Assembly: GCF_000969985.1 (NCBI RefSeq)
Contig: NZ_CP009526.1
Location: forward strand, 2,294,001-2,358,000
Reading direction: 5' to 3'
Length of the DNA stretch: 64,000 nt
Source of the DNA: Methanosarcina barkeri str. Wiesmoor
Lineage (GTDB): Archaea; Halobacteriota; Methanosarcinia; Methanosarcinales; Methanosarcinaceae
The stretch's first letter is position 1, and each line of letters opens with the position of its first letter. Below, piece after piece: positions 1 to 64,000 of the stretch. Below the pieces are notes generated by a model. The model had not been told where the DNA came from, ran no database searches, and was given only the letters and a program-made list of their open reading frames with translations. A program made the translations under genes and the position numbers.

Positions 1-306
1 GTACAGATACTGTTCAAGTTCTGTCAGGTTCATTGGCTTTTCAAACCTATGGATTTCGTCAGTTTCAAAATAGGTAACCGTGGCAAATGGAGTGGTCATA
101 TTTTCAGAAACAGGATATGTAATCCCATCACTTTTCACCTGGTAATAATTCCCATCAAGAGCCAGCATTTCTTCATCAAGATTATCAAGTGTTCCAATTC
201 CGAAATCTCCATGAGTTTCAAGTGCTCCAATAGAAAAGTTTCCTTCATAAACGCCCTGGAGCAAAGCATCAATTGGTGGATACTCAATGAAAGAAGCCGC
301 ACAAAA
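1..306 (-). CDS. alpha-acetolactate decarboxylase, partial (runs off window start; 5' end apparently truncated)
   Basis: The minus-strand frame is open from 306 to the window edge and reads as the N-terminal core of alpha-acetolactate decarboxylase (EC 4.1.1.5), which converts acetolactate to acetoin. Recognisable family motifs are ALLQGVYEG, HGDFGIGTLDNLD, ALDGNYYQVKSDG and TTPFATVTYFE. The rest lies outside the window. A TAA at 307-309 closes the frame only about ten codons upstream of the conserved core. The only start-like codon is a TTG (262-264) inside that core, so the N-terminus, often a signal or lipoprotein segment in archaeal members, seems lost. It may be a 5'-truncated gene. The family assignment is strong; functionality is uncertain. 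Confidence 0.75.
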
Positions 307-312
307 TTATGA

Positions 313-624
313 CGGAACTCATGCTCTTGAGTCCTATATTGTGTCTGACTTATGGTTTTACAAAAAAATCAGCACACTAAAATCAACACACTATTTTTTG
401 TTATTAGGGACAAATTACGGTTTTTTGGTATATATGAATGACAATGAGTGACAGATCATCTATTGCTGTTACTTATTGCTGTTACTTATTGTTGTTACTT
501 CTATATCTTTTGGTACTTGATTACCTCTAATCGGAGGATTATCGGGATGTAGTGACTAGAATTTCTAATTATAGTTTCCTCAAAAATATTATTTGATTAA
601 AATTATATATATCTTATATATATT
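313..624. other. intergenic, AT-rich, no gene seen
   Basis: No coding frame with family resemblance was seen. It contains a short direct repeat (gctgttacttattg, about 472-498) and a strongly AT-rich stretch (595-640) that could hold a promoter for the carboxypeptidase gene. Confidence 0.5.
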
Positions 625-641
625 ATGGGGGTATTTAAATA
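625..641 (+). promoter_or_regulatory. possible Shine-Dalgarno preceding an ATA codon for the carboxypeptidase
   Basis: A GGGGG run (627-631) lies 7 nt before ATA at 639-641. From this ATA the frame is open into the carboxypeptidase, and the extra residues align with the N-terminus of the paralog at 2386-2643. An ATG at 625 is out of frame and meets TAA after five codons. This suggests the true start was here and its codon is ATA or mutated. Confidence 0.35.
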
Positions 642-737
642 ACAGTATATTCGGTCCAAATAATTGCTAGGACCCTTAAAGAGTTAAGGGCGCTGGAGAA
701 ATTTGATCTTGATTTAAAATATCGTGCTGCACAACAG

Positions 738-2045
738 TTGGCGACTGATCGCTTAATGGTTCCTGGTATCTTGACGGATGAGCAGATTCAGCAGGTTGAA
801 ACGGCAGGTTACAATGTAGAAGCCGTTTCCGACCTATCACAAGTAGCTGTGGAACGAGCACAGGAGATTTCACGGGTCAATCGCTTTGCTGAAGCGCGTG
901 GTCTCTCAGCATTCGAAGAGCGTGCGGTAATGGGGTATATGACTGCAGAAGAGATTGAGTCTGCACTTATCAACCTCCAGATCTTGCATCCAGACCTCGT
1001 GACCCTGATTGAACTTCCAAACCATACCTGGGAAAATCGGATATCTCATGCTGTTCGTGTACGTGCCGGGGAGAACGAGAACCGGATTGGTGTATTATTT
1101 ACCGGTAGTATGCATGCAAGGGAGTGGGGAGGTTCGGATATCTGCATGTCTTTCCTCGTCAACTTCATCAATGCCTACCGTGCCAATAAAGGGGTGACCT
1201 TTGGTGGAAAGAGTTTCACTGCAGCTCAGATCTGCACAATTCTTGAAAACATCGATCTCTTTGTATTCCCTGATGTAAACCCGGATGGTAAGAACTACAG
1301 CCAGACTAACGATCCAATTTCTAATGAGCAGGGATTCTGGTGGCGCAAAAACCGCAACCCAAATACCTCTGTAGATCCTTCAAATCCTGGCGTGGACCTA
1401 AATCGGAATTTTGATTTTCTGTGGGATAGCGGGATTGGAACATCTTCCGCACCATCCAGTCCCATATATAAAGGAGTAAGTCCGTTTTCCGAGCCAGAGA
1501 CTCGCAATGTTCGCCATTTGTTCGACACCTATCAGAACATTGGTTACTTCGTGGATATACACAGCTACAGCGAACTTATATTGTATAGCTGGGGAGATGA
1601 CGAGAACCAGACGACAGATCCCGAACAGAACTTCATGAATTCTGTATATGATGGGAAGCGTGGGACTCTAGATGACACACTTTATAAAGAGTTCATCTCC
1701 CCCCAGGATCAGGACAAACTTGTAAGCCTTGCTAACAGTATGAACGAATCACTGGCTACTGTCCGTGGAAATCACTACAAAGTTCAACAGGCTGTGGGGC
1801 TTTATCCGACATCAGCAACATCAGATGACTATGCATTTAGCCGTCATATAGTGAATAACTTGAACAATAAAGTATACGGTTACACAATCGAGTTTGGGAA
1901 TATGTTTGTTCAGTCTTTTAGCGAGATGAGAAACATCATCAAAGATGTCTGCGCTGCAATGGGTGAACTCTGTTGGGCCATAAGCAATGACGTTGAAATG
2001 CAAAAGAAGACAGTTGAAAAGGGTGCTATGATAGGGGCACGATAA
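738..2045 (+). CDS. M14-family zinc carboxypeptidase
   Basis: A metallocarboxypeptidase of family M14, expected to release C-terminal residues from peptides. Zinc-binding and catalytic motifs are present: the HxxE site in MHAREWGG (about residue 127), NPDG, RKNRNPN, VDLNRNF, the third zinc ligand His in VDIHSYSELILYSWG, and the catalytic Glu in YTIEFGN. Length fits the family. The coordinates use the first conventional start (TTG 738). However, the frame is open back to 639, and the extra 33 codons align with the orphan N-terminal-domain paralog at 2386, so the natural protein probably begins near 639. No signal peptide is visible in either version. An N-terminal propeptide-like module precedes the catalytic domain. 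It stands alone on this strand. Confidence 0.85.
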   Translation: MATDRLMVPGILTDEQIQQVETAGYNVEAVSDLSQVAVERAQEISRVNRFAEARGLSAFEERAVMGYMTAEEIESALINLQILHPDLVTLIELPNHTWENRISHAVRVRAGENENRIGVLFTGSMHAREWGGSDICMSFLVNFINAYRANKGVTFGGKSFTAAQICTILENIDLFVFPDVNPDGKNYSQTNDPISNEQGFWWRKNRNPNTSVDPSNPGVDLNRNFDFLWDSGIGTSSAPSSPIYKGVSPFSEPETRNVRHLFDTYQNIGYFVDIHSYSELILYSWGDDENQTTDPEQNFMNSVYDGKRGTLDDTLYKEFISPQDQDKLVSLANSMNESLATVRGNHYKVQQAVGLYPTSATSDDYAFSRHIVNNLNNKVYGYTIEFGNMFVQSFSEMRNIIKDVCAAMGELCWAISNDVEMQKKTVEKGAMIGAR

Positions 2046-2180
2046 CAAATCATAAAATAACATATATAGCCATAAAAACCGAGTTTATTTTATAGAAGCT
2101 CGTAATCTAAAGAGTGTCTACACTCCGCTAATTGACCCTTAATCAATGTCTCTGAGTTACTCTGGAAGATAAGTCTTTTT

Positions 2181-2207
2181 TCTCCCTTTGTATTTAAGCA
2201 AGGGAGA
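2181..2207. terminator. stem-loop downstream of the carboxypeptidase
   Basis: A perfect 8-bp inverted repeat (TCTCCCTT 2181-2188, AAGGGAGA 2200-2207) has an 11-nt loop and is preceded by a T-run. It lies 135 nt past the stop codon. It could be a terminator or processing hairpin, but archaeal terminators usually need only T-runs, so this is tentative. Confidence 0.25.
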
Positions 2208-2385
2208 ATAAATTTTCACTCGGAGCTAGTAGACAAACAGATGATAACTAAGATTGTAATACCACATCTTTCTCTATATGAGATAGGTATGAAGCTTAAG
2301 GTGATCATAAGACAAGCATGAATATTGCTTATTAGCAGTAATATCGTCATCGGGATAATCACCGTTGAGTGGTGGACTGAATTTT

Positions 2386-2643
2386 ATGGGTAATTATATT
2401 GTGAGAATTCGTACCAGCACATGGGATCTGCTTCGTGATCTTCAACGATTGCACGACCTTGACGTCTTTGGCAAAACTGCAAAGAAGCTTGATGAACATT
2501 TATTTGAGATCGAGGGGCTATTATCTGAAGAGCAGATTGAAAATCTTTCCAAGAAAAAATACCAGATAGAGGTTATTGCTGATGCTGAAGAAATAGCAAA
2601 AGAGCGCTTGAAGGATGTGCAACGTGATCATCAAAATGATTAA
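2386..2643 (+). CDS. orphan N-terminal domain paralog of the M14 carboxypeptidase
   Basis: An 85-residue protein that aligns along its length with the N-terminus of the neighbouring carboxypeptidase. Examples are the pattern L-x-x-L-x-x-L-x-x-x-D-L-D, then GLLSEEQI here against GILTDEQI there, then KKYQIEVIADAEEIAKER against AGYNVEAVSDLSQVAVER. The catalytic domain is missing: the frame stops at 2643 and no M14 motifs follow. ATG 2386 is preferred because GGTGGA lies upstream; the frame extends to TTG 2365. It may be a free-standing propeptide-like regulator or the surviving 5' part of a duplicated gene. Confidence 0.6.
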   Translation: MGNYIVRIRTSTWDLLRDLQRLHDLDVFGKTAKKLDEHLFEIEGLLSEEQIENLSKKKYQIEVIADAEEIAKERLKDVQRDHQND

Positions 2644-3633
2644 CCGTTGAAAATTTCATACTGGTCAAGCTATTATGATCGCGAGACCAACTTTGATAAA
2701 AACCTAAATAAAAACAAAATGAGACGAGGAAGATCTCAAAATGATTTACCTTCCTTCTCAGTTAAGGTCATCTCTCCCGCTTCATCACCATTCTCCTATT
2801 CTGTTAGTAGCATTTGTCTCCAGCTGGGATAGCTGCTCATGGGATAGCTGTTCATATTTGTTTTCCTTGAGATCGGCTCCCACCTTAGCAAGCAGCTCCT
2901 TACGACTTAACTTATTCTCGCTTTTGATAATGTTCTGGCACAGGTAGTAAGTAAAAACTCCGTGCTAGTTCCCATCTACAGGTATCTGCACTGGTTTGAA
3001 ACGATACGCAGCCCAAAGTAATAGTGTGCTCATTCCTTTCTCTATCAGTGATACGGCCATACTTCTGAATGAGCGTACCTTTACCTTTTCGAAAGACTCC
3101 ATGGAAGGTGACGATAATAGTCTGGGCTTGCGACTCAGCAAGAGATCTATCCCTTTTATATTTGTCCCGGGGCGGCAAGTATCAAAGAAACACTTCAGAG
3201 ACGCAGTCTCAGGTAGCTGGATGAAAAGATCATATCGTTCATAGTTATGATTTGATCAGGATTCCATACAAGTTTTTAGAAACTTTTCTTAGAAACTATA
3301 TCTTCCTTTATATCTCCCTTTGGGGTCAGAAGTCGGGTAAAATGCTTCATCTGCGAGATCTGGATCATTTTGTGTAGATCAGAGACTTTAAGGTCAGAAT
3401 AAGTTTTTTAATTTTCTTTTTCGTTGAAAAATTTTCTTCTTTGTCAGAAACTTTTACTGTTCTATGCAGGAGCAACCGGATGAAAAATATCTAGATCTTT
3501 TATCTTATTTTTGAAAATCAGCCATCTGAGTTCCTTAAATATAAATAACGCGCAATTTAACATTAAATATCAGAAATTCCATAATAAACCCAGGTGAAAT
3601 CAGTATATTGATCAGGATTTATGATGAAAGCTT
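2644..3633. other. intergenic region without a supported gene
   Basis: Several overlapping frames of 60-90 codons occur on both strands around 2900-3245, but none shows a recognisable family, a ribosome-binding site or a consistent frame. It may hold a decayed gene on the minus strand (about 2912-3240), where two frames each give plausible protein-like text. Nothing firm can be called. Confidence 0.4.
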
Positions 3634-4113
3634 ATGATAAAAGCAGGCGGTTTTTTTTTCTATATGAAAAAACGCTGTATTGTCGGTGCTGTTATTTTAC
3701 TCAAAGAGTTGCCTTACATGGTCACGGTTTCTCACCTATTCAAGGGGGAAGGAGACTCTCTGATAGTTGATGGAATGAGACTTACTGTTACGAGGATTTT
3801 AAAAAATTATGATTTAGCCCTGATAAAGCTTCCTTCCGAATGTATTGTTGAAATTACCGATCTTGGCAGTGCAGCTGAACTGGAGGAAGCTTTTCTTGTC
3901 AATGATATCCATGTTATCCGGTGCAGGGTAATTAATGCCGGAGCTTCACTGCTTTACCTGGGTTTTCGATGCCTTGAGATGCCTGAACCTGGAGATAGTG
4001 GTTCCCCTATCCTGCAGGCAGGGAAAGTAATTGGGATCATATCTTCAGTGATGCTGGACAATTGCATGGGAGTTGCAATCTCTTCCGGTGTTCTCCGTAG
4101 CCTGGACAGATAA
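3634..4113 (+). CDS. small trypsin-like serine peptidase domain protein
   Basis: The 159-residue product carries a complete chymotrypsin-fold triad pattern: His in TVSHLF (about residue 33), Asp in NYDLALIKL (about 61) and the nucleophile Ser in PGDSGSPI (about 130). The order and approximate spacing fit a minimal trypsin-like (S1/S1C-like) domain. No PDZ domain, signal peptide or lipobox is visible, so it may act in the cytoplasm, or the start may be misread. The start is ambiguous: ATG 3634, an internal ATG at 3664, or an ATG at 3622 in another frame. A run of nine T residues (about 3651-3659) separates these frames, so a sequencing or slippage frameshift is possible. The function is unknown beyond the fold. 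Confidence 0.65.
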   Translation: MIKAGGFFFYMKKRCIVGAVILLKELPYMVTVSHLFKGEGDSLIVDGMRLTVTRILKNYDLALIKLPSECIVEITDLGSAAELEEAFLVNDIHVIRCRVINAGASLLYLGFRCLEMPEPGDSGSPILQAGKVIGIISSVMLDNCMGVAISSGVLRSLDR

Positions 4114-4253
4114 GCAGGATTAAGAAGAATGGCCGGGATTAAGAGAAATCGATCTTATAAGCTGTCTTAAAATTAAATACTACATCATTGGCCATCGGTT
4201 AATGATTCGTTCCCTTTTCATGTTACTCTTTTTGAATCCAGTTCTTTCATTTT

Positions 4254-4765
4254 TTACTCAAACCATTCATCTCTAAATCTTTCTATTTTTACAAACGGAT
4301 CTAATGCCTGACTTTCATACACACTCATTATAGTTTCAAAAGTCCTCCGAATCCCATATCTGTGCAAAATTACTGTCAACAAATCTGATGCATTCTCTGC
4401 AAATACTGTACTCCAACGTAACTGCGTATATCTAGCCATTTTTTCAGGGTGAGTTGTTGAGTTTCTTACAAGAGAATAAATTCTTCTGCTAATGATCAGT
4501 GTCAATATTGCTGTCCAGATTAGAGCTTCAATTACCTGTACATTCTTTGTCTCAAGAATGTCCAGTGCATACTTGCTTTTCAACTCCTTAAACAGAAATT
4601 CTATGTCCCATATTGACCCATATAAGTTTGCAATGTCTTTTGCATTAAAAAGATCTTTCCGATGTTTGTAATATAAATGTGGTGCTTTTCATCCTCGTCA
4701 TTATAGACTGCAACAAAACGTACAATCATCTCATCCTGTTTTTTCTTACCTTTATGAGTTTAGAT
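4254..4765 (-). pseudogene. IS4-type transposase, 3' fragment, frameshifted
   Basis: Reading the minus strand from about 4765, the translated text contains QDEMIVRFVAVYNDEDEKH, then (after a one-base shift near 4640-4650) KDIANLYGSIWDIEFLFKEL, and a C-terminal segment ending at 4254. This is the end of a DDE transposase of the IS4 superfamily. The YREK signature is recognisable as Y-G-S-I-W-D-I-E with the conserved Arg replaced by Ile. The N-terminal half with two of the catalytic acids is absent. With the frameshift and the lost Arg, the element is dead. Confidence 0.7.
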
Positions 4766-4841
4766 TAACCCAGATCCAGAGGTAGCAGAGCGATTATCCA
4801 TTAAGTTTGATAAGTTGTTTTCTACCAAAACAGGATATTAA

Positions 4842-5159
4842 CATCTGGATGAAAGAATCGCTAAGATGAAAGAGAACAAGGAACAGCTGTTAAAGATACT
4901 GGTTTTGCCAGAAGTTCCGCTGCATAACAATGCAGCGGAACTGGCGGCGAGAGCAAAGGTCAGAAAAAGAGATGTAAGCCTTCAAACCATAACATAGGAG
5001 GGAACAAAGGCAAATGACACATTTATGATGATTGTTCAGACAGCAAAGAAACTGGAGGTAAGCGCATATCGGTACATATGTGATAGAGTAGCCAACAAAT
5101 TTGAGATGCAATCTTTGGCCCAACTCATCAGAGAAAAAAGTTCATTGAGTGAAAATTGA
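4842..5159 (+). pseudogene. transposase C-terminal remnant (IS66-like) with an in-frame TAG
   Basis: The frame 4842-5159 is open except for one TAG at 4995-4997. It reads LVLPEVPLHNNAAELAAR, KVRKRDVSL, then after the stop EGTKANDTFMMIVQTAKKL and SAYRYICDRV. The HNNAAE motif and the following GTK...TAKKL pattern are characteristic of the C-terminal catalytic part of IS66-like DDE transposases. The 5' two-thirds is missing. TAG can encode pyrrolysine in Methanosarcina, but the upstream truncation points to a relic. It abuts the IS4 remnant, so this is a small insertion-sequence graveyard. Confidence 0.6.
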
Positions 5160-5984
5160 AAGTGAGAGATTTCCACTCAATTCGAAGAGGATACAATGCA
5201 CTTATAAGTATAGTCTTATAAACAAGTATATCTTTCCTTTTAAGAAGCACCAGCCTGGATGAGTTTCAAACTATTAACATACTGAGTAAAATAGGAAATT
5301 TTGAATTCTAATTTGAACGCGAAAACACCTAAAATTCCTCACCTGCTGCACATACAGATAAAGAATTTAGGAGTTATGCGTTCAATTCACAGATTTAGGA
5401 GGCTTTTCTATTTTTGTCTGTTCGCTTAGACATAGATACATATGATGAACTTATATTTAATACTTTTCATTATGTTTGTCATATTTGATGTTATTTAATT
5501 AAAAACTTGTATTACTAACATTAGGTCAAGATTCAGGAAAGAAATACCTTAACTTTTACAATACCTGAAAAATATGAGTCGATGAGAAAGGAATAATTAG
5601 TACAAGGCTTAGGACTTAAAAATAAAGGATACAGTAGTTCACCTGTATTCGGGTAACTATAGTCAAATACCAAAATTTCTTCACCGATCTGGAGTGAAAG
5701 GTTAACCAGAAGTAAAAGGTTAGCCACGGAAAGCACGGAAAACACAGAATAAAGAAAATGGTAAAGGAAATAGGGGCACAATTTTTCCGTGCTTTCCGTG
5801 TCTTCCGTGCTTACAAAGTAAGTACAATTGCCTACATTAGAATACCTACATTAGGAACTATAATTTTACGTACAGTTTCGAACACCACTTGCGGCAACTT
5901 TTCCGGCATAGCTCGAAAATGTTCGAATAACAAATAGTATTTTTCAGACAGTTTTTCTGTTTTATTTTAAAATTCCGGTTTCAA
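5160..5984. other. intergenic region
   Basis: No supported gene. Apart from the inverted repeat at 5725-5800 it holds only AT-rich sequence. Confidence 0.5.
5725..5800. repeat. perfect 18-bp inverted repeat (hairpin)
   Basis: CACGGAAAGCACGGAAAA (5725-5742) is the exact reverse complement of 5783-5800, with a 40-nt spacer. Each arm is itself a tandem CACGGAAAG-like repeat, and a further degenerate copy follows at about 5801-5810. It lies between the transposase remnants and the 3' end of the convergent MFS gene. Confidence 0.7.
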
Positions 5985-7283
5985 TTAGATTGATACCTCT
6001 AAATTTTTTTGCTCTTTTTCCATTTTCTCAAAGAAAACGTAATAAAGTACAGTAGCAACTACATATAAAACACAGGTCAGAAGGAAAGGAAGGCGATAGT
6101 AGTTGTGAGCCATCATCAAACCACCTGCATAGGTGCTTAGTCCAACACACGTATAACAGCTCATCCATATCAAGCTATTCACGGTCGCCCTCTGTTCTTC
6201 GCTGACAACCTCCATATTGAAATTGCTCAATACAGGGTTTGACATATTCATTATAGCTGACCTCATGATGTATCCGAAGGCAGCTATTGTAAGTAGGGAT
6301 GTAGATGTGAAAAGCAGAAGAAATGGAATTGAGGAGAGCTGAACCAGGGCTACAACCTTCACTTTCCCTAACCTTTCAGTAAGTATAGGAACAAATAATA
6401 AAGTGAACATCATGACCACCTGGGAAAGGGAAAAGATGAAACCTATCTGCCTGGAACTTGCTCCAAGGACAATGTCGAAATAAACATTAAAATAGGGAAG
6501 AGCCAGCCCCCATCCCATACCTATAAGCCCATTTACCAGAATTAATTTTCGGATAGTTTTTGACCTTAAAGTCGAAAAAAAAGTAGAAAGCAGAGCTGTC
6601 TTTTCCGGCAGGGAGGATTTTTTGTTCTTTATGAATATCAGGGGTAACAGGGAAATTAACACAGCAGCTAAAGATGCATATAGTGAGAGCTGATAAGCTG
6701 CTGGATCTGTGGGATCGATTTTGAGTGAGCTAGTGAAGGTCTGCGGAAGAATACCGCCCGCAAAGTTTCCTATCATGACACCTATGGTGTATAACAGGTA
6801 GTACATCGAAAACAAGTGCATTCTTTCATAACTAGTAGAATTTTCAACCATGAACGTAGATGCTGTAACTATTTTAAGCGATGAAGATACTCCATAAAGA
6901 ATGCTAAAAAAAGCCAGCAGGAATGTTGAGGTAGTGGTGTACAGGACTGCAAAGGAAAACATGAGAAGCAAGCAGGACAATAACAATGTGTTCTTTCTGC
7001 CTGCCTTGTCGCAGAACATGGCCGCAGGGATTGCAAACAGGCCAGTGGATACGGAAACAAGTGAGAGCATGAGTCCCAGAAAGTCCTCTCTGAACCCGAG
7101 CCTTAAGATGTAAAGATTGAAGATCACTTCGTAGATTCCCAGGCTCAAAGAGATGAGGAAAATATATCCTAAGAACAGGCACGCATTTCGACTGAAACTA
7201 TTTAATTTTGTCCTGTATCCGGCAACCGCACTGATGGTTGCGTTAAAAATAAACTTGCTGTTAAGTGATAAGTATTTTTTCAT
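5985..7283 (-). CDS. MFS-family transporter
   Basis: A major facilitator superfamily permease of about 432 residues with around twelve hydrophobic helices in two halves, separated by a charged cytoplasmic loop near the middle (IKNKKSSLPEK). The loop after helix 2 has the MFS A-motif-like pattern DKAGRKNTL. The substrate cannot be read from sequence; export of a small molecule is typical. ATG 7283 (MKKYLSLNSKF) is chosen; the frame extends to ATG 7316 but neither start has a strong Shine-Dalgarno. It is followed upstream by a collapsed ABC transporter on the same strand. Confidence 0.8.
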   Translation of the reverse strand: MKKYLSLNSKFIFNATISAVAGYRTKLNSFSRNACLFLGYIFLISLSLGIYEVIFNLYILRLGFREDFLGLMLSLVSVSTGLFAIPAAMFCDKAGRKNTLLLSCLLLMFSFAVLYTTTSTFLLAFFSILYGVSSSLKIVTASTFMVENSTSYERMHLFSMYYLLYTIGVMIGNFAGGILPQTFTSSLKIDPTDPAAYQLSLYASLAAVLISLLPLIFIKNKKSSLPEKTALLSTFFSTLRSKTIRKLILVNGLIGMGWGLALPYFNVYFDIVLGASSRQIGFIFSLSQVVMMFTLLFVPILTERLGKVKVVALVQLSSIPFLLLFTSTSLLTIAAFGYIMRSAIMNMSNPVLSNFNMEVVSEEQRATVNSLIWMSCYTCVGLSTYAGGLMMAHNYYRLPFLLTCVLYVVATVLYYVFFEKMEKEQKNLEVSI

Positions 7284-7318
7284 AGTAGTTGCTCTGAAGA
7301 AATATCGAATATACAATT

Positions 7319-7540
7319 TCAGTCGATGTACTTTGTTTCTCTAGGGTCAAGCAGGTCCCTTAATTCGTCCCCAGGGTAGTTAAATGCCAGGATTATAAGC
7401 ATGAGAGCAAGTCCGGGAAAGATCTTTATGTAGGGGACAGATCGAATGTATCTTTTTCCTTCATTCAACATGGATCCCAATTCCGGAGTAGGTGGCTGCA
7501 CTCCAAAACCCAGAAAACTGAGGCTTGCGATTGAGAGAAC
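7319..7540 (-). pseudogene. ABC transporter permease (Dpp/Opp/Nik C type), C-terminal fragment
   Basis: The minus strand reads VLSIASLSFLGFGVQPPTP, ELGSMLNEGKRYI and a final DLLDPRE segment, a signature C-terminus of peptide/nickel ABC permeases of the DppC family. The upstream three-quarters of the gene is missing. Its 5' side is joined directly to an ABC ATPase fragment at about 7530-7540, implying a deletion that removed the middle of a transporter operon. Confidence 0.7.
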
Positions 7541-7835
7541 TTCCCGGATTCTGAAGTAACATACCGATTTCTTTACTTTTTAGTTTCCTCACATCCTTTT
7601 TTTCAATTGAATACAGATTTTTTCCACGGTAGAGAATGTTTCCTTTAAGGATTACGTCATCCTGTAACGGTCTCATGATAGAGAGCAAAAGGACGCTTTT
7701 GCCACAACCCTATTCATCTATTGAGCCTACAATTTCGCTTTTAGCAATAGAAAGATCTACGCCGTTTACTGCCTTGGCCAAACCATCTTCAGTAGGAAAA
7801 TCCACATACAACTTGGAAATTGTGAGGAAGTTCAA
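7528..7835 (-). pseudogene. ABC transporter ATPase (Dpp/Opp D type), N-terminal fragment with stop in Walker A
   Basis: From a TTG start at 7835, preceded by an AGGTGA ribosome-binding site, the minus strand reads the N-terminus of an oligopeptide/nickel ABC ATPase: DFPTEDGLAKAVNGVDLSI, then GCGKSVLLLSIMRPL (Walker A), and a Q-loop-like MLLQNPGSSLN. A TAG at 7710-7712 interrupts the Walker A region, and the reading runs out where the permease fragment begins. Signature and Walker B segments are lost. It is clearly non-functional. Confidence 0.7.
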
Positions 7836-8218
7836 CTTAAAATCACCTTTTTTAGAGTAACACTCTTGAAATCGTATGGAATAGACAAGTTGAGTATAGA
7901 CAACGTATTCTGCAATGCTTAAATTCCTATCTGAGTGCCTATCACAGCTACATTATAAATCCATTCAGAAATTAATTTTCAGATAGAATAACATTCTTGC
8001 ACTTACTCTTGTTACCATTTCCACATGCACATATTTTTCGTTATTTCTACTTTTAAGAAGGATTTTATGGCATAAAATGCAGGTTTAATAGGATTAATTA
8101 TTAATTATTCATTTATTATTATGTTGAAAGTATACATAAAATATAACCATTATAAAACTTTCGAAATTATCATGTGCCTGGAGATAACAAGAAAACACTG
8201 TCATGAGAGATTTAGGTT

Positions 8219-8303
8219 AATAAAGAAAATACTTTAATAAAGAAAATACTTTAATAAAGAAAATACTTTAATAAAGAAAATACTTTAATATAGAAAATAT
8301 TCC
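8219..8303. repeat. tandem repeat, 17-bp unit, 4 exact copies plus a degenerate fifth
   Basis: The unit aataaagaaaatacttt occurs at 8219, 8236, 8253 and 8270. A degenerate copy (aatatagaaaatattcc) follows at 8287-8303. It is a non-coding minisatellite. Confidence 0.85.
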
Positions 8304-8433
8304 CATATGAAAACCGAGGTTAGGAAAGACTAGGACTGTGATTCTGTACTCTTTGGGAATACATTTCAGATTCATTCATCATTTTCATCATTCCCAATTA
8401 CGACCACAAAATCCAGAGCAAATGAGGTCACAG

Positions 8434-8457
8434 AATAATAATAATAATAATAATAAT
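8434..8457. repeat. (AAT)8 microsatellite
   Basis: Eight uninterrupted AAT triplets lie in a non-coding region. They give an artificial Asn run if translated. Confidence 0.8.
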
Positions 8458-8473
8458 AGGCGATTTCAAATAA

Positions 8474-8831
8474 TCAAGCTGCCTGCTTTTGGCAGACCTC
8501 TTTATTCTTTTTTTGACTTTCGAATGCGTAAATTCTATAATTGTTAATATATTTAGAAGTATCAAAGCTTTTTATTTCATAAGTCTCAGCAAACTCCTCC
8601 ATTAACAATAACTTTCGGTTAAGATCTTCATTTACCATTAAAGATACTGGTAACAGCTTTTCTTCTATTTTTTCTGTGCTAAGATTTTCGGAATCACTGA
8701 ATTTAATAAGCTTTTTCTCAAGAGCTGTAGAAATATATAGCTATCATAAAGCCATTTAAAAAGACCTGGCTTTCTGTGAGGGCTTGCAACTTTCTTGTAG
8801 CTCGAATAGTAATTTTCTCACAATGTATCAT
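8474..8831 (-). pseudogene. decayed gene of unknown function
   Basis: Two minus-strand frames that look like protein join at about 8730. The first starts at ATG 8831 and reads CEKITIRATRKLQALTESQV, ending at a TGA. The second reads ALEKKLIKFSDSENLSTEKI and continues through MVNEDLNRKLLLMEEFAE to the stop at 8474-8476. A single frameshift would give one protein of about 115 residues with charged helical character. No family is recognised. A downstream ATG in the second frame could still yield a 54-residue peptide. Confidence 0.4.
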
Positions 8832-9102
8832 ACTTGGACACTATCACAATTACCATCAACTTTGATAAATTAATTCAATTTAAATATCACTCGTATCTAA
8901 GTACAAGAATCTTACAAGATTAAGCTATCTTGAAATCTCATAGTGGACATCTGATTTTTATCACCGAACTTTACATTAGTTAACCCACTTTTTTTAGAAA
9001 TTACCACGTGGCAACTTCTGCATATTTTTGAGTGAAATGTTGACTTTCAATATCGAAATCTCCAATCAACATTTTGTTGAATTATAAATTGTATAGGTTA
9101 TT

Positions 9103-10581
9103 TCATGAAGACATCCAGGTCCAAGAATCTGTAAATCGTATATTATATTTTGTTCCTGAATCTTTTATAAGTTCGATATCACCATTGATTTGGTCAACAA
9201 GAGTATTTACCAACTGTAAGCCCAGTGAACTAGTGTTTCTGAAGTCAATTGAATCCGGAAAACCAATGCCATTGTCTTCAACAATTAACATAAAATTTCT
9301 GTTAGGAGTGGTCAAAATTTTCTTTTTATCATTAACGTCTCTGTGAAGTTTAATGTGAATTTTCCCGCTTCCTACTTCTGGAAATGCATACTTTAATGAA
9401 TTAGAAACGAGTTCATTGACAATGATACCTAAAGGGATTGCATTATCCATTTCAAAACAGATATCGTCCACATCTAAAAGCAATTGGATATCAGAACTTC
9501 CAACTTTATACGATTTGAAAAGATCATCTGTTAATTCTTTCAAGTATGAAGCAAAATTGATTGTTTCCATATTTTTGGAGTTATACAGTTTTTCATGGAT
9601 TATAGACATGGATATGATTCGATTATTGCTTTCTCGAAATGCTTCAATAACTTTTTCACGTTCTAGGTTACCGGACAGCAAATTTTCGCACTCTAATTCT
9701 AAGAGGCTGGATATTACCTGCAGGTTATTTTTGATTCGATGGTGAATTTCTTTTTTACGAAGTTTTTCGGCTTTGTCAATAGCCTCCTTTGCAATTTTTT
9801 GTTCAGTCACATCTTGGATGAACCCCTGATAAAACTGGTTTGTCTTATTTATATCGTGCACAACATGGATAGACTCAAAGACCCAAACTATATTTCCATT
9901 TCTGTTCAGAACTCGATATTCTTGTTCAATTAAAGAGTTAGGTGTAATGTTCAGTTTCTTTCGATTCTCAAGGAAATTACTTTGATCTTCAGGATATACT
10001 AGCTGAACCAACCTGATTTTTCCTGATAAAAATTCTTCATTTCTATGGCCTGTAATTTCCTCTACGGCTCCATGAAGAAGCATGAGATTGAAATTATTGT
10101 CTAACTCAAATCCAATACCTCTGAAATTCTGCAGGTATGTTAGAATATGTTCTTCGCTTACCTTGAGCTTTTCCTGTGCATACTTATTTTCTATGATATT
10201 TTTAAGCAAGCCTATTCCTCTGTATACACAGTCATTCTCGTCTTTGAGAAAAACAGAACTATCCTCTACATAAATATAGTTTCCATCTTTTTTCCGAAAC
10301 CTGAATTTTTGCCAAAATTTCTCCCCTGTATTTAAAGAATTCTCAAGAGCACACCAAACTCTTTCTCTGTCTTCTGGATGTATCACCTCTTTACAGGCAG
10401 CCAGATCAATTTTGCTGAACTCTTCTTGAGTATAACCTGTAAACTCTTCAATAGGTCCTGACCACTCAATCTTTCCTGTCTGTGCATCACTGTCAAATAT
10501 TAATTGCCCTGTCATCTCAGCTATGGAAAAGAATCTTTTTTCAATTTTCTCGATGTTTTCTTTGTAAAAATCACTCTCCAT
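9103..10581 (-). CDS. PAS-domain sensor histidine kinase (HisKA_2 type)
   Basis: A 492-residue cytoplasmic sensor kinase. Two PAS domains occupy roughly residues 10-130 (ending GIGLLKNI) and 140-265 (ending FIQDVTEQK). They are followed by a HisKA_2 dimerisation helix with the phosphoacceptor region EIHHRIKNNLQVISSLLELE (about residue 279) and an HATPase_c domain with N-box IVNELVSNSLKYAF, G1 VEDNGIGFPDS and G2 SLGLQLVNTLVDQ. No transmembrane segment is present. ATG 10581 is chosen for its GGAGAG ribosome-binding site; the frame extends to 10629. There is no adjacent response regulator, so it is an orphan kinase. The kinase at 45095 has the same catalytic type. Confidence 0.88.
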   Translation of the reverse strand: MESDFYKENIEKIEKRFFSIAEMTGQLIFDSDAQTGKIEWSGPIEEFTGYTQEEFSKIDLAACKEVIHPEDRERVWCALENSLNTGEKFWQKFRFRKKDGNYIYVEDSSVFLKDENDCVYRGIGLLKNIIENKYAQEKLKVSEEHILTYLQNFRGIGFELDNNFNLMLLHGAVEEITGHRNEEFLSGKIRLVQLVYPEDQSNFLENRKKLNITPNSLIEQEYRVLNRNGNIVWVFESIHVVHDINKTNQFYQGFIQDVTEQKIAKEAIDKAEKLRKKEIHHRIKNNLQVISSLLELECENLLSGNLEREKVIEAFRESNNRIISMSIIHEKLYNSKNMETINFASYLKELTDDLFKSYKVGSSDIQLLLDVDDICFEMDNAIPLGIIVNELVSNSLKYAFPEVGSGKIHIKLHRDVNDKKKILTTPNRNFMLIVEDNGIGFPDSIDFRNTSSLGLQLVNTLVDQINGDIELIKDSGTKYNIRFTDSWTWMSS

Positions 10582-10629
10582 GATTATTCTCTCCAACTGT
10601 GTATAATAATTTACATTTCCACAGCACAA

Positions 10630-11534
10630 AGAAATAATTTTTGTATTGAATATTAAACTTCATTATTAAATTAACCTAATCTCATAAAAAATTTACGTAC
10701 TGTATTAATAATTAATGCTTTTAAAAAATTAATATTATATAACAAAATCATTACTTTAATAGTATAAAAGTTTCCTAATATTCGAATTTAAGGTTAAATA
10801 ATTTAGAATTACTCACATATTTTCATTATTGGTTTCGTTAAATCCCAACGTAATATTTGTAATCTGTTTGAGTCCTAACTATAATATTTTGTAACTATTT
10901 AAGTACACTAAAATAAGTCAACTAACACTGATTTTGGCCATATGGATATATCTCATAGGGGATTCATAGGGAATTCAGAGCAAAATTAAAAATGGCAGCG
11001 TTTGGCATCAATTTACAAAACCAACTGAAATATATTGTAAATACTGAACTTTCTAGATTCAGGCTTTTGATATCGATTCGTGAAAACTGAATTACAAGTC
11101 TTTTTAATTTTTCTGGTTTGGTTCCATATTTTCAAGGAAATTTCTAAATTTCAATGAAATATGACCTAATTTTTCTTCTTGTCAAAAAGTGCAGTGTGCC
11201 AATTTTTCTGTAAAATCATAAATATCAAAAAGTTATTGGGTAGAAAATTCCATATAGGCAGATCAATTATCTACATAGTACGCAAAAATCTGACTTCAAA
11301 GTTACAGCAAATTCGAGACACTACCTTTATAAAATTCCCTGAAACTTTACTGATTAGCTGGGCTTTTTTTCGTTTTTATCCTACCTCCCGATAAATATTA
11401 CGCTAATTAAAACTTATAGTAAAAAACGATATAATTTTATATTTTTATTCTATATAGTGTTACAATTAATAAAATATTTATTCACTGACTCGCTATTTAT
11501 TTATCATTAATATAATCAATTCCCTAACTCATCT
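10630..11534. other. long AT-rich intergenic region
   Basis: No supported gene. A 71-codon frame at 11179-11394 lacks a ribosome-binding site and resembles nothing. The region lies between divergent genes and probably carries both promoters. Confidence 0.5.
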
Positions 11535-11549
11535 TTGTGGAGTGAACCT

Positions 11550-12296
11550 ATGGAAACTAAAGAAGTGATAAGAAATTACTGGGGTTATCGCAGTGAAACT
11601 TATAGTACTGGCATTGTGGAGCAATCCGAAGAGGAATGGGCTACCTGGAAAAACATACTTTCATCAACAGTAGATAGAAGAGAACATCTTGAAATACTCG
11701 ATGTCGGTACAGGGCCAGGTCAACTTGCCCTGATGTTTGCGGAGCTGGGCCATCATGTAACTGCTGTTGACCTATCGACCAGGATGCTTGACAAAGCCAG
11801 AAAAAATGCCTTGAAGAGGTCTCTGGATATAAACTTCATTCAGGGAGATGCTGAGAATCTGCAGCTTCCGGACATGCAATTTGATGTGGTATCCAGCAAG
11901 TTTCTCCTGTGGACACTCCCAGATCCACAAAAGGCTCTGTCTGAGTGGAAGCGGGTGTTAAAGAAAGACGGTATGATCATTGCCATCGATGGTGACTGGT
12001 TCAATTCGGGTATATTTCTGAAATCGATTCGTACCATATCGGATGGGATACGTTCCATAAAGGAAAGAAACTTTCATAATCCCTTTAATCAACACTATAA
12101 TCCGATAAAAAAAGATCTTCCTCTTTATAGTTTAAAACCCGACCGGGTATTCAGGTTCTTAAATGATACGGGTTTTGAGAAGATTAATATTGAGCGTATG
12201 AATACCCTATGCTGTTCCGCCAGGAAAAAAGGTAACTTGCTGGATAAGCTCGACTATGCCCATCCTGTTTACTTCATGAAGGCTGTGAAAAAGTAA
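11550..12296 (+). CDS. class I SAM-dependent methyltransferase
   Basis: A 248-residue methyltransferase of the Rossmann-like class I fold. Motif I is LDVGTGPGQLALMFAELG, the acidic residue binding the SAM ribose lies in VTAVDLSTRML, and the post-motif QGDAENLQLPD and FDVVSS segments follow, as in UbiE/SmtA-like enzymes. The substrate is not predictable. ATG 11550 is selected because GGAG lies 8 nt upstream; an in-frame TTG at 11535 is less likely. It is monocistronic, with an AT-rich upstream region. Confidence 0.82.
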   Translation: METKEVIRNYWGYRSETYSTGIVEQSEEEWATWKNILSSTVDRREHLEILDVGTGPGQLALMFAELGHHVTAVDLSTRMLDKARKNALKRSLDINFIQGDAENLQLPDMQFDVVSSKFLLWTLPDPQKALSEWKRVLKKDGMIIAIDGDWFNSGIFLKSIRTISDGIRSIKERNFHNPFNQHYNPIKKDLPLYSLKPDRVFRFLNDTGFEKINIERMNTLCCSARKKGNLLDKLDYAHPVYFMKAVKK

Positions 12297-12701
12297 TCTT
12301 TATAATCCTGAGGGTTTGCGAAGTAAGAAGTCCTGCTCTATCTTTCAGATTCTTCTCTATCGTAGATCATACTTCCTTTTTCTTTCTATAGGGCTCAGTT
12401 GCTCTTTTAACCTTTCAACTCTTCCAATTCTTTCAACTTTTTCAACTATTTCTTCTTCGCCCCTTCCTGTGGTAGAGGGAGTTTCAAAAAATTCATTTTG
12501 GACATACTTTGGAATCAATGTACTAGATATCTGTTAATAGCTTAGTTCACTAAGAAAGCTATTTCTTGTGTTCCAATTGTCCTTTACTTTGATTCTCTGG
12601 TACACGGCAGAGAAAAATTAATCATAAGGTAAGTATAATTTAAACAAGATTTAATTTAAAATGTTATATTTCTATTCCAAACTCATTTTGGAGTGTCCTT
12701 C
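12297..12701. other. intergenic region upstream of galU
   Basis: A pyrimidine-rich stretch (about 12330-12480) with no recognisable gene. The immediate leader of galU carries its GGAG ribosome-binding site at 12690-12693. Confidence 0.5.
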
Positions 12702-13634
12702 TTGACTGTCAAAAAAGCACTTATCCCTGCAGCAGGCCTTGGGACCCGTTTCCTGCCTGCCACCAAGTCCATGCCCAAAGAAATGCTCCCTATAATTGAC
12801 ACACCTGTAATCCACTACGTTGTAGAGGAAGCAATTGCCTCGGGAATTGAGGATATTATCATCATCACAGGTAGAGGGAAACGAGCAATTGAGGACTATT
12901 TCGATGATTCTCCTGAACTCGAAATGCACCTTGCGAAAAAGCATAATACTGAACTCCTTAAGCTTGTCCGGGATGTTTCCTCACTCGTGGATATTCACTA
13001 CATCCGCCAGAAAGAACCTAACGGGCTTGGAGATGCGGTCCTTAGGGCAGAAAACCATATTGGAGACGAACCTTTTGCCGTGCTTCTCGGGGACGATATT
13101 ATTGTTAATGACAAGCCCTGTACGGCTCAGCTCATTGAAAATTTTGAAAAATATGGGAGATCCACGCTCGCAGTGGAAGAAGTTCCTTATGAAAAACTAA
13201 GCAGCTATGGAATTATAAAAGGAAAACCACTCTGCGACTCCCTTTATATGCTTGAGGATATCGTTGAAAAGCCGTCACCTGAAAATGCTCCTTCCAATCT
13301 GGGAGCAATAGGCCGCTATGTTTTCACTCCTGAAATATTTGATTGTATAAAAGAAGCCGGGACAGGAGTAGGAAATGAAATCCAGCTGACTGATGGGATT
13401 CGTGTTCTTAACAAGTCGCAGATTATCTATGCCTGCAGGTTCAAAGGAAAAAGGTTCGATACAGGTGACAGGTTAGGGTACGTAAAATCAGTAGTGGACT
13501 TTGCTCTTCAAAATGAAAACCTCAGGGAAGATGTATTCGAATACCTGAGAAAAATCCTTGAAGCCGAAGATAGTCTGGAACAGGGAGAAACTGATATTAT
13601 GAAAGAGCCATCAGTTGACAAGATAACAACTTGA
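12702..13634 (+). CDS. galU: UTP--glucose-1-phosphate uridylyltransferase
   Basis: This enzyme makes UDP-glucose from UTP and glucose-1-phosphate for glycan synthesis. The 310-residue protein has the nucleotidyltransferase signature AAGLGTRFLPATKSMPKEML at its N-terminus, then ITGRGKRAIEDYFD, GLGDAVLRAE, LLGDDI, ITP-like IIKG, VEKPSPENAPSNLGAIGRY and FKGKRFDTGDRLGYV near the C-terminus, all diagnostic for GalU. TTG 12702 is chosen over GTG 12693 because GGAG (12690-12693) is 8 nt upstream of the TTG and overlaps the GTG. There is no operon partner. Confidence 0.93.
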   Translation: MTVKKALIPAAGLGTRFLPATKSMPKEMLPIIDTPVIHYVVEEAIASGIEDIIIITGRGKRAIEDYFDDSPELEMHLAKKHNTELLKLVRDVSSLVDIHYIRQKEPNGLGDAVLRAENHIGDEPFAVLLGDDIIVNDKPCTAQLIENFEKYGRSTLAVEEVPYEKLSSYGIIKGKPLCDSLYMLEDIVEKPSPENAPSNLGAIGRYVFTPEIFDCIKEAGTGVGNEIQLTDGIRVLNKSQIIYACRFKGKRFDTGDRLGYVKSVVDFALQNENLREDVFEYLRKILEAEDSLEQGETDIMKEPSVDKITT

Positions 13635-14200
13635 GAGTGGAGAAATTTCGGCGAAGGATGAGAAATTGAGCGAAGAGTCAGAAATTAAAATATGAGACTA
13701 TCCAGGCATTACCTTTAAGTCCTTCCTATTGAGTAATGCCAGAATATTTGAAAAAATTGTATTGGGAAGGGCATCTGAGTATTGGGAATGGGGGGTTTTG
13801 GGGGAAAAGTGTTGGCTGAGGTTTACAATAAAAATAGGTTTTTCTCAGATGCCCTATTTTATAAATATTTATAAAAATATATAAAAACGTTGATATACTG
13901 TTAATTATTATGAGTTTTCCACAGTACTTACATTTTTTGGAAAAGATTTTATTAGTTAGACTCAAATTGTAAATCTGAATTCAGTTTGAAAATTACACAA
14001 ATATCTGACTTGAAAAATTGCATGATTGACAAAAGATAGAGATAAAAAGTGAAAAATTAAAGAATAAAAAGTGAAAAATGAAAAAATCCAAAATAAAAAG
14101 ATCATGTTTTAAAGAATTATAGCGCTTATAGCGCTTCTTAATGAAATAAATAAAATCCGTCTTCGGGATTAACCTGTTTCTTATGAAGCCTTTTTGATAA
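13635..14200. other. intergenic region between convergent genes
   Basis: No gene supported. It contains the inverted repeat at 13769-13854 and a small palindromic AGCGCTTATAGCGCT motif near 14120. Confidence 0.5.
13769..13854. repeat. 11-bp inverted repeat bounding an 86-bp segment
   Basis: GGGCATCTGAG (13769-13779) and CTCAGATGCCC (13844-13854) are perfect reverse complements with 64 nt between. It could be a MITE-like remnant or a structured RNA. It lies between convergent genes and no ORF is inside. Confidence 0.5.
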
Positions 14201-14872
14201 TCAATTTTTATCGACAAGTTTTGCTTCCAGAATCTTTAAGGAGCCAGTGTCACCCTGCCATTCAACTTCACTTTTTACAATCTCAATCCGTTTCTTAAAA
14301 AAGGGAGCATCAAGCACAACAGTCTCATATTCTCCGCCTTCTCCGGCCATATGAACCATGTATCGCTTGTTCAGCGCTTTGAGATGTTCAATCGAGTTTA
14401 CATTAATAGGGCGACCAAGCCAGGACTCGTCGAGGCCGTCAGCTGCGACTCTGACAATCCGGATATCGAGTACTTTTGACATTTCATTGAGCAATTCTTC
14501 AGGGTCCCTGTGCCAGAGAGGAGTATAGACCTTAAGCCCCAGGGCATCGCAGATCTTCTTCACCCTACCTGCCTGGTACTGTGACTCAATTGCACCTACG
14601 GATACGCCGTCTACATCTACTTTCTTGAGGGCAAGGGTCAGGTCATCCAGTTCGAGTTCCTTTATTCCGCTGGACTCTTGCTGGACCAGGGGGATTTCAC
14701 AGGCGGCAGAGATTAATTCTACCATGTGGAGGTTGACGGAATGGTACATATAAGAATCGTCCCTTGCAGGGACAATATTAATCAGGTGGGTGACTTCATG
14801 CCCTTCCTGGAGGGCTTTATATATGGCAAAAATCGAGTCCTTGCCACCGGAAATCAGTGCTGCGAGTTTCAT
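14201..14872 (-). CDS. Dph6-like diphthine--ammonia ligase / PP-loop ATPase
   Basis: A 223-residue PP-loop ATP pyrophosphatase of the MJ0570/Dph6 family, predicted to catalyse the ATP-dependent amidation that finishes diphthamide on elongation factor 2. The N-terminal PP-loop is ALISGGKDSIFAI. Family-typical segments follow: GVSVGAIESQYQAGRVKKIC, TPLWHRDPEELL and the C-terminal GEGGEYETVVLDAPFF. ATG 14872 is selected because a GGGA element sits 5 nt upstream; an in-frame ATG at 14878 is possible. The diphthine synthase gene lies 3 kb away on the same strand, supporting the diphthamide role. Confidence 0.85.
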   Translation of the reverse strand: MKLAALISGGKDSIFAIYKALQEGHEVTHLINIVPARDDSYMYHSVNLHMVELISAACEIPLVQQESSGIKELELDDLTLALKKVDVDGVSVGAIESQYQAGRVKKICDALGLKVYTPLWHRDPEELLNEMSKVLDIRIVRVAADGLDESWLGRPINVNSIEHLKALNKRYMVHMAGEGGEYETVVLDAPFFKKRIEIVKSEVEWQGDTGSLKILEAKLVDKN

Positions 14873-14992
14873 CTGCATCCCTTTTTGTTTTACTATCTTT
14901 TTCGTACGTTGGGGGTTATAATGCTTGGATCATTATGTAATATTTTATATACTTTTTGACTTTTGATCATGCTTCTTCGGCATTTTGCAATT

Positions 14993-15892
14993 TCAGCACT
15001 CTTTCTCAAGCCTTCCAAAATTGGCTTCATAACGGGCTTTCATTTCTTCCCAGGTGGGAAGGTCTGTCTGGCAACCTCGTGCCTGCACAGCAAAAGAAGC
15101 TACTGTAGACCCAATTTTTCCGCAGGTGGGAAGAGGGTATCCTCTTGTGAGGGCGAGAAGGAAACCTGCCCTGTAAGCATCTCCTGCTCCTGTGGGATCT
15201 GCAGCCTGGACAGAGATTACAGGAATTAAAAATTCATTTTTATCTGTATAGATCTTGCTACCCTTGGAATCGTATGTGACCACAATGATGTCGATCATCG
15301 CCTTGAGTTCAGAGAAGCTTTTTCCGGTCATCTCTGAAACTCGCCTTATTTCGTGTCTGTTCGCAAAAAGGATGTCAGTGTGAGCAAGTATGAGTTCAAG
15401 ATTTTCTTTTGAATACGTAACAAGATCCTGGCCAGGGTCAAAGGAGACGAAGCCGGCAATTTGTGCGAGTTTCGCGTTATACACCGAGTCAGCGGTTGCA
15501 AGATGAACAAAATCTACAGGTTCGGGTTCCAATTTCTTGAATTTTGAAGAAGCTCCCCAGTAAAAATAGGTTGTCTGGTTGTCTTCCTTATCAGTGAAAA
15601 TAAAGGCTTTAGAAATTTTCTGGTCCTCAATTCTATAAAGGCGGGAGAGATCAACATTCGCTTCTGTAAGGAGTTTTTCATATCCTGAACTTACAAAATC
15701 CGTACCTACAGGGGAAATCAGCTGGCTCTTTCCCCCCAACTTTGCAATGGCAACCGCAATATTGGCAGCCCCTCCACCAGGATATTCTTCATAGTCAATG
15801 ACAGGAGAAGACTCATTTTTTCCTGCGATTCTTTCAACATCTACAATGTAATCAAGGGCAGTATGCCCTACGATGGAAATTACTCTGTCCAT
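14993..15892 (-). CDS. PfkB-family carbohydrate/nucleoside kinase
   Basis: A 299-residue kinase of the ribokinase (PfkB) superfamily, transferring the ATP phosphate to a sugar or nucleoside. The first signature is YPGGGAANIAVAIAKLGG (about residues 37-55). The second signature, with anion hole and catalytic Asp, is DPTGAGDAYRAGF near residue 232. SFDPGQDL and FANRHEI match ribokinase-like folds. The substrate is unresolved; archaeal homologs include nucleoside kinases. GAGG precedes the ATG at 15892. It reads in the same direction as the Dph6-like gene (about 120 nt apart), so co-transcription is possible. Confidence 0.87.
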   Translation of the reverse strand: MDRVISIVGHTALDYIVDVERIAGKNESSPVIDYEEYPGGGAANIAVAIAKLGGKSQLISPVGTDFVSSGYEKLLTEANVDLSRLYRIEDQKISKAFIFTDKEDNQTTYFYWGASSKFKKLEPEPVDFVHLATADSVYNAKLAQIAGFVSFDPGQDLVTYSKENLELILAHTDILFANRHEIRRVSEMTGKSFSELKAMIDIIVVTYDSKGSKIYTDKNEFLIPVISVQAADPTGAGDAYRAGFLLALTRGYPLPTCGKIGSTVASFAVQARGCQTDLPTWEEMKARYEANFGRLEKEC

Positions 15893-16153
15893 GTAGTGTC
15901 CTCTTTTTTATGGATTGTGCAAAAGCCCGAGTCTTTGCGCCGGATAAAATTCTAAAAAACAAGTGAAGGATAGATAAAACTTGCTTTTTTGCTGGGCTTC
16001 GATCAATGATAGATACTCTTTGTTACAAAAGGCTCTTTTCTTAACGAAATTCTCTATTCAGCCTTAGAAAGTCAGGCACGAACAAAACCCATAGAGATAA
16101 CTAACTGCATTATAATGCCTTTTTCTGTCCCAACAGGTTCTGTGAAAAAACTT

Positions 16154-16543
16154 TTATTTTTCTGTTTTGCTCTTATGCTGCTGTTCGCCCTTCTCAGTTG
16201 ACCTTTCGAATTCAGTGACCTCAACAACTGTCAAAGGAATATCCCGGAGAGACTTTCCGATAACTGATTTTGCGATCCTTTCCGCATGTTCGGCAGACTC
16301 AGCATCAAAAACCTTCATCTCAAAAATAAGACCTACAAGAGCGGTGTTTGCCGCTATGAAAACACTGCTAAAGGGCTCACCACATAACGGGCAGGATGTA
16401 GTTCCCACGTCAACCTCTACAAAATCCAGTTTAGGATTCAGGCGTTTTCCAGCTTCTGAAATCGCTACTCCTATAGCATCATCAGCCGTCTTTACATCTC
16501 TAACCAACCAAGCTGCTTCAAGTACCACATGGAAGTTTTTCAT
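16154..16543 (-). CDS. UPF0212 (DUF555) family protein
   Basis: A conserved archaeal protein of unknown function, 129 residues. The diagnostic stretch contains [33 protein letters not shown], a CPLCGEPF zinc-knuckle pair, and [20 protein letters not shown]. The single CxxC pair could bind metal on dimerisation. The C-terminal tail (after EFERS) is charged and variable. It lies in a minus-strand run of archaeal core genes (Dph6-like, pfkB, DUF357, dphB). Confidence 0.9.
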
Positions 16544-16797
16544 TATTGTCCACCATAATTATTCTATTATGCAAGTTTTTAAGAAGATATCCCAATCGGG
16601 AAAGTTTTCACAGAATCTAAAGAATAGAATAAAGTATATAAAATTGTTTCTGCTTCAAACAAATAGTATCATATTTGCTTTTATATGTTGTTTCAGTTAA
16701 GTTTTAATCCTTAGTCCTGCAACTTTAATCCTTCCGACCATGGTCTATGATTTATCCCGCAATCATTTATCCCATAATCAATTTAGGCATTCTTAAT
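16544..16797. other. intergenic
   Basis: No gene seen; AT-rich. A 177-codon plus-strand frame over 16167-16700 is the antisense shadow of UPF0212. Confidence 0.5.
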
Positions 16798-16970
16798 TTT
16801 TTTATTCTTCTTTAGTTATTCTTCTTTAGTTATTCTTCTTTAGTTATTCTTCTTTAGTTATTCTTCTTTAGTCATTTTCTTTAGTCATTTTCTTTAGTCA
16901 TTTTCTTTAGTTATTCTTCTTTAGTCATTTTCTTTAGTCATTTTCTTTAGTCATTTTCTTTAGTCATATC
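16798..16970. repeat. degenerate tandem repeat, 13-14-bp units
   Basis: About twelve consecutive copies of ttattcttctttag (14 bp) and the related tcattttctttag (13 bp) in mixed order, ending at the 3' edge of the DUF357 gene. The pyrimidine-rich strand (T-rich on +) could act as a terminator for minus-strand transcripts only in the reverse sense. Confidence 0.8.
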
Positions 16971-16974
16971 TTAT

Positions 16975-17256
16975 TTATATAGTAAAAAGAGTTTCATCAT
17001 CAACCGCAAAAACCCCGAGTTTTGCACCTGCATCGAGCCAAGCATGACCATAGCTGAAGGAGGCAAGGGCGTTTACCGGGTCTTTGTTCTCCAGAAAATA
17101 CACCCCATCTTTATAGTAGGCTTCTGCCATTGTATAATAATCCTTTGCAACGGCATACATATGGGACCCTTGAATTGGAGCATATTTTGCTTTCTGGAGG
17201 GCTCTTTTTAACATATCTTCATATCTTTTGACTTTTTCATCAAGATCAGCAGGCAT
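16975..17256 (-). CDS. DUF357 family protein
   Basis: A 93-residue archaeal protein of the DUF357 family, all-helical, function unknown. The characteristic pattern includes VKRYEDMLKRALQ, AVAKDYYTMAEAYYKDGVYF and NALASFSYGHAWLDAGAKLG. ATG 17256 is chosen because GGTGA lies 5 nt upstream; a GTG/ATG extension to 17265 is less likely. It is 40 nt downstream of dphB on the same strand, so it is probably co-transcribed with it. This arrangement of a small DUF357 gene next to diphthine synthase suggests a shared translation-related context, which is inference only. Confidence 0.88.
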   Translation of the reverse strand: MPADLDEKVKRYEDMLKRALQKAKYAPIQGSHMYAVAKDYYTMAEAYYKDGVYFLENKDPVNALASFSYGHAWLDAGAKLGVFAVDDETLFTI

Positions 17257-17295
17257 TATGATCACCAGAAGACACTATAAATAGTATTCTCTTCT

Positions 17296-18096
17296 TTACT
17301 CCACTTCTTTCATAAATCCTACTGGGCCTCCTGCAAGTTTCACAAGCGCTTCGGCTTCAAGAAAATGCAGTTTTCCGGGAATTACGAGGATATGAAGAGG
17401 TTTTCCAAAATTAAAGTCCTTGAGATTTTCTGCATAGTCTGCTCTTATGACTGGTTTTTCCGAGCCTGCCCTGGCTATTCCTACTGCAGCAGCTCCTCGC
17501 ATGATTCCTTCACCCCTTTTTTCCTCAACCTCAAGGAGAAGCTCAAGAGCGGTGTTTACAGTCATATAGCCTTTTTCCTTGTCTATATCCAGGAACACCA
17601 GAGTATGCAGGCCAAGTTCCAGGTTTTGCTTTATAGTATCATAAGGAGTCTCTGAGATTATCCTTGTGCCTCTCCTGCTCTCATAGGGATGAGGAATACT
17701 TGCAGATTTCCCGAAGCGGTAGTTCTGCAGTCCTGTAAGACCCGAGACAGCCGAGGCAATGGAAGCCCCATGAATCAGTCGAGTATCTATCCCCAGTTTT
17801 TCAGCTCTCAGGCGTAAGTCTACATGGGTTGTGGAGACCATTGTATCTCCGCCAGTCAGGAAGCAAAGATTCCTATTCTTTGCTTTGGAGAGCCAGTCAG
17901 GGTGCTGCTCCACATCCTCTCTTGAAAGCAAAAAGACTTTCTTTCCGTAGAGCTTCTCCATTTTTTCAAGGTTCGTACCCATGAGACAGGATGTATAGAA
18001 TTCCGCATAAACCATGTCAGCTTCCCTGATAGCTTCAAGTCCCTTTAAAGAAATGTCATATTCGTCGAAAAGGCCCAGACCTATAAATGTAAGCAT
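17296..18096 (-). CDS. dphB: diphthine synthase
   Basis: SAM-dependent methyltransferase of the tetrapyrrole-methylase fold that trimethylates the modified histidine of archaeal EF-2 during diphthamide synthesis. The 266-residue protein starts MLTFIGLGLFDEYD and has SAM-site motifs FLTGGDTMVSTTH, IHGASIASAVSGLTGLQNYR, FGKSASIPHPYESRRG and LDIDKEKGYMTVNTALELLL, which are diagnostic. ATG 18096 is chosen to match the family N-terminus; the frame extends to ATG 18153 without homology. It is divergent from the thioredoxin gene. Confidence 0.93.
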   Translation of the reverse strand: MLTFIGLGLFDEYDISLKGLEAIREADMVYAEFYTSCLMGTNLEKMEKLYGKKVFLLSREDVEQHPDWLSKAKNRNLCFLTGGDTMVSTTHVDLRLRAEKLGIDTRLIHGASIASAVSGLTGLQNYRFGKSASIPHPYESRRGTRIISETPYDTIKQNLELGLHTLVFLDIDKEKGYMTVNTALELLLEVEEKRGEGIMRGAAAVGIARAGSEKPVIRADYAENLKDFNFGKPLHILVIPGKLHFLEAEALVKLAGGPVGFMKEVE

Positions 18097-18190
18097 AGTC
18101 CGCTTTAAGAGTCCTGCTGGTTTAAAACTTTTTGTTTGAATAGATTCAGGCAATAATTCTTTATTTTCCGAATTTACGGATACGCTTAAC

Positions 18191-18203
18191 TTATTTATAT
18201 ATG
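18191..18203 (+). promoter_or_regulatory. TATA box for the thioredoxin operon
   Basis: TTTATATAT (about 18194-18202) lies roughly 50 nt before the thioredoxin coding start, with a purine-rich stretch upstream. It suits an archaeal TATA element for the trx-trxB unit. Confidence 0.4.
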
Positions 18204-18241
18204 GAAATTAATACTAGAATAATATTTAAAATGCAGTTTTT

Positions 18242-18247
18242 GGAGGG
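18242..18247 (+). promoter_or_regulatory. strong Shine-Dalgarno in front of an ACG codon
   Basis: GGAGGG is followed after 6 nt by ACG (18253). No ATG, GTG or TTG is in frame until after the redox motif, so this ribosome-binding site is what places the start of the thioredoxin gene. Confidence 0.6.
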
Positions 18248-18252
18248 TTTTT

Positions 18253-18495
18253 ACGGTTAAAGTTACACTTATTCACGCCAGCTGGTGTACTGCCTGTCCA
18301 GCAGCTCGAAGATTCTGGAGAGACCTGAAATCCGAGTATGACTTTGAATACGAGGAAATAGATGTGGAAACTCCAGAAGGTCAGGCATTGATAGATAAAT
18401 ATGGTATAGTTGGAGTACCTACAACTATTATTGATGGAGAGGTAGCTTTTACAGGCCTCCCGAAAAAAGCTGATGCTATATCCCGTATTAGCTGA
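18253..18495 (+). CDS. thioredoxin/glutaredoxin-like protein with non-canonical start
   Basis: An 80-codon frame encoding a small thioredoxin-fold protein. The N-terminal VKVTLIHASWCTACPAARRF carries the CxxC redox pair (CTAC). The cis-proline motif GVPTT and the following TIIDGEVAFTGLP are typical of archaeal mini-thioredoxins. A perfect GGAGGG ribosome-binding site sits 6 nt before ACG at 18253. The first in-frame conventional start (GTG in DVETPEG) lies well after the CxxC, so initiation must use ACG or another weak codon, or the start codon has mutated. It is followed after 57 nt by thioredoxin reductase, which makes a functional redox pair. Confidence 0.75.
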   Translation, partial: TVKVTLIHASWCTACPAARRFWRDLKSEYDFEYEEIDVETPEGQALIDKYGIVGVPTTIIDGEVAFTGLPKKADAISRIS

Positions 18496-18552
18496 GTAAA
18501 TTTTAAAAAGGTATTCTATTTGAAATTGTCTTTCTGTATTCAGGAGGAAAGC

Positions 18553-19482
18553 ATGTATGATCTTATAATTATAGGAGGAGGGCCCGCAGGACTCGCAGCT
18601 GGTATTTATGCCGTACGCTCTGGACTTAATACTCTAATTCTTGAAAGAAGTGAGATTAGCGGCCAGATTGCGCTTTCAGATATCGTGGAAAATTATCCTG
18701 GCTTTCCAGCGATCTCAGGGCTTGAATTAATGGAAAAGTACAAGGCTCATGCTCAAGCTGTCGGGGTAGAAACAAAGATAACTGAAGTTCTCTCTGTTCG
18801 CGCCGAAGGAGAAAAGAAAATAATCTCTACGGACAGTGGAGATCTTGAGTCGATAGCTGTCATAGTTGCTACAGGTGCGAATCCCAAGCATCTGAACGTG
18901 CCTGGAGAGAAAGAATTTATTAGTAAAGGTGTTTCTTACTGCGCCATCTGTGACGGGCCTTTTTTTAAAAACAAAACTGTTGTAGTGGTCGGGGGTGGCA
19001 ACTCAGCAGTTACGGATGCCCTTCTTCTTTCGAAAATTGCCAGGAAAGTGTATCTTATTCATAGGAGAGAACAACTGAGAGCTGTTAAAGTCCTTCAGGA
19101 TAGGGTTTTTGCAACTCCCAATATTGAATTCATTTTCAATGCCCAGATTCTGGAAATCATGGGAAGCAGCGGAGGAGTTCGCAGAGTCGAAAAAATAAGA
19201 TTTAAAGATCTTAAAAGCGAAGAACAACGCGAACTGGCTACAGATGGTGTTTTTATCTACGTAGGCATTCATCCAAACACTGAAATCATTGATGTGGATA
19301 AGGATGATGAAGGTTTTATCACGACGGATCGCTTCCTTGAAACCTCGAAGAAGGGAATTTATGCTGTAGGAGACTGTCGTGATACTCCAATCTGGCAACT
19401 TGTGGCAGCCGTTAGAGATGGAGCATTGGCAGCTACTGCTGCGAATGTGTACATAGAGAGTATCAAAAAAGAGACTACATGA
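18553..19482 (+). CDS. trxB: thioredoxin reductase
   Basis: A 309-residue flavoprotein that passes electrons from a reduced nicotinamide (or other donor) to thioredoxin. Motifs in order: FAD-binding IIIGGGPAGLAAGIYAVRSG, GQIALSDIVENYPG, the redox-active CAIC pair in SYCAICDGPFF (about residue 136), a second dinucleotide fold VVVVGGGNSAVTDALLLSK with HRRE (NADPH-type), and the C-terminal FAD motif GIYAVGDCRDTPIWQLVAAVRDG. ATG 18553 is supported by AGGAGG 5 nt upstream. It is co-oriented with the thioredoxin-like gene just upstream and is presumably its partner. Confidence 0.93.
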   Translation: MYDLIIIGGGPAGLAAGIYAVRSGLNTLILERSEISGQIALSDIVENYPGFPAISGLELMEKYKAHAQAVGVETKITEVLSVRAEGEKKIISTDSGDLESIAVIVATGANPKHLNVPGEKEFISKGVSYCAICDGPFFKNKTVVVVGGGNSAVTDALLLSKIARKVYLIHRREQLRAVKVLQDRVFATPNIEFIFNAQILEIMGSSGGVRRVEKIRFKDLKSEEQRELATDGVFIYVGIHPNTEIIDVDKDDEGFITTDRFLETSKKGIYAVGDCRDTPIWQLVAAVRDGALAATAANVYIESIKKETT

Positions 19483-19681
19483 AAACTATCTAAATCAGGC
19501 TCTCTGGTTAAAGTTACCTGAAATAGGTTACCTTAAGAGGTACCCTAATTAAGACTTTCAGGTTGAAATTACCTTAAAGCTTAATTGTTCAAAATTTTAA
19601 ACTGTTAATAAATTTAAAAGACGGGACAGTAGGCCATTTCTGCCCCCTATTTTTCGTTTTTCGTACTTCTGCTTTTAAGGC

Positions 19682-19963
19682 TTATTCCAGCATCTGGTTG
19701 ATTTTATCGTAGAAATCTATGATCAGCCTTGTTGCCTCATTGTCCATGTTCAGCTGAAAAGTCCGGATTTGCTTTCCCAGAGGTTTTTCTATGACGATGC
19801 CTGATGCGATCAGGGGAGTAATGACCCTTGATACGCTGGAGTGAGACAGGCCAGTTTCTTCAGCTATCCCCGAAAGGTAGGTTGATTCGTTCTGGTGTTC
19901 AATCAGATTCTTGAGTACTGTCATCTGTGCGGTTTTACCGAAAATTTTTTCCATTGGATCCAT
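19682..19963 (-). CDS. winged-helix (MarR/ArsR-like) transcriptional regulator
   Basis: A 93-residue DNA-binding protein. The helix-turn-helix is at YLSGIAEETGLSHSSVSRVI (about residues 28-48), with wing residues GIVIEKPLGKQIRTFQL, then a C-terminal helix for dimerisation. The likely role is as a local repressor or activator, target unknown. It is convergent with trxB and divergent from the receiver-domain gene at 20206. The start is ATG 19963; an ATG three codons in is an alternative. Confidence 0.75.
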   Translation of the reverse strand: MDPMEKIFGKTAQMTVLKNLIEHQNESTYLSGIAEETGLSHSSVSRVITPLIASGIVIEKPLGKQIRTFQLNMDNEATRLIIDFYDKINQMLE

Positions 19964-20205
19964 TTATATCATCTCAGAGGTGGCTGTTCTCTGTAAGCGA
20001 TTCTTATTTCCAATATTAACTTGCTATTTACGGTTATAAACTTATCTCCTGATTGGTCAAGCCGACGATTCATAAGAAGTCTTCTGAATATTTGGATAAC
20101 TCTATTCTCTTCATACTGTACTAAATTTAAAATAATGTATTTTCTAAAAGATTTGAGAAATGTTTAAGATCTAAGAAAATATATACTGTATGGTGATGGA
20201 GGGTG

Positions 20206-20715
20206 ATGAATAATAAAAATCTTGATCATGAGATTTTGAAATTAATTGAAGCACAACCTGAAATAAGTGAGAGGGAGATTGCCTCCCGTCTTTCAGTTTC
20301 AGAAGAACTGGTAAAAACCCGAATTGCAAATCTTAAGGACACGCGGCAGAAAATCCTGATTATGGGAGATGGAAGCAATGCCCTAAGTGTTAAGGCGACA
20401 CTTGAAGCTGAAAATTATAACGTTGTCGAAATCCCTGGTGGTTTTTCCTCACTTGAAGCCGTAACAGCTGAAAAACCCGACCTTGTATTGTTGGATACCG
20501 GGCTTGCAGACCCTGAAGGTTTCAAAATCTGTAAGCAGCTTAGAACAAGTTCAAGGTACTGGTGGATACCGGTTATGGTGCTCAGTGAAAAAGGAGAGGT
20601 AAAAAACAGGATTGAGGCTTTTGAATCGGGTGTGGATGACTATGTTACTACGCCTTTTAACCCTGTGGAACTGCGAGTCAGGGTGGGAATGATCTTGAAA
20701 CGTACTTATTTCTAA
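20206..20715 (+). CDS. HTH plus atypical receiver-domain regulator
   Basis: The 169-residue protein begins with an AsnC/Lrp-like helix-turn-helix (ISEREIASRLSVSEELVKTR, about residues 20-40). A CheY-like receiver domain follows (about 48-168). The phosphoacceptor Asp is present in LVLLDTGLADPEG. However, the acidic pair after strand 1 is reduced to IMGDG and the conserved Lys of the KPF motif is Thr in YVTTPFNP. This suggests altered or phosphorylation-independent signalling. The HTH precedes the receiver, the reverse of usual response regulators. ATG 20206 has GGAGGG immediately upstream. No kinase is adjacent. Confidence 0.8.
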   Translation: MNNKNLDHEILKLIEAQPEISEREIASRLSVSEELVKTRIANLKDTRQKILIMGDGSNALSVKATLEAENYNVVEIPGGFSSLEAVTAEKPDLVLLDTGLADPEGFKICKQLRTSSRYWWIPVMVLSEKGEVKNRIEAFESGVDDYVTTPFNPVELRVRVGMILKRTYF

Positions 20716-21702
20716 CTCCAAAACTGGCTTATAGCAGAAAAACTCCGTTACATTGAAAATATTGTAGGATATAAAGGCTGCTCTGAAGAGCTTTTCAGAG
20801 CATCCCTTTAAAATTTTTACCTTTCAGGCATGTCAGAAATACTTCTATGCATTATAACTATTTTTGGATATACTCATAAAATTTCCTGTTAAACTCCTTA
20901 TTGAATGCCTTTATTAAATATCTCTATCGTTATTTTTACGAGCATCTAAAATTATACTAATTAATTTATTAAGTGTGCCAGAACCCTTGGGATATTTATC
21001 GTTATTATTTATAACAGATGATTCCAATAAAATTTAAAAAGACGAAAAGATATTAAGAGCTGAGTTCGGCCCTAATTAAAGCATCTAGTCCTTACATAAG
21101 TTTCTCCAGACCAGAGAATTCCTCAATTATTCAATATGAAAAGTCGATAATTAGACCTTTGACAGGCCGTGAGAGGCAGTGATCTTAACTTTTGCCAAAA
21201 TCAAACTTGCCGGATTTTTCAAGTTTTATTTTATAGATCAATTTTCCTCATGTCAGGGCAAAAAGACTGATTAAATAAAGGAAAGGTGGAAGAATTTGAG
21301 GCTATAATAAATATATTTTTATTAATTTCATGAATAATTAAAAAAACATGTATAAAGTGATCTTACTTTATCAAATTCTTGCCCGCCCTGTGAAGACTTT
21401 ATTTTTAAAATATTAAAGAATATGAATATTTCAAAATCCTTAAAAAGAACAAAAACATAGGTTATTATGTATAACTGTAAGTCATGCATAACTGTAAGTC
21501 ATGCATAACTGTAAGTCATGTATAACGGTAAATTTGTCCTTGACACCGAAATTATGATGTGAAACTGTAGAATATCTCCTTATTTTTAATATGGAGCTGA
21601 AGTACAAAATTAATTTAACGTTCTGAAAGCATATATTATTATTGCTAGAGTAGATGTGATAAAAAGTGGAAAAACGTTATCGAAAAAAGGTGTGGTTGAG
21701 TG
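20716..21702. other. long intergenic region
   Basis: No gene seen in nearly 1 kb. It includes the tandem repeat at 21470-21533 and AT-rich sequence. The last part presumably carries the promoter of the TPR gene. Confidence 0.5.
21470..21533. repeat. tandem repeat, 17-bp unit, about 4 copies
   Basis: The unit (t/c)ataactgtaagtcatg begins at 21470, 21487 and 21504, with a degenerate fourth copy from 21521. It is non-coding, about 170-230 nt upstream of the TPR gene. Confidence 0.8.
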
Positions 21703-22581
21703 ATGACTTCAAACGAGTGGTACAATACAGGTGTTGCACTCCAGGAACTTAGACGATTTTCAGAAGCTCTGGATGCATACAATAAAGCTCTGGAAATAAG
21801 CCCTGACAATGCAAAAATCCTGTTTAGCAAAGGTATGGTTCTGAAAAGCCTTTTCAGATATGATGAAGCTCTGGATGCCCTTAATAAGTCTCTTCAGATC
21901 AATCCTGCGGATGCGAAGACCTGGTACTCCAAAGGTGAACTGCTTGTAGGCCTTATGCAGTATAGGGAAGCTCTGGATGCATACTACCGGGCTATATATC
22001 TTGCTCCTGAAGATCCTGAAGTCTGGTACAGGCGGGGAATGGCTCTGAGGGAGATGAAGGCATACGAAGAAGCCATGGATGATTTTGAGAAAGCTATTCA
22101 CCTTTATGAGAAGAATTATGAGCTGGGCTCTATGAGCGCAAGTGAATGGTGCAAGAAGGGTATGGGACTCTGCAAGGTAAAGAGTTATGAAGAAGCCATT
22201 GGCGCTTTCAACAGGGCTCTTGAGTTAAACCCTGCAAATGGGAAGGCCCTTTATAACAAGGGTGTAGCTCTCCGCTGGCTTGGAAAACACGATGAAGCAA
22301 AACTTTATACCGAAAAAGCCGTGGAAATTTTTGACGCCAAGATAAAGACAAATCCCGATAATGCCCGGTTCTGGTATAACAAGGGAATTGCCCTGAGAGA
22401 CCTGGAAAAATACAAAGAGGCACTTCAAGCTTTTGAGAGAGCTATCGATATCAATCCAAGTTTTACAAAAGCCTGGATTGGTAAAGGCATCGTATATGAC
22501 AGGATTAAGAAACACCAGAAAGCGATGGAGGCCTATGAGAGAGCAGTCGATATAAACCCGATATATTCTGATCTCCTTTGA
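21703..22581 (+). CDS. TPR-repeat protein
   Basis: A 292-residue protein made almost entirely of about eight tetratricopeptide repeats, each with the pattern W-Y-x-x-G-x-x-L...Y-x-E-A-x-x-A-x-x-x-A-x-x-x-x-P. It is likely a protein-protein interaction scaffold in the cytoplasm. No signal peptide or catalytic motif is present. One repeat (about residues 110-145) has an enlarged linker. A second TPR protein at 24021 is similar, suggesting family expansion. The start is ATG 21703 (GTG 21700 precedes it). Confidence 0.85.
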   Translation: MTSNEWYNTGVALQELRRFSEALDAYNKALEISPDNAKILFSKGMVLKSLFRYDEALDALNKSLQINPADAKTWYSKGELLVGLMQYREALDAYYRAIYLAPEDPEVWYRRGMALREMKAYEEAMDDFEKAIHLYEKNYELGSMSASEWCKKGMGLCKVKSYEEAIGAFNRALELNPANGKALYNKGVALRWLGKHDEAKLYTEKAVEIFDAKIKTNPDNARFWYNKGIALRDLEKYKEALQAFERAIDINPSFTKAWIGKGIVYDRIKKHQKAMEAYERAVDINPIYSDLL

Positions 22582-22789
22582 GTAGCCATGCCTCGTTTTT
22601 TCCATACAAGCCAACGATCCAGAGCCAGAGAAAGCCGTTAGTCGAAAATTCCTTTCCAGAATCCTCAGGACTGACGGCCAAAAATCTTCATTTTTCCAAA
22701 AGTTTTTTGTTTTTCCTGATATATTCGGTTTATAGGTTTCCAGCTTACAAATTTATTGGCATACCTGCTCAAAGCTCAGATTTATCAAT

Positions 22790-23064
22790 CAAGTTTTTTG
22801 AAAAGACTTGTGCTGATCCGCAACCCTTGACTGCAATCGTTACGATGTTGATTTCGTCATTGCTAAGATTTTCGGTCAAGCCTTTTTTGAAAAGGGTTGT
22901 GCCACAACCGTTGCGCCGGTTGATCACGCCGGGTAGGGTTTGGGGATAAGGACCTCAAATTCAAACGTTGATGGGGTTTTCGGTCAAACCTTTTTTGAAA
23001 AGGGTTGCAGTCAAGCAGTTTTTTGAAAAGGGTTGCAGGCAGGCAGTTTTTTGAAAAAAGTTGC
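22790..23064. repeat. interspersed/tandem repeats around a ttttttgaaaag core
   Basis: Five copies of a motif close to (c/g)ttttttgaaaagggttg occur at about 22792, 22878, 22986, 23020 and 23044, several with a shared ttcggtcaa leader. On the minus strand they give the artificial peptide NPFQKRFDRK. It lies between the convergent TPR and HAD genes. Confidence 0.7.
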
Positions 23065-23067
23065 TGA

Positions 23068-23799
23068 TTAGATTCCAGGTATATCAAGCATATCCGAAAA
23101 TGTATCGAGCCTGAAATCGAAGCATTGGTCCATCTCTTCTCCGGGTCTCCAATCTCCATAGGAAGCATAAGCGGTTTTTAATCCAAGTTTGCGAGCAGGG
23201 ACTATGTCTCTTTTGATATTGTCCCCCACTACCAGAGTTTCTTCGGGTTTTATCCTGAGCGTCTCAAGCGCGAAAAGAAAATGTGCCGGATCTGGTTTTT
23301 TTGTGCCTGTAGTATCCGCGGCCACAATAAGATCGAAGTAATTAAGAAGCCCTACTCTTGTAAGCCGTGCCAGGGCATGATAGCTATCGGCATCCGTTAT
23401 AATCACAAGCTTTAAGCCCAGCTTCTTAAGCTTATCAAGAGTATCCGGTACAGCTGGGTAGAGTTCGAGATTTTGCAGTTTTTCCCATTCATAGATCTCA
23501 CAGCACTTCCTGTATCCCTGAGCTGTAAAAACATTTCTCTCCTGCATGTAGTCTCGAATATTTTCGTAATCTTCAAAACCATAAACTCCTCTCAGGAAAT
23601 ATCTGAAAAGTTCAGAAGGTTCTTCCGTAACATCTCTCTTCCAGATAAAAGAGAGAATCTCCCTGCAAGCTTCCAGTTTTGCGGCTACGAAATCAAAAAG
23701 TGTGTTATCCATATCAAAAAGCACGGCTTTCAGAGCTACGGGATAAACTCGTTCCAGATCTTTCTGAATTATATTCATATCCATCTCGACATCTTCCAT
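23068..23799 (-). CDS. HAD-superfamily hydrolase
   Basis: A 243-residue haloacid dehalogenase-like phosphatase. Motif I is LFDMDNTLFDF (nucleophile and acid Asp, about residue 29), with a helical cap domain (residues about 40-110), motif II Thr in LVIITDAD, motif III Lys in TGTKKPDP and motif IV in LVVGDNIKRDIVPA. The arrangement is that of subclass I (phosphoglycolate phosphatase-like); the substrate is not predictable. The start is ATG 23799; ATGs at residues 6 and 8 are alternatives without a clear ribosome-binding site. Confidence 0.85.
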   Translation of the reverse strand: MEDVEMDMNIIQKDLERVYPVALKAVLFDMDNTLFDFVAAKLEACREILSFIWKRDVTEEPSELFRYFLRGVYGFEDYENIRDYMQERNVFTAQGYRKCCEIYEWEKLQNLELYPAVPDTLDKLKKLGLKLVIITDADSYHALARLTRVGLLNYFDLIVAADTTGTKKPDPAHFLFALETLRIKPEETLVVGDNIKRDIVPARKLGLKTAYASYGDWRPGEEMDQCFDFRLDTFSDMLDIPGI

Positions 23800-24020
23800 T
23801 TTCTTTGATACTGCCGCTTTTTATAAACTATATCGATTTACTTTTCTTTCTCTGCTCTTTTTTCTAGAACTTTTCTCAGAGCTTTTCGGGGAGAGGCTAT
23901 AAAAGCCATAAAGGACAGATGTATAGATCATAAACGAACAACGAATTTAAGTAAATACCGAAGGCGGGCATTTAAGAATCCGCAGGGTCTAATATAAAAG
24001 TCAGAGTAGGAAATTTTGAT

Positions 24021-25214
24021 ATGAGTTCCGACGAACCAAAAGATGAAACCTTCAGAAAAGAAGGCGGTGAAGAAAAATCTGAAGAAGAGCCGGTTTCCGA
24101 AGAAATGTTTGTTCTAAGCGATTCGGGGGATACAGGTAAGCAAGAAGAAGTCAGTGATAAAGTCGTTGCAGCCAAGCTTAATGAATACGGACTTGATTTT
24201 CTCAGCTGTGGCAACTTTAATGAAGCAATGAAAGCTTTTGATAAAGCAATCGAGATTGATCCAGATAATATAGACCTATTAAACAATAAAGCTCAAGCCC
24301 TTGAAACCGTTGGAAAATACGACGAGGCTCTTGGGTTTTATGAAAAAGCTATCAAAATCAATGCTGAGGACCCAGATATCTGGAATAATATGGCTTTCTC
24401 CTTGTCCCAGGTTGGTAAGTATGACGAAGCTGTTAAGGCCTATGAAAAAGCCCTTGAGCTCAGACCGGACTATCCCAATGCATGGTATGGAAAGGCCCTG
24501 AACCTGAGCCAGGCAGGAGACTATAAGGCAGCTATCGAAGCCTATGAAAAAGTCCTTGAGGAAAATTCCGATTATAAAGAAGCCTGGGTAGGAAAAGGCA
24601 TAGCTCTGGGTCAAATGGGCAAGTATGACGAAGCAATTATCGCGTACGATAAGGCAATTGAACTTGATCCCAACTTTGCCGAAGCCTGGCATTATAAAGG
24701 CGTGGACATGGACAGTCTTGGAAGTTACAGGCAGGCCTTAAAAGCATATCAAAAAACTGTGGAGCTGGATCCTGAGAACGATGATGCCTGGAACAATATG
24801 GGGATAGATCTCGAAAACCTTGAAAAATATGACGAGGCAATTAAAGCCTTTGACAAAGCAATCGAAATCAACTCCGAAAATGCCGATGTCTGGTACAATA
24901 AAGGTTTTACCCTCAGCCAAATGCAAAGATTCGAGGAAGCCGCAGAGACTTACAGGAAAGCTACACAGCTTGACCCTGAGTATTTAGAAGCTTATTCCAG
25001 CCTGGGTTTCGTGCTTGCTCAGCTCAGACGCTTTGCAGAATCTCTGGAAATTTACGAGCAGGCACTCAAGCTTAATCCCGAAGCTGCAGACTCATGGTTC
25101 GGGAAAGCTGTCTGTCTGAGTTTCCTCGGAAGGGAAGAAGAAGCAGAAGAAGCATACAGAAAAGCTGTAGAAATTGATCCCAGATATGCCGAAGTAGGGG
25201 GAGATACCCAGTAA
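24021..25214 (+). CDS. TPR-repeat protein with acidic N-terminus
   Basis: A 397-residue protein. The first about 50 residues are acidic and low complexity (rich in Glu, Asp, Ser). Ten consecutive 34-residue TPR units follow to the C-terminus, each with the consensus W-x-x-x-G...Y-x-E-A-x-x-x-Y-x-K-A-x-x-x-x-P. It is probably a soluble interaction scaffold; no enzyme domain is present. The repeats are more regular than in the TPR protein at 21703. Downstream genes are relics. Confidence 0.87.
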
Positions 25215-25309
25215 TCGAATTTTCACATACCAACCTATTTTTGTCCAATAGCCTATATTATCCAAGTTTACTTTTTTCAAGATTCTTATATTTTTATTTT
25301 TTTAGATCA

Positions 25310-26055
25310 GGCGGCCTAAGGGGGAAGATCGGGCCTTCGATTACATTCTACGGAGCCGCAGTGGTAAGGCAGTTCGAATTAATGGGGCTCTTTTGCGTAA
25401 ACAAATTCGTGGCAATATCCAGTTCGAGGGATAAATTGCGAGCTTTACTGCTTCTTTCCAGCATGGGAGTCGGGCTTCCTGCCGTGGGATCTGCACACTC
25501 GCCCGATGATGTAAAAGATCTGATACACATAGTAGGAGTTACTCCTCTAGTGATCAAGCTCCTTGAAGGTTCCCAGGGAATAGGAGTCGTGTTTGCTGAA
25601 ACCAGAAAGGAGGCTGAAAGCGTGATAGAAACTTTTCTGGGCCTGAATGTCAATATAATGGTGTAGTAGTACATAAAAGAATCAGGAGGAGAAGACATTC
25701 GATGCTTTGCTGGAACCAAGTAGTAGCAATCTGCAAGACAGCAAAAGATGGAGATCTTAGGTCCATATCCATAGGGGAGGAACCGCTGTCTCTGAGAAGA
25801 TTACTCCTGAAGAGCGCAGGATTGTGTTAAGGGCAGCTCATGTTATGGGGCTCAAGGTGGCAGGAGTGGATTTTCTGCGTTCAGGCAGGAGGCCCTGGTA
25901 ATGGAGGCAAACTCCTCTCCTGGGCTCGAGACGATTGAGAAGGCTACAGAAAAAGATACCGCAGGAGTATCATTGAGTTCATAGAAGACCCGATAAAAAC
26001 CTTCCGTATGCGAGCCTGTGAGAAGGAACAGTTGCAAATCTATGAGGTGGAATAG
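25310..26055 (+). pseudogene. rimK: rimK-type ATP-grasp ligase, 5'-truncated and frameshifted
   Basis: The three-frame reading matches RimK/LysX ATP-grasp ligases (glutamate ligases): [59 protein letters not shown] and [10 protein letters not shown] in one frame. Further pieces follow in other frames (RGGTAV-like, [37 protein letters not shown]), ending at TAG 26053-26055. The N-terminal about 60 residues are missing and at least three shifts or stops break the frame (the first stop is at 25664). It is followed by an aspartoacylase-like relic, the usual partner gene. Confidence 0.75.
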
Positions 26056-26081
26056 CTATGTATCTATGAGGAAGAACAATT

Positions 26082-26490
26082 ATGGATGAACCTTTTGAGA
26101 TTGCCGGCATCAGAATCAGGTGAGGAGAGATAGGAGGGATAAAATGTATAGATACCTGCCGCAAACATCTACACTCAGACACCCATGAATATTCCTGTCT
26201 ATGTGATCTGCGGAACAATTCCTGAACCCTGCATTTTTGTTACGGCTGCAATCCATGGGGACGAGATCAACGGGATTGAGATCATAAGGCAGCTGCTTGA
26301 ATCGTCTGCAATCAGGCATATCTATGGGACTCTCATTGCAAGTGCCTGTAGTAAACATGTACGTTTTTATCTCGCTTTATCGCTATCTTCCTTGACAGAC
26401 GAGACCTTAACCGTTCTTTTCCTGACAGGAAAAAAGGTTCTCTTGAATCCCGCCTAGCTAAAAATGCTGCAACTGCCGCTTTATTATATT
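26082..26490 (+). pseudogene. succinylglutamate desuccinylase/aspartoacylase-family relic
   Basis: Starting at ATG 26082 with MDEPFEIAGIRIR, broken by TGA, then in another frame NIPVYVICG, IFVTAAIHGDEINGIEIIRQ (the zinc-binding HGDE motif) and IRHIYGTL. Further frame changes give VPVVNMY, DRRDLNRSFP and ESRLAKN. These match the N-terminal half of AstE/AspA-like M14 deacylases. The C-terminal half is missing. Together with the rimK relic it marks the remains of one operon. Confidence 0.7.
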
Positions 26491-26728
26491 GAAAATCTGT
26501 AATACGTACTACGGCGCTTTACTGTTTTGTGTTATGGGCAGAATTGGATTATTTACCAGCTATACTAATTGTTACTCGATAATTCCGCCTATACTCAGAA
26601 TTACCAAATACTCTGCCCATCTTGTTCTTATTAATTGTCTTCAGGCCTGAGCTGTTATCTGCTCGTACTAGGTGTTACGTGGATTACTCCCTCGTTCCCG
26701 GCAGTACCTTTAATATTTTTGCTGGAGT

Positions 26729-27052
26729 TTATGTCTTGGTTGGAGTTTCCAATTCGATTGGAGTCTTCTGTTCATTTTTCTTTGTTATAGTTATGTTTGT
26801 AGGTTCGGTTACATTTTCTACTCCAGTAACTGCTTTAGCTGGAGTTACTTCTGTAACAGGAGTTTCTTTTACAACTTCAGTTACGGCTACTCCTTCCTGA
26901 ACCGGTGTTACAGCTTCAGCTCCGGTTACTGCCTGGACTTCGGTTACAGCTTGGACTGGAGTTCCCGTTTCATTTGGAGCTTGCTGACCAGCGCATCCTA
27001 TGGCCAAAAATATACCGAATAATACTATCAATATAATAAGCGCTTTTCTCAT
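26729..27052 (-). CDS. small repeat-rich lipoprotein (paralog 1)
   Basis: A 107-residue secreted lipoprotein: hydrophobic signal LIILIVLFGIFLAIGC with the lipobox Cys at about residue 21, then a Thr/Val/Glu-rich low-complexity tail with repeated AVTEV/AVTPV-type units. The Methanosarcina envelope location is inferred and the function is unknown. ATG 27052 follows a GGGGG ribosome-binding site. The first about 30 residues and the upstream DNA match the gene at 27929-28261, showing a recent duplication with divergence of the repeat tail. Confidence 0.75.
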   Translation of the reverse strand: MRKALIILIVLFGIFLAIGCAGQQAPNETGTPVQAVTEVQAVTGAEAVTPVQEGVAVTEVVKETPVTEVTPAKAVTGVENVTEPTNITITKKNEQKTPIELETPTKT

Positions 27053-27178
27053 GTTTTCCCCCACTCAAATCATGTGTTTTATAATAAATGCTTTATAATT
27101 GATATTGAGGTTTTATAATAATTACTGCTAAATTCTGAACATAATTCTCCTTATGGTCTTACCGCACAGTATCTAGTT
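27053..27178 (-). repeat. 5' leader duplicated with the lipoprotein gene (copy 1)
   Basis: About 125 bp upstream of the lipoprotein start is closely similar to 28262-28385 upstream of the paralog. Shared blocks include the Shine-Dalgarno region, gttttataat, attataataattactg and aaattctgaacata. It probably includes the promoter. Confidence 0.65.
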
Positions 27179-27779
27179 TCTCTGAAATAGAGATCTTCTG
27201 TAATTTAATACACTTTTTTATTTTCTAATTTCTTTTCTCCGCTATTATGAAAGAGAATCTTTAAAAGTAAGACTGCAAGAAAACAAATCAAAAATCGTTA
27301 ATAAATCAGAAAATCAATATAAACCCGTTTACAACCCACATTCTACATATATACACAGATGTAGAATTCGTTTGCCCAATTGTCCAAAATCATCACTCAA
27401 AGAATGGAATAATTTTTAATCGACCACCATATTGAGGTAATTGATGAAATTCTTGTGTACATCTGCTGAAACTGGAATCAAAAAAACGAAATCGTTTTTA
27501 AAGCCTTTTCGTGTGAAATTCACTGTAATTCCAATATTTTAGCTTAATATCATTTGCTTTTGTAACTACCTTACTTTTTTAATGTTATATCTCTACTACT
27601 GTGTCTTATGGATCTAACATTGGTAAAAGTACTTATTGGTAAAGGTTAGCTGATGTATCTCTTATTCTGGTTGCCAAATAAAATTTACATTACCACCTTA
27701 TGCATTTGAAATTTTTCATATAAAGGTGAACTACACCATAAAATTTTTGAAAGAAATATAGAATCCCGATTTATCATTA
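27179..27779. other. intergenic region, no gene seen
   Basis: About 600 bp of AT-rich DNA, no supported frame. It ends at the MITE-like element at 27780. Confidence 0.5.
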
Positions 27780-27897
27780 TAGGACTTACGCACTTGAAGT
27801 ACAAAATCAAGCACTTTTGGTGTTGTGACTTTTTTAATGTTTTATACAGTTGAAGGTTTAATGCTATTGATTTCTCAGTTCAACGGCATAAGTCCTA
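27780..27897. mobile_element. MITE-like element, 118 bp with imperfect 19-bp terminal inverted repeats
   Basis: The left end TAGGACTTACGCACTTGAA (27780-27798) and right end TTCAACGGCATAAGTCCTA (27879-27897) are inverted repeats with a perfect outer 9 bp and a perfect inner 5 bp. No ORF lies inside. The aggacttacgc-type terminus is like those of insertion sequences, so this is probably a nonautonomous derivative. Confidence 0.55.
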
Positions 27898-27928
27898 CAT
27901 TAAAAATTCAGTACCAAGCCGACACAAC

Positions 27929-28261
27929 TTAGTAATTGTTTCTAGGAGTCTTTTTGATTATAGTGGTACTAGTTACCGTAGTATTATTGCCTTTTATGGC
28001 GGTCCTAGATGCAGTAGTGTTGTTACCGTATATAACGGTCCTGTTTGCAGTAGTATTATTGCCCTGTATAGTAGTCTTGGTTACTCCTGTAGCTGGAGTT
28101 ACTGCCATGGCTGGAGTTGCTTCTGTAGCTGAAGTTACTGCCATAGTTGGAGTTACTGCCATAGCAGGAGTTGCTGTTTCATTTGGAGCTTGCTGACCAG
28201 TACATCCGATTGCAAGGAATATACCGAATAACACTATTAATATAATAAGTGTTTTTTTCAT
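27929..28261 (-). CDS. small repeat-rich lipoprotein (paralog 2)
   Basis: A 110-residue lipoprotein with the same signal and lipobox as paralog 1 (LIILIVLFGIFLAIGC). The tail then carries AMAVTP-type units and three copies of a GNNTT-containing segment (TTIQGNNTTANRT, TVIYGNNTTASRT, TAIKGNNTTVTST). The NNTT motifs are potential N-glycosylation sites. The start at 28261 follows a run of Gs. Function unknown; presumably an envelope component. Confidence 0.75.
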   Translation of the reverse strand: MKKTLIILIVLFGIFLAIGCTGQQAPNETATPAMAVTPTMAVTSATEATPAMAVTPATGVTKTTIQGNNTTANRTVIYGNNTTASRTAIKGNNTTVTSTTIIKKTPRNNY

Positions 28262-28385
28262 ATTTTCCCCCCACTTAATTAATGTATTTTATATTAGGTG
28301 TTTTATAATAGACATTGAGATATTATAATAATTACTGTTAAATTCTGAACATAGTTCTTCTTATGATCTGCCACATAGTACATTG
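28262..28385 (-). repeat. 5' leader duplicated with the lipoprotein gene (copy 2)
   Basis: Homologous to 27053-27178. Conservation outside the coding region shows that the promoter and leader were duplicated with the gene. Confidence 0.65.
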
Positions 28386-28472
28386 ATTTCTCTGAAAATG
28401 GGGATCTTCGGTTTAATAAGGAACGTTTTAAATATAACTTCAAGTTTTTACCTCTGGAATTGCTCTATAATT

Positions 28473-28859
28473 TCATTTCCCCAAATAATCATTAAAAACA
28501 ATTTTCATATTGTCATTTACTTTATCACATTGTTCAGCTGCACGAGTTAACCATCACTTTACACTGGCAGATTGTACCTCTAAAACACCGGCAATGGCTT
28601 CAATGCTCATTCCTTTCATAGACATTTTAAGAGCTAAATCAGTTTTCTCATCCTTACGAAGATCGTGATAAAAGGTATCTGTATGGTCATTGAATACTTT
28701 GCCGCAATGGTGGCAAACATATCTTCTTGTTTTCTTTCCACGACTTATGTAAGTTCCATTTCCAGTAATATTGTCTTGGTTAATAAGACTATAGAGCTTG
28801 CAGTTTTTGTTAGGACAAGCAACATCAAAAAATTATGGTTTTGAACCTCGTTTTCCCAT
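28473..28859 (-). pseudogene. IS1-type transposase N-terminal relic with two in-frame stops
   Basis: The frame from ATG 28859 reads MGKRGSKP, TAA, then FFDVACPNKNCKLY and a second zinc-finger half RRYVCHHCGKVFND. The helix-turn-helix segment MSMKGMSIEAIAGVLEVQ and, after a TGA, WLTRAAEQCDKVND follow. This is the InsA-like zinc-ribbon plus HTH portion of an IS1-family transposase. The catalytic DDE/N region is absent and two nonsense codons lie in frame. Confidence 0.7.
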
Positions 28860-28941
28860 AATATAAAAATATGATGTTAAAATATATACCAATCAAATAC
28901 AAATTGACCATCAAAAATATATGGATCAGAAAAATGTGCGG

Positions 28942-29427
28942 TCAGATATCAAAGTTAACCTTTACTACCTCACACTCTGGCAGATTTTCAATATGTACGC
29001 CATCCAGTGTTCCCGTTACCTCAAGACCATTAAATTCATTTGAACCGCAAAGTACGTCCTGATTCGGGTGCGTGCCAGGGGTGATATTGCAGCTTAGAAC
29101 AGTTTTTTGTCCGGCCGACACCACAATTGGAAGCCTTGGAGATGCAGGGTGGTTCTTTGGAAGAACGATTAAAGGTGACCCGATTTCTCGGATCATAAAA
29201 AGAACGCACTTAAGCCCTTTTTCAGTTTTCTCATCCACAGACAGCGCAGAAGCAACAATCAGGTCATGGGGTTCCAGTCCAAGTACAATCTCTTCGTTCT
29301 CAGTTTCCAGAAAAAATTGTCCACTCGGACCTGCTTTCACAATAGCCACTGTTCCTGACGTGCCGCGCAGGAGGAGCATTTCACTTTCCTTCAGTGAAAT
29401 GTCTTTAGAACAGGTCGATTTTTTCAT
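28942..29427 (-). CDS. conserved hypothetical protein
   Basis: A 161-residue soluble protein, not recognised. It looks mainly beta-stranded: segments LLLRGTSGTVAIVKAGPSG, KCVLFMIREIGSPLIVLPK and PRLPIVVSAGQKTVLSCNI alternate with polar turns. No signal peptide, membrane helix or obvious catalytic motif. It has two Cys in the C-terminal half plus one in the N-terminus. It lies 43 nt downstream of a small zinc-ribbon gene on the same strand, so the two form a probable operon. Codon use looks coding throughout. Confidence 0.7.
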   Translation of the reverse strand: MKKSTCSKDISLKESEMLLLRGTSGTVAIVKAGPSGQFFLETENEEIVLGLEPHDLIVASALSVDEKTEKGLKCVLFMIREIGSPLIVLPKNHPASPRLPIVVSAGQKTVLSCNITPGTHPNQDVLCGSNEFNGLEVTGTLDGVHIENLPECEVVKVNFDI

Positions 29428-29470
29428 GTTAAAAATAAGTGTTTAAAAAATCTACTCGATTATCAGATTA

Positions 29471-29626
29471 TCAGGATTCTGCTACATTTGTAGACTGGCA
29501 GGAAGGACACTTTACATTTTTGCCAATGCCTTTGAATCTGTTCCCACAGTCTTTACATACATAATCTTTAACCGGCAAATTTCCCTCCATATCCAGATCA
29601 AACGAGTCTCCAACACTACACATCAT
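29471..29626 (-). CDS. small zinc-ribbon protein
   Basis: A 51-residue protein with two CxxC knuckles, VCKDCG (about residue 25) and KCPSCQ (about residue 40), forming a rubredoxin/zinc-ribbon-like site. The start ATGATG at 29626/29623 follows GAGGTGA, an excellent ribosome-binding site. An acidic N-terminus precedes the ribbon. Likely a metal-binding adaptor or nucleic-acid-binding protein; the role is unknown. It is the first gene of a two-gene unit with the hypothetical protein at 28942. Confidence 0.75.
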   Translation of the reverse strand: MMCSVGDSFDLDMEGNLPVKDYVCKDCGNRFKGIGKNVKCPSCQSTNVAES

Positions 29627-29940
29627 TGTCACCTCACGCTTTTATCAAGGGGCTCAGTAATAATTCTATTACCCCACATATTACTACTTATACTTCTCCA
29701 ATTAATAGCTTTCCATACCAATTTCCGGGAGCGATTTATGACCACAGCTAGCCCATCAGGGCAACCGTTTCCGCAAATTTGCGTTTAAAATAGGCATGCA
29801 TTCAAAAAAATATGTATTTAAAAAAATATGTGTTTAAAAAAATATGCATTTAAATAAACATGCATTTAATAAAATATGCATTTAAATAAACATGCATAAA
29901 GCACTAACTTTGACAACCTCTGGAAAATATCGTTTGCTGA
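29627..29940. other. intergenic with AT-rich repeats
   Basis: No gene seen. About 29781-29898 consists of six to seven degenerate copies of an approximately 18-bp unit around (a)atatgcatttaaa(t)aaa. Confidence 0.6.
29781..29898. repeat. degenerate AT-rich tandem repeat, about 18-bp unit
   Basis: Successive units contain tatgtattta, tatgtgttta, tatgcattta and catgcattta separated by aaa-rich linkers. It is non-coding, downstream of the flippase-like gene. Confidence 0.65.
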
Positions 29941-30921
29941 TCAGTGCAATTTTTCTTCTTTTGATTTTTTCCAGATTTTAAATCCTCCATAATAGGATAA
30001 GTAAATAAATCCAATTACGCTGCTGAGCCCATAAGAAATAAAACGCTCTAAGAACACGAAACTGCTTGCAGATGCGAGGGACAAGCCAAAGTATAGAAGT
30101 AAAGAGATCAGGCCTCCTTCAATTATTCCGAGGCCTCCTGGAGTTAATGGTAGGGCTCCTAGAATGAAAGTCAAGACTGAAATTGTTACAATCAGGTTTA
30201 AAGAGAGGTCAATATTCAGGGCTAAAGCAACCAGTTTGAGGCGTATTACATCAAGGATCCAGACCCCACAGGATAAAAGGAACACAGGAGCAAAAGCGCG
30301 CTTAAACTGTTCCCAGTTTTTCAATATATTTCGAAAGAGAGTAGCTAATTTTGCTCGAAATAACCAAATTGCTATTCCTGCTGCCAGGAATACCAGGAAA
30401 AACAGATGGAATGATTCTAACGTTAAACTGTCCATTGCGGGCAGGAGTCTGATCTCTAAAGAGGGGAATGCATATAGAATATAAATTGATAAGAGAAAAA
30501 CAGGAATTCCTTCAACCAATCTTTCAAAGAAAACTGTTTTAAAAACATTGATATAGCTTATCCCAAAAAGTTTGTTGGCCCAAAGTATTCTGAAGGATTC
30601 TCCTGTTGCCATGTTCCCTCCAGGAGTAATGTTGTTTACAAATACTGCTCCGAAATAAATAGGAACAAGACTTGTGGCTTTTAGATCGTAACCAACACAG
30701 TAGAGAACCTGCTGCCAGCGGACTGAAAATAAGTATACACTCAGTAAGTATACTGAGATCGCTAGAAAAACATAACGCAGCTTTGTTTCTCTGAGTGTCC
30801 CCCATATTTCTTCCAGAACAGGTATGATCTCTATCCAGTAACTGCGGACAAGATATACACCTGCTGCGAGCAGTAAAAGGGCCACAATGATTTTTATCAA
30901 AGTTCCCATCTTCAAAGACAT
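29941..30921 (-). CDS. flippase-like / lysylphosphatidylglycerol synthase-TM family membrane protein
   Basis: A 326-residue integral membrane protein of the UPF0104/LPG-synthase transmembrane (AglD C-terminal-like) family, with around eight hydrophobic helices. Family motifs are visible: NNITPGGNMATGE (about residues 95-107), a FERLVEG turn and PLTPGGLGIIEGG (about residues 255-268). Members are thought to handle lipids or lipid-linked sugars in membranes. The start is ATG 30921; GAGG is only 1 nt upstream, so TTG 30915 or ATG 30909 may be used instead. Confidence 0.83.
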   Translation of the reverse strand: MSLKMGTLIKIIVALLLLAAGVYLVRSYWIEIIPVLEEIWGTLRETKLRYVFLAISVYLLSVYLFSVRWQQVLYCVGYDLKATSLVPIYFGAVFVNNITPGGNMATGESFRILWANKLFGISYINVFKTVFFERLVEGIPVFLLSIYILYAFPSLEIRLLPAMDSLTLESFHLFFLVFLAAGIAIWLFRAKLATLFRNILKNWEQFKRAFAPVFLLSCGVWILDVIRLKLVALALNIDLSLNLIVTISVLTFILGALPLTPGGLGIIEGGLISLLLYFGLSLASASSFVFLERFISYGLSSVIGFIYLSYYGGFKIWKKSKEEKLH

Positions 30922-31003
30922 ACCTCACAAGGGTTCAGAACTATTTTTCTAGAAACAGTTTTTCAATTTAGCTCTCCAAACTCTAAATTTACTTTTGGGA
31001 GTC

Positions 31004-31107
31004 TGTCAGATATTATCTTTTATTTGGTTTGTCAGATATTATCTTTTATTTAGCTTGTCAGATATTATCTTTTATTTGGCTTGTCAGATATTATCTTCTA
31101 TTTGGCT
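31004..31107. repeat. tandem repeat, 26-bp unit, 4 copies
   Basis: Units start at 31004, 31030, 31056 and 31082, each close to tgtcagatattatcttttat plus ttggct. The last unit overlaps the 3' end of a P-type ATPase remnant, and the repeat appears to derive from amplification of that end. Confidence 0.85.
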
Positions 31108-31262
31108 TTTGAGTAATCTGAGCCACAAAATACTTAGAGTCCCCATAAAGAATACAATTAGCAAGTCATCACCCTGCAGCAGTGAGAACCGGAACATACT
31201 TCTTAAAGCCGGGACATGCAGAACCAGAAGTAAACCTGAAAGCGCTCCCTACCAGCTGTTGT
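31084..31262 (-). pseudogene. P-type ATPase C-terminal remnant
   Basis: The minus strand reads GYNSW, TAG (31249-31251), then GALSGLLLVLHVPALRSMFR, FSLLQGDDLLIVFFMGTLS, ILWLRLLKS and stops at 31084-31086. The pattern (hydrophobic helix, VPALR, then SLL...DDLLIVF, helix, LLK) is the last two transmembrane segments of P2-type cation ATPases. Everything upstream is deleted. Confidence 0.5.
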
Positions 31263-31510
31263 ATCCTGAAATGATTTCATAGCTGAAATGATTTCATAGA
31301 TTCAGAATCATTTGAAAGTTCAATATGCGATACAGTAGCAAGTTGCGCAAAAAATTAAATGCTGAGTATATTTAAGCTCCATTTTTGTAATGTAGAATAG
31401 TCTATAAGATGAAACAAATTCGAAGTTGAAATAAAACAGCGGGTTATCTGCATATGATATATAACTGCAAGCAAGGAAATTAAAAAAGCGAAATAATTTT
31501 GGGATAAAAC

Positions 31511-32805
31511 ATGACTGAAACCAGATCAATGGGGCTCTACGCTGTAACTTCAATAGGTGTCGGGGGCATGATTGGAGCCGGGATATTTTCTATTTTCGGG
31601 ACAGCTGTTAAGATTTACAGGAAATGCAGTATATATCTCTTTCATTATTGCAGAGGTGGTAGCACTTTTAAATGCTTATTCCTACGCAAAACTTGGGGTA
31701 AGGTATCAATCTGCTGGAGGTCCTGTAGAATTTATTCTAAAGGGGTTCGGAGACGGAGTTTTAAGTGGAGGGCTTAACCTTTTACTCTGGGTAAGCTACG
31801 TCTTCGCACTTGCCCTTTATTCAAAAGGTTTCTCTTTTTATGCAGTAACCTTCCTGCCTCCAGGTTCAGCGCAGGTATGAGAAAAGATCTTTGCAAATAC
31901 AATTATCCTGATTTTTACAGCAGTTAATTTTATAGGAGCTAAAGCCCGTAGGAAAATCTGAACTATTTATATTTTCGATAAAGTTTTTTGTATATTACTA
32001 GTTTTTGCGACTGCAGGTATTGCTTACATGAATACTGGAAATCTCTCGGCTTCTACATGGCCAGACTCTAGAAGTATTCTCTTTGGGCGGGAGTTGTGTT
32101 TCTTGCATACCAGGAGTTTGGACTGATAACCAATACTGTGGAAGACATCAAAAATCCAGAAACCAATCTTCCAAGAGCAATTTATCTGAGTATTATACTT
32201 GTCGTTATTATCTATGTATCAGTTAGCCTTGCAGTAATCGGAAACCTCTCAACCTTTGAGATGAAAAGTCAAAAGACTATGCTCTTGCAGCTGCAGCACA
32301 GCCTTTTCTAGGAGCTATAGGTTTCAAGGTTATGGCTCTCGCTGCTCTAATTTCAACTTCTTCTGCGATAAATGCTTCTCTTTACAGGGGAGCAAACATA
32401 AGTTATCTGCTTGCAAAAGAAGGACGTTTACCCTTATTTTTTGAGAGAAAAATCTGGAAAAGAGGAACTGAAGGACTTTTTATTACATCCGGTCTTGTGA
32501 TACTCCTGGCTAACTTCCTTTCTCTGGACGGAATAGGTATGCTTGCAAGTGCCTCTCTGCTTATAATTTATATAACTGTAAATACCTCTCATCTGCGCCT
32601 CTTAAAAGAAACTGGAGCGAAACGCTGGATAATTCGGGCTTCACTTTTAAGCAGCTTAATTTTCTTTGAAGTGTTGGTTTATTACGAATTTGTGAGTTCG
32701 AAACTAACTCTGGAACTGCTTTTAATCACACTTATCTTCTGCTTCTCTGTTGAATGGATCTACAGAAAATTCTCAGGTCGGTCAATAACAGAAAGGGCAG
32801 AGTAA
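31511..32805 (+). pseudogene. APC-family amino acid permease, multiply frameshifted
   Basis: Successive frames give one amino acid/polyamine/organocation permease: start MTETRSMGLYAVTSIGVGGM with GMIGAGIFS (TM1), then TGNAVYISFIIAEVVALLNA and YSYAKLGVRYQSAGGPVEF in another frame up to TGA 31878-31880. Next come FLAYQEFGLITNTVEDIKNP with ETNLPRAI, then MALAALISTSSAINASLYRG to the C-terminus at 32805. At least three frame disruptions occur. The gene once encoded about 430 residues with twelve helices. Confidence 0.8.
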
Positions 32806-32814
32806 ATTTCCGGA

Positions 32815-33314
32815 TCAACGATGCTCTAAAATTTTCTATTTTTTTTCGGGGGCTTTCAAGCTTTAATGGTAATATTGAGCTGGTTTGAAGGAAGTGAGAT
32901 GAGTGCCTTCGTTTCCGAATATGCTTCATGGTTTGCCTCTGGACTACTGGTTTTTATCAGAGCCAGGACAATTTATAGGAAAGGACAATTTATAGGAAAG
33001 GACAATTTATTAGGAAAAGACGATTTATAGGACTCTTCATGGAAGCAAACAGAGATAAATGTACTCATTGAGGTACTCTGTGCTTTTTGTGCTTGTAGTT
33101 GCAACAAGTATAGATGCCCTTGTTGTAAGAATAAGTTTTGCGTTTCTAAAATCATTCCATTCTTGAGCCTGCAATCATTATAGGTTCTGTAACTTTTTTT
33201 ATGTCTTTATACGGAGCATATCCTGGATGAAAAATGGATCACTTTTTCGAGCATGAAGCAAAACTTATTGGTGGTGTGATACTTATCGGGTTTGGAATCA
33301 GCTTATTGCTCTAG
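32815..33314 (+). pseudogene. mntP: mntP-type manganese efflux pump relic
   Basis: Pieces in several frames match MntP (DUF204): ALKFSIFF, then FQALMVILSWFEGSEM and YASWFASGLLVFI; later VATSIDALVVRISFAFL, IIIGSVTFFMSLYGAYPG, a TGA, and KMDHFFEHEAKLIGGVILI ending in GFGISLLL and TAG 33312-33314. The repeated conserved Asp region (SIDAL) of the second half is present. A small tandem duplication (acaatttataggaaagg at about 32967-33010) disrupts the middle. The 5' end is lost against the permease relic. Confidence 0.7.
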
Positions 33315-33961
33315 AACAGTTTACATAAATGCATTTAGTTTTGTCCGAAAAGTACAAAAATTGCGGTGCAGGGTAATGCTCTATAATGAAAGGATGATAA
33401 GAAACATAAGTGGTTTTTTTGTTGTGATAAGTTCACTAACAAAAAACGAAAGTCTACTATAGCGAAAAAAATCATCTGCTGGCAAACATTTTAATTGAAT
33501 TCTTTTTTATATAACTATTAATATAGTAAAAATAGAGAGTGGAAAACCAGGCTAGAAGGTAGCAACTACCTGATTTTAGGGAGGTGAGCCTACCAAAAGA
33601 GGTTCATACGAGACTAAAGAGTATATAACCAACAGGGTGTCGGTTATCTTGCAAATAAAAAAACTTTGTCAGGGATACTGAAGGAAAACAGGCAGAAGGT
33701 TATTTTCTCGATCTTCTTCGAATCACGGTGGGTCCGCTTGAAGAGAATTTTCGTAAAGACCACATTATGAAACAGACTACAATGGAACAGACGGCATTAT
33801 GAAACTTAGGCAATATAAACTGGTTCCTTCAATGATAAAGCTGTGGCTGCTCAGATGAGTTTTTGTTAGATAAGGAGTTAAGAGTTCTATGCTGTCTTAA
33901 AAATTACTACATGATTTTTTTAAATGAGTATTAAGTTCTAACGTGGAGATGGGGGTATTAT
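33315..33961. other. cdc48 upstream region
   Basis: No protein gene is supported. It contains a hairpin (gtttttttgttg with its partner aacaaaaaac, about 33410-33445), the structured element at 33473-33700, and near 33892 the motif gctgtcttaaaa...actacat. That motif also occurs at 4159 beside the IS4-type relic, so a fragment of an IS end may lie here. Confidence 0.5.
33473..33700 (+). ncRNA. putative transcribed element, copy A (ncRNA or long leader)
   Basis: This segment is a diverged copy of 38229-38450. Both have the same layout: a conserved upstream block with TATA (TTTTTATATAA at about 33505-33513), then ACCAGG...GGTAGC...CTACCT, a purine-rich GAGGTGAGCCTACC segment and, further on, AAACAGGCAGA...GTTATTTTCT. 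Short inverted pairs (ggtag/ctacc) suggest structure. No protein frame is shared. It lies about 450 nt upstream of cdc48 on the same strand. Function unknown. Confidence 0.4.
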
Positions 33962-36256
33962 TTGGCTGACAGGGAAAAGATAACTGCAAAACTAAAAGTT
34001 GCAGAAGCTGATCAAAGAGATGTAGGAAAAGGAATCGTCCGGGTCGACGATAGTTTCAGGGAAAAGCTGGGCCTCAAGCCATTTGACGTTGTGGAAATAA
34101 GAGGGGGAAAATCGACTTCAGCGCTGTTAGGACGCCCATATCCCAGCGATTCGGGTCTGGATATTATCCGTATGGACGGGCTTATCCGTACCAATGCAAA
34201 AACCAGCATAGGGGAATACGTGGATATTCGCAAAGCCGACTGGAAAGAGGCAAGGAGTGTAACTCTCGCGCCTGTAGCTAAAGGCATGCAGATCTATGCT
34301 CCAAGTGAAACTCTTAAAGCCATATTCATGAACCGTACGGTTTCTAAGGGAGATTTTATTTCCACCACAAGTTTGAGGCGGTCACGGGAAAGAGAGACTT
34401 TAGGGAAAGGAATTATGTTCGAAGATTTCTTTCAGGATTTTTTTGGTCCAGGTATGGGGCAGTCATTTGGGTTGGGAGAAATAAAGTTACAGGTGGTATC
34501 TACTTCCCCTTCCGGGATAGTAAAGATTACAGACATGACAGAGGTTGAGCTCTTACCTGAAGCTGCAGAAATAACTCCTGAACAGAATGTTCCCACTGTC
34601 ATGTATGAGGATCTGGGTGGGGTTAAAGAGGCTATCACCAAAATAAGAGAAATGATAGAGCTACCTTTGAAGCATCCTGAACTTTTTGACAGGCTGGGAA
34701 TCGACGCTCCAAAAGGAGTACTGCTTTATGGACCGCCTGGAACAGGCAAGACAATGCTTGCAAAAGCAGTTGCAAACGAGACCGATGCTTACTTTATCTC
34801 AGTCAATGGTCCGGAAATTATGTCCAAGTATTATGGAGAGTCAGAAAAAGGGATCAGAGACGTCTTCGAAGACGCAGAGAAAAACGCTCCTGCAATCATT
34901 TTCCTTGATGAAATCGATTCCATTGCACCTAAGAGAGCTGAAGTGACTGGAGAAGTCGAAAGGAGAGTTGTAGCTCAACTCCTTTCCCTGATGGACGGGC
35001 TTAAGGCTCGCAAGAATGTGATTGTGATAGGGTCAACCAACCGTCCTGAAGCAATTGATATGGCACTTCGTCGCCCTGGTCGATTTGACAGAGAAATTGA
35101 GTTAAGGGTTCCGGACACTGAAGGAAGGCTTGAGATTTTCCAGATTCACACAAGAGGTATGCCACTTGCCGAAAACGTAAATCTCATGGACTTCGCTCAG
35201 ATAACTTATGGGTTTGTGGGAGCTGACATTGCTGCGCTTTGCCGGGAAGCTGCAATGAGTTCTTTGAGGCGGATTCTCCCGAAGATTAACCTCAATGAAC
35301 CTGAAATTCCAAGTGAGATCCTTGACACACTTCGGGTCACAAGGGAAGATTTTGAAAATGCCCTTAAAGACGTCCAGCCGTCTGCTATAAGAGAAATCCT
35401 TATCGAGATTCCGAATGTGAGCTGGGAAGATGTAGGCGGCCTGGAGGGAGTAAAACAACTTTTGAAGGAAGCTGTGGAATGGCCCCTTAAAAGTCCGGAA
35501 TCGTACAGGGATATAGGAGTTGAGGCTCCCAAAGGAGTGCTTCTATATGGTCCACCGGGAACTGGAAAGACTCTCCTTGCAAAAGCCATCGCCCATGAGT
35601 CCGAAGCTAACTTCATCACAGCAAAAGGAAGTGATCTGCTTTCCAAGTGGTACGGAGAGTCCGAAAAAAGGATTGCCGAGGTTTTTTCACGGGCAAGGCA
35701 GGTTGCTCCATCTATTATTTTCCTGGATGAACTCGACTCTCTTGCGCCTATTCGCGGGGCTGCCATAGGTGAGCCACAGGTTACTGCCAGGATCCTGAAT
35801 CAGCTTCTTTCCGAGATGGATGGACTTGAGGAACTTAGAGCTGTAGTGGTAATAGGCGCAACCAACCGTCCTGATATTATAGATCCAGCTCTTCTAAGGC
35901 CTGGACGTTTTGACGAGTTAATTCTCGTTCCTGTTCCGGATGCGGGAGCTCGCAAGGAAATTTTTAGGGTCCATACCGCAAAAATGTCGCTTGCAGAGGA
36001 TGTTGATATTGACAAACTCGTTTCCATGACTGATCAGTATACGGGTGCTGACATTGCGGCTGTGTGCAAAAAGGCAGGAAGAGACGCACTTCGCGAAGAC
36101 CTTCATGCTAAAGAGGTAAAGCAGAAACATTTCCTTCAAGCGATTGCTGAAACCGGGCCTTCGGTTACTCCTGATACCATGAAATATTACCAGGCTGTAC
36201 AGAGTGGCCTGAGAAAAAGACAGTCAAAAGAAATAGAGACTCCATTTTATACCTGA
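33962..36256 (+). CDS. cdc48: Cdc48/VAT-type AAA+ unfoldase
   Basis: A 764-residue double-ring AAA ATPase, the archaeal p97/VAT homolog, which unfolds substrates for the proteasome. The N-domain (residues about 1-190) starts with the double-psi barrel ([18 protein letters not shown]). D1 has Walker [16 protein letters not shown] (about residue 256), Walker [15 protein letters not shown] and arginine fingers in [14 protein letters not shown]2 has [16 protein letters not shown] (about 532), [12 protein letters not shown] and [16 protein letters not shown] 33962 follows a GGGGG ribosome-binding site. Between D1 and N an inserted low-complexity loop ([17 protein letters not shown]) is present. 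It has a long untranslated region upstream. Confidence 0.95.
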
Positions 36257-36381
36257 GTGAGAGACAGGAAGTTTGATCTTCTTTTTTACTTTTTCCTGTT
36301 TTCCTTTATTTTCTCTACTCTTTTATTGGTATTCTTATTTTCCATATGCAGCCGTTGTGATTTATATGAAGAAGCGTAAAA

Positions 36382-36404
36382 CCCCTAAGTCTTTAGCTTA
36401 GGGG
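36382..36404. other. left-end hairpin of the IS200/IS605 element
   Basis: CCCCTAAG and CTTAGGGG form a perfect 8-bp stem with a 7-nt TCTTTAG loop. It overlaps the 3' end of tnpA, as expected for the single-strand transposition signal. Confidence 0.75.
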
Positions 36405-36771
36405 ATATAAGCGTCAACTTCACCCCCTGATTTCGTATATAATATTCTACCGTCTCTTTACTAACATTTCCGATTGTAGACGCAAAATATCCATCACTCC
36501 ATAACATATTTTCACCCCAATAATACTTTTCCAGATATTCTTTTTGTGTTTTCCATAACCCGTTCGTAGATTCTTGTTTCAATTTTCTGACAATAGATAA
36601 AACACTAACTTTTGGTTCACTCTTAATCAATAAATGAATATGGTCTTTGTCAGTTTCCATTTCAAGGATTTCAAAGTTAGACTCTTTTGAAATGTCAATC
36701 ATAATCTGTTTGAGTTCTTCGCTAATTGGTTCAAGTATGACTTTTCGGTATTTGCAAACGAAAATAATGTG
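36385..36771 (-). pseudogene. tnpA: IS200-type Y1 transposase (tnpA), N-terminally broken
   Basis: The minus strand encodes the Y1 HUH transposase core: HIHLLIKSEPKVSV (the HUH metal site), SDGYFASTIGNVSKETVEYY with the catalytic Tyr region and IRNQG. The frame continues upstream as HIIFVCKYRKVILEPISEEL but is closed by a TAA directly before it (about 36770). The first N-terminal strand and start codon are missing. An internal ATG (36702) would give a protein without that strand. It is probably inactive, so transposition would depend on related elements in trans. Confidence 0.7.
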
Positions 36772-36861
36772 TTACATTAACAAAAATTTGCTATGATTCC
36801 GTGTTTCATTCTTTATATTTACCAAAAAGTACATATATTGTTAAACCATTTAATACCTTGT

Positions 36862-37974
36862 ATGATGAAAGCGTTCAAATTTAGACTCTATCCTACAGCT
36901 ACACAAGCTGTTCAGTTAAATCAGCATATAGGTAGCTGTAGGTTTGTCTACAATTGGGCACTTGATCAGAAAATTAAAACTTATGAACAGACAGGAAAAT
37001 CAATTTCCAGATTTGACTTAAACAAAAAGCTTCCTGTCTTGAAAGCTTCTAATGAATGGTTAGGAGAAGTCAATTCTCAATCATTGCAGGGAATGACTAA
37101 GCAGGTTGAGTCTGCCTTCACTCGATTTTTCCGAGAGAAGAACGGCTTTCCTAAGTTTAAATCTAAGAAAAACCCAATTCAATCTTTTCCTGTACCTCAA
37201 CACTACTCCGTAGACTTTGAAAAAAACACTATCAAGCTCCCTAAAATAGAACCAATTAAAGCAGTTTTTCACAGGAAGTTTGAGGGCGAGCTTAAAACAG
37301 CTACTGTTTCAAGGACATGTAAAGGACATTACTACATTAGTATCCTTGTTGAAGATGGGAACGAACTTCCTACAAAACAGAAGTATTCAGAATCTACTAC
37401 AGTGGGTCTAGATGTTGGGATTAAGGATTTTGCTATACTTTCCACAAGAGAAAAGATTGAGAACCCTAACTACCTGAAAAACTCTTTGAACAGGTTAAAG
37501 GTTCTTCAAAAAAGAGTATCAAGGAAACAGAAAGGTTCTAAGAACAGGGTAAAAGCCAAACATAGGGTTGCTGTACTCCATGACAAAATAACTAATCAGA
37601 GGAACGACTTCCAGAACAAACTCTCTTTTAAACTCATAAGCGAAAACCAAGCAATAGCTCTGGAAACTCTGAATGTTAAAGGAATGGTTAAGAATCATCA
37701 TTTGGCACAGGCTATAAGTGATTCCGCATGGAGCAGGTTTGTAACAAAACTAGAGTATAAAGCTGAATGGTACGGAAAAACCATCCTGAGAATTGGGCAA
37801 TTTGAACCATCTTCTAAAGTATGTCATGTTTGTGGATATCATAATTCAGATTTGACATTAAAAGATAGAGAATGGACTTGCCCAGACTGTAAAACAAAAC
37901 ATGATAGAGATATAAATGCCGCTATCAATATCAAGAAATTTGCTCTCATAGATCAAAATCTAATTGGATTATAA
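36862..37974 (+). CDS. tnpB: TnpB, RNA-guided nuclease of IS200/IS605
   Basis: A 370-residue TnpB (OrfB), the compact RuvC-like nuclease ancestral to Cas12 that cuts DNA guided by an omega-RNA from the element's right end. It starts MKAFKFRLYPT. The RuvC acids are intact: Asp in VGLDVGIKDFA (about 183), Glu in IALETLNVKGM (about 265), Asp in HDRDINAAINI (about 350). A zinc ribbon, VCHVCGY...WTCPDC, lies between the last two. ATG 36862 or 36865 is chosen; the longer frame from 36793 has no homology. Length is normal. It appears functional. Confidence 0.92.
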   Translation: MMKAFKFRLYPTATQAVQLNQHIGSCRFVYNWALDQKIKTYEQTGKSISRFDLNKKLPVLKASNEWLGEVNSQSLQGMTKQVESAFTRFFREKNGFPKFKSKKNPIQSFPVPQHYSVDFEKNTIKLPKIEPIKAVFHRKFEGELKTATVSRTCKGHYYISILVEDGNELPTKQKYSESTTVGLDVGIKDFAILSTREKIENPNYLKNSLNRLKVLQKRVSRKQKGSKNRVKAKHRVAVLHDKITNQRNDFQNKLSFKLISENQAIALETLNVKGMVKNHHLAQAISDSAWSRFVTKLEYKAEWYGKTILRIGQFEPSSKVCHVCGYHNSDLTLKDREWTCPDCKTKHDRDINAAINIKKFALIDQNLIGL

Positions 37975-38071
37975 CACCTGCGGAACGCGGGGAAGAGCTT
38001 GGGGACTTGCCCTCAATAGAGGGAGGAATGAACCAAGAAGACACTCAGTCTTTAGATGAGTGGTAGTTCAC
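37900..38071 (+). ncRNA. probable omega-RNA (reRNA) of TnpB, at the right end
   Basis: The sequence after the tnpB stop (tgcggaacgcggggaagagc, ttgccctcaatagaggga, then ctcagtctttagatgagtgg and tagttcac) is GC-rich and hairpin-forming, unlike its surroundings. It resembles known omega-RNA scaffolds overlapping the 3' end of tnpB. The guide would be the host sequence downstream of 38071 (starting attacgaaat). The 5' limit is a guess. Confidence 0.55.
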
Positions 38072-38785
38072 ATTACGAAATATTATACCTACAGGTTTTT
38101 ACTCTCAGGATCTAAGCATCATTTAACTCTTGTTTTTTTATGTAATGCTAATTTGCTTAATAGGTGATCTTTATATTTTACCCAAATTTTCAGCACAAAC
38201 AAAGATACTGAGTTCCAAAAATGATAAGCATCCTTCAGTAAATATTTTGGTTGAATTATTTTTATATAATTATTGATATACTGCTTAATGGAGGTGGGCA
38301 ACCAGGGGAAAATGATAGCTACCTAGGGGAAAATAATAGCTACTTGAATCTGTTGAAGGTTAACCTATTAAGAGATTCAGCAAGGAAGATCTTCTTAGGT
38401 TTGCTGATAAACAGACAGAGAGTGATATTCTAAGCTTCAAGGTGCATACCTGAAATAGAAATGAAGGTCTATATGGTTGAACACATGGAAGTATTGCTAT
38501 AAGTTTAGTAAGAAAAGTATTCGTGAAACACTTTCTCAAGGAAGTCTACTAACTGAATAGTTTTTTAGAAAAAAGCTTGATCAAAAAATAACTTTAAGAA
38601 AGAGCTTATCCCAAAACCAGCTTTATACTCAAAATTGATAGAAGTTTCAGAACAATTCCCTTTGATCAAACCGTGATCAAAAACTCATTGATTATTCTGA
38701 ATTCAAGATTCGGAGAAGCAGTTTTGAGTTATTGGATAGGCTCAATTATAAAGGAAACCAGACTTGGAGTAAAGGGGGAAAAGTT
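38072..38785. other. intergenic region holding element B
   Basis: No protein gene is supported. It contains the second copy of the structured element (38229-38450). Confidence 0.5.
38229..38450 (+). ncRNA. putative transcribed element, copy B (ncRNA or long leader)
   Basis: Diverged copy of 33473-33700. Shared blocks: upstream region ending in TTTATATAATTATTGATATA, GGGCAACCAGG, GATAGCTACCT, GAAGGTTAACCTATTAAGAG, and AAACAGACAGAGAGTGATATTCT. It contains its own two-copy ggggaaaataatagctac direct repeat (about 38307-38345). It lies about 500 nt upstream of the DUF2795 gene, the same position relative to a gene as copy A has to cdc48. Confidence 0.4.
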
Positions 38786-38977
38786 ATGGAAATCGTTCCT
38801 ATGGATATTCAGCATGTATTACAAAATGTAAAATTTCCTGCAAATAAGAATGACATAATTCAACAAGCAAGAAGTAGTGGTTCAATAGCGGATCCGCTAC
38901 TGGAGAACCTGGGCATGCTTCCAGATAAGGAATACGCCAACGCTAATGAAGTCGTCAAGGAACTTGAAAGAATTTAA
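38786..38977 (+). CDS. DUF2795 domain protein
   Basis: A 63-residue protein consisting of one DUF2795 domain: VLQNVKFPANKNDIIQQAR, then DPLLENLGMLPDKEYANANE. The family is small, alpha-helical and of unknown function. ATG 38786 is supported by a GGGGG ribosome-binding site; the frame extends to 38732 without homology. A long leader containing element B precedes it. Confidence 0.75.
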   Translation: MEIVPMDIQHVLQNVKFPANKNDIIQQARSSGSIADPLLENLGMLPDKEYANANEVVKELERI

Positions 38978-39456
38978 ATTTATCTTAAATCAAATAATCG
39001 TCAAATGGGGGACAAATCTTAAAAGTAGATTCTGCTGAATGTCAAAATTTAGGTTGTACTCTCCTTCAAGATGGGTAGCTTTATAGTGTATTTTGAAATA
39101 GAAAGTTTCACCATTTAAAATCTATAAGCTTTCTTTAAAGTTTTTTGCATGGTTGAATACATTATAGAAAGTATCACAGTTTCCTATTTGACGTAAAATT
39201 CAGGAGTCTCATAAGTCTCATAAGTCTCATAAGTTTCCTGAATTTTTCAGAAACAGATCCTCTAGTAAACAATCCTCATCTGTGCAATACTTATTAGCAT
39301 GAAAGTATGTGAGGAAATCTTCCTCACGTACTCTCTTCATCCTTTTTTCTCGTAATTTTCTGAAAACTGCCTTGGTTGTTCAAGCATGTGTTTTTGAAAT
39401 ATCTCATAGTTTTCGACTTTTTGCCTTCATTGAAAATTTTCAGTATCCATATCCTG

Positions 39457-39556
39457 AAGCTTCGGTTGAGGTAACAACTGCAGATTTTCGAATAATTCTC
39501 CAAAAACGATAGCAAGAAAAATGTTATTTTTTTGAAGACATCTGCGGAAAGTCAGG
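39457..39556 (+). repeat. interspersed repeat, copy 1 (inverted relative to 49671-49769)
   Basis: About 100 bp nearly matching the reverse complement of 49671-49769. The identical block tatttttttgaagacatctg, the cggttgag start and gaataatt...ccaaaaac are shared. No ORF. Both copies sit in long intergenic gaps. Confidence 0.7.
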
Positions 39557-39572
39557 CCCAAGATAATGATAT

Positions 39573-39709
39573 GATCAATAGTCAAAAAAGGTAAGACAAA
39601 AAGTACTTTCATTTAATTTGTGCCTGTTATTCGAAGAATTAGATCAATAGTCAAAAAAGGTAAGATAAAAAGTACTTTCATTTATTTGTGCCTGTTATTC
39701 GAAGAATTT
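39573..39709. repeat. direct tandem duplication, 69-bp unit x2
   Basis: Unit 1 (39573-39641) and unit 2 (39642-39709) differ by about two positions. They begin gatcaatagtcaaaaaaggt and end gttattcgaagaatt. Confidence 0.9.
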
Positions 39710-39976
39710 CATGTACGTTTAACATGAAAGTATGGAATCAAAGTTGCGCTGGCGCACCCAGAAGCAAGTTAGCGGGGTATGTCCGCGCCACCTCTCCAAA
39801 TTCCGTTAAAGGAACTAATAACCCTAAATAATTTAGTTTGAGCAGAAGTTAATAACAAAAAATAGAATTGAGAAATTCTATTGTCATCAACGGTTGTCGG
39901 AGAAGTTTTCCATTCCCGCAGCAAGCTAGCGAGGTATTCGAATGAAATAAATCAGGAGCTAGCTGAGTTTTTTATC

Positions 39977-41101
39977 TTACCAGACAGCGTTGTTTTTCAG
40001 AGTTGCTAGAATGTTTGTGAACTCGTTACTGAACCTGCAATTCCCAAAGTCCGGAGAACTCAGAATGTTCTTCTTTATTTCCTGCAGTCCGATCAGGAGA
40101 TTTATATCATCGCTGTATTCAAATCCTCCATCTGATGCCGTGATGTTTTCGGCAAGGACGTCAAGAAGCTTTGGGTCAAGGTCATTCGTTATGTATGTGT
40201 CCAGGATCAGAAGGTCCGAAATTCTCTTGTAGAAATCGATGAGCTCCTGGTAGCCAGGTATCGCGTAGGCTTTTGCCATCTGTTTTTGCCTGTTCAGGTA
40301 GATCAGGTAACGGGAAATTGTGCTTATTATGTTCTCGATACCCTCTTTTTTAGGGAACGCGATTGGGAACCTTTTCATCATCTGTGAATTAAGTTTGCCT
40401 CTGCTCTGTACCCCTTTGCGGTTCCAGACCTCAGGAAAAGCCCTTGCTATCGAAGAGTTGAGTACAGCCGTAACATAGAGATAGAGTGTGGGATCTCCAA
40501 GCACGACTCCGACACCGTTTGCAAAAACATTCTTTCCAGTAGGATCATATGAAGCTTGCAGGCGAGAGTTATTGGTAATGATAATTTTAGGGGTGTTTAT
40601 ATACCGCAGGAAACTTTCGTTCTCGAAGCGGTAATCAGCCAAAATGAGTTCCTGTGTTTCGGTCTCAGATTGCTGTTTGATTTCCATTGACTGCTGTTTG
40701 ATTTCCATTAGCTGTTTATAAGCTACAGGAAACTTTGCTTTTAGTTCCTCGGGCTGGAATATTCTGTATTCTTTCCTTATGTTATTGTCAAGGATTTCAT
40801 AAGGCACCATAAACTGGTACTGAGTTGACTGAACCGTAAATTCATTCGAAACGGAATCGTCTACATAAGGGTACATAAGTTCTTTTTCCATACCTGCCTG
40901 TTCTATACCCACATTTATGTGGGAGTCTCTGCAGACGCAGGATGCATCTGTGCAGTTTTCGCTTGAAAGGCCAGCTTTTTGTAAAAAATCGTTTGTGTGG
41001 GGTACACCTTCAAAAACTTCTATTGAAATGTCTTCTAGGGTTCTAGGGATTTTGCTCAGCCTTTCTATAATATAGTCCTTACTCCAGAACATATATTTCA
41101 C
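39977..41101 (-). CDS. TaqI-C-like (restriction/methylase specificity) domain protein, orphan
   Basis: A 374-residue protein resembling the C-terminal target-recognition part of type IIG restriction-modification enzymes and N6-adenine methylases (TaqI C-terminal family). Segments include FMVPYEILDNNIRKEYRIFQ, KFPVAYKQLME, TPKIIITNN, NVFANGVGVVLGDPTLYLYV, TAVLNSSIARAF and LNSQMMKRFPIAFP, typical of that region. No SAM-binding or NPPY catalytic motif is present, so it is not a methyltransferase by itself. A short CTDASCVC cysteine cluster occurs near residue 50, and MEIKQQS is duplicated near residue 135. The start is GTG 41101 or ATG 41092. No restriction partner is adjacent. Confidence 0.6.
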   Translation of the reverse strand: MKYMFWSKDYIIERLSKIPRTLEDISIEVFEGVPHTNDFLQKAGLSSENCTDASCVCRDSHINVGIEQAGMEKELMYPYVDDSVSNEFTVQSTQYQFMVPYEILDNNIRKEYRIFQPEELKAKFPVAYKQLMEIKQQSMEIKQQSETETQELILADYRFENESFLRYINTPKIIITNNSRLQASYDPTGKNVFANGVGVVLGDPTLYLYVTAVLNSSIARAFPEVWNRKGVQSRGKLNSQMMKRFPIAFPKKEGIENIISTISRYLIYLNRQKQMAKAYAIPGYQELIDFYKRISDLLILDTYITNDLDPKLLDVLAENITASDGGFEYSDDINLLIGLQEIKKNILSSPDFGNCRFSNEFTNILATLKNNAVW

Positions 41102-41389
41102 TTCTTTTTTATATATAGAGGGAATTCTGGGTAAACTGGTTTCTTTGTTGGGGGTTGGGTTCTCAAAAATTCGTCTTTGATTTTGAGGTACCTGATTGTT
41201 AACTCCTCAGAATCTCTATACTAAACTTTGAATATACCTTTTAATATAATAATTTATCCATAATAACGGTTAACAAATGAAACCGAACTTTTTAAGTTAA
41301 CAGAAAAAAGTGAAAACTAAAGCCATCGAGTGAAATCAGTCCTTTCAGAAAAAAGCAGGTTTTTTAGAATAAAGGAAATAATTCAAGGT

Positions 41390-42073
41390 TTACAAACCTG
41401 AAAAGACCTTCAATGCCTTTCTTGCATTATCCAGCATATTATGGTTGTTATTGAAATAAATGTAGGTCTTCTCAGGCCCGAATTCATGTATTTTCCTGAT
41501 AGTTTCGCTAATTTCCGCCTGAGAATAATCGTAACTGTACCAGTCTTCTCTTCCGTGCATTCTCATATACACGTTTTTTCCGGGGAAAATGCGGTTTTTG
41601 TAGTCCGGCGAGTCTACGGACACAAGGGTCACTTTCTTCATCAGCTCTTCACACGCCTCATCATTTCCCAGCAGGGCTTTATTCCTTATCTCCAGGGCAA
41701 ACCGTTTCCCAAGTTTTACGGCTTCTACAAACCTGAGTGCCCTTTCGACATCGTCAAACTTTGGAGGCACCTGGAATAAGTAAAAATCAATGAGATGGTC
41801 CATGGGTCGGAAAAGCTCAAGGAAATTTCCCAGAGTTTCCAGGGAACTTTCACTGAGTTGTCGCCAGTGGGTTATAGACCTGTGCACCTTTATGCTCCAT
41901 CGGAGTCCAGTCCCCTTACTGTTCCAGCCTTCAATCTGCTCAGGTGAGGGAAACCTGTAATAACTGGCATTAAGTTCAACACTGTTCAGCCCGGAGTTCT
42001 GGATAAACCAATCAAGGTTCTTCTTTTTGTTCCAATCATAATACCAACCGCTAGTGCCTACAAATGCCTCCAT
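41390..42073 (-). CDS. DUF72 (YecE-like) family protein
   Basis: A 227-residue TIM-barrel-like protein of the DUF72 family, function not firmly known. The N-terminus FVGTSGWYYDWN, SVELNASYYRFPSPEQIEGW, RWSIKVHRSITH, FQVPPKF and FALEIRNKALL, and the C-terminal YIYFNNNHN are diagnostic. AGGGG 5-6 nt before ATG 42073 supports the start. It is alone between non-related genes. Confidence 0.88.
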   Translation of the reverse strand: MEAFVGTSGWYYDWNKKKNLDWFIQNSGLNSVELNASYYRFPSPEQIEGWNSKGTGLRWSIKVHRSITHWRQLSESSLETLGNFLELFRPMDHLIDFYLFQVPPKFDDVERALRFVEAVKLGKRFALEIRNKALLGNDEACEELMKKVTLVSVDSPDYKNRIFPGKNVYMRMHGREDWYSYDYSQAEISETIRKIHEFGPEKTYIYFNNNHNMLDNARKALKVFSGL

Positions 42074-42426
42074 AAAATCCCCTTTTATAGATCGGTCTGA
42101 TAGCAGATCTATTTTTGGTTTATTCTACTTATAAGCAAAAGAAACAGTAAGCGAAAAACTTTGTAAGCAAAAAACTTGGTCTGGATTAGGGACCATTTAA
42201 GCGAAAAAGCTGAAATCGGCCTGCAGGTACTTAAGCGAAAAAAGGATGTCAGATTACATAGGTACTTGAATACAATTTTAACTATAATACCATTTTTACC
42301 ATTTTACCATTTTTATCATTTTTACAGAGCCATCAGGTAATTAAGCAAGTTCTTATCGGGTTATTAAAACAGGGTCTTCAGGTAAATAAAACAGGTTATT
42401 GTCAGGTAACATGAAACATGTTATTC
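42074..42426. other. intergenic with short repeated motifs
   Basis: No gene. Three copies of taagcgaaaaa and several of accatttttac occur (42140-42330), together with repeated caggta/acaggttatt motifs. Confidence 0.5.
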
Positions 42427-43452
42427 TCAGATAACATAAAACATGTTCAACACACCATGGCATGTGCAGGTAGTAGCAACGAAAAAAGCCCTGCCCTCAA
42501 GGTTTTCAAACCTCTTCTCATTTCTGTTTTCTGTAATAGATCTTAAAAACTCAAGGATCTCCAGCAGGTTCTGCTTGAATTCGTTTCCTTTAAGCCCTCC
42601 TATGCCGGGCTTCATCTGGTAGCTTTCAAAGACCCAGCCTGGAAGATGCTGAAGAAGTTTTCGTGCATATTCCGTAATAGTTTCTGGCTTTTTCCGTCCA
42701 AAGGTGGGACAGCGGTCTCTTGGGCCGGGACAGCCATCAGGACAGATTTCTCCCTCCCGGGCATAAGAAAGAAACAGCATGCCATATTCAGGGTAACGTC
42801 CTGCGATTACATCATCAGGAAAGGAAGCTGTAAGCTTTTCGAAAAAAGACATGAGCCTTTCGTTTTCAGGCCGGATAAAGAGCTCGGTTACAGGGCTATC
42901 TTCCATCTGGTTTTTTTCCAGAATCTCTTTAGTATTCTCTTCTTTCTCGGGCTTCAGAGGAAGTTTTAGAAGACTGGAAAGCAGATATGCAACCGCGTGG
43001 CAGGGAACAGCAGGGATAATGTATTCAGGGATGCCGAGACTTAGAAGAAAAGGAATGTTGTCAAGCTCCATTTTATAAAAATAGGCTTCTGCCTCATTGT
43101 TTTCTACCTTGTTTTCTTCATCTTTCCTTTCGTTTTCTGCTCTTTCGTTTTCTCCTGCTGCGCTGGAGGATTTGAGTGATTCATCCTGAAATGATTCTGA
43201 AGCTTTGTTTTTAAGAAGATTTACCAGCTCGTCTTCAGTTTTAATGATGTTTGACTTCCTGGAAGCAGGCACATTTTCATCTTTATCGATAACGAGCACG
43301 AAAGGATGTCTGTATTTCCGAGCGTAATCAAGGAAATCAGTGCCGATTTTTCCTCCTCCGAGGACGAGATAATAATTTTTGATTACGTGAATTTTCTCAA
43401 GTTGATCTATTTTTTCGTCAACCTGAGACACTTTATATTCTATGCTTTCCAT
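42427..43452 (-). CDS. Rossmann-like protein with Cys-rich motif, unknown function
   Basis: A 341-residue protein. After an N-terminal coiled region, YYLVLGGGKIGTDFLDYARK and PFVLVIDKDENVP (about residues 28-60) give a GxGxxG Rossmann fold with an acidic strand-2 end, as in TrkA-N-like NAD-binding domains. A charged linker (residues about 95-125, rich in Glu/Asn/Lys) follows. A second domain contains CHAVAYLLSSLLKLPL, CPDGCPGPRDRCP and TTCTCHG, suggesting metal or cluster binding. The exact family is not recognised. GGTG 4-5 nt before the start at 43452 supports it. Confidence 0.7.
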   Translation of the reverse strand: MESIEYKVSQVDEKIDQLEKIHVIKNYYLVLGGGKIGTDFLDYARKYRHPFVLVIDKDENVPASRKSNIIKTEDELVNLLKNKASESFQDESLKSSSAAGENERAENERKDEENKVENNEAEAYFYKMELDNIPFLLSLGIPEYIIPAVPCHAVAYLLSSLLKLPLKPEKEENTKEILEKNQMEDSPVTELFIRPENERLMSFFEKLTASFPDDVIAGRYPEYGMLFLSYAREGEICPDGCPGPRDRCPTFGRKKPETITEYARKLLQHLPGWVFESYQMKPGIGGLKGNEFKQNLLEILEFLRSITENRNEKRFENLEGRAFFVATTCTCHGVLNMFYVI

Positions 43453-43570
43453 AAGACACCAACCAGATAAGTTAAGACGGCAGTAAGCTGTGAGTTTTTC
43501 TTATTTTTCGTGCGTAAAAATGAATCTTGGTTACAGATGCATAGGCACAATTACAGTATAATTAGTATAA

Positions 43571-43650
43571 TTACAGATATTATAAATATTACAGATATTA
43601 CAGATATTACAGATATTACAGATATTACAGATATTATAAATATTACAGAT
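43571..43650. repeat. tandem repeat, 9-bp unit (attacagat)
   Basis: About nine consecutive attacagat or ataaatatt units form the 3' edge of the M23 peptidase gene, whose stop codon lies within it. It is potentially a slippage site. Confidence 0.85.
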
Positions 43651-44233
43651 CTAATCGTTCAAGGTATCTGGTCGGGTCAATCAGGTTTTCAGGCATTTCT
43701 TCGGCAAACCAGTTGCCTCCAAGATAATTTTTGTGAGTGGTGATGGGTTCACTCCTCCAGACTTCAAAATGGAGCATACTTGGATTTTTGTTTTTCAGCT
43801 TCTGGATGTAAAGCGGGCAGAAATTATCGATTTTTTCGGGGTTCAGAACCATTCCAACATGCCCTATCAAGTTTCCTGCCTCTATTTTGTCTCCTTTTCT
43901 TACGGTAAAATCTGCAAGTTCCCCGTATTTGCAGAACAGTCCGCTGCTCTGTTCAATAATCACGTAATAAGTCGGGTTCCAGTAAGGCAATATTTCAGGC
44001 GAAGTCATCAGACCGGTATCTGCGACAATTCCTCCTTCGATCGAAACTACCTCCGTATTTTCAGGGGCATACAGATCAACCCCACAGTGATATCGGTCGC
44101 CTCTGTTTTCCCAGAAGGAGCCGGGTTCTCCTTTTTGCGGAACATGAATCTGTTTGAAGTTTGTGTTCTCAATGTCTACTTTTTCCAGCGCTGTATTTTC
44201 TTGAACCTTTATGTTTAGAGGCCAGATTCTCAT
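43643..44233 (-). CDS. M23-family (LytM-like) peptidase domain protein
   Basis: A 196-residue protein with the M23 zinc peptidase fold: HCGVDLYAPENTEVVSIEGG with the first zinc ligands His and Asp, AGNLIGHVG, and LHFEVW near the C-terminus, which supplies the later His. Bacterial homologs cut peptidoglycan; Methanosarcina has none, so a different substrate or regulatory role is likely. No signal peptide is visible, so it may be cytoplasmic. The start is ATG 44233. It is divergent from a small remnant. Confidence 0.78.
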   Translation of the reverse strand: MRIWPLNIKVQENTALEKVDIENTNFKQIHVPQKGEPGSFWENRGDRYHCGVDLYAPENTEVVSIEGGIVADTGLMTSPEILPYWNPTYYVIIEQSSGLFCKYGELADFTVRKGDKIEAGNLIGHVGMVLNPEKIDNFCPLYIQKLKNKNPSMLHFEVWRSEPITTHKNYLGGNWFAEEMPENLIDPTRYLERLDL

Positions 44234-44251
44234 GAAGTCTCAGTGTACATG

Positions 44252-44433
44252 AAAAGTATAAAAGCCTTTTTTACTTCGATATTGGCGCTTCTGCGAGTGA
44301 AAAATACAGGTTTGCATTCCGCTACAGTTTGGCCACAGTGAAATCAGAAGACATTGAGGCTGAACCCTGGAAAAGACCGATTGACCTGGGTGAAACAAAG
44401 GTAGTTTATTCTAATGAATTTGTTTTGGAGTAA
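44252..44433 (+). pseudogene. 3' remnant of an unidentified gene
   Basis: An open frame without a start reads FDIGASASEKYRFAFRYSLA, SEDIEAEPWKRPIDLGETK, VVYSNEFVLE and stops at 44431-44433. Amino acid composition is protein-like, but no family is recognised and it is cut at the 5' end by a TGA. Confidence 0.3.
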
Positions 44434-45094
44434 ATTGCATGACATTGGCAGAAATACTTAAAGCATATCACAACGACAATCTGGAATATTTAATATTCAG
44501 AATAACATTTTTGTGATATAAAGATGCATTTTTAGTTTTTGTAGTTTGGTACTTTTGTCATTCCTTAACTTGCACACGAAACTATTTCCATTATAAATCA
44601 TATGACCTTCAAGCTTAAAGTTAGAGTTTCAAAATTACAAGACAAATTAAAATTTGGCAATCAAAGACTCTGTTCCAAAATCTAGTGATTTCTGCATTTC
44701 TTGATTGAAAATCTGAATTCGCAAGAATAATCCGGTTTTCATCAAAATCAATATTTGACATCTAAAGACTTCAACCCCGAAGTTGTATCTCAAGAATTAT
44801 AACCAATTCCAAAATCTAGTGATGTCTAGTGATTTTTTATTTTATGTTCATCACTGGATTTTGATACTGAGTCCAATCAACAGATAAATTATATATTTCC
44901 AAGCTTGTATTGCATTAGTAGATATTTTTTATTGTTTTTCAAGTTTGGCGATATTACAAATTTTGAGATAGCATTTAAATTTAATAAACTAGATATTTTT
45001 TAGATTAACGAAGATACTCTAGCTTGCGAGCAGTCGTAACAATATAGTAAAGTTAGGCATCTCGCCATCAAATAGAAGAGCCTGAAGAGGGATT
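44434..45094. other. intergenic region
   Basis: No gene seen. It has a direct repeat ttccaaaatctagtgat (44671 and 44807) and a promoter-like AT-rich stretch before the histidine kinase. Confidence 0.5.
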
Positions 45095-47905
45095 ATGACA
45101 AAAGACCTAGAGTTATTTCCGGCAACAAACCCGAATCCTGTACTTAGTGTGGCAACTGATTGCACTGTTCTTTACTCAAATAAAGCTGGTGAACCCCTAT
45201 TATATGAGTGGGGTGTGGCAGTAGGAGGAAAACTGCCGTCCTATGTAAGAAGTATCGTGAAGAAAGTAATTTCCCTAAATATACCTGAAAAAATAAAAGT
45301 TGAAACGGAAAAAATAGAATATCTTGTCGGGTTTTACCCTGTGCCTGAAGAAAAATGCGTAAACATTTATGGATTCGATATAAGTGACTGCGATATAAGT
45401 AACTGGAGAGAATTTGAAGAAAAACTTCCGGAAAGTGAAGCTGGTGAGGTGGCAAACCTTGAGCTAGCTGATATTATTGATGTGCCAGCAATCCAGTCTC
45501 TCATGGATGATTTCTATAGGCTTGTTCACATTCCCATGGGCCTGATCGATCTCAAAGGCAATGTTCTTGCAGGCGTCGCCTGGCAGGATATCTGCACAAA
45601 ATTCCATAGAATTCACCCCGAAACCTGCAAAAACTGCATAGAAAGCGACATAAAGCTATCCGTAGGCGTTTCCCCTGGAGAGTTTAAGCTTTACAGGTGC
45701 AAAAACAACATGTGGGATGTAGCGACCCCAGTCATGGTAGGCGGTAAGCACGTTGCCAATATTTTTTCAGGACAGTTCTTTTTTGAAGACGAACCTGTGG
45801 ACTATGAGCTTTTCCGATTTCAGGCCAGAAAATACGGTTTCAACGAGGAGGAATACATAGTAGCATTTGAAAAAGTTCCACGGTTAAGTAAGGAAGCTGT
45901 AAACACAAAAATGGCTTTCTTCGTGAAACTTGCCAACATACTCTCACAATTAAGCTACAGTAACTTCAAGTTTTCCCAGTCACTTGCAGAAAGCGAGATC
46001 CTGGTGAATAAGCTAGAGAAAAACAGGGAAGATCTCGATCGTGCTCAAACAGTGGGAAATATCGGAAGTTGGAGTCTGGATGTGCATAAAAACGAACTAA
46101 CCTGGTCTGATGAAAATCACCGTATCTTTGGTATCCAAAAAGGCATCCCTTTAACCTATGAAACTTTTCTTTCAAAAGTTCATCCAGATGATCGAGAATA
46201 TGTTGATAGGAAATGGAAGGCAGGGTTAAAGGGCGAACCATACGACATCGAACATCGAATTTTTGTAGACGGTCAGATCAAATGGGTGCGTGAAAAAGCA
46301 TATATTGAATTTGACAAAGACGGGATGGTAACCGGCGGCTTTGGTATAACACAGGATATAACCGAGCGCAAAAAATCAGAAGAAGCCCTTAAAAGAGTAC
46401 ATGATAGTTTAGAAGCAAAAGTTAAAGAACGTACATCAGAGCTTGAAAAAGCTTACGAATCACTGATGGAGGAAGAGAGAAGACTCTCTGAAGCCCAAAA
46501 AATAGCTCATGTTGGAAATTGGGACTGGGATCTTAAAACCGATGAAGTTTACTGGTCTCATGAGATGTGCCGTATCTTTGGGTGTGCCCCCCAAAAGTTA
46601 TTTCATACACACAGTGAGCTTTTAAACTTTATACATCCCGAGGATCGAAGCTATGTGGACAATGTCGTTAAAAGTACTTTAAATGGAGGGTCCTTTAGCA
46701 TTGATCACAGGATTATCTCAGCTCAAGGCGAAGAGCGTATAGTCCACGCACAGGGTGAAGTTGTTTTTGATGAGAAAAAAAGTCCAATTCGATTGAGAGG
46801 AACAATTCAGGACATTACAGATCACGAGAAAGCAGAGGAGAAGATCAGGATATTAGCGGATGCTGTGGAATCATCAAATGATGCTATTGTAACAGAGTCT
46901 TTCGATGGTACTATTATCAGCTGGAATAAAACGGCAGAGCAGATTTACGGTTATTCCGCCGAAGAAATTCTGGGCAAAAATGTCTCAATACTGGAACCGG
47001 ATAATCTTAAAGGAGAAATAAAAAAGATAATCGAAAAGGTTAAACATGGAGAAAAAGTCCATCATTACAGAACTTTACGGCTAAAAAAGGATGGTACAAC
47101 AACAAATGTTTCAATAACTTATTCTCCAGTTTTTGATGCTTTTGGAGAGCTGAAGGCTATCTCAGCTATTGCAAGAGATATTACTGAGCAAATAAATACG
47201 GAAAAAATACTGGCAAAAGCCGAAGAAGCCAGAAAAAAAGAAATCCATCACCGAATTAAGAATAATCTGCAAGTGATCTCTTCTCTTCTTGACCTGCAGG
47301 CTGAAAAGTTCAGAAGCAGGGAATGTACTGAGAATGAGGAGGTTCTTAATGCTTTCAGAGAAAGTCAAGACAGAGTAATGTCAATTGCCCTTATCCACAA
47401 AGAGCTCCACGAAGGCAAAGTAACCGATACATTAAACATCTCGGCATACCTTGAAAGGCTTGTTGAAAATCTTTTCCAGACTTATAGAGTTGGAAATGTC
47501 AATACGAGCCTGAAACTCGAAGTGGAAGAAAACATTTTCTTTGATATGGATGTCGCTGTTCCACTGGGAATAATCATTAACGAACTTGTTTCAAATTCTC
47601 TGAAGTACGCATTTTTAGGTAAAGACAATGGAAGAATTCAAATCAAACTTCACAGGGAAGACTCGACAGAACACGTAAAAAAAGAGCAGGGACGCACCGA
47701 AGAAAATTATAATGGCACTGATTTTACTTTAATAGTCTCGGATAACGGGATAGGTATTTCTGAGAAGTTTAATTTAGAAGACTCCAATTCTCTTGGCTTA
47801 CAGTTAGTGGAAGTCCTGGTAGACCAGTTAGGGGGCGAAATTGAACTAAAAAGAAGTTCCGGAACTGAATTTGTTATAAGGTTTAAAGTACCAGCGCAAA
47901 ATTGA
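45095..47905 (+). CDS. PocR/PAS multidomain sensor histidine kinase (HisKA_2 type)
   Basis: A 936-residue soluble sensor kinase. Domains in order: a short PAS-like module (about residues 1-95); a PocR sensory domain (about 125-290) with Cys-rich HPETCKNCIESD and the flanking IPMGLIDLKGNVLAG and VANIFSGQFF; PAS (about 315-420, ending ITQDITERK); a coiled coil (425-460); PAS (about 465-575); PAS (about 580-695, AIARDITEQ); HisKA_2 with EIHHRIKNNLQVISSLLDLQ (about 715); and HATPase_c with IINELVSNSLKYAF, VSDNGIGIS and SLGLQLVEVLVDQ. The PocR Cys cluster may bind a metal or small ligand. ATG 45095 has GAGGG upstream. It has no partner regulator nearby. Confidence 0.9.
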   Translation: MTKDLELFPATNPNPVLSVATDCTVLYSNKAGEPLLYEWGVAVGGKLPSYVRSIVKKVISLNIPEKIKVETEKIEYLVGFYPVPEEKCVNIYGFDISDCDISNWREFEEKLPESEAGEVANLELADIIDVPAIQSLMDDFYRLVHIPMGLIDLKGNVLAGVAWQDICTKFHRIHPETCKNCIESDIKLSVGVSPGEFKLYRCKNNMWDVATPVMVGGKHVANIFSGQFFFEDEPVDYELFRFQARKYGFNEEEYIVAFEKVPRLSKEAVNTKMAFFVKLANILSQLSYSNFKFSQSLAESEILVNKLEKNREDLDRAQTVGNIGSWSLDVHKNELTWSDENHRIFGIQKGIPLTYETFLSKVHPDDREYVDRKWKAGLKGEPYDIEHRIFVDGQIKWVREKAYIEFDKDGMVTGGFGITQDITERKKSEEALKRVHDSLEAKVKERTSELEKAYESLMEEERRLSEAQKIAHVGNWDWDLKTDEVYWSHEMCRIFGCAPQKLFHTHSELLNFIHPEDRSYVDNVVKSTLNGGSFSIDHRIISAQGEERIVHAQGEVVFDEKKSPIRLRGTIQDITDHEKAEEKIRILADAVESSNDAIVTESFDGTIISWNKTAEQIYGYSAEEILGKNVSILEPDNLKGEIKKIIEKVKHGEKVHHYRTLRLKKDGTTTNVSITYSPVFDAFGELKAISAIARDITEQINTEKILAKAEEARKKEIHHRIKNNLQVISSLLDLQAEKFRSRECTENEEVLNAFRESQDRVMSIALIHKELHEGKVTDTLNISAYLERLVENLFQTYRVGNVNTSLKLEVEENIFFDMDVAVPLGIIINELVSNSLKYAFLGKDNGRIQIKLHREDSTEHVKKEQGRTEENYNGTDFTLIVSDNGIGISEKFNLEDSNSLGLQLVEVLVDQLGGEIELKRSSGTEFVIRFKVPAQN

Positions 47906-48722
47906 AAAAAATAGTAAAATCGAATTCTCATACAATGATCAGTTGACGAGAATTCATATACTGTTTGTTCGCTATGCTATGTACATAAACATCAGAGGCA
48001 AGTGATATATAATTAACTTGAATTAAATTTCAATCGTGTAGATATAGCAGTTGATATCGAATTTTTTAATGAGATTGATTATTTTAACCTTAAATGATCA
48101 AAACAGTTAATTACCAGCCGAGTATAATAGTCCCAGAGAAAAAACATTTTGTAGATAGACAGCTCCGGATTTTTGTAGAGTCAATAGTTGAACAGCAATA
48201 TCATCAACACTACAAAGTTGTATACCGGCAAATATAATCGATATGTCTAGGAACCCAGGCTCTGCAACGAGAAAACATTTGAAGAGCAGGCTTGTAGTCA
48301 GGCTGTGGATAACTGCAAATGCTGCCAGAGAAAAACAGGAACAATTGCAGACAAAAAAATTCCAGCAATCCCTTTATTTTATTTAAAGAGCTTTATTTAA
48401 AGAGCTTATATCTCCACACTAATATGAAAAGTTTATTTATATGTCCACAAGATAGTAGATTTTCTTCAACAGTTATAACAATTGCCTTTATGAAAACAGA
48501 TTATGGTCTTTATGAAAACAGATTGTACCACCGCATTCGGTACATGTCCATCTATTTTTTCATTTATTAGAAATTCCAGTTGGAAACTAAAAATGAGGAG
48601 TTTTTTGAGGGTTTTTGTTTGAGATAACCATAATGGAGTGTACAAAACAAGGACTGTATAAGAACTGTAAAAAGAAAAGTTGTAAGTTAACTTTTAACCA
48701 AGTCAACTTATTACTTTTCATA
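47906..48722. other. intergenic region
   Basis: About 800 bp without a supported gene. Short repeated words (agagctttatttaa, tatgaaaacagatt) are present around 48380-48530. Confidence 0.5.
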
Positions 48723-49142
48723 TTATCTGATAATAAGGGTCTTATGAACCCACAGCTTCCCATTATAACCAGTGCACTTGATAGTCATGCAACTAATATA
48801 ATAACCAGTCTTTGAAAACTTGTGTACCGGATTTTTTAATGATGAAGTAATTGTTGTCCCTTGCTTATAGGTTCCATCTCCAAAGTCCCATCTGATATAT
48901 GTCTCTTTACCTTTTGACAGGTCCTTGAATTGTACTATTCGCGGATCAGTACTCGAAGCGGCTACTGCCGTATAATCAATGTAATTACCTCCACCAGTTA
49001 GACGTTGTGTTGCTGGGGGAGTTCCTGCACCAAGGGGAGTTTTGTACGTATAAACTGATGCAGAGGCTGCTGTAGACAATAAAGTCAACATCATTAATAC
49101 GGTGAAAACAGATATCGTTATAAACTTTCCATTATTTTTCAT
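48723..49142 (-). CDS. secreted PKD-domain protein
   Basis: A 139-residue exported protein: signal peptide (FITISVFTVLMMLTLLSTAA, cleavage near ASA), then a single PKD (beta-sandwich) domain with FKDLSKGKETYIRWDFGDGT and NPVHKFSKTGYYISCMTI. It is short compared with most Methanosarcina PKD surface proteins, which carry several copies. A possible surface-layer or adhesion component. AGGAG precedes ATG 49142. Confidence 0.82.
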   Translation of the reverse strand: MKNNGKFITISVFTVLMMLTLLSTAASASVYTYKTPLGAGTPPATQRLTGGGNYIDYTAVAASSTDPRIVQFKDLSKGKETYIRWDFGDGTYKQGTTITSSLKNPVHKFSKTGYYISCMTIKCTGYNGKLWVHKTLIIR

Positions 49143-49470
49143 ATCATTTTTCTCCTGTTTTTTCCATATTTTGATCCGGGCATTTCCGTAATCAAAAACA
49201 ACAGAATAAATTTACTCAAAAATCACAGGGTAAATTAAAATATAAGTATACTTATTTCCAGGAAAGCAAATAAAAAGCTAAATGAGAGTTTAAAGCTTGA
49301 TAAAGCTTTATTTTTGTTCATAATACATGATAACAATATAAATTCATTTATTAATATTTTCAGTTTTTGCAATCAAAAAAATAAGGATCATGAGACGTTT
49401 GTACAATACAAGCTTACGAAAGTTCTTTATTGTTACAGGAGTGCCGGTAGCTAAATGCCCTGTCCTTTAC

Positions 49471-49585
49471 AGGTTGCCCGACAATTCAATTTCAGAGCAA
49501 AAATATGTAGAAAATAAGGTATCTAACGCCTTTAAAATCCAAAAATAAAGAAGTTATACTACTAATAGTAATTGTCGGACAGCCT
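49471..49585. mobile_element. MITE-like element, 115 bp, 16-bp terminal inverted repeats
   Basis: AGGTTGCCCGACAATT (49471-49486) and AATTGTCGGACAGCCT (49570-49585) match in 14 of 16 positions as inverted repeats. No ORF inside. The sequence differs from the element at 27780, so it belongs to another family. Confidence 0.55.
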
Positions 49586-49670
49586 CTTTAAGCCAAGGTG
49601 GACGCGCCCAATTTGATATTCAGTAAGAGTCGACGACATATCTACAATTTACTAGAACTCCAAAGTACTA

Positions 49671-49769
49671 TGAATTTCCGCAGATGTCTTCAAAAAAATA
49701 GCATTTTTCCCATTCTTGTTTTTGGAAAAATTATTCAAAAATTTGCAGTCATTATCTCAACCGATGCTT
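49671..49769 (-). repeat. interspersed repeat, copy 2
   Basis: Reverse complement of this segment matches 39457-39556 over about 100 bp (see copy 1). The two copies are about 10 kb apart in opposite orientation. Confidence 0.7.
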
Positions 49770-50154
49770 AGAAAAACAACTGCTAATACTGCGATTATCA
49801 AATGGGTTCATAAAACTTGACTTTTGAATTGGTCCGCAAATCGCGGATTTTTCTGGGAAATAAGTAATCGATTTTAGAATCGAAACACTAGAAGTATTCA
49901 ATGTAGGCAAAAGGCCGAAAATTATGGAAAATTTCTAAAATATACTTTTGAATAACCAGAGTATCTTTCAGAAAAAACAGTAGCAAAAAAGATTGTGAAA
50001 AACAGTAGCAAGAAAGATTGTGAAAATTAGAAGGATATTTGTGGAGAGCCGTATTTATCGTAAGTATAGCTAAATTTTAAAAATATTTGCCAGCAGATCA
50101 GAATCTTGAAAGTATTTTCATCCTTTGATTTCACATCCTTCTTATCCTCTGGTT

Positions 50155-50976
50155 TTACAGTCCATCTCTCGGTTTTGTTGCAATTGCAAATAGTGTAACA
50201 TTCCCAAAACCAGCAACTTCTGAAACTTGTGCTTTCCTGAGTTCTTCAGTAATCTCCTGCCTGATCTTCTCCCTTATACCGGAAGGAATATCCTTCAACA
50301 GGCCTTCAGGGCTGTCTCTCTCTTCCAGATGCTTCAAGAACTCTTCTGGAGAACCATACTTCCAGGGAATAGACCGTGGCTCGATTGATATACTGTCAAA
50401 GCTTGCATACGACAGGAGATCCCGGAGTTCTGTTGCAGTAACCTTTTTCATATGTCTATGTAATTCCTTATTCCTTTCAATGTGATATTTTGCAAGAATA
50501 GGATCGGCAAGTGTCTTCGTGGTGCTAGAGCTGTCCCTATCAAGTGTGGTCATCCCCACCCTGCCTCCGGGCCTGAGAACCCGGTATATCTCACAGAGAG
50601 CCGTTTTCTTGTCGTCAACCCAGTGAAAGGAGGAACAGAAATATGCATGATCGATTGAATTGTCAGGCACGAAACTGAGGTCCTCAGCCTGCCCTACAAA
50701 AAAACGGATGTTGCTGGTGGAATCTCTGTTAAATTTTTTCCGTGCAAGTTCAATACGATAGGATGAAGGATCAATACCCATGAACTGGCCAGCCGGCCCT
50801 ATAATGCCCAGAACATTCACAGCCTGCTGCCCTGTCCCGCAGCCGACGTCAAGCACTGAATCCCCTTTTTTTATTCCCATCATTTCTACCAGTGCTCTGC
50901 CTTTCTGGAACTGGTGATCGCAATTCCGGTCATACCTTTCGGCACCTTCCTGGGACTCCCAGTCAATTTCACTCAT
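50155..50976 (-). CDS. class I SAM-dependent methyltransferase (UbiE-like)
   Basis: A 273-residue methyltransferase. Motif I is VLDVGCGTGQQAVNVLGIIG, with GIDPSSYRI for ribose binding, FFVGQAEDLSFVPD and the motif IV region DHAYFCSSFHWVDDK, then YRVLRPGGRVGMTTL. The substrate is unknown; the C-terminal helical part is specific to this branch. A ribosome-binding site (AAGGTGA) lies 6 nt before ATG 50976. It has no sequence similarity to the methyltransferase at 11550 outside the fold motifs. Confidence 0.83.
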   Translation of the reverse strand: MSEIDWESQEGAERYDRNCDHQFQKGRALVEMMGIKKGDSVLDVGCGTGQQAVNVLGIIGPAGQFMGIDPSSYRIELARKKFNRDSTSNIRFFVGQAEDLSFVPDNSIDHAYFCSSFHWVDDKKTALCEIYRVLRPGGRVGMTTLDRDSSSTTKTLADPILAKYHIERNKELHRHMKKVTATELRDLLSYASFDSISIEPRSIPWKYGSPEEFLKHLEERDSPEGLLKDIPSGIREKIRQEITEELRKAQVSEVAGFGNVTLFAIATKPRDGL

Positions 50977-51481
50977 TTTTATTCACCTTCTGGAACCTGT
51001 TTCTCTTTTGCTGAAATTTATATATTCAAAATATTATTGAATTTCTATTTTTGAGTTTTTCTCTTCTATGGATTCTTCCGTATGTGAAATGTTCTCTCTG
51101 GCGTTAATTTTTGATTTTGCAGCTTATTTAAATAGTTAAGCTTATTTCAAAGCTGTTTAACCGATTCTTATCAGAAATCTACTTATCAGAAATCTATGAG
51201 GAGAAATCACTATCAGTACAGCTTAAGGTTTCTCTTGTTCTTAAAGGTAAAGGAAGTTAGCCCACTACCCTACAGAAAAAACTACAGACCCCGGCTTTTT
51301 AAGCCGAAGTATGAAATTGAATGAATTTATTTTTATGAACTGCAGCAAAAATTATATATATTTCTTACTTTTTGAAAGAAATCAGGGGTTTCTAAGAGAA
51401 CTTTGCAGTATACGAAGCAAGATACCATTGATCAATATAGCTGCAGGTAACCACAGGTAACTGGAGGTAGTTGCAGACGCA
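50977..51481. other. intergenic region
   Basis: No gene seen. Short direct duplications occur (tatcagaaatctac at 51169 and 51183; aggtaac/aggtagt near 51444-51470). Confidence 0.5.
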
Positions 51482-52963
51482 TCACGAGCATCTTCTTTTA
51501 AAAATGGAATTTATCATGGTCTGGTTAATTGATTCTTGAAACTCTTCTGAAAAATATCCGGCACCAATGTTCTGGTTTAAATGTGCAGGATCTACATAGA
51601 TATCAGTGGTTGATGTGCAGTTCAGATAGTTGCCTGCATAGTTATTGTACAGGCAGTTATTCTCCAGAATAATGGTATGTGTTTCAGGCAAATAATTAAT
51701 TACTCCATACCCTGTTCCATCTGGATCTTTTTTGCGTTGTTTGGTATTTGCGATAATATTATTGCGGACAATTGTTGTGTATCCTGTGCCTTTAGGTGAC
51801 AGGTCAATGTGACCTGAGTTACTATATGTAGGATAAACGTGAGTACCACTTCTAGGGTACATCTGAATAATTGCACCATGATATACTCCATCAAAGGTAT
51901 TATTTTCAATGAGAGTATCGTAAAATCCGCTTGTCACTATACCTCCCACCCAGTCAATATTAGGATTCTTGCCGGTTTTGTAGAACATATTGTGATAAAT
52001 ATATACATTTTTAGCATCATCCCTGGAATAAGGCCTACAACAGCCTATCAACCAGATTCCAGGTCCATAAGTATTTTGAATAGTATTATTATATATTTTA
52101 ACATCATTGACGACACCTGTTGTTTTCTCAATCAGAATTCCAGCGCCGCCTGCACTCCAGTGGTAAAAAGAATCTATCAGGTTATCATGGAATTTTACGT
52201 GGTTAGAGTTTCTTGATCTGAGACCGGAGTCAGTCCTGACTGTTATGTTATTGTTCCAGGCTTCTACATTCTGGCAGTTTTCGGCAAAAAGCCCATTATG
52301 CCCTGTTTTGTATATGAGATTATTGTAAAACTGAATATTGGAACTATTGTCTGCTTTCCAAGCTTCTCCATGCCCGTCATGCATGTACATGTCATGAACT
52401 TGAATGTCCCTGGAGTTGCGGAAATGAATCATGTCATAATATCCGTATCCCTTCGGCTTATCCAGATTGTTGTCATGATTCCCATCGATTTCAAATCCTT
52501 TTATAGTAACTCCATGTATTCCGGTGCTATTAATCTGTTTTATCATGGGCTTGCCCACTGGCCAGTCTGCCATATCTATAAGTTTAATTACGGCTGTAGG
52601 GTCTCCTTCCAGGGTAGTATTATTTCCTATGAAAATAGTATCTGATATATTGTATGTGTTTGGGCCTTTCAAATAAACGGTTGTGAACTGCGGATTTTCT
52701 GCAACATATTCAAAAGCCTGATTTATCTCCACCTGATCATCGCTCCCATCGCAGGTGAAGTTTCCACTTTCATTGCCAGTTACCCATACAGTAACATTTG
52801 ATGGTGCAGGTGAAGAGGTATTTGATGGTGTAAGTGGAGGTTTGGACTGTATTAATATGTGAACAATTATTAAATCCAGTACAATTAAGAGAATGAAAAT
52901 TAGAATGTAAAATCTTGTTTTCGTCCATTTCTGCTTTATATACCTGAGATAATCTCCAGTCAT
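51482..52963 (-). CDS. membrane-anchored right-handed beta-helix protein (disaggregatase-like)
   Basis: A 493-residue surface protein with an N-terminal signal anchor (FYILIFILLIVLDLIIVHIL, about residues 15-35) and a Pro/Ser/Thr linker. Many parallel beta-helix repeats of the type N-x-x-I/V-x-x-N-x-I/F follow through to the C-terminus (e.g. NIQFYNNLIYKTGHNGL, HTIILENNCLYNN). The opening segment (CDGSDDQVEINQAFEYVAEN, TTVYLKGPNTY) matches the N-terminal part of Methanosarcina disaggregatase-related proteins, which act on cell-surface glycan. The fold is typical of polysaccharide lyases and isomerases; catalytic residues were not identified. ATG 52963 has GGAG 7 nt upstream (GTG 52975 is an alternative). 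Confidence 0.82.
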   Translation of the reverse strand: MTGDYLRYIKQKWTKTRFYILIFILLIVLDLIIVHILIQSKPPLTPSNTSSPAPSNVTVWVTGNESGNFTCDGSDDQVEINQAFEYVAENPQFTTVYLKGPNTYNISDTIFIGNNTTLEGDPTAVIKLIDMADWPVGKPMIKQINSTGIHGVTIKGFEIDGNHDNNLDKPKGYGYYDMIHFRNSRDIQVHDMYMHDGHGEAWKADNSSNIQFYNNLIYKTGHNGLFAENCQNVEAWNNNITVRTDSGLRSRNSNHVKFHDNLIDSFYHWSAGGAGILIEKTTGVVNDVKIYNNTIQNTYGPGIWLIGCCRPYSRDDAKNVYIYHNMFYKTGKNPNIDWVGGIVTSGFYDTLIENNTFDGVYHGAIIQMYPRSGTHVYPTYSNSGHIDLSPKGTGYTTIVRNNIIANTKQRKKDPDGTGYGVINYLPETHTIILENNCLYNNYAGNYLNCTSTTDIYVDPAHLNQNIGAGYFSEEFQESINQTMINSIFKRRCS

Positions 52964-53697
52964 TTTACTCTCCACTTAGAACTTAGTGAATTTATTTTAG
53001 TTAGATTATCCATTTTTAACTTATCTATATTATATAGAGGATATTATTTTAAGGTAATTTACAGAAAAGTACTTCAAACGCTTAAGTCTTTCTAATTAAT
53101 ATGAATATTTATAAAAAATATGTATAAGTTTACGTCAAGAAGCCGAAGATGGATAAATAAAAATATATTTCAGAGGGTTTCTACAGAGGCAGAAAAAGGT
53201 TGATTTGATTGGGTTTTTCCAAATAAAGGCAAATTTAATTATTGCAATTCACAATCAAATGCCGAGGATTTAAGTTCTTTATTTTTTATATTAAATTGAT
53301 TTTTAATACGCTCATTTTTCATTTTTTAGTTTTATTTTCCATTTTTTTAGGGGTCACAGATGACCGCTCTCAATCTCTTTTAATGTGTTCTCCATTCATG
53401 ACCTCTATATATAGCAGAACACACTCAATTTATATATTTTGTAACTTGTTTGCATTAACTTGTACTAATTTGAAGATTAATGGTTGCTATCAAAAAGAGA
53501 ATACACGAATCAGAATGAAGGAGAGCCTTTTTAGGATGAATTTATGCCACAGATTCTTTTAATATAAGATAAATAAAACAGAAGATTTGGTATTAACTCT
53601 GAATATGCCAGAAAAAATAGAAATAGTAATACGCTTAAAAGGATAATAAATTACTCTTAAAAGGATAAAGATAAGGCTACGAAAAAGGGAAGGATCA
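52964..53697. other. intergenic region
   Basis: AT-rich, no supported gene. A 106-codon frame at 53242-53562 is composed of Phe/Ile/Leu and lacks a ribosome-binding site. Confidence 0.5.
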
Positions 53698-53904
53698 ATG
53701 CAAGTTACTGCACGTTTTGAAAAGAGACTACATATCCTCGTGATGGTAGGCTCGGTTCTTAATATCGTCCTCATTGTGAAATTATATACAATTTCAGGAG
53801 ATTGGATTCAGTTGGGAGCGGCTGGTGGGTGGCTAGCGGCGTTGATGTATGCATATCTAGCTCTAAAAAAATGTCCACATTCAGCATATACAGAAAATTC
53901 TTGA
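53698..53904 (+). CDS. small membrane protein, hypothetical
   Basis: A 68-residue protein with two hydrophobic helices, LHILVMVGSVLNIVLIVKLY (about 11-30) and LGAAGGWLAALMYAYLAL (about 39-56), a basic N-terminus and a polar tail. GGAAGGA stands 4 nt before ATG 53698, which supports translation. No family recognised. Confidence 0.55.
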   Translation: MQVTARFEKRLHILVMVGSVLNIVLIVKLYTISGDWIQLGAAGGWLAALMYAYLALKKCPHSAYTENS

Positions 53905-54310
53905 ATTTTTGAACCATTTTTGAGTTCATCTCTAAGTCAATTAACATTGAGTTGATCCCAAAACTCAAAATTGCTTCTCTGAATTCTGTATTCCGAATAA
54001 TCAATCAAGTTTCTGATCATGAAAACAATCCTGAAAATTCTTGATGATTAAGAACTAAATGGCTTTTGGGATACATTCATTGCTTCTCCTTCAAGAAAAA
54101 CATTAGGATTTCTCAACCTACCCAATTCCAAACTCCTCCCTCTCAACAACGTTTATATGTAGTAAGGATTACAGTACACCTGATTTTTCCGAATGTTTTA
54201 TATTACTCATTAGATTACTTAATATATCATGACATGTAGAAACATGGCATTCATGCATTAAAAATTACAACCTGAGAATGGTTTCATAAATAAAAAAGAA
54301 GGTTCTGTTA
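53905..54310. other. paaK upstream region
   Basis: No gene seen. The AT-rich end (54170-54270) probably holds the promoter. Confidence 0.5.
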
Positions 54311-55612
54311 ATGAAATACTGGCAGCCTAAATACGAAACAATGAGTCCCGAAGAACTGAAGAAATTACAGCTAAAACGCCTTCAACACAGCGTAAAGCTG
54401 GTCTATGACAATGTTCCTTTTTACAGGCAAAATTACAAAGCAGCCGGAGTTACTCCCGAAGACATCAAGACCCTCGAAGATGTCCGTAAATTGCCTTTCA
54501 CGCGGAAAACCGACCTTCGGGACAACTATCCTTTCGGGCTTTTCGCTGCCAAAAAAGAAGACATAGTGCGTATCCACGCCTCGTCAGGAACAAGTGGGAA
54601 ACCCACAGTCGTCGGGTACACGGCAAAAGATATTGAGACCTGGTCTGATCTGATTGCCCGTGACCTCACAATGATTGGGCTTTCAAAAGGCGATACCATT
54701 CAGAATTCCATGAATTACGGGCTCTTTACCGGAGGCATAGGTTTTCACTACGGTGTAGAAAGAATGGGCGCAATGGTCGTGCCAGCCGCAACCGGAAATA
54801 CCGCCAGGCAGCTTGAGATGATGATCGACTTCGGCGTAACCGCAATCCACTGTACTCCATCCTATGCCTTTTACCTGGCTGAAACAGCCGAACAACTTGA
54901 CCTTCTAGACAAACTCTCCTTAAAAGCCGCTATCTTCGGAGGAGAGCCCTGGTCGGAAAACACGCGGAAGCAGCTTGAAAAGCGGCTCAACCTTAAAGCC
55001 TACGACTGCTATGGCCTGTCAGAGATGTTTGGGCCAGGAATCGGTTTCGAGTGCCAGGAGCAGGACGGCCTGCATATCTGGAGCGACAACTTCCTTGTAG
55101 AAGTCCTTGATGAAAACGGAGAACAGGTCTCAGAAGGCGAAAAAGGTGAACTTGTCATCAGTTCCATCAACAAGGAAGGCTTCTGCAATATCCGATACCG
55201 CACAGGCGACATGACAAAGCTTCTTGAATCTGAATGCGAGTGCGGCCGGACAACCACAAGAATTTCCCGTCTCATGGGCAGAGCTGACGACATGCTGATT
55301 GTAAGAGGCATCAATGTTTTCCCTTCCCAGATCCAGGACGTTATCTCCCGCATCCCACAGGTAGGCGAACACTTCCAGCTTATCCTTGACCGCAACAATC
55401 ATATGCTCGACGAACTCACAATAGAAGTCGAACTTGAAGATAATGCCTTTACCGGCGACCTCAAAGACCTTAAAGCCGTCCAGAACTATGTCCAACACGA
55501 GCTCAAAGCCGTCCTGAATATCCGCACAAATGTCGAGCTCCTTGAGAAAGGCAGCATCGAAAGGACTGCAGGAAAGGCAAAGAGAATCATCGACAGGCGC
55601 CCCGAGCTCTAA
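54311..55612 (+). CDS. paaK: phenylacetate--CoA ligase
   Basis: A 433-residue AMP-forming acyl-CoA ligase of the PaaK family, which activates phenylacetate (or a related aryl acid) to its CoA ester. Motifs: P-loop-like HASSGTSGKPTVVGYTAKD (about residues 90-108), FTGGIGFHYG, IHCTPSYAFY, FGGEPWSE, YDCYGLSEMFGPGIGFECQE (adenine motif), YRTGD, RLMGRADDMLIVRGINVFP, and the C-terminal Lys in GKAKRIIDRRP. Length and motif order are normal. In methanogens it may act in aromatic amino acid metabolism (indolepyruvate/phenylpyruvate routes). No pathway neighbour is visible here. Confidence 0.92.
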   Translation: MKYWQPKYETMSPEELKKLQLKRLQHSVKLVYDNVPFYRQNYKAAGVTPEDIKTLEDVRKLPFTRKTDLRDNYPFGLFAAKKEDIVRIHASSGTSGKPTVVGYTAKDIETWSDLIARDLTMIGLSKGDTIQNSMNYGLFTGGIGFHYGVERMGAMVVPAATGNTARQLEMMIDFGVTAIHCTPSYAFYLAETAEQLDLLDKLSLKAAIFGGEPWSENTRKQLEKRLNLKAYDCYGLSEMFGPGIGFECQEQDGLHIWSDNFLVEVLDENGEQVSEGEKGELVISSINKEGFCNIRYRTGDMTKLLESECECGRTTTRISRLMGRADDMLIVRGINVFPSQIQDVISRIPQVGEHFQLILDRNNHMLDELTIEVELEDNAFTGDLKDLKAVQNYVQHELKAVLNIRTNVELLEKGSIERTAGKAKRIIDRRPEL

Positions 55613-55768
55613 ATGGAAGACAGCCTCAATAAACAATGAATCAGGGAAAATTATTCCCTGTTCTTTCTTTAACCTTTTTTGATACCTCTTTTTCAGCAAT
55701 CCTTTTTAGATTACTTCAGTTTCTATAATCCAGCTTGCGTAGCAGAGAGAATCGCTTTTCAGAACTCC

Positions 55769-55910
55769 GGGCAACCTCACGCTCGACGAAGGAGAGCGAC
55801 CTTTGTGTAAAAAGTCTAAAAATAAGCTGAAATTTTTTGAGAAATTTTTTGATTTTGTTAAAATGGAGCCTATAATAAGCTAAAATCTTGAAATAATATA
55901 TTCTAACTAT
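55769..55910 (+). repeat. direct repeat flanking the 56-57.5 kb gene, copy 1
   Basis: The gctcgacgaaggagagcg block (55781-55798) with flanks recurs at 57799-57935 in the same orientation. Similarity extends over roughly 130 bp, including a downstream gttaaaat...(c)taaaat...atgaaat-type stretch. The block forms a small GCTC/GAGC hairpin. Confidence 0.65.
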
Positions 55911-56041
55911 CTGAAGCAATCAAAAAGTGTTATAAAATGTGGCTCTGGCTTGTAAATACAAAAAAATGAGGATATGCGTTTGCAGGTAACGCATACCAAT
56001 CAGAGCTTAAACTTTCCTTAATGTCTAATCTTCTTTTTACC

Positions 56042-57538
56042 TTATTTCTTTGGATCGAACTTTATAGCCCGGTCATATACTATCTCTGAGTAGGCTGGTC
56101 CGGTCTTTGTTGTGTTTTCCATGTAGGCCCTCCAGGCAATGAAAAGCGGTTGATCCAGTTCTATACCATAAGCTCCCACACCGTAGGGAACTTCGTAGCA
56201 GTATTGATCATCCTCACTGCAGTTCCTGGCGAGCTTGTAAACATACAGGTATTTAGCATTAGGATTGTCAGGAAGATATTCCTCAGCAGACCCGCTGAAA
56301 TCTGCGTCTGTGATTGCTCTAACGCCGTTCCACCCAGCAGCTCCGTATATGCAGAAGTTCGAGTACGTCGCCTTTCCTGTGGCTGCATGATTAACCCCAT
56401 AGACAATTATGAATTCATCTGTATCGTTGCCCAGTGTAATTTCTGGATCTTGCAGGAATGGATAGTACTGCGAGGTGTCAAAGAAAGGAGGTGTAGGCGA
56501 AGAGGCTGTCTGGTTTGCTGACCATAGATAAACTGCATCGTTGGTAGGACCTACGCCATTGATTCCTCTCTGAATAGCATCACTCCCTATAGGAACTCCC
56601 TGACTGGTCGGAAGCTCTGTGGCATTCGATTCGTTATATCTATCAAGAATAGCATTCCTTAGCTCTTCGAGATCATCCATAAGGTTGAATTCTGTTTGCC
56701 CGGTTCCACGGACCCTCAGTTCCGGATAATCATATGGGTCCAGCTCCGTAGTGTTGTTGGGAGTAATCCGGAAAACAGTTGCAGGTGTATTATTTATGTA
56801 ATCATCACCAGCCTGCGTGTCATTAAATAGAGCTGGGCGGAAAAATGAGGCAAATGTATCGGAATCATTCTCCACGCCCATGTTCAGCATGACTGAGGGC
56901 ATCACCTGGGTATTAATTATATTGTCCGAATACCCCGCTGATTGGGCAGCAGCCCGGATGCGTTGATCAATGCTTCTATCAGCAGTAAGGATTATTATTG
57001 TAGTTTGGTTGAAAGGATTCCCGGCTGACCCGTTTGGAGTTCCTTCGGTTTTGATAACAAGGTTATTAATCGTATCTGCTATGTTAGCGAAGAGCCATCT
57101 CCTCTCGTCCCCAATTGTCCTGTGCATAATAAAATTATCGTAGCTGAAGTACCTGCATTCCGGCGCCGTTCTTCCCACGAAAACAACAGCTTCATCAGGA
57201 CCAAGGTTCCAGAACGGAGTTGTATTCTCTTTGACTCCAAGCGTACTTGTTATTTGCTTAATTCGTTTATCTACTTCATAACCAGGCGCCATTGGAACAA
57301 AATATATCAGATATTTTGTGGTGGGATTGTTTCCGTATGCAGAAGGCAGTATTCCTTCCTCAAATAGCTTGAGAAAATCAAAGTAACCCACTTCGCCTTC
57401 CTGTACGGTGAATCCATCCTGTTCTAAAGCCTGTTGAAAAGCCCCTGCGTCATAAGTTTCATTCGCTGCGAGGCTGGTTCCTGTTAACAGTATAAACAAA
57501 ATGCCACCAAGTATTATAATCATTATATAATTTTTCAT
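56042..57538 (-). CDS. secreted protein of unknown function
   Basis: A 498-residue exported protein with a clear signal peptide (IMIIILGGILFILLTGTSLA, cleavage near AAN). The mature part is acidic and rich in Asn-x-Thr/Ser sequons (e.g. NNTT, NDT, NAT), suiting an N-glycosylated envelope protein. Two related segments contain KYLIYFVPM and KYLYVYKLA, each near a CRYFSYD or YCYEVPY motif, so an internal duplication is possible. No catalytic motif recognised. A GGGGGTT ribosome-binding site precedes ATG 57538. It is flanked by direct repeats. Confidence 0.78.
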   Translation of the reverse strand: MKNYIMIIILGGILFILLTGTSLAANETYDAGAFQQALEQDGFTVQEGEVGYFDFLKLFEEGILPSAYGNNPTTKYLIYFVPMAPGYEVDKRIKQITSTLGVKENTTPFWNLGPDEAVVFVGRTAPECRYFSYDNFIMHRTIGDERRWLFANIADTINNLVIKTEGTPNGSAGNPFNQTTIIILTADRSIDQRIRAAAQSAGYSDNIINTQVMPSVMLNMGVENDSDTFASFFRPALFNDTQAGDDYINNTPATVFRITPNNTTELDPYDYPELRVRGTGQTEFNLMDDLEELRNAILDRYNESNATELPTSQGVPIGSDAIQRGINGVGPTNDAVYLWSANQTASSPTPPFFDTSQYYPFLQDPEITLGNDTDEFIIVYGVNHAATGKATYSNFCIYGAAGWNGVRAITDADFSGSAEEYLPDNPNAKYLYVYKLARNCSEDDQYCYEVPYGVGAYGIELDQPLFIAWRAYMENTTKTGPAYSEIVYDRAIKFDPKK

Positions 57539-57798
57539 ATATAACCCCCAAGTTAATTTATCTTTTAATATATTAGAAACCTTGTCAGAACATTAACTAT
57601 ACTTGGATAGTTGATCTGTTGATTGTTCAAATGATTCCTTACTCCCATCCGGTTTTGACTTCCCTTATTTTGTAAAAATAATGCCCACCGAAACACCCAG
57701 AAAATCTAACAAAACCTTACAGCACATTTTTCATGTTATACCCAATTTTCATGTTACACTCCAACAACCGGTTGTAAACACTTGCTTTCTAATATCCT

Positions 57799-57935
57799 GG
57801 GCACTCAACGCTCGACGAAGGAGAGCGGCCTTTCCGAAAAGCCTGTAAAAAAGCTGGAATTTCCGAATTTTATCAAATTAACTCCTAAAAAAGTTAAAAT
57901 CTATGAAATTTTTATTTTAACAGTTCTAAATAACA
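57799..57935 (+). repeat. direct repeat flanking the 56-57.5 kb gene, copy 2
   Basis: See copy 1 at 55769-55910. This copy sits about 50-180 nt upstream of the small gene at 57984 and may be its leader or promoter; the first copy has no such gene after it. Confidence 0.65.
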
Positions 57936-57983
57936 AAATTTATTTTACATGCCTCCAATATCAAAAAAGAATTGGAGGAGTTT

Positions 57984-58145
57984 ATGGATCCAGCCGCTCT
58001 CGCCCAGCTCGCTCAGCAAGCAACAAATATTCTCATTCCTGCCTTGTCTGCCCTGTGCATTGCAGGAAAACCCGCAGTTGACAAAAGCAAAGAAGTTCTT
58101 GTGGATATGATCTGCGAAAAAGAACTCTTACTTTATAAAAGGTAA
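57984..58145 (+). CDS. small alpha-helical protein, hypothetical
   Basis: A 53-residue protein starting MDPAALAQLAQQATNILIPA, then a hydrophobic segment ALSALCIAG and a charged tail. GGAGGAG stands 3 nt before the ATG, a very strong ribosome-binding site. It looks like the N-terminus of a longer Ala-rich protein, so it may be a truncated copy. No function assigned. Confidence 0.55.
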   Translation: MDPAALAQLAQQATNILIPALSALCIAGKPAVDKSKEVLVDMICEKELLLYKR

Positions 58146-58253
58146 TTTTAACGAAAAAAATTGAAGAATATAGGTAACTTTTCATTAGTGATTATCTAAA
58201 TTCAGCCCTTTTTATAAAAGGGCACTTAAACAGGTATGATAGATTTGTCAATA

Positions 58254-59333
58254 TTATGATTTAAAAGCATCTTTATGCAATTTTTTGATATTAGAAAGGG
58301 TTTTTTCTTCAACTTGGGACTTTGAACCTAAATATCCTTTAAGAGTGGATTCTTTCTGCAAGAGACTTCTTATACTCAGAGTTTCATTGCATTGTTCAGT
58401 ATTATTAAATTTCTTTACATCTGAATGATTGTTACTGATACCCATCTTTTTTAGGTCTTCATTAGTTTTCTTTGTATAACCATAAATATTCCTGTCAAAT
58501 AATCTGTATGATATTTCATTTTTAGGCTGAGTTTTCCAAGCTTCAGATGGCATTCTTGGTGGGATATGATTCATTCCAAGAATGTCAATTCCATACCCCA
58601 TGGAAATAAAATCCTTTGCAGGAATTTCAACAGCATTTTTTGCAAACTTCCCCTCATAAGAATTTATACCATACAAAAAAGAATCTTCAAGCAAACCATA
58701 ATCTTTCATTAATCTCATTAACATTCTCATTTTAGGAAGAGTGGTTTCCACACACTTTCCATCAAAATCTATCACAAAAGAAGTAATATCTCTATTACAA
58801 TAATTTTCAAAAATATCTTTTATATTAAGTCTTGGAACTTTAAATGGTATATTGCCTAAAATACACTTATTATTCAATGTTTCTACTACATCAAGATATT
58901 TATTGGTCCCTTCCAAGTAAGTATCTATTAGTTCATCTCCTGTCATATTTCTAACAATATTGGAAAAAGAAGGAGTTATTACTGCATCACTGTAGACATA
59001 CTGAATGTCAGAAAGAGTTTCTATATAAGTGTCATCCGGAATTTTCGTATCCGCGTAGTCAACAAATAAAAAATTAATATTTGAATTCATGCATCTTTTA
59101 ATTTCGTTATTTATCTTTGACTCGTAAGATTCAGATTTTAAAATCTCTTCAAGTTTTGTAGATCTACCCTCATTAATTGAAAACTTTTTATATATTTCAT
59201 TAATTTGACTGACAGAATTTTCCTTATAACTCGCTTTTTCAGGAGTTGTAAAACTCTTATTTCCAATTCTAATGTCCAAATTTTTAAACATTAACTCAGA
59301 ATCGAGATTTTTCACATTAATATTGATTTTCAC
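58254..59333 (-). CDS. unknown third gene of a PIN-containing operon
   Basis: A 359-residue soluble protein, family not recognised. Alternating strand/helix text (NINFLFVDYAD, TSFVIDFDGKCVETTLPKMR, SFLYGINSY, FISMGYGIDILGMNHIPPRM) suggests an alpha/beta barrel, loosely like tRNA-guanine transglycosylase-type TIM barrels, but no catalytic signature was confirmed. The C-terminal third is Lys/Asn-rich. The GTG start (59333) overlaps the stop of the PIN gene by 4 nt, indicating translational coupling; GAGGA lies upstream. AT content is visibly higher than in neighbouring genes. Confidence 0.75.
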   Translation of the reverse strand: MKININVKNLDSELMFKNLDIRIGNKSFTTPEKASYKENSVSQINEIYKKFSINEGRSTKLEEILKSESYESKINNEIKRCMNSNINFLFVDYADTKIPDDTYIETLSDIQYVYSDAVITPSFSNIVRNMTGDELIDTYLEGTNKYLDVVETLNNKCILGNIPFKVPRLNIKDIFENYCNRDITSFVIDFDGKCVETTLPKMRMLMRLMKDYGLLEDSFLYGINSYEGKFAKNAVEIPAKDFISMGYGIDILGMNHIPPRMPSEAWKTQPKNEISYRLFDRNIYGYTKKTNEDLKKMGISNNHSDVKKFNNTEQCNETLSIRSLLQKESTLKGYLGSKSQVEEKTLSNIKKLHKDAFKS

Positions 59334-59905
59334 GACTCATTCCTCAGATACTCAATAAGTGCTGGACTAAGATAAAAAGAACCGTTTTCTAGATCATTTA
59401 TTATTTGTTTTAAATCATCTGTATCTAATAGTTTTCCCATTGATAATCTTTTAATTATCCCTATTGTACCACTATAATTAAAATTGGAAATTGCAGCTCC
59501 TAATTTTTGAATAAAAAGTTTATCTTGTTTAATTTTTTGAATACTTATTCTCATTCTCTGATCATCAGTTATATAATAATAACTCTTGCCTTTAAGTTCA
59601 TATCCCAACAAAGCAACTAAAAAAGCGGATAGTTCTCCTTCGTGAAGGTTTGGAAAACGATTTTTTAAATATTCCAATAGTTCATTGTATTTTTCAGAGT
59701 TAGTCATATCAACGATAATTATTTTTTCATAGCACTTATTCATTAATTCCTTATCACTGTAATCCAAAGATTCTTTATACACAACGTGAGATGCCACAAG
59801 ACTATATTTTTTATTACATACTTTTATTAAATCTTTGGAGTTAATGTCGATAACACAAGCTGATATAAATGTGTTATCAAGAATCTTTGTGGTTACATTC
59901 TCCAT
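59330..59905 (-). CDS. PIN-domain protein (DUF3368-like), probable toxin nuclease
   Basis: A 191-residue protein matching DUF3368 PIN proteins: N-terminal ILDNTFISAC (first acid), LHEGELSAFLVALL (HxGE-type second acidic site), YYITDDQRMR (third acidic cluster), and the family C-terminus SGTIGIIKRLSMGKL...FYLSPALIEYL. PIN domains are usually RNases and serve as toxins in VapBC-like pairs. The ATG (59905) overlaps the upstream gene by 13 nt, with GAGGA 5 nt before it. The upstream partner has a UPF0175-like HTH, the usual antitoxin companion. Confidence 0.8.
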   Translation of the reverse strand: MENVTTKILDNTFISACVIDINSKDLIKVCNKKYSLVASHVVYKESLDYSDKELMNKCYEKIIIVDMTNSEKYNELLEYLKNRFPNLHEGELSAFLVALLGYELKGKSYYYITDDQRMRISIQKIKQDKLFIQKLGAAISNFNYSGTIGIIKRLSMGKLLDTDDLKQIINDLENGSFYLSPALIEYLRNES

Positions 59906-60498
59906 TTTATTCCTCTATTTTTTAGAAGTTTACTGAATTCGATAGTGTTGAGGCCAGCAATTTCAGCTGCTTTTCCAAAACTTACTTTATGCTTTTCAAG
60001 AAGAGAAATTGAATACTTGATTCTTTTTTCTTTCAACTCATTCCATTTGATAGCCTCAGAAGTGTATTTGGGGTACGAAACATATACAAAAGTTAAGATT
60101 TCATCTTCTGATAGATCATTCAGAAAATCTTTAAAATCCTCAATAATTGCGTTAAGTTCAGCTTTTGGTTTAAGTCTTTTGTACAATTCGTATCCCATAT
60201 CACTAAGCTTAAACCCATTACCTTTCCTAATCACTAACTCCATTTTTATTAAATCTTCAAGAATGGTATCTAAAATTTCACTGTAAGGACCATATAAATG
60301 GGGTTCAAAAACAAGTAAGTCTTTATAATCATCAAAAACATTTGATACAAGAAACAGCAACTTTTGTAATTTCGTCTTGCTCCTGATCGGAGTATTATCT
60401 AAGGCACCTATTGAAAATAGGACAATTTTTTCTTCATCCTCTAAAGAATTAAAATATCTTTTCAATTTATTTTCTCGAGAATTGAGCGGCCCACTCAT
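59893..60498 (-). CDS. YwgA/SocA-like plus UPF0175-like HTH protein, probable antitoxin
   Basis: A 201-residue protein. The N-terminal half (residues about 25-110) contains TKLQKLLFLVSNVFDDY, then FEPHLYGPYSEILDTIL and GNGFKLSDMGYELYKRL, the pattern of YwgA/SocA (Panacea-like) winged-helix antitoxin domains. The C-terminal ISLLEKHKVSFGKAAEIAGL, NTIEFSKLLKNRGI is like the UPF0175 HTH that pairs with DUF3368 PIN toxins. This combination on one chain is unusual. ATG 60498 is preferred over 60510 because GAGGA lies just upstream. It is the first gene of the operon. Confidence 0.75.
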   Translation of the reverse strand: MSGPLNSRENKLKRYFNSLEDEEKIVLFSIGALDNTPIRSKTKLQKLLFLVSNVFDDYKDLLVFEPHLYGPYSEILDTILEDLIKMELVIRKGNGFKLSDMGYELYKRLKPKAELNAIIEDFKDFLNDLSEDEILTFVYVSYPKYTSEAIKWNELKEKRIKYSISLLEKHKVSFGKAAEIAGLNTIEFSKLLKNRGIKWRM

Positions 60499-60510
60499 TT
60501 TTTTCCTCAT

Positions 60511-61043
60511 TTATTCAAGTTATATATTGTAATTTATAATTCTCAAAATTCAATAAATTCATATAATAAACTTGTGATAACCATTAAATATAATGACCTA
60601 GCGAATTGAAAGTATTAAGTTACAGAATAGCGATTTCATCGATGCTTTCAAGTAATAAAAAGCTACCTAATAAAACTTGTTTCATGTATTCTTTGGAGTT
60701 ATATAAATAAAAATCAACATGGAATGCCGTTTTTATATTCAATTTACAAAAGTCATGAAGTGAGAAACATTATTTATTTTTCTTTAAATCTCTACATGTA
60801 GTTTTTCATTCTTGTTTTCCTAAACGATATGTATTTATGATTTCCTGAATCAGTGAAGCCTTAAGCACTCTTTATGAACATAAACAATACAAGTTTAATC
60901 TCTTTTTTAAAAAGCCAGAAGTAGAAGCAAAAACCCCAAAACCAAAAGCTATTAAGTAATCAACCCCAAACCTTAACTGTTATTTTTACCTAATTTTATA
61001 TTCTTAACAATCATATTTTTGCTCAACCAGTAAAGGTGGAACT
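60511..61043. other. intergenic, divergent promoters
   Basis: AT-rich, no gene. It separates the minus-strand PIN operon from the methanogenesis marker gene and should contain both promoters. Confidence 0.5.
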
Positions 61044-61892
61044 ATGCCTCATATAATGGAATTGCTTGGAAAAACAAGAGTAGTCGTAAAAGACGGAAAG
61101 GTTATCGAAGTCGGAGAGCCTGAAGTCGAATGGTGTCCCCTCTTTGCCAAAGTCCGTGGAATCAAGAAAATTACCCCTGAAGAAGTCAAGAAGAATATGG
61201 AATTCAGGATCAGCGACTTCGGGATGTTTACTGACAAACGCCGGCTGGAACTCGAAGACTTTGTAGGGTTCGGAGCATCTGAAGTCATGATGACAGGCCT
61301 TAGCAGAGGTCTGCTTGACACGACCGTAACTGCCTGTGAAGGCGCAGGTACTGTAATTTCCAATAACCCGACTCTTGTTCAGGGCATGGGCGGCAGGATG
61401 TCTGGTCTGGTCGAAACCGAACCGATTGGTGCCATCATAAGCGGTATTCAGGAACGCGGCGGAATCGTGCTTGACCCTTCAACTGCAAAAATGGACCCTG
61501 TTGCAGGAGTTATAAAAGCAGCAGAACTCGGGTACAAAAAAATTGCAGTAACCGCAGCTTTCGCAAAAACTGCAAAAGAGTTACGGAAACTTGAAGCCGA
61601 ACTCGGGCTTGATTTGATAGTAATTGGCGTACATGTAACAGGTTTAAACAGAGAAGAAGCAGAGAGCCTGGTGGAAAATTCAGACATTGTGACCAGTTGT
61701 GCTTCAAAGCCTATCAGAGACCTCGTAAAGCCTCTTGCCCAGGTGGGAACCGCAGTTCCACTTTTTGCCCTTACCCAGAAAGGAAAGGAACTTGTGATAG
61801 AGAGGGCAAAGGATATTCAAAGTCCAATTCTGATCAATACCATGGCTCTACCTGTGTTGCCTGATCACAAACAGCCAAAGGAACTGAAGTAA
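61044..61892 (+). CDS. methanogenesis marker protein 8 (DUF2099)
   Basis: A 282-residue conserved methanogen protein of the DUF2099 family, found in essentially all methanogens; its role is not established. Diagnostic segments: IMELLGKTRVVVKDGKVIEV, PEVEWCPLFAKVRGI, FVGFGASEVMMTGLSRGLLD, ACEGAGTVISNNPTLVQGMG, GRMSGLVETEPI and LVENSDIVTSCASKPIRDL. Several conserved Cys (WCPLF, ACEG, SCAS) could bind a cofactor. A GGTGGA ribosome-binding site sits before ATG 61044. It is the best lineage marker in the window. Confidence 0.92.
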   Translation: MPHIMELLGKTRVVVKDGKVIEVGEPEVEWCPLFAKVRGIKKITPEEVKKNMEFRISDFGMFTDKRRLELEDFVGFGASEVMMTGLSRGLLDTTVTACEGAGTVISNNPTLVQGMGGRMSGLVETEPIGAIISGIQERGGIVLDPSTAKMDPVAGVIKAAELGYKKIAVTAAFAKTAKELRKLEAELGLDLIVIGVHVTGLNREEAESLVENSDIVTSCASKPIRDLVKPLAQVGTAVPLFALTQKGKELVIERAKDIQSPILINTMALPVLPDHKQPKELK

Positions 61893-62529
61893 TACGAAAA
61901 TTGAAGTAAAAAGTAACAATGACTTCGATGCCGTTTTCATTTGTTTTACTTCACCTTTTTTTAACTCTTTTCTTTAATTTTTTATTTTTCTTTTTAGTTT
62001 TTGTAACTCTCTTATTTGAAAAATTGCCTCTTTTCGGGAAAGAATACTGGTTCATGAGATTCACTACAGCTGAAGAAGACAGAGTATTCATGGTCACGAA
62101 GAGATACTTCAAAGAGTCTTTCAGCTTTATGAATGGCTTAATTTCAGAAACATAAAAATCTTCTAGACGTTGTTGATTTTCAGGTCTAGGCTGAGGATAG
62201 GGTTATAACTTGCAGGAGACCGAAAGTGAATTGGGCATGGTAGAAGATACTTCAGTCTTCTTAATATGAATTCTAAAAATATTATTTTTTTCGCGGATCC
62301 ATTTCTTATAGACTCATTTCTTATAGACTCATTTCTTATAGACTCATTTATTACAGACTCATTTATTACAAATTTTTTGTAATCTCTTCTCCTGAGCTTG
62401 ATACAAATATCCCAAAATCAGCATTAAAAGATCCTAACTATTTCTTTTGCCTTTAAAAAATTTATATAGCATGGTGACTCTAAAGGTCATAGCAAAAACT
62501 TTAAAAACAAGGCAGGAAGATCTAAAAGC
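61893..62529. other. intergenic with tandem repeat
   Basis: No supported gene. A 78-codon frame at 61919-62155 starts in a T-rich run and is not believable over its N-terminal half. It contains the 15-bp tandem repeat at 62301-62375. Confidence 0.5.
62301..62375. repeat. tandem repeat, 15-bp unit x5
   Basis: Three exact atttcttatagactc units (62301-62345), one atttattacagactc and a degenerate fifth unit. Non-coding. Confidence 0.85.
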
Positions 62530-63399
62530 ATGAAAAGCGGAAGTGAAAACGGCTCTCCTGAGGCCCTGATAATATCCGATGACCTGGGGCTGGTGGAAGT
62601 AACAGCTATTAGAGAAAAGCTTTCTGAAATGCACAATGACATTAAAAAAGTGATGGAATTTACCAGCAGGCTGCGTTTAGAAGCTGCTATTGAAAGATCT
62701 AGGCAAGAGTATTCAAATGTTCTTCTCAATCACCTCTTCGAAGACATCGATTCCGGTCTTGAACAGAACATGGTAAAAAAATGCCCTGAAAAGCAAAAAT
62801 GTACTTCTGCATTTACGGCTCTTCTGCAGCAAAATGCAGGGCTTATAACGAAAAATAGGGTAGATGACAAATCAATATCGGACAACCGAAAAAAACTAGA
62901 GGAACTGAGATGCGAAGCTCCTTACAATAAATGTGAGAAATGCTTTTCCGAAGTATCGAGCCTTCTGGTAAAACAGGTAAACCTTATGCGCTCTATGAGG
63001 ATTTATACTAACAACCAGGAACAGAAACCGAATATTTCTGCTCTTAAAACCTCTGTAGTTATGAGTGAGATCCTCGAACCGGTCTCAAACCCCCAGCGTC
63101 TGGAAATTCTCAGAGCAGTAGCGTTCGAAATGAAAAGTTTCTCTGCTTTTTCCGAACTTACGGGCCTCAGAGGAGGAAATCTGCTCTTCCATCTCCAGAA
63201 ACTTATGGAAAGCGGGCTGATTCTACAACAGCACGAGAGGGGAGATTATATGATTACTGAGAAAGGTTTCAAGATACTTCAGGGTCTGAACGAAATTTAT
63301 TCTTCACTTCAAAATTATCCACTTCAAAATTCTTCAAAGCAGAAACCTGAAAAGAACGATCTCATGGAAAGAAAAGAAAAAACAGAGATGACTATTTAA
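62530..63399 (+). CDS. winged-helix transcriptional regulator with Cys-rich N-terminal domain
   Basis: A 289-residue regulator. The N-terminal part (about 1-165) is helical, with KVMEFTSRLRLEAAIERSRQ and two Cys pairs (KKCPEKQKC, RCEAPYNKCEKC) that could bind a metal or sense redox. A C-terminal ArsR-like winged helix (about 175-260) follows, with SNPQRLEILRAV, FSELTGLRGGNLLFHLQKLM and wing QQHERGDYMITEKG. The tail is charged. The target is unknown. An AGGAAG element precedes ATG 62530. It is transcribed in the same direction as the MTH865-like gene downstream. Confidence 0.8.
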   Translation: MKSGSENGSPEALIISDDLGLVEVTAIREKLSEMHNDIKKVMEFTSRLRLEAAIERSRQEYSNVLLNHLFEDIDSGLEQNMVKKCPEKQKCTSAFTALLQQNAGLITKNRVDDKSISDNRKKLEELRCEAPYNKCEKCFSEVSSLLVKQVNLMRSMRIYTNNQEQKPNISALKTSVVMSEILEPVSNPQRLEILRAVAFEMKSFSAFSELTGLRGGNLLFHLQKLMESGLILQQHERGDYMITEKGFKILQGLNEIYSSLQNYPLQNSSKQKPEKNDLMERKEKTEMTI

Positions 63400-63681
63400 A
63401 CTCAGGTCTTTTTGATCCTCAATTTTGCAGCGTTCAACCTCGCAACTTTCCATTTTTTAGCACTATCTAGTTAAGATTAGATAACTCAGGCGTAGTAATA
63501 CAGTTGAATGCATTAACTATATTTCAGTGCCGATTAAGTATATATCAATAACCTGCCAATATAAGAGTGTAGAATGAATTCTCCGGGGAAATCAAACTGC
63601 AAAGAACTAGAATGTCAGACAAAGAATAAATAAAAAACACGGGAAAAAATTTGAGGAAAAAGCAAAATATGAGGAGTAAAA
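63400..63681. other. intergenic
   Basis: No gene seen in this AT-rich gap before the MTH865-like gene. Confidence 0.5.
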
Positions 63682-63921
63682 ATGACTGTAAAAGATGATA
63701 TTCACGGGCAGATCGTTGCAGGCCTTAAAGATGCAAAGTTTCCTATAAATACCCCTGAAGAACTGCTTGCTGCATTTCCTGCAGGTGCAGATACTACATG
63801 CAGGTCGGGCAACCTTGAAGTTACTGCAGGAGAAACAGGAAAATTGCTTACTCCAGTAGATTTTCCATTCAGAGACGCAAAAAAAGTAGCAGACACAATA
63901 GTTGAAAGAGCAGGACTCTAA
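63682..63921 (+). CDS. MTH865-family protein
   Basis: A 79-residue archaeal protein matching the MTH865 family across its length: KDDIHGQIVAGLKDAKFPIN, PEELLAAFPAGADTTCRSG, LLTPVDFPFRDAKKVADTIV. The family has an EF-hand-like helical fold; function unknown. A GAGGAG ribosome-binding site is 5 nt before ATG 63682. It ends with a purine/pyrimidine-rich downstream region that may terminate transcription. Confidence 0.9.
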   Translation: MTVKDDIHGQIVAGLKDAKFPINTPEELLAAFPAGADTTCRSGNLEVTAGETGKLLTPVDFPFRDAKKVADTIVERAGL

Positions 63922-64000
63922 GTCCTGCCCTTTTCTTTAAGACTTCTCTTTTCTTTTTTCTTTTGCTCTTCGTTCTTCTAGCTTATCTTCACCTATTGTC

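What the first reader, a model, noticed from the sequence alone, without database searches (positions are those of the whole stretch)
39977..41101. Orphan target-recognition protein without a methylase or nuclease
The protein resembles the TaqI-like C-terminal specificity region but lacks the catalytic motifs, and no restriction or methylase gene is nearby. It could be a standalone DNA-recognition subunit or an anti-restriction decoy.
Basis: inference. Interest (0 to 1): 0.5.

Follow-up and report, generated by a model that had tools for sequence, protein, structure and literature searches.

The report
Standalone, methylase-less DNA-recognition-domain relative in Methanosarcina
Methanosarcina archaea keep an intact gene for the DNA-reading half of a restriction-modification enzyme, without the methylating or cutting half and with its usual DNA-reading signature altered, which suggests a defence part reused for another, still unknown, binding job.

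Summary
The gene at 39977-41092 (-) (probable start ATG 41092, not GTG 41101) encodes 371 aa. Its family is homologous to the whole target-recognition domain (TRD) of Eco57I/type IIG-like adenine methylases (profile-profile E 9.4e-24), linked to M.BseCI and CamA structures. No methylase motif occurs in the 53 members compared. It is neither decay nor, as far as searched, a phage gene: an intact window-type copy is in 25 of 30 Methanosarcina genomes, an intact family member in 27 of 30, under purifying selection (omega about 0.13). A partner methylase looks unnecessary: a single-contig Methanosarcina genome rated 99% complete keeps two copies, but its only hits to four amino-methylase families fall on one RNA-methyltransferase-like gene. 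The TRD core is kept but the fused-TRD signature is not: a Trp in 28 of 28 fused TRDs is absent in 51 of 51 standalone ones, an Arg/Lys (27 of 28) became Asp/Glu (44 of 51), and mean net charge turned negative. Best reading: a domesticated, non-catalytic TRD-derived binding protein, probably not reading DNA in the canonical way. Ligand and function are untested.

The parts
40349..41077 (-). region homologous to fused TRDs (residues 6-248; the TaqI_C match is residues 149-244)
   Evidence: hhalign 99.6%, E 9.4e-24; PF12950
39980..40141 (-). C-terminal extension of about 54 residues (318-371), beyond the point where the fused enzymes end with their ELYGLTEEEI-type tail; inference from sequence comparison by eye
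   Evidence: matches of the model to TRD structures end near residue 302-305
41245..41274 (-). promoter-like block GTTAACC-N13-AATTATTATA, about 150-180 nt upstream of the ATG; only exact match of the pattern in the genome
41390..42073 (-). DUF72 protein, upstream neighbour on the same strand in 13 of 22 family genes examined

Best explanation
It is a non-catalytic protein derived from the target-recognition domain of an Eco57I/type IIG-like adenine methyltransferase. In the Methanosarcina lineage the TRD became a free-standing gene (inferred from the distribution), duplicated and stayed under purifying selection (shown). It works independently of a co-encoded amino-methylase (supported by one genome rated 99% complete, inferred for the rest). 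It keeps the TRD core but has lost the near-invariant Arg and Trp of fused TRDs and turned acidic on average (shown in the alignment), so it most likely acts as a binding or regulatory protein that no longer reads DNA in the canonical TRD manner; a protein partner, or DNA bound in another way, is inferred and untested. The confidence is for the domesticated, methylase-independent binding protein; for loss of canonical DNA reading alone I would say about 0.55.
For: Homology: hhalign E 9.4e-24; the standalone profile hits TRDs in enzyme-type frames at i-E 7.8e-25 to 3.7e-13 (E for a small set of frames); the 7-TRD profile hits the window protein at E 9.8e-20 and standalone members at best 1.2e-27, and M.BseCI/CamA at 1.2e-25/2.1e-16. 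A low-confidence model aligned best with CamA, M.BseCI and BrxX TRDs. Persistence: window-type copy in 25 of 30, any intact member in 27 of 30 Methanosarcina genomes (my count from the rows; 30 genus genomes as). NG86 omega median 0.13 (33 usable of 60 sampled pairs) for window-type genes and 0.19 (39 of 60) for the second clade. Standalone rows form one clade in the tree (support 0.64, long stem). Genome G176. 0 of 500 ORFs in 41 family loci carry [ND]PP[YFW]. Changed surface: CamA Trp434 column W in 28 of 28 fused, 0 of 51 standalone; Arg424 column R/K 27 of 28 against D/E 44 of 51; mean net charge per 100 aa +2.3 (25 non-halophile fused) against -1.4 (51).
Against: No function or ligand is shown. 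Arg424 and Trp434 are not named in the main text of the CamA paper (term search) nor among its listed base contacts, so their loss need not abolish DNA binding; the listed base-contact columns vary among fused TRDs as well. Twelve basic columns, for example R106, K107, R110 and R241, are conserved in at least 90% of the family. 10 of 51 standalone rows have positive net charge and 4 of 25 fused rows are zero or negative. Rows are related, so the charge difference is not a set of independent tests. The fused rows were picked by matching a profile made of fused TRDs, which favours rows with the usual signature. The clade support of 0.64 is modest. C5 methylases were not searched.
Confidence: 0.6

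Rival explanations
1. A free-standing sequence-specific DNA-binding protein (regulator or nucleoid protein) that keeps TRD-type DNA reading with a new specificity.
For: TRD core motifs kept and fold supported; conserved basic residues; window-type genes share a conserved upstream block, unique in the own genome, that could be an autoregulatory site.
Against: Loss of the R/W signature and mean negative charge. The upstream block is not found upstream of the second-clade genes, and with its TATA-like core it may be only a promoter.
Confidence: 0.25
2. A specificity subunit acting in trans on a methylase encoded elsewhere in the genome.
For: Own genome encodes Eco57I-like and type I methylases elsewhere; one PADLOC type IIG model matches 17 of 32 members.
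Against: G176 has no hit to four amino-methylase families beyond one RNA-methyltransferase-like gene, yet keeps members of both main clades. 0 of 500 ORFs in 41 family loci carry the [ND]PP[YFW] motif.
Confidence: 0.07
3. An anti-restriction decoy or inhibitor that competes with TRDs or binds R-M enzymes.
For: Acidic TRD-like protein.
Against: No homologue in the phage records or viral contigs searched, one 25%-identity plasmid match; persistent chromosomal gene, also in a genome without detected DNA amino-methylases.
Confidence: 0.04
4. A decaying fragment of a type IIG enzyme.
For: Only broken copies exist in G164 and G171.
Against: omega 0.11-0.18 in 33 window-type pairs, intact family member in 27 of 30 genomes, conserved upstream region and start.
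Confidence: 0.02

Closest known systems
TRD of Eco57I/type IIG-like adenine methyltransferases (M.BseCI, CamA, BrxX/PglX; lower in the structural list BpuSI and MmeI)
   Same: N-terminal TRD subdomain, TaqI_C domain and helical tail; motifs F.G, FP, Y, KI, D..G, LNS and P of FPI/PIP
   Different: No methylase or nuclease domain; invariant Trp and near-invariant Arg lost; acidic on average; extra C-terminal extension
Type I specificity subunit HsdS
   Same: Recognition-type protein without catalysis; weak PADLOC Specificity_I matches (at most 5 of 32 members for one model, best 7e-4)
   Different: One TRD-length region and no N6_Mtase gene within about 315 kb

Membership tests
Type IIG / Eco57I-like R-M enzyme | TRD homologous region | tested here: met
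Type IIG / Eco57I-like R-M enzyme | amino-methylase motif IV (NPPY type) and SAM motif I | tested here: not met
   0 of 53 members, by regular expressions
Type IIG / Eco57I-like R-M enzyme | nuclease domain | tested here: not met
   no nuclease family in the window protein; one of 32 members has a weak R-HINP1I match, E 0.012, taken as chance
Pfam TaqI_C (PF12950) | score over the gathering cut-off | tested here: not met
   17.3 against 26.5 bits for the window protein; among the rows only the standalone members of G159 and G177 exceed it
Type I specificity subunit (HsdS) | adjacent HsdM | tested here: not met
   nearest N6_Mtase about 315 kb away
Type I specificity subunit (HsdS) | two TRDs with spacer helices | tested here: not met
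   one TRD-length region, residues 6-248 of 371
Anti-restriction protein | inhibits restriction; typically carried by phage or plasmid (recalled) | tested here: inconclusive
   no phage or viral-contig homologue; inhibition not testable here
Sequence-specific DNA-binding protein | binds DNA | not testable with these tools
   only indirect signs

The most novel reading that the evidence does not exclude
Methanosarcina has domesticated a restriction-modification target-recognition domain into a genus-wide protein family that no longer reads DNA for methylation but binds another ligand, probably a cellular protein, through the old DNA cleft: a 'pseudo-TRD' class of regulators or adaptors.
Probability: 0.4. 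Interest if true: 0.65.

Novelty: new variant of a known kind. Interest (0 to 1): 0.45.

Why it matters
Orphan methylases recruited for host functions are well known (CamA is one; PMC8187626, abstract). I found no description of a recognition domain kept across a genus without any methylase in the listings I searched. A persistent family in methanogens with genetic tools (recalled) makes it directly testable whether a DNA-recognition module can be repurposed once freed from its enzyme.

Tried and rejected
Pyrrolysine: many second-clade hits were listed with '1 TAG inside'. In L002 the 358-aa ORF needs no TAG read-through and begins inside the match, so the TAG lies upstream of its ATG; most second-clade upstream sequences end in ...ATAG just before the ATG. 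Not checked hit by hit.

PDB phmmer hits to V-type ATPase subunit B (E 0.0016 and weaker) do not recur with the family profile: taken as chance.

AlphaFold2 with the window protein and 9 close orthologues failed (pLDDT 32.7). With the window protein, 7 orthologues and 8 viral fused TRDs it gave pLDDT 48.9, pTM 0.46. That alignment leans towards a TRD fold, so the structural match is support, not an independent test. Foldseek gave no match at E <= 0.001 (PglX 8c45 at rank 6, E 2.2). VIA-align gave Z 8.6 at best; the tool notes that models without a clear match reach a typical best Z of 7 to 8, and helical proteins mix in from rank 23.

Rfam found nothing in 38900-42200. Viral-contig scans with the family and with L002 found no relative. 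Literature: listings show no paper on a Methanosarcina orphan TRD by title or start of abstract (12 of 134 papers listed; 10 of 101). Of PMC10609329 I saw passages, of PMC8187626 the abstract, two sections and passages, of PMC11842806 passages.

Full report
What is there. The ORF at 39977-41101 (-) is real. Window-type orthologues start MFW[SN]K, which corresponds to ATG 41092; the GTG at 41101 sits inside an AGAAGTGA stretch just upstream that is itself largely conserved. The protein is then 371 aa. On its own it matches Pfam TaqI_C only weakly (E 0.0059, below cut-off), no NCBIfam or PADLOC model at E <= 1, and nothing credible in the PDB.

The family. Searching 185 genomes of the order found matches in 36, one of them (G131) a TRD inside a 1067-aa type IIG-like frame. 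In the genus, a window-type copy (at least 60% identical, essentially full length, no stop) is present in 25 of 30 genomes and some intact member in 27 of 30 (my count from the rows; 30 genus genomes as). G164 and G171 have only broken pieces, and G163 (73% complete) has none. Genera g4 and g5 of the same family also have members, one g5 window-type copy being interrupted (G082). The tree shows a window-type clade, a small related clade and a second large clade with modest supports at their base (0.53, 0.78, 0.81); the other copy in this genome (L002, 43% identity) is in the second. Selection is purifying: NG86 omega median 0.13 over 33 usable of 60 sampled window-type pairs and 0.19 over 39 of 60 second-clade pairs.

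Homology to TRDs. Of the 32 members of alignment A1, 30 match TaqI_C (E <= 0.1) and 17 match one PADLOC type IIG model (best 2.2e-13). A scan of 392 genomes of the phylum found 26 with matches: 16 of the genus, 4 of g5 and 6 others. In those six the match lies in open frames of 1047-1447 aa (five) or 465 aa (one). The five long ones carry an NPP[YFW] motif and align over the TRD; the 465-aa one lacks it and looks like the rear part of a broken enzyme. Profile-profile comparison with these six TRDs plus that of G131 gives 99.6% probability, E 9.4e-24, over residues 6-248. The seven-TRD profile hits the solved structures of M.BseCI (E 1.2e-25) and CamA (2.1e-16). A weak model (pLDDT 48.9; alignment half made of fused TRDs) aligned best with the TRDs of CamA, M.BseCI and BrxX/PglX (Z 8.6 to 6.4), then BpuSI (5.8) and MmeI (5.1) among unrelated helical proteins; Foldseek alone gave nothing significant.

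No partner needed. None of the own-genome hits to Eco57I, N6_Mtase, N6_N4_Mtase or MethyltransfD12 lies in the window; the nearest is about 315 kb away. G176, a single-contig genome rated 99% complete, has both a window-type and a second-clade copy. It has no Eco57I match, no D12 match, and its N6_Mtase and N6_N4 matches fall on one 360-aa gene that resembles TIGR01177 and Trm14-type RNA methyltransferases, below those models' cut-offs. A methylase of an unsearched class (C5) remains possible. None of 500 ORFs in the 41 family loci fetched for gene order carries an [ND]PP[YFW] motif. Recurrent neighbours: DUF72 upstream on the same strand in 13 of 22 family genes in 21 loci; for the second clade a GNAT acetyltransferase, a 7TM-PAS histidine kinase, a URO-D family protein, a cupin and a NosD/beta-helix protein. 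The other recurrent clusters were not scanned with Pfam, apart from the window's own neighbours. No homologue was found in phage records or viral contigs, and one 25%-identity match among plasmids.

A changed surface. Aligning 51 standalone members with 28 distinct fused TRDs, structural columns are kept: G347 of CamA is Gly in 28 of 28 and 51 of 51, K450 is Lys in 27 of 28 and 50 of 51, N498 is Asn in 27 of 28 and 51 of 51. The column of CamA Trp434 is Trp in 28 of 28 fused TRDs and in 0 of 51 standalone ones. The column of Arg424 is Arg or Lys in 27 of 28 fused, but Asp or Glu in 44 of 51 standalone (Lys in 2). Mean net charge over the aligned region is +2.3 per 100 aa (25 non-halophile fused; 4 not positive) against -1.4 (51; 10 positive). 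The fused rows were chosen by a profile of fused TRDs and the rows are related, so this is a description, not a test with independent samples. The CamA paper lists TRD base contacts at other residues, for example Gln346, Arg425, Gln438, Trp439 and Arg441. Those columns also vary among fused TRDs, as expected for specificity positions, so they do not decide. Arg424 and Trp434 are not mentioned in its main text, so their role (fold, phosphate contact or other) is open. Twelve basic columns stay conserved in at least 90% of the family.

Interpretation. The simplest account is a TRD freed from an Eco57I-like enzyme in an ancestor of the Methanosarcina group and domesticated. Whether it still binds DNA is undecided; the charge and signature changes lean against canonical reading. 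A C-terminal extension of roughly 54 residues beyond the usual tail of the fused enzymes could be a new interaction module (inference).

Print. Listings of searches for Methanosarcina with TRD, TaqI-like, type IIG or genus-specific terms show no description. Passages of an archaeal R-M survey, PMC10609329, name persistent R-M groups in Methanosarcinales, Methanosarcina or M. mazei (HG7, HG8, HG9, HG13, HG14, HG17) but, in what I saw, no orphan TRD.

Noticed in passing
41245-41274 (-): GTTAACC-N13-AATTATTATA block upstream of the window gene, about 150-180 nt before the ATG; its TTATTATAT part is present upstream of 18 other window-type genes, g5 included, and the pattern has one exact match in the genome. 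Could be a long-leader promoter or a regulatory site.
   Followed up: partly
L122-L141, upstream of second-clade genes: A different conserved block (TCATGATTTATATTTAT-like, mostly 235-257 nt before the ATG) stands upstream of 17 genes, of 44 family genes scanned.
   Followed up: partly
36385-37974: IS200/IS605-type pair: Y1 transposase-like ORF (-) and OrfB/TnpB-like ORF (+) next to a two-AAA-domain, Cdc48-like ATPase gene (the last name recalled).
   Followed up: no
43570-43650: Nine copies of a 9-base tandem repeat (ATTACAGAT) running into the 3' end of the M23 peptidase gene (43643-44233, -).
   Followed up: no
L130, L159, L133, L138 (G157, G155, G167, G158): Second-clade and small-clade copies stand close together, in G157 one of them truncated, suggesting local duplication and loss.
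   Followed up: no
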